From contig NC_084676.1 in NCBI RefSeq assembly GCF_028389875.1, positions 1,922,001 to 1,986,000 on the forward strand: a stretch of DNA of 64,000 nt, read 5' to 3'. Below, piece by piece: positions 1 to 64,000 of the stretch. The stretch comes from Rhea pennata (taxonomy: Eukaryota > Chordata > Aves > Rheiformes > Rheidae). Within the stretch, counting starts at the first letter, position 1. Each line of letters opens with the position of its first letter. A program made the position numbers and the translations under genes. Under the pieces are notes generated by a model. That model did no database searches and was not told the origin of the DNA. It was given only the letters and a program-made list of their open reading frames with translations.

Positions 1-3000
1 CCACAAACCTATAATCAAGATACTGTTTAGTCCATGTTGAGCTAGTCTCAAACTTTGGCGCTCCGCTCCACACTTCCATACGAAAGAAAGAAGCTCCTGA
101 AAAGCCTCAGATTCCAAACTAGAGTTTGCTTCAGCTGAGCAAAACATAAAAATAAGAGACATCTAACAGCTTACTAGAAACTATGCTTGTTTATTTTGAT
201 ATTCAAGTAACTTCATATATTACATACACTGTTAACATCATTTTGATTTTTATTAAATCATAAACAACAAATTTTCAAGTAATAAATCAGTCAGGTGCTA
301 CAATATGTTAGGCAAACAAATCCTGTTCTGGCTTTTGACCTGTAAAGAGGTGGGGACGTCATTCAGTATCACAGGATAAATGCATCAACCAGCTAACCAA
401 ACAATTTATACCTTACATATTTTTGAGTCTTTTGAAGATGCAAATTTACAGTCACACAATTTTCATTCTAACTTCAACTTCTGAATGCTTAGCTTGGCAG
501 ACTTCAGCATTCATCCACAAATAACAAATCTAATTTCATATGATTTCCCTTACATGACATAACAGGAGGATATACCTTAGATTTTTTTTTCCAGAAAGAA
601 AAACAGCACTTACTAAGCATTGCATTTTACTAAACCCCAGGTGCCTGCATAAACTATCAAAATAGCAGTAGGTCAAATGGAAAAAAACTTTTCATATTAA
701 TCAGCAATAGTTTAGTAAAAAAGAAAATAAGCAGAACAAGATTTTAGAGTTAACTCTTCTAAAATCTAGAAACATAACAGGACTTTGCCCTAAAGATCTA
801 GCAGAGATATATAGCTCTAACCTACTGCACTTCCTCCCTATAATACCAAAAAAAACTTGAGACAGTGTGCTAGTAAGGTGCTTTCAGACCTCAGTTTATC
901 TGAAAGCTAGCAAAAGAAGCTCCAAGTGACAAGTGGGTACGAGCGACGCACCGCCACACGTGCGACGAGAGGGTCTCCAGCACGCATGGAAACGGGCTGT
1001 CACAGGGCCCAAGCTGCGGGCAGCACTGCCGGGTTCCTCGAGCTCGGGATCCACAGGCAAGGCGCGTCCCAGAGGCGGAAAGCACCCGGCTACGCTGAAA
1101 ACCACCGAGAGCCCAAAGCTGCGGAGCAGAGATGCGCACCCCGAGACAAGGCTTCTTCTCGCGCTCTGCTGTGAGACCTGACAGCTCTACGCTTCGCGGA
1201 CTCCGGCAGCGTGGGAGAGTTTGCAAACGTCTTCCCTGTTGACACTGGTCTCCTCTGCATCTGAGCTACAGCTGCATATTTATAGCAGCCCCTTTCTCTT
1301 AACCATATCAGAAAGGATGTAAACGGTGACATAAGCCAGACTCCAAACTTTTCAAAAATGCTTCAAAAAGCATGACTAGTGAGACTAATGAAAAGGTTGA
1401 AGCCAGCATGCAATAACAGTATTAAAAAGTGTTTCCATTAAGAACAGTTACAGAAAACAGATTCAGAAGAAGATACACAGAGAAAGGGAGGAGAAAAATC
1501 AGTCTCCCTCAGAGGAAAAGAGAGAAAAGGAGGAAGAAGTTGGTCTAACTAAATGTAATAGGTTATGACAAGAAACAAAAACAGATGCAAGACAAGGCAG
1601 AGCTGAACAGGATCCTCAAAGTAAGGTGAAGGGGAAAAAAAGTGGCAAGTTTCTATCAGAGCTCTGAAGAGAATTGTTTTCACTGCTTTCTAACATCACA
1701 CCAGCATTTTTCAATGACTTGTTTAGAAAGCTGTAACTGATGCAAACAAATAGCATAAACGGACTTTTAATAATCTGTTTTTTCCTTATCACAAGGGACA
1801 AACACAGGACCTGTATTTTGGGTAGAATGAAGTAACAGAACCAAGGAGGAGGCTGCCGCAATGAAGAAATTGGGAAATGACCAAGGAGTGCACAAGTATG
1901 TTAGTCACTGGGACAGGAAGGGTGGGTCGGCGTTTGGATGTTGGGAAGGCAGTGGCAGGACTTGCTTAAAAGCCGAGATGCACTTGCAACTCCAGCAGAA
2001 GCAGCAGTAAACTAATCTAACAGAGAGCAGTGATGATTTGCACGCTTAGAGCAAATTAGAGAGCATAAGTTTGCAACTAGGGAAACAATAACAATTAATT
2101 GCATGGTATTTATAGCTCTCAGCAGCCAAAATGTTACTTCACAGAAGACTGAATTCATATGCAAAACTGTGCAGTACACAAGAGGGAAGACAAAGAAATA
2201 GCTAACTTGTGAGGCTAAAGTCAGCTTCATAAATATGTTACCACATCATCTATCGTATTAGGTGCTTAGGCTATTTTCAGCCTTGGAGCAAGTGTTGCTA
2301 TTGCTGTATTTCCCAGGTAGAAGTACTCTGTTTCCCAGCATATGGAAAAAGTCTTGTGCATTAATTACTCTGGATTTCTGCTTAGCCAGCAGACATAGAA
2401 GATTAGCTTCTGAATTTGGAGCAGGTCATTCAAAGTTAACAAACTGGAGTCTGTTTTTGATTTCTTCCCCCCCCCTTTTACACAAATAAAAAGCTCACTA
2501 CAGGAACTGAACCCTCTATTCTGAAATCACAAGCAGTAAGGACAGGTTTCCAAAGGTGTTTAGACTTGTCAAAATCCCAGTAGCAGCTTCTTTAAGTACC
2601 TACTAACTTTGAAAATTTGGCATGTAGTGAGAAGACAAGAATCCATCTCATCTAATTCCAGTTCATATCCCCTTGCTTAATACATTCTTCAAAAATTATT
2701 TGCAACCAGTATGATCAATATATTTTTGGTTGTTTTAGTTAAGGCCATTTGACACATTACTATGTGGCTGTACAGCAGATTAAAACTACCAAACTCAAAC
2801 CTCTATAAACAGCAGAAGATACTAAACATGACATCTTTTTGTGTGTTTAGTAATAACAATGGAACTAAAAAACCTGCCTGCTGTATAAGCTAATAGATAA
2901 ACTGTATGGACACAACATACCCTTATGGATAGCAAAAAAGTGTCAGCTTTAAGGTAAAAGGATAGACACAGCTACACATCAAAAACATGTTTGAGCAGCT

Positions 3001-3815
3001 GAATCTATGAAAGTGAGCTTGTGTTTTTTTTTTTTTTTTTTTTTTCTTTTTTTAAAGTGCAAACACTAAACAAACAAGGCTAATCCCTGTTTTTAGATCA
3101 AAACTTTCTACTCGCCAATTGGGAACGTGATTCCTCCGGGCAAGCGGCATCAGGCCAACGCGCCAGTGCATGAGCTGCGACCGGGCTGCAACCAAGGGAG
3201 AAGAAAGTACCTAACGGGGGAGAGGCGGCGGCGGCGGGGGGGCCCGGCGGTGTGCCGGGAGGGGAGGGCAGGGCAGGGCAGCGAGGGGCCCACGCGGCTG
3301 GTGCTGGGAACAAGCCGGCACCGTTAGCAGCTCTGAACAGTCAGATCACCGCACTTTCGCCTTTAACTGCTACGGCGGGTGTTTCGGAAACCACCGTCCA
3401 ACTCAGCAAGAGCCGCTGAGCGGCAGAAGCGGTGCGGGACCCGAGCGGAAGGAAAGGAGAGTTTAAATCGCCCGGCGACCGCCACCGGGGCGCCGCCGGC
3501 GGCACCTCCGCGCCCGGGCTCTCGGCTGCTTCCAGCGCAGCGCGCAGGCGGCCGCCGCTCGCGCGCTCCGCCTCGCCTCGCCGCGCGGGCCGGGCCGGGC
3601 CGGGCCGCCCCCCGCCGCGCACCCCGGCCGCCCCTTTTCTCGGGGGAAACGAGTGCGGAAAACGACAGCGGCCGCAGGGGCGAGCGGCCGCCCGCCGCCC
3701 CTCACCGGCGTTCCCTCGCGGCGGGCCGCCGCCGCCCGGGCCGGCACCTGCGGCAGGTGCGGGCGGCGCCGCCGCCCCGTCCCGTCCCGTCCCGCCCCGT
3801 CCCGCCGCCACTCAC
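1..3815 (-). other. DIAPH1: DIAPH1 intron 1 (5' part, continues off the window)
   Basis: This non-coding stretch lies just downstream, on the minus strand, of the first DIAPH1 coding exon, so it is the beginning of intron 1. It is AT-rich apart from a GC-rich, CpG-containing patch at about 925-1260 and a run of T with one interruption at about 3024-3055. I see no exon that continues the diaphanous protein here, as expected if the next exon lies beyond position 1. The open frames in the GC-rich patch resemble nothing I recognise. Confidence 0.75.
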
Positions 3816-3932
3816 GAATTTCTTGGACTTGCTGGGGTCGCCGGGCCCCGCCGCCGCCGCCTCCTCGGGCGCCGGGGCCTTGCCCCGCTTCTTGTCGCGG
3901 CCGCCGCGGGCCGAGCCCGCGCCGCCCTCCAT
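3816..3932 (-). CDS. DIAPH1: DIAPH1 first coding exon (diaphanous-related formin 1, N-terminus)
   Basis: The exon encodes 39 residues from ATG at 3932 and ends in phase 0 at a GTGAGT donor (minus strand). The peptide begins MEGGAGSARGGRDKKRGK and ends DPSKSKKF. Human DIAPH1 also starts with a glycine-rich stretch, then RDKKKG and KSKKF just before the GTPase-binding region, so the match is in motif order and exon length rather than full identity. DIAPH1 is a Rho-controlled formin that nucleates and elongates straight actin filaments and stabilises microtubules; its catalytic FH1-FH2 half is outside the window. The start sits in a CpG island. The neighbour HDAC3, on the same strand, is the syntenic neighbour in mammals, which supports the call. 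Confidence 0.87.
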
Positions 3933-4305
3933 GGCGCCGCCGCCGCCGCCGGCTCCTCAGGCCGCCGAGCCCGCGCTGCCCAACGGCCCCGGCCGCGCCC
4001 GGCCGCGCCCCGCCCGCCTCATCCCGCAGGCAGCATCTCATTAGCCTCATGAATATGCAGGAGGCGCCGCCGCCGCTTCCGGCCCGCCGCGCGCGCACTT
4101 CCTGCCGCCGCCGCCGCCGCGCGCGCCCCCCGCCGGCGGGCGGCCCCGCCCCCAGCCCCGCCCCCAGCCCCGCCCCCGCCCCGGCGAGGCGGCCCGGGGG
4201 CGGCGGAGCGCGGGGGGCCCGGCCCCGGCCCCCTGAGTGAGTGTCGGCGCCCCGGAGGAGGGGGCCGGGGTTCTGTCGTCTGGCAATTTTCCCACTAACG
4301 AGCCT

Positions 4306-4326
4306 TAAAAAAAAAAAAAAAAAAAA
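4306..4326 (+). repeat. A-homopolymer, about 20 bases
   Basis: A run of A follows CCTTA. An AATAAA lies just after it instead of before it, so it does not look like the tail of a processed retrocopy. It is a simple length-variable tract at the edge of the DIAPH1 CpG island. Confidence 0.8.
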
Positions 4327-4480
4327 GCCAATAAAAGCATCGCTAGGAACGAATAAACGCGAGCTGCAGCTCCAGCAGCCGCGGCAGAAGCAGCCGTGAA
4401 GGCTGAGGCGCCTCTTCCCGAGAGCGCCCGCTCCTCCAAATAACTCCAGGCACGGCCGCAAGCCGGGGGTCGGCAGCGCC

Positions 4481-4501
4481 CCCCCCCCCCCAAAAAAAAA
4501 A
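4481..4501 (+). repeat. C-run followed by A-run
   Basis: A C homopolymer is followed directly by a run of A upstream of DIAPH1. It is a simple-sequence tract and a likely spot for assembly or polymerase-slippage errors. Confidence 0.7.
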
Positions 4502-6528
4502 CGTGGTCAGAATTTAACACGCTCGAAAAACACTCCGGTGAATTAGACTGAGCGGCAGCGTGGGGTCCCCGGCGCTGCGCGAGGCGCGCGTGGTGGCACG
4601 CCGCGGGGGATCCTCTTCCGAGGTGCTTCCGTATTCTTTCCTTCAGTGAAGGCGCTTCACCTTCCGCGGCACCACAGAGAACAGGCAGGGCCAGGATGGC
4701 CGGGCACCAGTTCACCCACGCGGGTGTTATCTGAGCGTGCCTGAAACATCCCACTCACGCGCTCTGAGGGTCCTTCTGAGGCTGCAACATGGTTCAGGTC
4801 ACAACCCTTCTCTAAAGGTAGTGGTGCCAGTGATCTAAGGTCCGCTTCAGCAAGCAAAGGCCTTTGGGCTTTTACTTACCTATTGTTTTGCTGCCAACAT
4901 ACCATAGTATTTCTCCCAACCTTTTTTTCTACCACCTCCTGGAGGATCGCTAGGGAATTTCCACCCTCCATCCATCTGGGCCTCAGGTTGTTTCTTTTTC
5001 AAACAAGCAGGCACAGGATATTTCGAAGGGTGCCAAGCTCAGGATAAAAAGGATGCTTTTGTTTCAAGTTGGATTCCTTCAGCCCTTAGCCCCTATCCCT
5101 ACAGGGCAATGGGGCATCCATTCTGGGTATCCAAACTAGCCATGCTGTGTGTCCAGCCCCCAGGAGTCGGCAGACGCGTCCCTAACGGGAAGGGTTAGAC
5201 CCGAGTGTGCGAGCACTGTTGCAGAAGCCTCACAATCCACCACTTGGATTATACATGACGTTTTTCTAAAACATCACTACTGCAGTGGCAGCTTGATCAC
5301 ATCCTTGGAGTAACAACAACATGCATTCATTTCCAGCTAGCCTTTCTCTCTTGAAACATGATCTATGCAAATACTAAAATAGAAATAAAGCAGAGTTACT
5401 CACCAAGGACAGGATCATCTCTGAATGTATTCACTCTTCAGATCCAAATGAATTCTTAGGACCTGTTCATCTAAGTTTCTGTTAAATAGAACTGAGGTAC
5501 AATGCAGTGGCAAAAACAGTCGCACCTTTATTCAGCACCCAGCATTACATCCTGTTCCCACCAAAAGATTTGCAAGTCACCTTGCAGGGCAGCATAGCCG
5601 CACTTGCTTGTTGATAAACTGAATTATCAGAATAATGCCCACGCATCTTTCCTGCTTATGTCATAACTAGTATTTGATGCACAGTATGCAAGCCTGAAAC
5701 AAGCAGCTATTCAAAAGTGCATTCATCAAACAAGTCCAAGTTTTCTCCTTTTAATGACAAGAAAATGCTTGTTTGCTTCTGTTCCATTTGCCCGTGAAAT
5801 CCCAGAATATGCTCAACAAAACACAGTCCTGTCTCCTCTCTGAAAGGAGGGAGGACACTTCTAATGCCAAGCACCCATTTTCCCAGATTCACACCACGCA
5901 AGACCACTCTGACATTGACCTGAAAATGTTTTGAGGGGATAGTCAAGGCATCCTCTGTAATTAAAGCCAAGCTGCTCCTAGTCACGGAGGTGCATCCATG
6001 TTCCAGTCTTACAGTCACTATGTGCTGCTGATGACTAAGCACTCTTCCTTTTGCTGCCAGTTCAGTTGTGGAGCTCCACTGACTCGCCTTGCTTCCAAAC
6101 GGGGAGCTAGTGACTCATCTGTGGCCTCCAGGTTAAATTACGTCATTCACTGTGTCCAAGGGGCAGCTGCTAGTACAGGACAGTACCTTGTCTTCCCTCT
6201 CTTTTCATCTCCTTTTAAGCACCTGCTCTAGTCACTCTGTTGGTACCCAGTCATTTTTGTAAGAGCTGTTTAAGGCTTTTGGTCTTAATTTCCAAAGCAA
6301 TTAGTGAGCCAGGTCAGGCTATATGAAAAGTCGTCATTTCAGATTATCAGCACTGATCAGAGCTGTGTTCCTCTGGGACAACTGCAGATTGCAAAATCCG
6401 AGGAAAGCACAAGGCTGGCCTGTTAGAACACCTCCTTGGCCAAGGTGGGTCAGGCTCTGGAGGGGACTGTCAGAGGGATCCACAACTCTGTCACCATTAG
6501 CATACTTCCCAGATCAAGGGCTTCCACC
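4502..6528. other. Intergenic DNA upstream of DIAPH1
   Basis: I see no exon, RNA gene or recognisable repeat here. The short open frames on both strands have no family resemblance and no supporting splice context. Confidence 0.5.
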
Positions 6529-8590
6529 TCAGAGAACCACAGAATCGGTAAGTTTGGAAGGGACCTCTGGAGATCATCTAGTCCAACCACCCTGCTCAAG
6601 CAGGGTCACCTAGACCATGTTAGACAGGATTACATCCAGGCAGGCTTTGAATCTCTCCAGGAAAGGAGACTGCACAACCTCCCTGGGCAACCTGTTCCAG
6701 TGCTCTGTCACTCTCACAGTGAAGAAATTCCCCCTCACCTTCAGGTGGAACTTCCTGCGGTTCAGTTTTTGCCCATTGCCTCTTGTCCTGTCACATGGGA
6801 CAACTGAAAAGAGTTTGTCCCTGCCCCCTTGACACCCTTCAGGGACTTGTACACATTGATAAGATCCCCCCCTCAGTCTTCTCTTCCCCAGGCTGAGGAG
6901 GCCCAGCTCGCGCAGCCTTTCCTCGCAGGGCAGGTGCTCCAGCCCTCTGATCATCTTTGCAGTCCTATGCTGGACTCTCGCCAGTAGCTCCATGTCTCTC
7001 TTGTCCTGGGGAGACCACAACTGGACACAGTACTTGAGATGAGGCCTCCCCAGGGCTGAGTAGAGGGGCAGGATCACCTCCCTCGACCTGCTGGCAGCAT
7101 TCTTCCTAATGCACCCCAGGAGACCATTGGCCTTCCTGGCCACAAGGGCACATTGCTGGCCCATGATCAATCTGTCGTCCACCAGCACTCCCAAGTCTTT
7201 CTCTGCAGAGCTGCTCTCCAGAAGGTCAGCCCCCAGCTTGTACTAGTGCCTGGGATTATTTTTTCTTAGGTGCAGGACTCTGCACTTGCCCTTGTTGAAC
7301 CTCAGGAGGTTCCTCTCTGCCCAACTCTCCAGCCTGTCTAGGTCTCTCTGAATGGCAGCACAGCCCTCAGGTGTGTCAGCCACTCCTCCCAGCATCCACT
7401 CCTCCTCCATCACCAGCAAACTTGCTGAGGAGGCACTCTGTTCTCTCATCCAGGTCATTGATGAAAACGTTGAACAGGATGGGACCAAGTACTGGGCCCT
7501 GGGGGACGCCACTAGCCACAAGCCTCCAACTCGACTCCATGCCACTGATGATGACCCTCTGAGCTCTGCCATCCAGCCAGTTCTCAATCCACCTCACTGT
7601 CCACTCGTCTAACCCACACTTCCTGAGCTTATCTAGGAGGATGTTATGGGAGACAGTGTTGAAAGCCTTGCTGAAGTCAAGCTACAAGTCCACTTCTCTC
7701 CCCTCATCTACCCAGCCAGTCATTCCATCATAGAAGGCTATCAGATTGGTTAAGCAGGATTTCCCCTTAGTGAATCCATGCTGACTACTTCTGATCACCT
7801 TCTTTTCCTCCATATGTCTGCAGATGACATCCAGAATGAGCTGTTCCATCACCTTTCCAGAGATGGAGGCGAGGCTGACCGGCCTATACTTGCCTGGGTC
7901 CTCTTTCTTGCCCTTCTTGAAGACTGGGGTGACATCGGCTTTCTTCCAGTCCTCAGGCACCTCTCCAGTTCTCCAGGACCTTTCAAAGATGATGGAGAGC
8001 GGCTTGGCAACAACATCCACCAGCTCCCTCAGTACCCGTGGGTACATCCCACGTACCCAGAACCCGTGGGCCCATGGATTTGTGGATGTCTAGCCTGCCC
8101 AGAAGGTCTCTAATCCTATCCTCCTCAACCAAAGGAAAGTCTTCCCTTCTCCAGACTTTCTCCCTCATGTCCAGGCTGCAGGAATCATGAGGGCTGTCCT
8201 TAGCAGTGAAGACTGAAGCAAAGAAGGCATTCAGTAACGCTACCTTCTCTGTATCCCTTGTCACCAGAGCCCCTGCCCCATTCAGTAGCGGGCCCACATT
8301 TTCTCTAGTCCTCCTCTTGCAACTAATGTATTTGAAGAAGCCCTTCCTGTTGCCCTTAACATCCCTTGCCAGACTCAATTCCAACTGGGCCTTAGCCTTC
8401 CTTGCCGCATCTCTACGTACTCTGACTGAATTCCTAAAATTCTCCCAAGTAGCCTGTCCCCTCTTCCACAGTCTATTTTCTTCCTCTGTCAGAATTTGGC
8501 CAAGAGCTCCTTGCTCACCCATGCAGGTCTCCTGCCCCTTCCACTGCGCTTCTTACTCATAGGGATGCACCGCTCTTGAGCTTGGAGGAA
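6529..8590 (-). mobile_element. CR1 LINE retrotransposon, 5'-truncated, minus strand
   Basis: About 2.06 kb of CR1 reads on the minus strand. The 5' break lies in the region encoding LLQAQERCIPMSKK (about 8590). The reverse-transcriptase part follows: WKKADVTPVFKKGKK and KYRPVSLAS near 7890-7960, [22 protein letters not shown] near 7440-7520, and the C-terminal stretch EHWNRLPREVV ending at a stop at 6610. A short 3' tail carries the CR1 hallmark GGTTGGACTAGATGATCTCC and ends in two imperfect 8-bp repeats (ATTCTGTG-like) at about 6529-6545. The reading frame is broken into at least three frames, and the catalytic FADD box reads FAGD, so it is a dead copy. The 3' tail resembles the avian CR1-J group as I remember it. 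I found no clear target-site duplication. Confidence 0.93.
6589..6606. other. Hairpin in the CR1 3' tail
   Basis: ACCCTGCTCAAGCAGGGT is an interrupted palindrome with a 7-8 bp stem and tiny loop, 60 bases from the element's 3' end. In CR1 the 3' end is recognised by the element's own reverse transcriptase, and this stem is part of the usual tail. Confidence 0.7.
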
Positions 8591-9904
8591 ATACGATAGG
8601 AGATTTTTTTTCACGCTAAAATACAGGAAAGAAAATACAACGAGAGAGGACAAAAATAATCTCTAGGAACTTTGTTATTGAATTTTTTTCACCCTTCTGT
8701 GATTTCTGTTGCCCATCAATAACAGCAACTAAATGCAGTCAGTTGACACTCACTATGTACATTATAAACTGCAGCCGTTTTATGTATTTGTGCAAGTTTG
8801 TTCTCAAACATTTCCTAATGTTAATTAAATCCGGCTTAATTTAATTTCAGTTGTTACCAGACTATCCTGTATTTTATAAAGCAGCTTACCAGTCAATTTT
8901 GCCTTAGGTATGTATCATGACCCAACATTCAAGATCTGCAAGTTTGCCACATTATCTAGCAGTGTATTACTGCTGCAGATTACTATGGATTTCAATACTT
9001 GCCTTGTTCCTATCCAGTTCACTAGGCATCTATTATTGTGTGATGTCAGACACAAGTCTAAATGAACCTTTGGTTTGAATAGCATAGACTGCACAAGTGA
9101 TACATACCATATCACAAAGAGGAAAGAAAGCACTTACATTTCTCTACTGTGGAAGGACTGGAGCTTGAAAAGGCTGCCAGGAGATGGTTTATCATGGAAT
9201 AGAAAGAGTTGTGGGACTCAAAGTGCAGGAGGAAGAGCAGTGCAATTGAACTTCCCAGTATTTGTTGCTTCTTAAAGGTAATGGATGTATCTCAATGCAA
9301 ATAGGACAGGTAGTTCTGACTAGGAACTGGCTGTGGGGTTTTTGCAAAGTTTATAATCTTCACCAGTAAGAGATGGAGCTGCAAGGGGAGGAAGTCCCTC
9401 TTCTTTGGAAAAAGCAAATATTGACTACTACCAGAGGTGAGAGACTGGGTTTATGTAAATCAGCTCTGATGCATTTGATGACTCCATCAGATGAAACGAG
9501 CTATCTCTCTGATGCTATCAGATGAAACATGAACTGGAATTTAAAAAAAAGTTATTTTCTGTTCATACTCAAGTCTTTGTTTTTAAAAACTCTGGCCATT
9601 GTATCTGTATTTTGCGTCTTCTGATTTGCAAACTACAGCATCTCAGTTAAAGGACATAAGGAACACAAATATGGCTGAACAAACCATAGGGCAAGCACAT
9701 AGCGATACTTCTACAGAATATATATTCAGTCTCCAAAAATGTGCACCTAGAAGTATCTTTGCATTTAACAACCTTGATGCTTTTTTTTCTAGTCCCTTTT
9801 TGAACCCCCAAAAGCTTTCAGTATTCACAGTACCTCATGCTAAATTGCACTGCTCATCCAGGTGTGAACAAAGCAACCTCATTCTTTTGAGCTCACCACT
9901 CACT

Positions 9905-10150
9905 AGCTTCATTTGATGCTCCTCTAATTCTTGTATTAGGAGAGATTTTCTCTGACACCTGTGACTTTATAGAACTTACGGATCCTTTTCCAACTCATTT
10001 TTCTCTTCCCAGCTAATGAATCCTTGTCCACTGAGTCATTCCTCATACAGAAGCTGTGCTATACCTTTGATCAGCCTCAGTGTCCTTCTTTATAGCTAGT
10101 CTAATTCTGCTATAACCTTCTGGAGAAGGCAGTGCACACAGAGCAATGCA
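9905..10150 (-). mobile_element. Ancient CR1 LINE fragment
   Basis: The plus strand shows the reverse complement of an old CR1 3' region: a TTTGATGCTCCTCTAATTCTTGTATTAGGAGAG-type start, then a 'gactttatagaactt' block, a 'tcttcccagcta' block and 'ctcatacagaagctgt'. It is much more diverged than the copy at 6529-8590. The limits are approximate. Confidence 0.6.
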
Positions 10151-10549
10151 CATCATTGCCTGAGATATCCTAAGTTGTTTGCCCTAGGACACTGGTCAAT
10201 TAGGGAGGAAACAAATGTAGAGAATCCTGGATGCAAAAAGACTATTTCTCTAGGCACACAGTGGAAGTAATGGTGAATTATTGCCTGTTTTACACCAGCT
10301 AAGCGAGCTGTAGCTCACTTATGGCCATGTTTTACCTGCCCCCCTCCCCCCCCGCCATAATTCTGAGACCTTGGACTGGCAGTTGTGTAAACAGCCTGAC
10401 AGGAAGAGGCGTAGCCTGTGAACACATCCAACAGACCCGGTCAAGTCAGTGTCTCCCTCTGGCCCTCACATCCCAAGTTACATACCTTCTGTTCAATACT
10501 TCCTGAATCATCTTTTCCTCTTTTACCTCTCCTGTTTTTCCATAGAAGC

Positions 10550-10555
10550 TTTATT
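10550..10555 (-). terminator. Candidate distal HDAC3 poly(A) signal AATAAA
   Basis: This is a perfect hexamer on the minus strand, 1.7 kb past the HDAC3 stop. It could serve a longer 3'UTR isoform. Confidence 0.3.
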
Positions 10556-11104
10556 GGCAGAGGCTATTGTACAGAACATATGAAGAACATCAATCCATGC
10601 AGGCTCATGGATAAATGAGATATGACCAGCATCATGGGGCTGGGGAGGGGGAATGAAGAGGCAGTGTGTGGCAGGTCTATGAACAAAGAGAAACAGTCAC
10701 TAACACAGGCTTTAGGAAAGTGAGAATGCGGCAGATTCTTATGCAGGCTGCAACTCAAAGAAACAACATTTAAAACTATTACTGGAAAGGTTGCTTAAAC
10801 CAGCTTCGTAGCTTCCTGCAAAGCTTTTACTGGAATCAGAGGGATAAGCAGGACCTGTCCTTTCGTACAAGAATTCAAGACTCTCTCCTCATTGTGCACT
10901 GAAGCAGAAAACTCGCTGGCATGCACTCAAGAGGAGCTGAATGCCCCTCATTCATCTAGCAAAAAGGAGGCTTCACAGGTGAGACAGCAGAGGACACTAC
11001 CCTATGATACATGTATTCTCAGTCCTTGACAGGACAGGAGCCAAAAAGGAATGAGTATTAAAGAGACGAACAACAGGTCAGGTAAGAAAAATACTGCCTC
11101 TTGA

Positions 11105-11110
11105 TTTAAT
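11105..11110 (-). terminator. Candidate HDAC3 poly(A) signal ATTAAA
   Basis: This is the common variant hexamer on the minus strand, about 1.16 kb past the HDAC3 stop. It is the nearest good signal to the stop that I could find. Confidence 0.4.
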
Positions 11111-12265
11111 GTTTAAAGACATCAGTAAACAAACAGAACAGTACAGACAGTATGAGGCTAAACTCCTCCCATCTCCCCTAACAGCATTCTCCAAACCGTG
11201 ACAGATGCCAGGTGATGACTCGGGAGATGGAGCAGCAATCTCTGAGATTGCAGGGATGGCCAAGAGAAATGTCTTTGCTGTGTGAGGGCAAGAGAGGAGT
11301 TACAGGAAGCAGCTTCCCTCACCCCTGAACAGAGTGATGTCTCTTGGGCACAGTCAAGAAGGAATGCTTTTCACTCCAAGTGAGCAGCCCAAATCTTTTT
11401 CAAACACATAAAAGGGTCATGTGTGAACTGGGAAAACATGGCTGGAAGCTACACTAAAGGTGCAAGACACAGTATGTACTGACCTCGGCAACCAAACCTG
11501 TGTTCCACAGTGATTTTAGCCTCTTGAAGAATGATAAAAAAACAGGAGAGTTAGGTCCAGGTTGGCAAGTGCTGCAGTACTTGCTTGTGAATGCACAACT
11601 AAGTAAGGGGGGAACAAACACGACTATACTCTGCATACATTCTTCTACCCTGCTTCATCAAGCTGCTCCCTGCTCCAGTCACACCCCCAGCCCCCAGCTC
11701 AGAACTGGCCTTGTCTTCTTGAATGGTTTTCCTCAAGCTGTGGAGCATCAGGTGGTTAGAAAGGTTATCAGGAAGCAACTCTCAGTGCAAGCTTCAGAGG
11801 AATTGGTACCTGAGTAGAGGGCTGGGGAAACCGGGATGTATCACGTGTTGTTGCTGAAGAGAGGCAGAGATTCTAGGCACAAGCACTCCAGCTCCCACCT
11901 TTCTGTCAGAAGCCTGCACTGCAGTTAAAGGAGCTGACTGAAAGCCAGTGCAGATCAGGCTCTGGAAGTAGTTGAATGTCTGCCAGCCAGAGTCTACAGC
12001 ACAGATTTGAGCACTACTTGGATTTCCATTTCCCAGAGTGGTGACAGGTGGAACCCTGACACATGGCAGGCAGTAAGGACCACGTTTCACTGCTCTCTGC
12101 CTCTCCAGGTAGCAGAAACACGCACTGCTGCTGTTTCTGCTGCCACCACCTGCAGTCAAATACGAAGGGGAGGGCAAGCCGGCTCACATGTGCCCCAGTT
12201 CACTGCACCAAGCACCAATGTCCACTGTGGGACCACCCATAGTCCAAAGTCCCACATCATAGCCC

Positions 12266-26816
<14,551 letters not shown>

Positions 26817-26855
26817 GGCGGAGAGGCCGCAACCGCCGCCGCCGCGCGCACACGC

Positions 26856-26863
26856 TGACGTCA
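26856..26863. promoter_or_regulatory. Perfect CRE palindrome TGACGTCA
   Basis: The full cAMP-response element lies 40 bases upstream of the HDAC3 start codon, inside the CpG island. CREB/ATF factors bind this palindrome. Whether it is in the core promoter or the 5'UTR depends on an unmapped transcription start. Confidence 0.7.
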
Positions 26864-26892
26864 TCGCGCCGCGACCGGCCCGAGCCCGCCCC

Positions 26893-26923
<31 letters not shown>

Positions 26924-26989
26924 GCGCGAGAGGCGTGGCCCGGGGGTGGGGCCGCGCAGGGGGGAGCGGGCGGGGCGCGAGGCGCGCTG

Positions 26990-27000
26990 TGCGCAGGCGC
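26990..27000. promoter_or_regulatory. NRF1-like site TGCGCAGGCGC
   Basis: A match, with one base off, to the NRF1 consensus YGCGCAYGCGCR, 174 bases upstream of the HDAC3 start. Such sites are common in housekeeping CpG-island promoters. Confidence 0.5.
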
Positions 27001-27298
27001 GGCCGCCCCCCCCCTCCACCCCCCCCCCCTCCCGCCCGCCCGGGTGTCCCGGGCGTTTCCCGCGGCCGCCGCCGTGCTGGGGCCGTGCGCGGGCTCAGCG
27101 CCCTCCCCCCGGGGAAGGGGCGGCGGCCGAGGCGGCCTCGGCTGCGCCGCCGCGGCACGGGGCGCGCCCGAGGGGAACGGGGCCTCCCGACCTGTGGCAG
27201 CGTTCAGCAGTAATCGGTTGGCAGCGAGCGGGGACAGGGAGGCACCCGGAGGCAGGCAGGGCGGCCGGCGGACAAAAGCCGCGGGGCAGGCTGAGGTG

Positions 27299-27305
27299 TA
27301 TAAAA
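27299..27305 (+). promoter_or_regulatory. Possible plus-strand TATA box in the HDAC3 island
   Basis: TATAAAA stands alone in GC-rich DNA and points away from HDAC3. A divergent non-coding transcript could start about 30 bases downstream. A perfect AATAAA lies at 28287-28292 on the same strand. No coding potential was recognised in between. Confidence 0.3.
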
Positions 27306-30300
27306 CTGCAGCGCTCAGGGAAGGCCTGAAGCGGGGCTGGAGGAGAGGCAGGGCGCCCGGGCGGCGAAGCGGCCGCGCCGCTGGAGACGAGGAGAGCGGG
27401 AAGCGGCACGCGGCCGTTCCCGACGGGTCGGGACCCGGGTTAGCCAGAGCCTGAAATCGGCCCGCCGCCGCGCCGCCCGAGGGAGGCCTTCCTCCCGGCT
27501 CCCGCGACGGCGCCTGGCCCGCAGGGCGCTGCGGATAAGGACCGGCAAAGCGCGGAGGGAGAGCAACGGCCCCAGGGAGAGAGGGCAGGAGAAAAAGGGG
27601 GCGGCTTCAGGCGGCGCCGACGGTGTGCGGGCAGCCGCTGTCACGGCACCCGTAAGCCTGCGCTGGAGACGGGGTGCCTGGCCCTTGCAACGTAATCCTC
27701 CCTTTGCTTCCAAGGTTTCGGATGCATCTCTGTTTTAAATTTCTTACGAGGCAGTCCTGTTTTTCCAGGGCTAGCTCTGCTGGAAAGGAAGATGCAGGAA
27801 AATGCAACCGGCAGGAAGAGCCTGGGAGACCTCAAGTAGAGGAAAGACTAACCAGGAATTTTGCAGCAGCTTTATTTTTGCAGCTAAACCACAGACATGA
27901 CAAACAAAACATGCACCCATGAACCCAGCAGCAGAAGCTACTTTTCTAGGTCAAGTTTGACCTCACTGAGAGTAGAAGAGTTGAGCTGAGCAGGGAATTG
28001 GTCCTGCAGGTTTCCTGGGCAACAGGGAAAACCTGCCCTTGTGGATCCCATGAGCAGGAGGTTGGAGATGGAGGATGCTGTGTTTGAGACAAGATGGTCA
28101 AAGACACCTGCAGTAAAATAGGTCACAGCAGCTTCTGTAGGGTGTCGGAGAGGAAAAGGGCAAATGGGCAGCCCCAAAACTGGGGGTCCCTGTGAACATA
28201 AGAGGAGCAGATTCAGGATGGAGAGCGCTACAGATTTGTACTGGGAGATTCCCCAGCTTCTCAGCAAAAGTATATTTGAACTGGGTAATAAATGTGCAGA
28301 AGGGAAGTCATTTGGCTTGTAGTAACAGGAGTTTCACAAACGCATAGCCCTGAGTGTGTGGGATGAGGATGGAGGGAAGGCAAGGAAATGGAGGGACAGT
28401 TTGTCATTTTGCGTGCTAAGAGAGTTGCAAACAGGGAAAGAATTTTTCTTAGTATGCAGTTATATCACGGGATTATTAACTCATACACCCATGGTCATCT
28501 GCCCCTCACTGTGTGAACGCTCGTCTCCCTTGCTGTGCCCTTTGTGCTGCTGCTCCTCCTGGCTCCTGTCCTTTGGCAGTAGTTTTCTTCTGCACAGTGG
28601 TTTCCAATTTCTTTGATCACCAAAGGGCTGCTCCAGGAAGGCGGTATGCGTCGGAGGAGTGCTGAGAGTCTCTGGCTGTGACCCTGCAGAGCGTGGCTTG
28701 CAAACCCTGCTGTAAGGCCGGGACGCTCTTTGCTACAGGCCAACTCAGTCGTAAAGCTAAGCACTTTCAGGTTTGGCACAGAGCAGTGCTCTCCTTGCTC
28801 TGAGCCTGTAGATGGTTTTTGTAGCAGCAAATTCACCCCAAACAGCACCTGTGGAAACAGAGGCTCTGTGTGAAAGGATGAGAGTCTGTACAATGCTACA
28901 GGGCTGTGGGCCCAAGCAGAGGAGAGCCAGGTGGGATCCTGGAGGAGAAAGCCAAAAAACCAGCCTGCCCATGGGGAGAAGGAGAGATTTAAAAGCATCC
29001 TGCAGGAGCTGAAAGCTGTGCTCCATCTGTGACAACGGTTAGCACTATTGATTTGCTTTTTGCAGTATTTCACCTCGGGACCTGCTCTTTCCCCGTGCCA
29101 CTTGGGGCTGCGTGTGACAGCAGGCCTTGTGCCGGCGGCACCCGACACGTGCCAGACGCCGGGCCCGGGAGCCTAGCGTACCCCCAGGTCAGACAAATGG
29201 ACTTTAATAGGCTAGATCTAAGCAACGAGGATTTAGCAACAAAATGATTCAAGTCAGCGGCACTCTGCTCCCCGGCTGGGTTTCCACTCCAGCTGACGTC
29301 TCACCGATGGCTGATCACTCAGCATGACGGGCTGTTTGCAGATCAGAAAGGTGCAGCGACCAGATAACATCCCCACGGGCTTGGAGAGCTGCGTAAACGG
29401 CACAGCTGAGCCACAGACCTGCCTGGCTATGGGAAAGGAGCAAATAGGTAAGAAATACATTCCTTCCTTGAGCACATTTTGCTTACATGGAGACTTTGCT
29501 AGCTGAATTCACTTTCTGAAAATCAGTTACTGTTCAGGGCCTTCTGATGGGTATTGGAGCACTGCAAAGAAATCATAGGAGAAGGATATTTTTAGCTGCT
29601 CTTTGTACTCAAATAGCAAAAATACATTGCGTTTTAAAGGCCATTAACTTCCTGGGCACGTTTGAAAGTCTTAAGTGGGTTTAAGATTCAGGATAATGTT
29701 TGAGGAGATGCAATTTAGGCATAGAATTTGCACAGAAATAATGGCAATTTTCATGCTGAGCATCGTGGTAGAGACCCCACAAACAGCCTGTCTGCAGGAA
29801 CTTCAGAGCCTAGAAATCTCTCCTGTTTTGTTAACTGCCACGTGGACAATCAATATGGCCAAAGCAGGTGATCCACAAAATGGGTGTATTAGCATTGTTT
29901 GTGGTATGACTTGTATTATAGTCACTGTAGAAAAATCATGGAAAAAAAGCAGAAAAGCACTAATATGGCGATAAATTGGGACTACAGCTCGTGGCATGGT
30001 TTGCTGTATGGAGCGATGGAGCGGTGTCTCTCTGGGGAGCTGTTCACCTGAGGGGACGATGCATGTGGATCGTGCTGTCCGTCTGCTGGGTGCTCAGTTG
30101 CTCCACCCCCCTCCTTCCCCAGTAACTTCTAAACCTGATGGCTTAAAACTTTAAATTTGAAATTGCTTCTGGGCTATTTCACAAGAGGGATGGAAGCCTC
30201 AAAGATCCTGAGGTTCCTCCAGGACTTCTACGTCTGTCTGCCGGGACAGTTCCCGTGAGTGACCTGGGGAGGAAATGCAGGGGGATCTCAGTGGTGAGTG

Positions 30301-30916
30301 CAGCAGGCAGGCAGCAAACAGGCAGCTGCCTGTCCTGGAGCTTTTGCTGAACTGCTGTTGGCTCCAGCACTGTCTCTGCTTATGCTCTGTCTTGGCTACT
30401 GGGGTCACACTGGGTGGGGGAAGGAGCTGAACCTGTTGCAGAGGTAGGAGGAAGGAGTGGGGAGAGAAAGGACACAAATCCAAGCTGAAGCAGACTCCAG
30501 GCATGCCGCGACTGGTGGCACCGAGTCTTTCCTTTGTGATCTGTGCTGCTCTGTATTCCCAAGCGCCCGGTACAACGTGCTGCAGCCAGTATGGCTCAGA
30601 CCCTCCTCATCACCCCCTGATGGTTGCAGAGAGCTCCAGTGCCTCAGGGACCAACTGGCCCCTTCTCTGCAGCGTGGTCTCTGGCTATGTGTATGAGGGG
30701 ACCTAAACCTGCTCCAAGAGGCATCTTACAATCATCTAGCTGTTGTTAGTACCTCCCTATTGTAGTTTGGGGGATAGCCCCATCCAGGGACTGTTCTCAA
30801 TGGACAGGATGGACAAGGCCATGCTGCGCTGGAAGGAGAGCTGAGCTCTATGAATTCAAGCTGTACCACGCTGGTCAGTCTCAGGAGAGAAAAGAGCCAT
30901 TGCTTGGGTTGTGTGT

Positions 30917-30944
30917 GGGTTTTTTTTTTTTTTTTTTTTTTTTA
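30917..30944 (+). repeat. T-homopolymer, about 27 bases
   Basis: A simple T run between HDAC3 and RELL2, followed by AACAGCTG. Confidence 0.85.
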
Positions 30945-31369
30945 ACAGCTGTCACCTAAAGTCTGGGAAGGGCTGTATAGGACAAAGCTGGTCTTCTTTG
31001 GCCTGGCCATAAGGATGTTAATGAGATTCAGTAGTGACACAAAGAATGAGCAGCCCTGGGGCTGAAGGACTCTGAGGCCTGGTGTGGTGGAAACAGGATG
31101 GAGTCCTGGGCAAGAGGGGTCCAGAGGGGCCTTGTTTTGTGTGCTGAGAGATAGGTGCCCATCCCAGGAGGAGGAGGAGGAAGACAATCGTCCAGGATAA
31201 TGAAGCTGAGGAGCTCACTGCTTGTCCTGTTTCAACCTCCTTCACCCCATGCAGGGCCAGGATTTGTCCCAGGACAGGCTGCTGTGCCTTCTTCCTTCTC
31301 CCCATCATGTGCCTCCTTGGTTTTGGAAATGCTTAGACAGCTGAGACAGTGGCAAAATGGAAATCTTGT

Positions 31370-31600
31370 CTTGGGAAAGGAGGTTAAATGAGCTGGGCTT
31401 GTTTAGCCTGGCAAAGCTGAAGGCTGAAAGGGGATAGGATTGCCATGCAGAGCTACATTGGGTGGGCGGAAACACCAGAGAGGAGAAAGAACGATTTATT
31501 CTAAAGGACAGCGTGGGCATGAGAACAAATGGGAAGAAAGCTCACCATGACTACGTTACCGTGGGGCTTAGGAGAAAGTCAGAACTGCTAGGTCCCTGGC
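31370..31600 (+). mobile_element. Ancient CR1 LINE fragment, plus strand
   Basis: It reads like an old CR1 3' region: a 'gcttgtttagcctggcaaa' start, then 'gctgaaaggggatagg', 'aacaccagagaggag', 'ctaaaggacagcgtgggc' and 'aacaaatgggaagaaagc'. Strong divergence from living CR1 groups suggests an insertion well before bird orders split. Confidence 0.6.
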
Positions 31601-32929
31601 CCGCTGTCCCCTCAAAGAAGAGAGGGCATCAGCAGAGACTCACATGATGTTGTAGTCGGTGGCAGCTCAATAGAGTGGGGTCATGAGACTTCTCCTATCC
31701 TGTGTCACCAGCAACACATGGCAGAAACAGGCGAAAAAAGTCTCCCACTGCCCGCGGTCTTTTCTTTCCATATTAGGACTATCTTATGGCTTCAGCCTGT
31801 CTTCCTGCCAGGATAACAGACGGAAGAATGGCACATACGATGTGCTGTAACCTGGTGAATTCTCGGGGTTGAAGGAGAGTCCTGGGCTCCTGAATGTTAC
31901 TTCCATGGTTCTCCTGGCTGCTTTTGGATAGGAATGAGGGCTGTCATCATCATGTAGCTGGCTACAAGGTGCATCTCGTTCGAAAGCCTGGAAGAGTTGT
32001 GGGTTGCCTCAGCAGTAGATAAAAAGAGATGTATACCAACACTTCCCTTTGCTCACCTGTATCTCCATCTATGTGGGCCAGTTCTGCTGTGAGGATCTTT
32101 GAGCTGTAGGAGGTTCAGCACTTGTGTTATTTCTGCCCCCGTGCCTTTAGTCGTGTTCCCAATAGCTTCCTACCCTTACAAATGCTATGGTGAAAGGGCT
32201 GGTCTCTGTGAGATCCCTAAGGATTCAAAGGCAGGAACAGTTCACCTTTGATGATCCTCTGAGTTTGGCCTCCCAGTGCATCAGTGAATGGTATCAAAGG
32301 GTCACTTTTGGAAGCAGGACTGAGAAGTGAGGGCTAGCGCCCCACCAGAAAGGGTAAGGAGTGGGGCTAGCCCTATGGGGTAGTCTCCACATGCAGCTCT
32401 GGCGTGAAGCCTGGCTGAAGAGAGCCCAGGCAATGATAACAAAGAAGCTACATGGGAGCAGTCTATGCTGGGGTTTCAGCTAGTTTGTGAGGTCTCTGCT
32501 GTCCAGTCTTGACAGTTGATGAGATGTTTGAATACTTCTCTCTGCACACATTAATATCATATGCACATGTACCCACAGTGGGTATGGGCAGGCTGAGCAA
32601 CTTAGCAGCCTCTGAGCTTATGCAAGAAGGAGAGGAATAAACAGAGAATCTGAATACATGGTAAGACCTAAGAATTAATCATCACACGGACTTGGTGAGG
32701 TAATTCCCAGAAGTGAGTATTTATATACATAGTTCAGTAAAGATGTGATAGGAAATACGAGGTCACCAGTTATTTCAAGGGTTGCATATACTTTTTGAGG
32801 TCTGGGTGGAGGACTGGCCCTGTAGGTAGGACCAAGAGGAGCAGGCTTAATTTGCAGCAGTGAAGGAGTTTTTGGTGAAGCCTCACAAAGTGAGGATAAT
32901 GTGGAAGAGGTGGAGAAGGAGCTATTGGG

Positions 32930-33085
32930 ACTGCCACTGATGGAGCTTTTGAAGATTGGTTTAGACAAACTTTTTTACAGAATGAGAGGGAGAAAGTTAG
33001 CTTATCTTCCTCTGAGCAGGATGTTGGGCTGCGTGGTCTTTCAAGGCTCCTTTTCCATGACCTCTCTGACTCTTTGGTACCGTGG
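32930..33085 (+). mobile_element. Possible ancient CR1 3' end, plus strand
   Basis: Weak likeness to the CR1 tail: 'gattggtttagacaaac', then 'gagcaggatgttgggctgcgtgg', 'tctttcaaggctccttttcc'. This is only a suggestion, and a profile search is needed to confirm it. Confidence 0.35.
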
Positions 33086-33639
33086 TCACGGACTAGTTAG
33101 TGTAGATAAATGCATGCCTCTCTTCCTCTGTGCTCCACTGTGCCTTGCACATACCAATAGAGGAACTATCCTGCTCTTGCTGAGACCCATTTCCACCCCT
33201 TTCCATCCTGTCACCACTGTTCTTCTTGCTCTACGAATCGACAAATACTTTGGAAAGGAACGTGCTGGGGGAGTCAGGGCTGACTTGCGTTCTTGCAAGG
33301 TTATCTGCTGTGGGACAGCAAGCAGTTTGCCAGCACCATCTTCCCTGAGCGACACTGTTGTTTACCCCTTGCTGCAGCTGCCAGCATTTCCCTGAGCTGC
33401 TCTCTGCACCTTCATCCACTACAGTTTCAGAGAGATTTTCTTGGATCAGGACAGGCAGGTGCTTTTGCTAGCAGACAGCAGTAGGCTGCCTAGGAAGGCA
33501 GAAGCAGCGTGGCTCATCTGCTCCTTCCTGAGGAAGAGAAGAGGCCAGGAGCTGGGGTAGCAGAAGGATGCTCAAAGTGGTACCCTGCAGCAGGGATGCT
33601 GGGTTGCTAGGAGACAGGTGAAGGTGAAGAGGAGAGCTC

Positions 33640-34260
33640 TGCAGAGCGCCGGAGGCTCAAGGTACCAGCCACAGCGGCTGCGTGCGTTGCTCTCCGGCAC
33701 AGCGGCGCCCATGTAGCAGTAACCAGGGACGGCCGGAGAGACCCTGCCTGCGCCGAGGAGCGGAGCCAGCGAGCAGGCGGCCAACCCCCCGAGCTCCCAG
33801 GACATGCCCGGGGCGGGGAGCCGGGGAGGCCCTTGAGATCCACGCAGAGACCCAGCAGGGCAGGCAGCGGCAGAGGGAGGGAGCTCGGTTCTGCGGGGCG
33901 CCCGGGGGAAGGCAGACAATGCGGGAGCTGCCGGCTGGCTCAGCCCTTCGCAAGCCCGGCTGCTGTGGCTCCCTGCCCACCCTGCCTTTGCCTTTGCCGG
34001 CTGAGGCCCTCCGTGGCGGCTGTGAGTAGTGAGGGAAGCGGAGGGGAGCGGGCTGGTGCAGTGCTGCGAGAGCGCTGGCTGCGGGCGTTCATCCTCCACC
34101 AAGGGCGAGGCAGTGAGGCCGAGTGCTGCAGAGCCGGGGGGCAGCTGGGGGACCTGTGCCCTTGGGAAGGAGCCTGCAATGGAGAGAGACACAGAGCAGC
34201 TCAGAGCCGGATGGCTGGGCAGGCCTGCATGGCTGCTGCTGCTGCCCTTGGGATGCCTCT
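33640..34260 (+). promoter_or_regulatory. GC-rich RELL2 promoter and 5' exon region
   Basis: A moderately CpG-rich block ends about 300 bases before the first recognised RELL2 coding exon. It contains a strong splice donor, GGCT/GTGAGT, at 34022, suited to a 5'UTR exon. It also holds an open frame with a signal-peptide-like start at 34179. Which first exon is used cannot be settled here. Confidence 0.5.
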
Positions 34261-34577
34261 TGCTGGGTGCGTGTGGGGTGGAGGTGTCCTTGGGAAACCG
34301 TGCCGAGCTGTGTCCAGCTTGCCTTCTCCTCTGTGCTGCCCTGAGTACATGGGGGTGGCAGGGCCCCCTGCCAGGCCAGTCCTTGTGGAGCAAGAGATGA
34401 GCCCTTGCCAGCTCATCCCTAGCTGAGAGCAGGCTCTTTCCAAGTGAGGGCCTGGGGCCAGGGCTGTGCTAATGACAAGGGGAGGGCAGAGGGTCAGGAG
34501 GATGAGAGCCGGGAGACTGGCAGGAGTTGAGTGCCAGGGTCTCTGAGCTACTCCCCCCCCCCTTCTCCTAGATCCGC

Positions 34578-34785
34578 ATGTCAGACCAGAACAGCACCGA
34601 TGATGGGGAATCAGACCCCCAGCACAGCCTGTCTATGGTCTTCCTCCTTGTCTTGGTCTTCTTCATCATGGGACTGGTCGGTTTCCTGATCTGCCACGTC
34701 CTGAAGAAGAAGGGATATCGATGCCGGACTTTCCGTGATGAGCTCGACCCAGATAACAAAGATGTGCTGACAGAGCTCCAGGCCA
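34578..34785 (+). CDS. RELL2: RELL2 membrane-segment exon
   Basis: Residues 1-69. The acceptor CTTCTCCTAG precedes ATCCGC then ATG at 34578; the two codons before the ATG are open, so an upstream coding exon could join in phase 0. The donor is GTGAGT. Confidence 0.93.
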
Positions 34786-37700
34786 GTGAGTACGGGGATA
34801 TGAGGACTCAGCAGGAGGGGGGAGGGGGAGACTCTGGTGCTGTGGTACTCCTTAAATATGGTTCTTGGAAGTGATCTGGAGGTGGGAAGAATTACCCATC
34901 ATGTACCAGTGGGCTGGGAAAGGAATGAAACGGTGAGAGCAGTACCACATTCCCTGCATGAGCGTGAAGGTTGCATGCAGCCAGCGGGATGGGAAGAACA
35001 GAAATGCTATCTGAGCACTGTGCCCTATCCCAACTGGATGGACTTGTTCCTAGCTTGGGAGAATGGGACTTCACATGGTGTGAAGGTCTTCTGTGTCTGA
35101 TTTCCCCAAGGGTCTCCATGACCCACTCACACCAAACACTGCATGAATGCCAGCCATGATTTTACCATTTCATCTCATTTCACTTTTGGCTGCCATTCCC
35201 ACCACTGCTCTTTTTTCTTTGGGGCTTAGGTCTCTTTGATGGCCAAACTGTGACATGCCATGACATAGAAGAGCTAATGGGATTGAAGGACGGGGCAGGC
35301 TCTTGGTAGCCATACTCCAGCCTCAAGACAGAGAGCTGCTTAGACCATGCTCAGCCTCCGCCGCCAGTTTTGTGCTGGTCCAGCTCCTAGGAGAGTATTC
35401 GGGTCAACATAATTGTGTATTTGTCTTGCTCTTACTCTTTAGACCTTGATGTTTGGCCTGTTAAAAGAGGTTCTTGGTGGGCAGTCAGACCTTTGCCCCA
35501 GCCCTCTAGGGCCATTCTTGTGTTGGCAGTGAGGCAGCTCTCAGGAGTGTAGGGCCCAGGAAGCCCTCTGAGTTGTTGACTTTGTGATGGTAGCAGGCTT
35601 ATGAAGGCTGGTGGTGTCAGGGAGGGTGGGAGATCAGCACGTGGCAATTCCTGGCATGGTGTTATCATAAAGTTACAATTCTAGGTAAGAGCTAGAATCT
35701 CTGTTGAATCTCCGGGATCTGAGTTACAACCCACGTGCCCTATGAGGAAAAATTCCCCAGGCGAGAGATACAAGATGTCCCTCTGTCCCTTTTGTGTCCA
35801 GTAAGAGGCTCTTGAGTGTTTTTTATCAGTCATGTGCTCTTTTAGTTGTATTGTGTTTGGTGCAGACCTAGAGACCCTCTAGGGGAGGAAGGGCATTTTC
35901 TTAGGATCTGTGCCCCATGCTGGAAAGGTATTTTTGGTCACCTGAGGATATCGTGTCTCTCTGGGAACGGGGTTTGGAACTCAGGGCAGCACTGGGCATG
36001 AATGCAAGCCACAGCTTGGTCCTAGCAAGATCTATCATTTGTGGATTTCCTTAGTGTCTGCTGAAATGGGGAAGATGTGTTTCTTAGGCTCTCTGCTTAA
36101 CTGAAAAGACGGCCAAATGGTGTCCAAAAACTCCGCTGACTCCTCTGTCTCATCAGCAGGGCTTAGGAGGGTTAGCACCTCACATTGGGACTTACTGTGC
36201 ATGGGAGGGAAACATGGCTCTCCCAGAGTCTATGTGTAAACAGTGAGAGCTTCCAGGCAGACTTTGATACAGTCCTCCAGAGTTAGTGACTTGGTGTTAC
36301 ACAGAGACAATATTCAAACTTCCCAGAATTGGCTTTGCCCACTGGAGACTCCACAGCCTGGGAAAATGTCTCTGGGGACATCTGTAAGTGCAGTGGCAGC
36401 CCCAGAACTGTGTTCTCCAGGGAGGCTCCCTGCCAGACCTGGGCTCTGACCTACTTATGAGAAGACATGTCCAGCATCACAAGCTGGAATGAAGGTCCAT
36501 CCAGCCAAGCCTCCTGTCTCCAACAGTGTCCAGAAGCAGGTGTTCAGGGATACAAGAACAGAGCAGACATTTACTGTTTTTTTCCCCCCAAATACTCTTT
36601 TAATTCTCTAACACTCTGTGTAGCTCTGTGACTTCCTCTGTCAGAGATGGTTTCCATGTATTTGACAGCCCCGAGTGAATTTCTGTTCCACAAACATATC
36701 CCATTTGTCCTTGGACACAGGTAAAATTCTAACATCCACAACATCCTGCGGTGAGGAGTTCCATAGCTTAACTGTGCCCATGAGGAACCACTGCTTTCTA
36801 CTTGTTTCAAACCTGATATCTATTCATTTTATTTGATGTTCCCTAGCTCTGGTAGTGGAGGAAAAGTATAAACCTCCACTCTGTGTGCACGTGGCTCTCC
36901 TAACCATTTCTTTTCCATGGTCAGAGCTCTAGTGTATCTCAAATGCTTTCTGGGAATAATGGGGAAATCGGAGCTTCTCTGACCTCTCCATCTGTAGACC
37001 TAGGGTATTCATATTTGTTCTGTGGGAGGAAATGGTGAGGCAGTGAATCCCAGCCCTCCATGCTATGTTTCTTCCTTTTAGATGAAGAGGAGGAGCTGAA
37101 CGAGGACACCGTAGAGAAGATTGTGAGATGCATCATCCAAAATGAAGGTGAGTGTTTTCTAGGGCTGACTTGGAGACTTCTTGGTTACTGACTGCTTTGG
37201 CTGACACATTCCCTTTCTCCTCTCTCTTCAGCAAATGCGGAGGCCCTCAAGGAGATGCTGGGGGACAATGAAGGGGATGTCCCAGTGCCGGTGCCCAGGT
37301 GAGGGAAGCGTATGCCAGGCTGTGTCTCTTGCAGAATGAGCAGGAAGCAGTCTTTGGTACCACCTTGTTCTTGAGACTCTTCAGGCAGCCCCTTTCCATT
37401 TCAATGGTTTGGTACAAAGCATCTTCCTAACAAGGAGTCATAATGCCCCAGTACATGGTGGTTCCTATGCTTTACTCCACTGTCAGTTGTAACATCCCTC
37501 GCTCCTGTTCTAACAGGAGGTCCCCTCCAGAACTGCTGCTTCTCTGGATTTGCTGAGCTGAGGCTGCACCAAGGTAAGGAAGACTCCTTCAGGTGATATG
37601 ACCTACCATGTCCTCTTCCTATTGCAGCCTTTGTCCCCACCGTAACAGCCAAGATGGGGGACCACCACATCACCATACAGTGCACCTGGGATCCACACAG

Positions 37701-40700
37701 GCCCCCTGCATCCACTGCAGCAAGAGGAAGAAGCCCCCACTACATCGGCAAGGGAGGTCCAAGGATGGGAAAGGCAGGATGCATCCTGGAGAGACCACTG
37801 TCTTCTCAGTGGGCAGGTACTTAAATGAGCCTTACCTGACATCACTCTTCTCTGTCCCGTGTTCCTTTCCCCTTCCCCACTTGCCCATACCAGGCACCTT
37901 CTTGCTTTTCCCTGTTTAAATGTCATAGTAGCTCAGCAAGTGAGTGTCCTGCTCTTCAAAATATGTGCGGTACAGCTCCTGCCACTGAGTCAATGCAGAA
38001 ATGAAGTAGGCCGTGCTGTGCCAGTGTCTTGCACTAGTGACACCTTTTCCTTCTCCTCCTTTTTCCCAAGGAAGGTGGCTTGGGCCTGGGTTGTCCTGCT
38101 GACTCAGTGCCAGGCCTCAAATATATATCTGTTCAAAGCCTGCCACCCCATGTGAGTGGAGCTTTCTGCCAGGCAAGGGCAGTGATTCCAGGCTTCAGGG
38201 GTCTTGTTAGGAGGGAGAAAAGGCGACAGCAGGTGCAATGGGCAGATTACCAGGCATCACCATCAGAACAGAAGTGTGGCTGTAGTTCTTCAGGACTCTG
38301 CCTCTAATGATGGCTGTAAATGGATACTTTGGAAGGCCTATAAGAGTAGGGGAACATATTTGATACTTCCCATGGATATTCTCTGATCTCCAACTGTTCT
38401 CAGCTCTAGGGACTTCATGAGCTATCTATGGTCTTTGTGTAGTTAGTCGCCTTCAATACATTTTTCTTCTGCAATCATGCCCAGGTTGCCTCTTTCCCCA
38501 TAAATATTTAGAGTGCACAGTGTCTTTTAGAAAGATGTGCCAGGTGTTAGTTCCCCACTGTTGTGGTGATCATGGTGGGATGACAAAGAACTGCTAATTC
38601 CTGATGGCCACCCAGAGAAGACAACTCTGCTGTGCTCAGTGCATGCAGAGGCTCTTCATTAGCTAGGTTTTGATGAAGCTTCATATTGTGGTCCAGAGAG
38701 ACAGTCTTTCCATAGTAATATTGAGCCAGACTGGGTGGGGCAAACCTTTGGAGGTTGTGGTGTTTCCACCATCAGAACTAGGAGTTCTAGGAGTCAGAAG
38801 AAAGGTGAATTGGGAGCTTTATGGGGAGATGTTGAAGGGAAGAGAACTGCAGGACCTCCCCATGCTGAACTCGAGCTGAAATTACACAGGTGAAATAAAC
38901 AGACAGCTTCTACCTCTTTAACCATTGTCGTCAGCTGTTCTTGGTTTAAAGTTTAGTGTTTGGTAAGCCATGTCTCTGCACACTTGCTAATTCGTGGTTA
39001 ATCTCATTCCCTGGCTGAGGCCCACTTCCCCCTGCTGCTCTGTGTTCTTCATCTATGCTCTTCTCAGTCTCCTTTCAGTCATGTCTGAGTGCCTCGGGAA
39101 GAGAGTCTCCTTTTCTAAACACACCTTCTCTCACATCTCAGTTTTCGCTCTTTTTCCGTGTTAAGATCCTGTGTCACATCAGCCTTCCCCAGAGGACAGT
39201 TACTGTATTTCTCCAAGGTTATATTTTGAATGCTTCTGCTTCCTGAATCCCTGTTCTATGAAGTCTGACTACTGTGTGCCCTATGTGACCATGAGGTACA
39301 AAATTATCTCCAAATTCTAATTCCTGTTTCCAAGTTGGCCCCATGTTCTTTCTGAACTTCGATAAACTTTCTGGGAGTGCCTTGCTGTGCCTAATTTCCT
39401 ATGAATACCCCGATTACATGAACTGTCTTGATTCAGGACTGATCCTACATACAAAAGCTCCTTGAACCAACCTCTTCTGTAGCAATCCTAAGGTCTTATT
39501 CCTCTTTGTTTTTAGCTTTTGCTTCTGTCTTGGATATAGTAGTTGAAAGTCCAGTCCTCCTTCCTATTACATACAGCTTAGTGACTGAGTCTGGTCCCCA
39601 GCTGGTAGTCACTTCCTCATAGCTGAAGAAACCTTAGGTAGAAAGGAGTGAGTTCAGTAGAGGGCCACCAGGATAGTCAAAGTGCTGGAGTACATGACAG
39701 ATGAGGAGCTCCTGAGGGAAAGGGTTTTGTTTATCGTGGAGAAGAGAAGGCTAAGGGGGTATGTAACTTCTCTCTACAACTACTTGAAGGGCTGGGGGAA
39801 GTTTACAAGGAAGGTGGAGCTAGACTCTTCTCTGAGGTACACAGTGCAAGGACAAGAGTTAATGATCACAAGTTGCGACAAGAGAAGTTCAGATAGGACA
39901 TTAAGGATTTCACCTTGAAAGTGGTGCAGGCCTGGAACAAGGCCCAGAGGAGAGATCTCCATCCTTGGAGGTTTCTAAAACCAAACTGAAGAAGACTCTT
40001 AACAACCTGACTGAGTTTTGAAATTGGCCCCAGCTTTGAGCAAAGGTTTGAACCGGAGACCTCCTGAGGGCCTTTCCAATCCAAATTATTCTATAATTCT
40101 AAAGTAATCTGTGTTATATCATCTGTAGTATATTATTCAGTAATTAGAGGCTAATTATTCAATCATTTACTATCTTAGGCCTTTCCCTATAACTTTCCAT
40201 GCTTTTGTCTTTGCCATCTCCACAATACTATTGTGTAGTATATTATGTATATTGCATCAAAGGAGTCTTCCCTAATTTTGCACCTTTCCTGTCTGCAAAC
40301 TACTCCAGGACTGTTCCTGCTGCTATGCTACCTGCTCTATTAGTCGCATAGCTTATCCACCAAGCCATTTGCATCTGATGGAGATCTTGTCCTGAGCGTC
40401 ATCAGCTACAGTGTGTCATGTCCCACTGAATTAAAAGCCTCGGTGATACTGACTGGGCAGATAGCCAAAACTGTCCTGCCTTTCTCATTGTGATCCTGAG
40501 GTTCATTACTTTGTCATGTGCTCCTTCCAGCCTGAATCTTCCCTGCTCCTTTCAGTCCTTTTCTGGATCTTTTAGGCTGACATTGTTCAAAGAGATTACC
40601 AAGAAATGATCCTGTCATTTGTACCTCTTCCTAGTCTCTCTTTGAGACCAAAACATTCTTTGATCTCCTTAAATCATGATGCTGTTGCCTAAAAGGTCAT

Positions 40701-43700
40701 ATTTACTGCTGCTTGGCCTGACCCAGGTAATCCTGTGGGTATATCATCCAGAGCTGGAGCAGTTCTCTGTTCCAATTTTCTAATTATGAGCAGCATTTCT
40801 GATTGTAATGTTAACAAGTGTGTATTGTCTACTCCGGTAACATTATTTCATGGTTTTGGCCGTCCCGTATTCTGGCTATCTGCTTAGGACCCTCCTCTGG
40901 TGCCCCCGTCTTTGATGTAGTGATTCCAGCTTTGAGGGTTTAAGAACTTCTGCCAGTGACCAAGTAACCAGAACATCTTCCTGAAGTCACATTCCTTGTT
41001 GCCAGCCTCTGCTTGCTGGCCTGTCCACTTGTTCCTCTTTCTTTGTTACACTTTCGTGTTTGTTTATGCAGCCCAGTGCTGTCTGGTGGCGATCTCCTTC
41101 ACTCAGCTATCTCTAGCATCTCATCAGGGATCTGTCCTTTCTTGGGCCTTCTTCTCAGTTCCCTTCTTCATCAGTTGTGTTACCATTCACCTAGTATGGA
41201 TCTTGTTCTTTCAACCTCAGCAACGCTTGAACATTGCTGCTGTAGTAGGATTTTGCCCAGACACTGAATCACAGCTCAACCTCAGCAGAGACAGTGCTTA
41301 CTGTAGCTTCTCCATGTGTGACTCAAGTGACGCTAGAACTGGTTACTGAATGAGTCGCATATTGCATCAGGATGAATTTTCTGCTGGGGGATCAGTATTT
41401 TCTGGCTGGTAGACACTAGCTCACCATGGAAGAGATTTCCTGTGTGCTGATCCAGCAGTGGTTTGCATTGCTTATGAAGAATAAGAACAGTTAGTCACAA
41501 CAAGCTCACTTGCTATTTAGACTATACCCGTGCTGCCTACATATTTCCCCTCCCAACTCCCAAAGTTATGGCCGTTCCCTAACTTCTCTCTTCTTCCCAA
41601 ATGCAGTATTGCGATCACCTCAGATTATAAATGCATCCCTTATGGGTGTCAGACCAACTTCTGCAGTAGCTCTCTATTCCTGTTCTTGAGCTCTGAACGG
41701 GTTTTTGGCACACCACAGAGGCTTGGTGAACCTCTTAGATAACACCTGTCACTCCAAGGCAATGCACACAAGATGTGCTCTGGCAGATTTTAGCCAAACA
41801 ACTCCTCCTGGCTTTTGCTCTGTCTACCCAAATACAGTGTGTTGTGCCAAAACTTAAGTCCTGCCTGGCTTTACTGAGGCTGTACAGACTGTTGAAAATT
41901 CTGTTTTTTTCCACTTAAAGCAGCTGGTTACTGGACATAATGTCCATGTGGTTCCACATGACCATCCCTTCTTTCCTTTTCAGGCTCAGATGATTTGCTT
42001 TTCACCTGCTGAATTTACAGCTGAGTTTCTGTACAAGATCCTATTTGGCCAAATTGCATCTCAGGGTGCTTCCAAGAGATGTGACCATTTCACTGCTGGA
42101 AGGGCTTAGACTACTGGGGCCTGCACCAGCCAGTATCTGGTTTAGACTTTGCATCCTTCTCTTTGCATCAATTCTTATTTGTTGTGTTCTCTTCAAAGGC
42201 TGTGCCAAAATGAAAGCAAAATGGGTACAGGTCAATGGGAACAGGACTCCAGGATGGGAGAGCAGAGCCAAGGCTGGTGGCCAGGGCACGGCTGGGGCTG
42301 GTTCAGCTTGAAGAGTCTCAAAGGCCAATTGCTTGTAAAGTGTAGGAGCAAAAAGGGTCTGGAATACAGTGGCAGCATTCACATATACTTGAAATATTCA
42401 CATATGCTTAAAAAACGAAAGATGTGGCTTAGCAGACACAATCAACATGCTTGAAAGATGGCTGATAACAGTGGAGGAAATTACTAGATCCTGGAAAGGT
42501 ATGATCAGTGGTGTTCAATGGGTCCGAAAAGTTGGAAATCAGCATTGGTCCATGCTAAAGAGAGGGAATCAGAGGTTGGAGGTATGGGCAAGCTGGAAAT
42601 ATTGGTGGGAGAGAGAAGGGAAGAGATTTTTACTTGACCATCCCTCATTCTAGGTTTCGTGTCACACACATTGGGAAGAAATCCGCTTTCCATGAGCAAC
42701 AGGATGCCTCCCTGCCCGATGGCAGCAAGGAGTCAAGCACAGAGGAGTTAGAGCACAGCAATGAACGGCTCCATCAGGAGAGTGCTCGCAATGGAACTGT
42801 CCCCGTGGATGGCCTGCAGAATGGAGCTGTCCAGAAGGGTGCACAGAGCAGCAAAGGCACAGAGCAAAGTTATGTAAACGCGCCAGCTCCGAACACACCA
42901 GCCAACTCAGATACTCACAACAATAGACCAGATGGCAAGGGGCCTGGGAAGGCAGGCTCGTTGCAGGATGTTAACACTGCTCTTGGGAGTGCTAGTCACC
43001 AAAGGAAGCATATGGGCCGTCAGGCACTGGGAGGGTCAAGTGCCAGCACCCCAGGAGAGCCTTTGGAGGAAGGAGGGCGGAGAGCCGGCATCTACCAGGA
43101 GGAGGCTGGACTGGGGTCAGCAGATGAAGTGTCAGATATTCACGGGAGCCTGAGTCTACAAGAAGGAACACAAGCTGATGAGTTGGGAAGCAACTACACC
43201 AACAGGAAACAGCTTGGAGCGGAGGATATGGGGCAGCAGGTAAGTTGCTACTCTTCCTTGTCCCCATAGAATCCTTTGGGTTGGAGGGGCTTGAAAGTTT
43301 ATGGCACGGCATCACCAAGTCTGGTATGGTTGATACTGCCAAACAGACCAACCAGCCCAAGCCCAGTGGTGTGACCTGTGACAGCATGGAATAGACAAGC
43401 CAAGGCTTACATTGGATCCTGATGGCTCAGGATCTACCTGCCTGCAGTTTTGGACCTGTTCTGTTTTGCCCAGCCTTTCTGTTCTGCCTCCCCCCATTTC
43501 TGCTTCCTTTTATTCTCGATTGCATTTTCACTTCCCCTTTTTCTGATGTCTCAGGCAGTGGCAAGAGAGCAATTATGTCTCTCTAGACAGAGGAGCCTTT
43601 TATCTGCAAGGCTGCTCAGGCTGGCAGAGGCTGTGGACTCTTTCCCAGTGCTCAGGGCAGCAGGGAAGTGACAACTCCTTCCATACCCTCTAGTGGATAC

Positions 43701-46342
43701 CTAGGGGATATGTTAAGGATGGTGCAAGTCCCCCACCTTAGGTAGTCTGTCCTTAATTTTTCCCAGGAAAGTCCTTATTTCATACGCACTCGGAGCCCCT
43801 CTTAGTAATGCTCACACTGCTTATCAGGGCACAGGATGGGTCCAGAGAGACATGGTTTCTCCTGGAGGCACTTACAGTTTGATCCACCCTTATCGAAGGT
43901 GGCTGCTGTCACCATGACGGTTCCCACCCTGCCAGTATCCTCACTCCAGAAAAGAAGCAGATCACTGACTTACTCAAGAGGTGAAGTAGAGACCTAGGGG
44001 CAGGCTTGCTGCTCCCAAAGCCTCAGGCAGGAGATATATTTTCCCTTATGGACAGCTTTTAAGCACAATGCTGTGTTGGGGCAAAGCCACTGTTGCTTTC
44101 AGTGCTTGTAGTGAGATGAGACCTTGCTGAAGCCCTGTCCTGTTCCAGCACAGCCTGTTTTAGGCCTTCACACAGGTCTTACTGTCTGCTCAGGTCAAAG
44201 TCGTTTTTGAAAGATAGAAGAAATTTTTCCAGCCTGATCTGTGTGGAGGAAACCTGAGAGTCTTACCTTTAGACGTGTCCATAGGGATCACTTTTCCTTG
44301 CCCATTTGGCTGGTGGTTCTCTGCATTCACACACAGCTTAGTGACCTTGAAGCTTTAGCTTTGCTAAAGTTCTGGTGCTTAACATGGCCAGCAACATACA
44401 GGCAGAGAAAGATGTCTCTAGGATCCTTTCTTGCCTTAAAATCTAGGAAACTATGAAAGCAACCTGAGTGTTTCCTAGTTGTTCTTCCGCTGTCTGGAGG
44501 AATCCAGTGCTGGCCACATTCAGAGAGGAGAACAGTCCACTCTGGCCAGTGTTGGGTTCCTAGTGCACATGTACACCAGCACCCTGGTATCTCTGTCTAT
44601 GGGGAGGCCTGAAGCGAGGCTGCTCTGGGTCTTCACAACCGATTGCCTTTCTGTGGGTGCTAGAGAGCACATAGGTCCCTAGGTCTTGGATATCTCAGCC
44701 TGCAAGAGGAATTTGCTCCCTGCACTGCCTTTGGGGAGCAGTGTCCTTCTTCCTTGACCTTTGATTTTTTTGGATGGAGGTTAGGTGAAGTCCGGTGTGC
44801 GGACCTGCTCTCTGCCAGAACTGGCCATACCAAGCAGCCCCAAGAGCTAGCCCCCACTGAGCTGCCTTGGAGAGAGGTGACAAAACTAGCACCAAGGCTT
44901 GCATGACAACTTGCTCAGAAGAAAAAGGAAGCAAATGGTCTCCTTAAAAACCACAGCATGTTTCAGAGCCAAGGACTTCCCCATGGCTGGCACTGTGCGG
45001 TTTGCTGAGCCCTATAGGCCAGGCACTGCGTGTGCCAACAATCTCTGGCAGGGAGATGATATGGAGTGGGACAGAATCATGGTGAGACCATGAGCTGGGG
45101 CATGGGAGAGGCAAGAGGATAGGCCACTATTTATACATAGGTTAATAATTAAAGAGGAACCTGCTGCATTTATTTCTTCCTTTACTTGTTGTTACTTGGG
45201 CCGGAGGGGCTTGGACTTCTTTTAACTAGTGGTTTCTGCTGTTTCTCGGAGAGAACATATGGTGTGCCTCGTGCCCTCCCTTCCCTGCTGGCACTGTTCT
45301 CTTGGCAGCTGGGTTTCCTCCCATCCTTTTCTGACAGCAGTAATCACCCCCAGGCTTCCCCTCACCCCCACCCAACGTGGATACTGAAGGAAGAGGAATC
45401 ACACCGCTGATGTAGCTCTGCTTGTCTCTGTGGTCTTGGCAGTACAGTGTGGCTGTGGAATAGCATGTTTTGCTTTGAGGGACTCAGCTGGAGGACGTGG
45501 CAGGGGGATCCTGGAAAGCACCAAACCCAAGTTTTGTACAGTGCACACAGGGCTACAGTCTGCCCCAACTGAACTGCTGCAGCTCCCAGTGTTGAGGAAC
45601 AGGAGGTGTTAAAGAGCTGTGGGTGGGGCTGGTGGTTTGCTGGGCTTGAGTTGTGCTTGAAGGAAGAAGGAGGGTGGGTATGAATTTGGATACTCCAAGG
45701 CAGCCATGTAGGACAAAGCCAGTGTGCTCCAACTCTTCTCCAGAGAGGCCTGGAGAGGCAGCAACAGGCTGCTCTCCCTCCTGTGGACCACCATACTTTG
45801 GATGGTGACCATGGCCTATCTGATCTGCACAAGAAGCTTATGCAGGCAAGACTGGATGGGGGTGGGGGGAAGATTTTTTTTGCCCTTCATCTGTCGCCTT
45901 TGTGGTGTCAGGACAGTGCTAGGTTGTTGTATCAAATCCTGCAGTTTGGTTTGCTTTTGGGCAGAGCTGGGAATGTATAGGAGGCAATAGGGGTTAGTTC
46001 CTCCAGTTCTGCAGCTGCAAAGTGGGCTGGAAAGAGCTCCAGTGGGGAGCATACAGCCCTGGGGACATTAAAATGCCTGATCCTTCATCCATGGGAGGAT
46101 GCCTAGGGGCTGCGCCACTAGGCTTTCCAAAGCCTTTTCCATAGCTCTGTATTGTGCTTCAGGGCACATGGTGACGAGGCCCTGTTGAGATGTTTGCCAT
46201 GAACCCCTGGAGCTGCTCAGCAGCTCCCTAATCCCTTACTAGCCCCTGGCTAGGAGGTTACACATCGCTGATGTGCTTGTGTCTCCTCCTTTCCCAGCAG
46301 GAGCTGAGTGCCATGGTGCGGGACACAGGAATAACCGTGTGA
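34578..46342 (+). CDS. RELL2: RELL2, RELT-like protein 2 (six coding exons recognised, 385 residues)
   Basis: RELL2 is a small single-pass membrane protein of the RELT family, which binds OSR1/SPAK kinases and feeds p38-type signalling. Exons are 34578-34785, 37082-37147, 37232-37298, 37628-37816, 42654-43239 and 46301-46342, all GT-AG and in phase. Residues 1-17 lie outside the membrane and include the NST sequon at N5. Residues about 18-41 form the membrane segment (VFLLVLVFFIMGLVGFLICH), followed by KKKGYRCR. The blocks IVRCIIQNEANAEALKEMLG (about 84-103), PPHHHTVHLGS and TTVFSVGRFRVTHI are the conserved RELT-family signatures. RFRV at 177-180 is the kinase-docking RFxV motif. The protein is longer than human (303) because of a low-complexity, polar 180-residue region in exon 5. 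An extra upstream coding exon is possible. Confidence 0.93.
36490..36960 (-). mobile_element. Ancient CR1 LINE fragment in RELL2 intron 1
   Basis: On the plus strand this is the reverse complement of an old CR1 3' region: 'ccatccagccaagcctcctgt', 'ccccccaaatactc', 'tgacttcctctgtcagagatgg', 'atttgacagcccc', 'catccacaacatcctgcggtgaggagttccatag' and 'atttgatgttccctagctct'. The order and spacing of these blocks match the family well. Confidence 0.72.
37082..37147 (+). CDS. RELL2: RELL2 coding exon 2
   Basis: Residues 70-91, NEEEELNEDTVEKIVRCIIQ, then NE. Confidence 0.94.
37232..37298 (+). CDS. RELL2: RELL2 coding exon 3
   Basis: Residues 92-113, ANAEALKEMLGDNEGDVPVP, the second half of the conserved helix-rich block. 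Intron 2 is only 84 bases. Confidence 0.94.
37628..37816 (+). CDS. RELL2: RELL2 coding exon 4
   Basis: Residues 114-176. It carries GGPPHHHTVHLGS, the CIHC cysteine pair and GETTVFSVG. The next intron splits the codon of the arginine in RFRV. Confidence 0.94.
39630..40105 (+). mobile_element. CR1 LINE 3' fragment in RELL2 intron 4
   Basis: It starts near 'agtagagggccaccaggat', continues 'gaggagctcctgagg', 'gagaagagaaggctaaggggg', 'acttgaagggctgggg' and 'ggaggtttctaaaacc', and ends 'gggcctttccaatcc', 'attattctataattcta'. This is the usual CR1 tail order in plus orientation, 5'-truncated, diverged but clear. Confidence 0.82.
40106..42653 (+). other. RELL2: RELL2 intron 4, remainder
   Basis: No exon or clear transposon is seen. 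The stretch around 40380-40900 has a faint CR1-like flavour that I could not align. Confidence 0.5.
42654..43239 (+). CDS. RELL2: RELL2 coding exon 5 (long polar cytoplasmic region)
   Basis: Residues 177-372. It completes R177 and gives FRVTHIGKKSAFHEQQD, then a long serine-, glycine-, asparagine- and glutamine-rich stretch without obvious domains. It ends in phase 0 at CAG/GTAAGT. Confidence 0.93.
46301..46342 (+). CDS. RELL2: RELL2 last coding exon
   Basis: Codes ELSAMVRDTGITV and TGA. The acceptor is a tandem CAGCAG, so a glutamine-plus form (start 46298) is possible. The TGA is followed by C and then GTAAGT, a strong donor, which suggests a further intron in the 3'UTR. Confidence 0.8.
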   Translation, partial: ELSAMVRDTGITV

Positions 46343-47790
46343 CGTAAGTGCTTCTTTCTGACCCCTGGGTCATGGTGTCCTTGGAGAGCATGGGATTCAG
46401 AAGGCATTGCCTACGCCCCGGGTGGGTTATGGCCCACTGTGCCCTGGCTCATGCCACCTTTCAGCTGCAGAGAAAGGGCAAAGCCTGCTGCGAGTCTTTC
46501 TCAAGAGAGTCAGTGCCCATCTTCCCAGCTGACTTTTAGCCTGCATCTAGTACAGAAACAGGAGCCTTCAGGTCCTGCAAGAGGCAGGATCTCTGCCTCC
46601 TGGGGATGGAGAATCCTGGAGCTTTACTCACCTGCGTACCAAGCCTGAGCTGGGCAGTGCTGGCCTCTGGCAGAAACCCCTCTGGGGTTGCCATTGCCAT
46701 GCTGGGCCTAGAAGCAAGTGAACAGGGGGCAAAAGCAGCTTGAGAGAGCCTGGCTGAGCCATGGCTCGTCCTGCGGACGAGGGTAGGGCTGCAGCTGCAA
46801 CAGCATGGATGAGGCTAAGAGCGCCTTTTCAGCTCCTCTTTTTATCACAGCTCCTCTCTGCTCCCGGCTCGGGCGGCTGATGGGAGGCGCGCAGCCCCAT
46901 CCCTCACGCCGGGCTCAGGGCTCTGCCGTGGTGGGGCCGCGGGGGCTGATGGCAGCCAGCCCCAGCACAGAAGAGCAGCTACGTGCTTGGCATGGCCAGA
47001 GCGACGCGCGGACATTAAACAGACAACTGCACTCGGCGACAGACCTCATCCCATTGGCAATAGTTACCTAACTCCCACCCTCACTGCACTTGCCCCAGAG
47101 ATCCCCTCCTCAACACACTAGGCCCCATAGGGGCATCTCAGGCCCCTCCAGCCTGGCACGGGCAGGACAGTACCAGCACCATCCTGGCCCAGACATGCTG
47201 CCCACATGGGTCCCTGCAGCTCCTGCAGCCCCCGGGGCAGCCAGCACTGCAGAAAGGACAGCATCAGATGGAGCCAAGCCCCTGCTGAGCAACTGGGCAG
47301 GAATGCAGGTGCTTGACCATGGTGAGGCACGGGCTGAGCCCACCCGTGGTTGTGGCAGCGCATCCACACCAGCCTGGCGCATTAAATGTGGAGCACAGCC
47401 CCCGGGGCATCCTAGCCTCAGTGGTGCCAGCCAGCGACCAGCTGAGCTGGCACAGCAGACACAGAGCAGAGACACGGGGCAGCATTCGCCATCGCACAGA
47501 GCAGTCGTGTGCCAGCCATCCTTGGGGAGATGCTGGCACGAGCCCTGGATCTTCGCTGCAGGGGGACTACAGCAGTCCCCAGGAGGTGCCAATGCAAGGA
47601 GGAACAGCAAAGGAGGGGCCTCACTCTGGCCCTGTCCCAGCTCAGGAGGGGCTAGAGCCTGGCTCTGGTGGAGCAGATGAGATGGAGGCACCAGCGTACC
47701 CAGCCAGCGGCAGCCAGGCCCAGGGCAAGCTTCGGTGTTTAACCGCACTGTAAATAGACAAGCTAAAACCATTAAAGCTGCTGAACACAG
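46343..47790 (+). other. RELL2: RELL2 3' untranslated region (with a likely intron)
   Basis: The region from the stop to the shared gene end. The strong donor at 46344 and acceptors such as CTTCCCAG at about 46530 hint at a 3'UTR intron. I recognise no protein in the open frames at 46805-47071 or 47090-47680. Confidence 0.5.
47771..47776 (+). terminator. RELL2 poly(A) signal ATTAAA
   Basis: ATTAAA on the plus strand, the best signal before the FCHSD1 tail. Cleavage would fall near 47790. Confidence 0.55.
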
Positions 47791-47807
47791 TGGCCGAGTG
47801 GACTCAC

Positions 47808-47813
47808 TTTATT
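47808..47813 (-). terminator. FCHSD1 poly(A) signal AATAAA
   Basis: A perfect hexamer on the minus strand, about 577 bases past the FCHSD1 stop codon. Cleavage would fall near 47790, within the RELL2 end. Confidence 0.65.
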
Positions 47814-48389
47814 GGGGCACAGCAACCAGAGTGCCCGCTCCTGCTGCCCCCACCACCTCCCGCGTCCCTCTCTTGGGTGGGCAGGGGGCTGGATGGCAGA
47901 TGCGGTGCCTAGCACGGAGGGAGACATCACCCCACCCTCCCCCCAGCCCTGGGGGGCTGTGCTACATTGTCAGCAAGGGGGGGCATGTACGAGGACGCCA
48001 GCCGGGGGCCTGGAGAAGGGGCAGAGGTAAGAGCCGTGGGCACAACCACACCACTGAGCTCCTTGCCTTGCTTTGGGTAAAGGTGCTTCCGGGCAGGAGC
48101 ATGGCTGCCCAGTGTTGTGCACGGAGACAAGACTGCTCCACAAGCTATGCTGAGTACCATAGGAGCAACAGCAGGATGCGTCCCCCCCCCAAGAAGACCA
48201 GCTCCGGGGAAGCAGAGCGGGGCTCAGGGCACGTCCTAGCGCTCCCCTCTGTGCCGGCCCCTGCTGCGTGGGATGAGGAGCATCCAGAGCGGGTGATGCA
48301 GTTTGCTTGGGTGAAGCTTTTGCAGACTGCAGGCCCAAGGACCCAGCGGGAGCAGGGAGAGACTAGGAGAGCACAAGGGACTCCCAGGG
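47814..48389 (-). other. FCHSD1: FCHSD1 3' untranslated region
   Basis: About 0.58 kb from the stop to the poly(A) signal. No further coding exon fits after the stop. Confidence 0.6.
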
Positions 48390-57690
<9,301 letters not shown>

Positions 57691-57778
57691 CGCTCCGCTG
57701 CCCGATCCCGGCCCTGGTCCCGGCCCCGCCACCACTGCCGCCGCGCGTGTGCCGAGCCCGGAACTGCCGGGACCGGCC

Positions 57779-58100
57779 GGGCCCCGCCCCGCCCCAACCC
57801 CCGCCGGGCCCCGCCCCAACCCCCGCCCCGCCCCGCCGCCGGGCCCCTCCCCGCCCCGCAGCCGGGCCCCGCCCCGCCGCCGAGCCCCGCCCCAACCCCC
57901 GCCGGGCCCCGCCCCAACCCCCGCCGGGCCCCGCCCCAACCCCCGCCCCGCCCCGCCGCCGGGCCCCTCCCCGCCCCGCAGCCGGGCCCCGCCCCGCCGC
58001 CGAGCCCCGCCCCAACCCCCGCCGGGCCCCGCCCCAACCCCCGCCCCGCCCCGCCCCGCCGCCGGGCCCCGCCCCGCCGCCGGGCCCCGCCCCTCCCTAG
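57779..58100. repeat. GC minisatellite with 120-bp period, about 2.7 copies
   Basis: The 60 bases at 57841-57900 recur without change at 57961-58020, and those at 57787-57840 recur at 57907-57960. A third, shortened copy runs to about 58100. Inside each copy a smaller motif GCCCCGCCCCAACCCCC repeats about every 24-29 bases. The minus strand is strongly G-rich with many GGGG runs. It begins 88 bases upstream of the FCHSD1 start codon. Confidence 0.93.
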
Positions 58101-58284
58101 GCCCCGCCCGCGGCGCCGGCTGGTGCTCGGCGCTGCGCGTTCGCCCGGGAGCGCTGGGGCCGGGCCTGGGGCGGGGCCGAGGGGGACGCGCGGGGCGCTG
58201 GGGCTGGTCCCAGGTCGCACAGGGGACGGGGCTCGGCAGGACCCGCCGTGTGTGCGTGCGTGCGTGTGTGTGTGTGTGCAGTGG

Positions 58285-59458
58285 CATCTGGTGTGGGGGC
58301 ACCTGGCATCCATGAGGGCTCGCCAGCCAGCCCTCCCTGTGCCTCCTCGGCCTCTTCTGTCCCCCCCCGGCCCCTCCTTCTGCCCCTCTGTCGCCTCTCC
58401 GTCCCCACCCCCACGCTGCCGTTCCTCTCTTCCTTCTCTTTCACTTGGCATTTTTACCCCGTTTTTCCTCCATTTATGGCCATCACGGTTCTTGCAGCTC
58501 TCCAGGTCCTCCCTGCTGTCCCTTTTGTCCCTTTTGTCCCTTTCTTGCTTTCTCACGTTTTTTGGGGCAGTTGCATGTTTCCAGGTTCCCCCAGAGCATG
58601 TCCATGAGTGAGGCTGGGCCTGGGGTTGTCCCTGTGGGTCACTGGGGCAGTTATTCCCTTCTGTAGCTCCTCTGCTTCAGGCAGTCACGGGGAGCTGGGA
58701 GAGTGGGCATGGGGGCCACCTACCACCCACTTGGGTGACAGGAAGGGCATGGCACAGCTGCGATGGGGCAGGGTGGCCCCATCTGCGAGGTGGAACCAGC
58801 TCATCAGGCCAACCAAAGTGATCAAACACAAGGAAGCTGGGAGTTTCTGGTCCTCAGGGCCTTCCTAGGATGGTCAGACAGGGGTGAGAGTGCCATGGAC
58901 CCCAAAGTGCTGCCATGTGGGAATGGCAGGTCCTGTTCCATGAGGAGCACCCTTGTGCAATGGGGCCTGGGCACACAGAGCTGGGTTGTGACTCCCTTGG
59001 TGACCTGGGAGCCAGCCGTGACCCTGCTGCCATGCACTTACAGGGCAGGCACCACTTCACCTCCCCACTCAGTCTGTAAAATACCTTCTTGTGGTTGCAC
59101 CAAAACTGCTTCCACCTCCTCACAGCCACCTAACTGCGCAAGGGTAGATGGAAATCACCCTAAAGCCACGTGTCTCCATCTGTCTGTCCTCAGCTCTGAG
59201 CATTTGGAGATAGCTTGCAGTTTGCAGTCATCTCAACTCCCAACTTCCCGAGTGTCCGTCTCGCTGCTTGGACCTCAGGGGCGGAAAGCAGCCCCCAGAC
59301 GCAAAGTGGAAGAAAAAGAGGAAGGGTGCTGTGGAGGAGAGGGCTGGCGTCTGTCATGTCGCAGTGACTCACAGTCTGGGGCCAGCCCCCGCTTGTGATA
59401 CTTCTCTGGACCCCAGAAGACAACCATCAGCAGTTTTTGCAGAGGTCGCGCCACAGAT
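58285..59458. other. Spacer between FCHSD1 and the receptor gene
   Basis: Contains no exon or repeat I recognise. It should hold the receptor promoter; no plain TATA box was found near 59400. Confidence 0.5.
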
Positions 59459-59564
59459 ATGTATTTTTTGCCGTCGCCCGGCTCTGCTGCCATCTACGTC
59501 TCCCTCCTGCTTGGCTGCACCTGGCTCTGCTCAGCTGTCGAACTCCCCACAGCTAAGCGCCCTG
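59459..59564 (+). CDS. PAR-like receptor exon 1 (signal peptide), inferred
   Basis: Encodes MYFLPSPGSAAIYVSLLLG, then CTWLCSAVELPTAKRP; a hydrophobic core and a likely cut after CSA. The donor is CCTG/GTAGGT. It ends one base into a codon, exactly what exon 2 needs. No better signal-peptide exon with matching phase was seen between here and 62345. Confidence 0.65.
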
Positions 59565-62500
59565 GTAGGTCTCTCGCTCCCTTTCCGGGGAATGTCCTTC
59601 TTGGGGATCTGGTTAAAGAAGGTCAGGAAGGGCCGTCTGGCTGAGGTGGGGGTACGTGCCAGCTGGGAGACGATGGGGCAGGACAGGAGGGACATGGACC
59701 ATATGGAGGCTGGGATATCCCAATACCATGTCACTTGGCACTTGGATGGGAATTGCTGCCTGTTACCGAGATGGGTTGGGGGACAACTCTGCCGCTTTTT
59801 CTGGGTCTTTTTACTGTCCATATTGAAAGCTCAAGTGATGACCTGAAACGCCGCTGCTCTTCCCCTCCCTATAGCAGCAAAAATAAAATTATTGCTGTTG
59901 TAACCTGAAATTTCCCCTGCCTCCTTCGCGAGTGGAGAGGGCAGAGACGGCAGCATTTGCAGGAGGCTGTTGGACACAGCTGGGCCTTCCTGGTGCCCTA
60001 GACCTCAAGTGTCCTGGGGACCAGCTGAAAGTCTCTGGGATTTCAGAGCTGGGGTGGTTCATTTCAGGCTAAATTGGAGCCACCAAACTTTCTCGTAAGT
60101 CCCACATCTGAACACGTTGTCCTGGAAGTGGTCTTGCACGGCACGTCGTGCCCTGCGCCCAAGCCGGTGTGGGTGACTGCTCTCAGGAAATCTCCGCGTT
60201 GTTTCCCAGTCCCAGAGCGGGAGGCAGCGATTCACGACCGCCACAGCTCCTTGGACCCAGCTGTCACGGCAGACTGGGCTCATCGTGTTCGAGCAGCCAG
60301 GATGGTTGTCACTGCACGGGCTCGCTGTGTGCCCGCTCAAAGGGCAACGTGGTGCCTGCGGGTCCGGGGCTGCGAGGCGGCCCTAGCGCAATCCGGCAGC
60401 CGTGGCAGGGCTTGGAAAGCCGAGGAGCTGCCTCAGTGAGAGCTTTGCAGAGGACCGCGCGGGTCGCTTGGGACAGCTGGCCGCCCCGTGCACTCAGGCT
60501 CGAGGAACCACCTTCGCTGTTCCCTGGGGCCGTGCATTAGCAGTGCATGTTGGCAAGTGCCAAGGAGTGTTAACATCTAGCCCTGGCAAAACAGGCTCGG
60601 GGGGGGGTGGGGGGGGGGGGCTGTGTCTCTCTGGGCAGCCCCTGAGCTGGGAGCAGTGCAGTGGGGTGGAAGGGAAGGCTTTAGGAAGGGTATGTTTAGC
60701 TCTGTTGTAGGAGCAGGAAGCGGACTTGCTCGTACAGGTACCAATGTGCGTCACGGTGACGTGCAGGGAGGCAGGGCCTGGTTGTGCTGTTAGAGTGAAA
60801 AAAACATTAAGAAAAGGGATTTGATCAGTGGGTTTCTTTCTTTCTTTTTTTTTCTTTTCCTTTTTTTTCCTTTTTTTTTTTTTTTTTTTTTGGGGGGGGG
60901 GGTGACCGAGGATCTTCCTGTTCTGTGCTTTTGCTCTGGGCACAGAGTGAGAAGCTTATGACCACAGGGAGCGGAGGGAGATCCGCATAGCCGTGGCTGA
61001 CGTGGGGTTGGGGTGGAGGGGGCCTGGCTGCCTGGGCCTGGCTGAGGGGAAGCGGCGAGAGACCCAGAACAGCTCAGGTGGCAGGGTGGGAACAGCTCTG
61101 TCCTGGCGTGGCTGGTGTGTCACATCTCCGTCAAAGGCCCGACACATGTAGGCTCTGGATGCTGCTGATTTCGGTGTTCGATCAGGCCACGAGGCTGCAG
61201 GTGAAGTCAAGCACTCCCACTGCTGCTTTTCACCAGCCGGCAGAGGCAGGGACCATATATTACTGGGGTGCTGCTGCCTCAGCAGAGACAGGATCCCTGC
61301 TTCTCCTCAGGCCACCCAACCCTTTTTGTACCCGCTACCTTTCTGGGGAGACACACTGTATGCTAGACCCAGCCAGTAGGTTTAGTGCTGGGGAGCCAGG
61401 GCAGAGTAGACCCCAAAGCCCTGAAAGGCTGGCATCACACCCCAGAGCACCTGGGCATGTTCACTGATGCTGTAGAGACCGTGCCAGGTCCTTTGGGTGG
61501 GATCCATGCCATGCACCCCTTTTCCTCCACCATCATGCTCCTCATGCCTCCCCTATCTGCCCCAGGCAGCCCGTCAGGCTCGCAGGGCCTCCTTTGGTTA
61601 CTTTTGCCATGAAGACAGACCAGGCACTGCTCCAGGATCTGATCTGCAGGTGTTCCTGGCACACACAGCTGGGGGAGCAGGATGGGGACCTGCATCTGAC
61701 ATGTGTTGTTCATGATTTGCTCTAGAGCAGGGCATGAGTGTGCTAGGAAAAGGGATGTTGTCAAGAAGATGGGACATGCGCATGTCTGCATGCATGTGAG
61801 CACCCATCTCAGGCTCCAGACAGGGTTACTGTTCCTCTCCAAGCCTGGCTGGGCTGGCACTGAGATGGCCGCGGTGCTGGGTGAGTGGCATGGCATGAGC
61901 AGGATATGGTGTGGCTCTGGGACAAGGGCAGCTTTGTGTCTCTGTGAACTTTCCTTGCTGACTACAGTGTCTTACTTGGAGATGTCACTTCTGCATGGTC
62001 TTTCACACTCACATGGGGCTACTGGGGGATGTGTGGGGCAGGAGGGAGACCCTTGGGAGTTATAGTGCTCCTCTGCTTAGCATTACAGCTTGGGAGCACA
62101 ATGCCAGCAAGAGCAGAGTTTGCCCCAGCTGAGGTACTGTGAACATCCACAGGGACCAGGATGTTAAGGACTAGGATGCAGAACTTCTGTGGGTCCCAAG
62201 CTGCCCTTTGCTGTTGACCAGGAAGATGCCAGCTCTTGCATTTGCTGGCTGCAGGGAGGAGTGACAGCTCCCTACATGGTCCCAAACAGGAAGGAGCAGT
62301 GGAAGGGTGCTCTCAGACAAAGCTAATTCCTTGTGTTCTTCTCAGTGCATGGCAAAGGACGAGTCTTGATCTCTCTCACTCCCCAAGAAGAAGCTGAATG
62401 CCCCGGCGCCTCTGTGGAAGCTTTTCTCAACAGCACTGTGACCACTCGTGTCCTCCCTGCTCTCTACTGTGTGATTCTGCTTGTCGGGCTGCCAGCCAAT

Positions 62501-63370
62501 GCTCTGGCCTGCTGGGTCCTGGTGACCAAGTTCAGGAGATGTTCCACCACCTTCTTCCTGCTTAACCTGGCCAGCGCTGACCTGCTTTTTGTCCTCCTGC
62601 TGCCCTTCAAGATCTCCTACCACCTCTTGGGCAACCAGTGGCTCTTTGGGGACTACCTGTGCCGCACCATGGTAGCCCTCTTCTATGGGAATATGTACAG
62701 CTCTATCCTATTTCTCACCTGCATTGGCCTGGAGCGCTGCATCTCTGTGGTGCACCCGTTCTTGTGGAAGGGGTCCAGGTGGATGTGGGGCAGGGTGGGT
62801 GTCTGTGTGGGGATCTGGCTGGCAGTGGGGCTGGGCATGAGCCCATTGCTCTTCAGCCCCCAGACAAAGTACATCTCAGGGCTGAACATCACTACTTGCC
62901 ATGATGTCCTAGACAAAGATGACCAGAAGTTCATGTTTTATTATTTCCTCTCCCTGGTAGGGCTGGGCTTTGGCATGCCCTTTGTGCTCATGATCATCTC
63001 CTATGGCTGCATCCTGGTGCGGCTGGTGGCCAAGAGGAGAAACTATGGGCACGTGGTACGTCTCCTGGCTCTGGTCCTCCTAGTCTTCATCCTCTGTTTC
63101 ACCCCCAGCAATGTACTGCTCTTTAACCACTATGTGCTGGGTGCCACAGGATGCCGCAACATCACCTACATCTGGTATGTCCTGGCACTGGTGCTCAGCG
63201 CCTTCAACACCTGCTTTGATCCCTTCATCTACTTCTATGTCTCCAGGGATTTTCGGGCCTACATCTGGGGTGAAGGCACCTGCTGCCCCAGGCAACTCAA
63301 GACCTCAACAAGGAAAGCCTCTGAGAAGGCAGCCTTGCCCCTGAGGTCCAGCGAGCAGAGCCAGCCCTAG
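59459..63370 (+). CDS. Protease-activated receptor (PAR)-like seven-transmembrane receptor, two exons, 376 residues
   Basis: A rhodopsin-class receptor. PAR receptors are switched on when a protease cuts the N-terminus and the new end binds the receptor's own core; they couple to Gq, G12/13 or Gi. Exons 59459-59564 and 62346-63370 join in phase 1. Features: signal peptide about 1-26; cleavage site GKGR41/V42 with possible ligand VLISLT, then acidic PQEEAE; LASAD in helix 2; C141 and C220 for the usual disulfide; N-I-T-T-C-H-D-V-L in loop 2, a PAR hallmark; CFTPSN in helix 6; DPFIY in helix 7; CC at the tail for palmitoylation. It resembles PAR2 and PAR3 most, but 'ERC' replaces DRY. Two-exon structure and intron place are as in known PAR genes. 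I assign no symbol because I know of no PAR gene at this location in mammals. The first exon is inferred; the second is firm. Confidence 0.85.
60599..60621 (+). repeat. G-run (poly-G interrupted once)
   Basis: A run of about 20 G with one T, inside the receptor intron. Confidence 0.8.
60836..60902 (+). repeat. Pyrimidine tract ending in a G-run
   Basis: A T-rich tract with scattered C, then an uninterrupted T run, then about ten G. It lies in the receptor intron. Confidence 0.85.
62346..63370 (+). CDS. PAR-like receptor exon 2 (tethered ligand, seven helices, tail)
   Basis: The acceptor CTTCTCAG precedes the base completing V36. One uninterrupted frame covers cleavage site, seven hydrophobic segments and a serine- and lysine-rich tail, ending at TAG 63368-63370. 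A sequon NST lies at 64-66 and another, NITT, in loop 2. Confidence 0.95.
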
Positions 63371-64000
63371 GCAGAAGCAAGGGGGTGCTGGGCTGTGCCT
63401 AGCCTCAGGGGCTGTGTCTGTTCTGTGGGAATCTGTGGCTCAGAGCCCAGCACCCAGCCATGCCTCTCTGTGGCTCTGTGCCACATCAGCACCATGGGCG
63501 CTGCCTTTTCCCCAACCCACTTGCACATTCCTTGGTACCACAGAATACAGCAGCCAAAGCACAAATGGACATGCTGTCATTCAGACCGTGCCATGGGACC
63601 AGTGCTATTCCCAGCTGCTAGCCAAGCTCTGGAGCAGTCTCCTCTCTGAGCACATGTCCCAGACTGGCAGCAAACTTGAGCAGAAAATCCCCCTGGGATT
63701 AGAAGCTTGCTGTGACTTTGCCAAAGTGTATTGGAGCCCCACAGGAAGGTGCAGAATGGTCTGTGCTGGACCCTACTGACATGAAATCCTGGTGGTTTGA
63801 ACCTTGTGGGCCTCCCACTCTGCACAGGGCTCTTTCCCAGCCCCTTTGCCTTGCCCCCATCCCACTGCACAAAGTGCTGGGAGCAGCCAGCCACTCTTGT
63901 GATGGAATGGTCCTGACTAGGACAGACCCACTTCTCTGAAACCTTCAGTAGCTTCCCCTTCCCCAGTCCCCCCCCAACCCTGACCACAAAAGCAGCAGTT
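63371..64000 (+). other. 3' flank of the PAR-like receptor gene
   Basis: Likely 3'UTR. I found no canonical AATAAA before the window ends, so the gene end may lie beyond it. Confidence 0.45.

Follow-up and report, generated by a model that had tools for sequence, protein, structure and literature searches.

A probable fifth protease-activated receptor gene between FCHSD1 and ARAP3 in the genome of Rhea pennata

Introduction

Protease-activated receptors (PARs) link clotting and inflammatory proteases to cell signaling. Four PARs are listed in the pharmacological guide (PMC13242166). A stretch of 64,000 nucleotides of Rhea pennata DNA, which is termed the window hereafter, carries a receptor gene of this kind beside FCHSD1, and the question arises whether it is one of these four in an unusual place, a receptor of another family, or an additional member. 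The gene holds an intact PAR-type frame that is distinct from the four known PARs, and it is highly probable that it represents a fifth PAR, probably F2RL4, namely an old paralogue whose likeliest sister is PAR4 and which is located between FCHSD1 and ARAP3.

Gene model and genomic place

The model of the gene, which is built from sequence alone, consists of two exons on the plus strand. Predicted exon 1 (59459..59564), derived from the spliced model and a ranking of candidates, provides the start codon, a signal peptide and the phase-1 donor CCTG/GTAGGT, which is followed by a single phase-1 intron (59565..62345) with the acceptor TTCTTCTCAG. The GT/AG join to exon 2 at 62346 gives a protein of 376 residues. 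Exon 2 (62346..63370), defined by its frame, structure matches and Pfam, encodes the putative protease site and tethered ligand, the seven helices and the tail, and ends with the stop codon. As the earlier note had described, it is an intact seven-transmembrane frame with PAR marks: the frame at 62327-63370 on the plus strand contains 347 open codons, scores 154.5 bits against Pfam 7tm_1 (cut-off 30.5), and harbors the three motifs NITTCHDVL, CFTPSN and DPFIY.

Exon 1 was selected from the combinations of a start codon and a phase-1 donor in the 57.8-62.3 kb region, which amounted to 19 candidates, 12 of them listed. With regard to the hydrophobic stretch, the start at 59459 ranks first. Its donor at 59564, scored with approximate weights, reaches 8.1, the top value among the ten most hydrophobic candidates, while a donor scoring 8.6 is attached to a far less hydrophobic one (12 of the 19 listed in each case). 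The resulting model follows the gene plan of PARs, in which exon 1 carries the signal peptide and one phase-1 intron precedes the cleavage site. This two-exon, phase-1 plan agrees with three of the four PAR genes found elsewhere in the rhea genome, since PAR1, PAR2 and PAR3 possess a good acceptor of equal phase at the corresponding place; the acceptor search in rhea PAR4 gave no convincing site for a comparison of intron phase. The acceptors of these genes were chosen by pyrimidine content and the comparison covers their acceptor side, with an equal-scoring second acceptor lying upstream in another phase in PAR1 and downstream of the cleavage site in PAR3.

The neighbors HDAC3 (12269-26816, minus strand) and an FCHSD protein were located by tblastn. 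The latter corresponds to the amino-terminal part of FCHSD1 (51564..57690, minus strand), which comprises the tblastn match at 51564-57325 and a first exon MQPPPRK that we assign to FCHSD1. It stands head to head with the receptor, which begins at 59459. The earlier claim of a PAR-like receptor adjoining FCHSD1 holds. The FCHSD protein is assigned to FCHSD1 rather than FCHSD2 because its neighbors are HDAC3 and ARAP3, in keeping with the human gene order. On the contig that contains the window (C14), two adjoining frames that start at C14:1993054, past the downstream end of the window, score 125 bits against the human ARAP3 RhoGAP domain and 36 against the next RhoGAP; the minus strand also carries an ArfGap exon at C14:1996609. 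With its stop codon at C14:1985370, the receptor ends about 7.7 kb from the nearest proven ARAP3 exon. It thus sits in the FCHSD1-ARAP3 interval, with ARAP3 as the next identified gene downstream; the order among the identified genes is HDAC3, FCHSD1, receptor and ARAP3, and the receptor is the only one of the four on the plus strand. The human FCHSD1-ARAP3 interval is not known to hold a receptor.

A GC-rich tandem array (57786-58097), composed of 2.6 copies of a 120-base unit with 95% matches and rich in GCCCCGCCCC boxes, lies immediately upstream of FCHSD1. In human, the FCHSD2/ARAP1 region, which is the sister region of FCHSD1/ARAP3, holds P2RY2 and P2RY6. A P2Y2-like receptor and another receptor match were noticed at G000:C1:214.60-215.69 Mb, with an ArfGap exon at a distance of about 1 Mb, and this segment is perhaps the counterpart of that sister region.

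Kinship to the protease-activated receptors

Among the best 60 of 658 matches to solved structures, the window receptor is closest to PAR4 (221 bits), PAR2 (214) and PAR1 (197), which are followed by P2Y8 (168), GPR183 (148) and P2Y4 (131); P2Y2 scores 113, and PAR3 is absent from these 60. Structures, Pfam and tree together characterize it as a rhodopsin-type receptor with seven helices whose sequence is nearest to those of PAR1-4. The signature of extracellular loop 2, NITTCHDVL (62885..62911, plus strand), found by alignment with human and rhea PAR rows, contains the CHDV of PARs and is identical in the PAR1 and PAR2 rows. Helix 6 starts with RNYGH; the corresponding residues are RRYGH (human PAR4) and KRYSY (rhea PAR4). 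Over 273 shared columns, the identity is 45.1% to rhea PAR4 and 42.5% to human PAR4, while the values are 44.0% (rhea) and 40.3% (human) for PAR2 and 40.7 and 41.8% for the PAR3 rows. Rhea PAR2 is thus almost as similar to the window receptor as rhea PAR4, which counts against the PAR4 sister relation. The end of helix 3, at 62732-62740, reads ERC and not DRY or DRF, a position that varies in other PARs too.

A cysteine in loop 3 (ATGC) occurs, among the PAR rows, in the window receptor and rhea PAR4 only, human PAR4 being without it. An exodomain cysteine (AEC; 62399..62401, plus strand), recognized from sequence and alignment, may be its disulphide partner. Rhea PAR4 likewise has both cysteines; the human PAR4 row comprises no exodomain.

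The genome itself (1.27 billion bases) was searched with the helix region at E <= 0.001, which gave 218 candidates, 135 of them scored, and 132 matches. The top five were the window receptor (658 bits), a gene on contig C27 (254) and three genes standing close together on contig C61 (230, 216 and 180), with the sixth at 154. Eighteen receptor frames were read out of the 132 matches and 15 of them entered the trees, L021, L022 and L025 being omitted; the rhea PAR rows are stop-to-stop frames, possibly with some intron, and the row of the window receptor is spliced. In the main tree of 20 rows, the C27 gene forms a pair with human PAR4 (99/97), and the C61 genes pair with human PAR3 (100/100), PAR1 (100/99) and PAR2 (100/100). 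The picture is unchanged without the human PAR3 row. Orthologues of PAR1-4 are therefore all present elsewhere in the same genome.

The window receptor falls outside all four pairs as sister to the PAR4 pair (89/87) and on a long terminal branch of 0.99. PAR4 is likewise its sister in all seven trees, that is, the main tree and six variants (core columns; without human PAR4; without rhea PAR4; without the P2RY8-like row; a simpler model; without human PAR3), with bootstrap values of 83-92 and SH-aLRT of 82-91, although the data behind the seven largely overlap, so that they do not count as independent, and the sister branch is below the program's mark for firm branches in each. The placement that would have made it a known PAR, inside one of the four clades with the normal copy missing, was looked for in the trees and not seen, and the suggestion of a PAR paralogue lost in mammals is partly supported by the position outside the four clades and by the PAR1-4 orthologues in the same genome. 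Since rhea and human PAR4 pair without the window receptor, the split would predate the parting of birds and mammals if the tree is right, and loss on the mammal side would be the simplest reading of this placement.

Other placements were weighed by AU tests, whose groups were picked after the tree was known. It could be supposed that the gene is the bird's true PAR4 (F2RL3), relocated, in view of the fact that its best solved relative is PAR4, but the C27 gene pairs with human PAR4 to the exclusion of the window receptor, which does not lie inside the PAR4 clade, and this reading, which we regard as very improbable, was rejected because both placements inside PAR4 failed (p 0.0115 for closest to the C27 gene, p 0.0101 for closest to human PAR4). 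A P2Y2/P2Y6-type nucleotide receptor, as counterpart of the P2RY2-P2RY6 pair that adjoins human FCHSD2, would suit the position, with FCHSD1/ARAP3 and FCHSD2/ARAP1 as sister regions; against it stand the scores of P2Y4 and P2Y2, far below the 221 bits of PAR4 among the best 60 of 658 matches, and the tree, in which the receptor does not group with the P2Y2/P2Y6-like rows. Grouping with the three such rows was rejected at p 4.85e-06, and the reading with it, as extremely improbable. Groupings with PAR2 (p 0.0273) and with the P2RY8-like row (p 0.0182) were rejected as well. The grouping with the PAR3 rows was not rejected (p 0.127), and the identity to these rows is near that to the PAR4 rows, both of which would accord with a PAR3-related paralogue, such as one that arose early by duplication of the F2RL2 line and works in the same way; the PAR4 sister relation in seven of seven trees and the PAR4-like start of helix 6 nevertheless speak against this origin, which we consider quite unlikely.

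The names P2RY8-like and P2Y2-like for receptors of the rhea genome are our own labels. In each of the six trees that include it, the P2RY8-like receptor (L013, G000:C1:143226001-143236000) takes a place next to PAR1 among the PARs, with bootstrap values of 54-84, and this position may stem from a long-branch effect or from real kinship to the PARs.

Cleavage site and proposed activation

The translation contains a putative trypsin-like cleavage site with a tethered ligand, GKGR/VLISLT (62351..62380, plus strand), which is the sole occurrence in the exodomain of K or R followed by a non-P residue and then F, L or Y. In a shuffle control, 37% of 10,000 shuffled exodomains carried at least one such site, and the case for a PAR consequently rests on kinship and gene plan rather than on the site. 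The corresponding sites in the rhea genome are SKGR/SFVG in PAR2, RGR/TFLM in PAR1 and SLIK/TFRG in PAR3, which lie 10, 11 and 15 residues, respectively, past the best-judged acceptor, all in equal phase, while that of the window receptor lies 5 residues past the splice junction. The human tethered ligands, freed by a protease, are SFLLRN, SLIGKV, TFRGAP and GYPGQV for PAR1-4 (PMC13242166), so that ligand position 2 is F, L, F and Y in these receptors and L in the window receptor. The exodomain after the putative cut is very short; the acidic stretch that follows the site is short as well (PQEEAE), and no clear thrombin-binding tract is seen by eye.

In the proposed activation, the signal peptide would be removed, a trypsin-like serine protease would cut after GKGR, and the new end VLISLT would fold onto loop 2 and the bundle of helices, whereupon the receptor would signal via G proteins. 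By analogy with SKGR/SFVG of PAR2, the activator is likely trypsin-like rather than thrombin.

PAR3 can act as a co-receptor, and it is conceivable that the window receptor is a PAR by descent which has lost activation by proteases and instead acts as a decoy or co-receptor or responds to a soluble ligand, its N-terminus and loop 3 being joined by a P2Y-type disulphide. The very short exodomain, the cysteines of exodomain and loop 3, ERC in place of DRY and a cleavage site that is alone no better than chance would all agree with such a loss. However, loop 2 has kept NITTCHDVL letter for letter as in the PAR1 and PAR2 rows, and the signal peptide is retained, as is a phase-1 intron ahead of a usable site, and we hold the loss of protease activation to be unlikely. 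The fuller form of the preferred reading, to which we give an even chance, is a fifth ancient class of PAR, kept in birds and amphibians and lost in mammals, which would be a working trypsin-type sensor that uses VLISLT as its own tethered ligand and combines a very short exodomain with a second disulphide on the extracellular side.

If this holds, PAR biology deduced from mammals overlooks one receptor of other tetrapods, and a fifth PAR alongside the other four would alter the comparison of haemostasis and inflammation between birds and mammals. VLISLT-amide is a ready peptide for testing the predicted tethered ligand.

Identity and comparison with known systems

In 2019, Rinne et al. mentioned, in one sentence, a PAR-type clade named F2RL4 near F2RL3 in an amphibian and five birds, and the abstract presents such clades as being without human orthologues (PMC6504862). 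If the window receptor belongs to this clade, the listing lends indirect support to its proposed absence from mammals. Five bird genomes are tabulated and no reptile is entered under F2RL4; in the passages on this clade a single accession, ENSXETP00000005770, is given, with no sequence or map place (PMC6504862). The clade itself has therefore already been catalogued, and what is new here is the place between FCHSD1 and ARAP3 together with the likely tethered ligand. In the 5.39 million papers searched, the name F2RL4 was found only in this paper and no study of the receptor emerged, although one under another name could escape such a search, and the description of the receptor as under-described in the earlier note is consistent with this single mention. 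Searches pairing F2RL3 with FCHSD1, and searches on PAR evolution and genome duplication, found nothing. The main text of a chicken thrombocyte transcriptome paper contains no F2R term, and a chicken fat RNA paper, in the one passage concerned, names F2R/PAR1 for chickens and PAR1 and PAR4 for human tissue. Scans for relatives of the window receptor gave 2 pattern matches in viral contigs and 26 in prokaryote genomes, none of which was confirmed. Sets of more than four PARs already have a precedent, given that 27 PAR-like genes have been reported in zebrafish (PMC2793433).

Among the known systems, the F2RL4 clade fits the window receptor in its PAR-type kinship and its occurrence in birds, from which we infer that the receptor probably belongs to it. 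PAR4 (F2RL3) is the closest relative by score and tree, with a similar start of helix 6 and, as in PAR3 too, a short loop linking helices 5 and 6, but it differs in its genomic place, in the longer exodomain of rhea PAR4, and in the tethered ligand, which is GYPGQV in human PAR4 against the putative VLISLT (PMC13242166). With PAR2 (F2RL1), the receptor shares KGR before the site, NITTCHDVL and CFTPSN, as well as the leucine at ligand position 2 (SLIGKV in human PAR2; PMC13242166), whereas the identity of 44.0% (rhea) and 40.3% (human) and the rejected grouping set the two apart.
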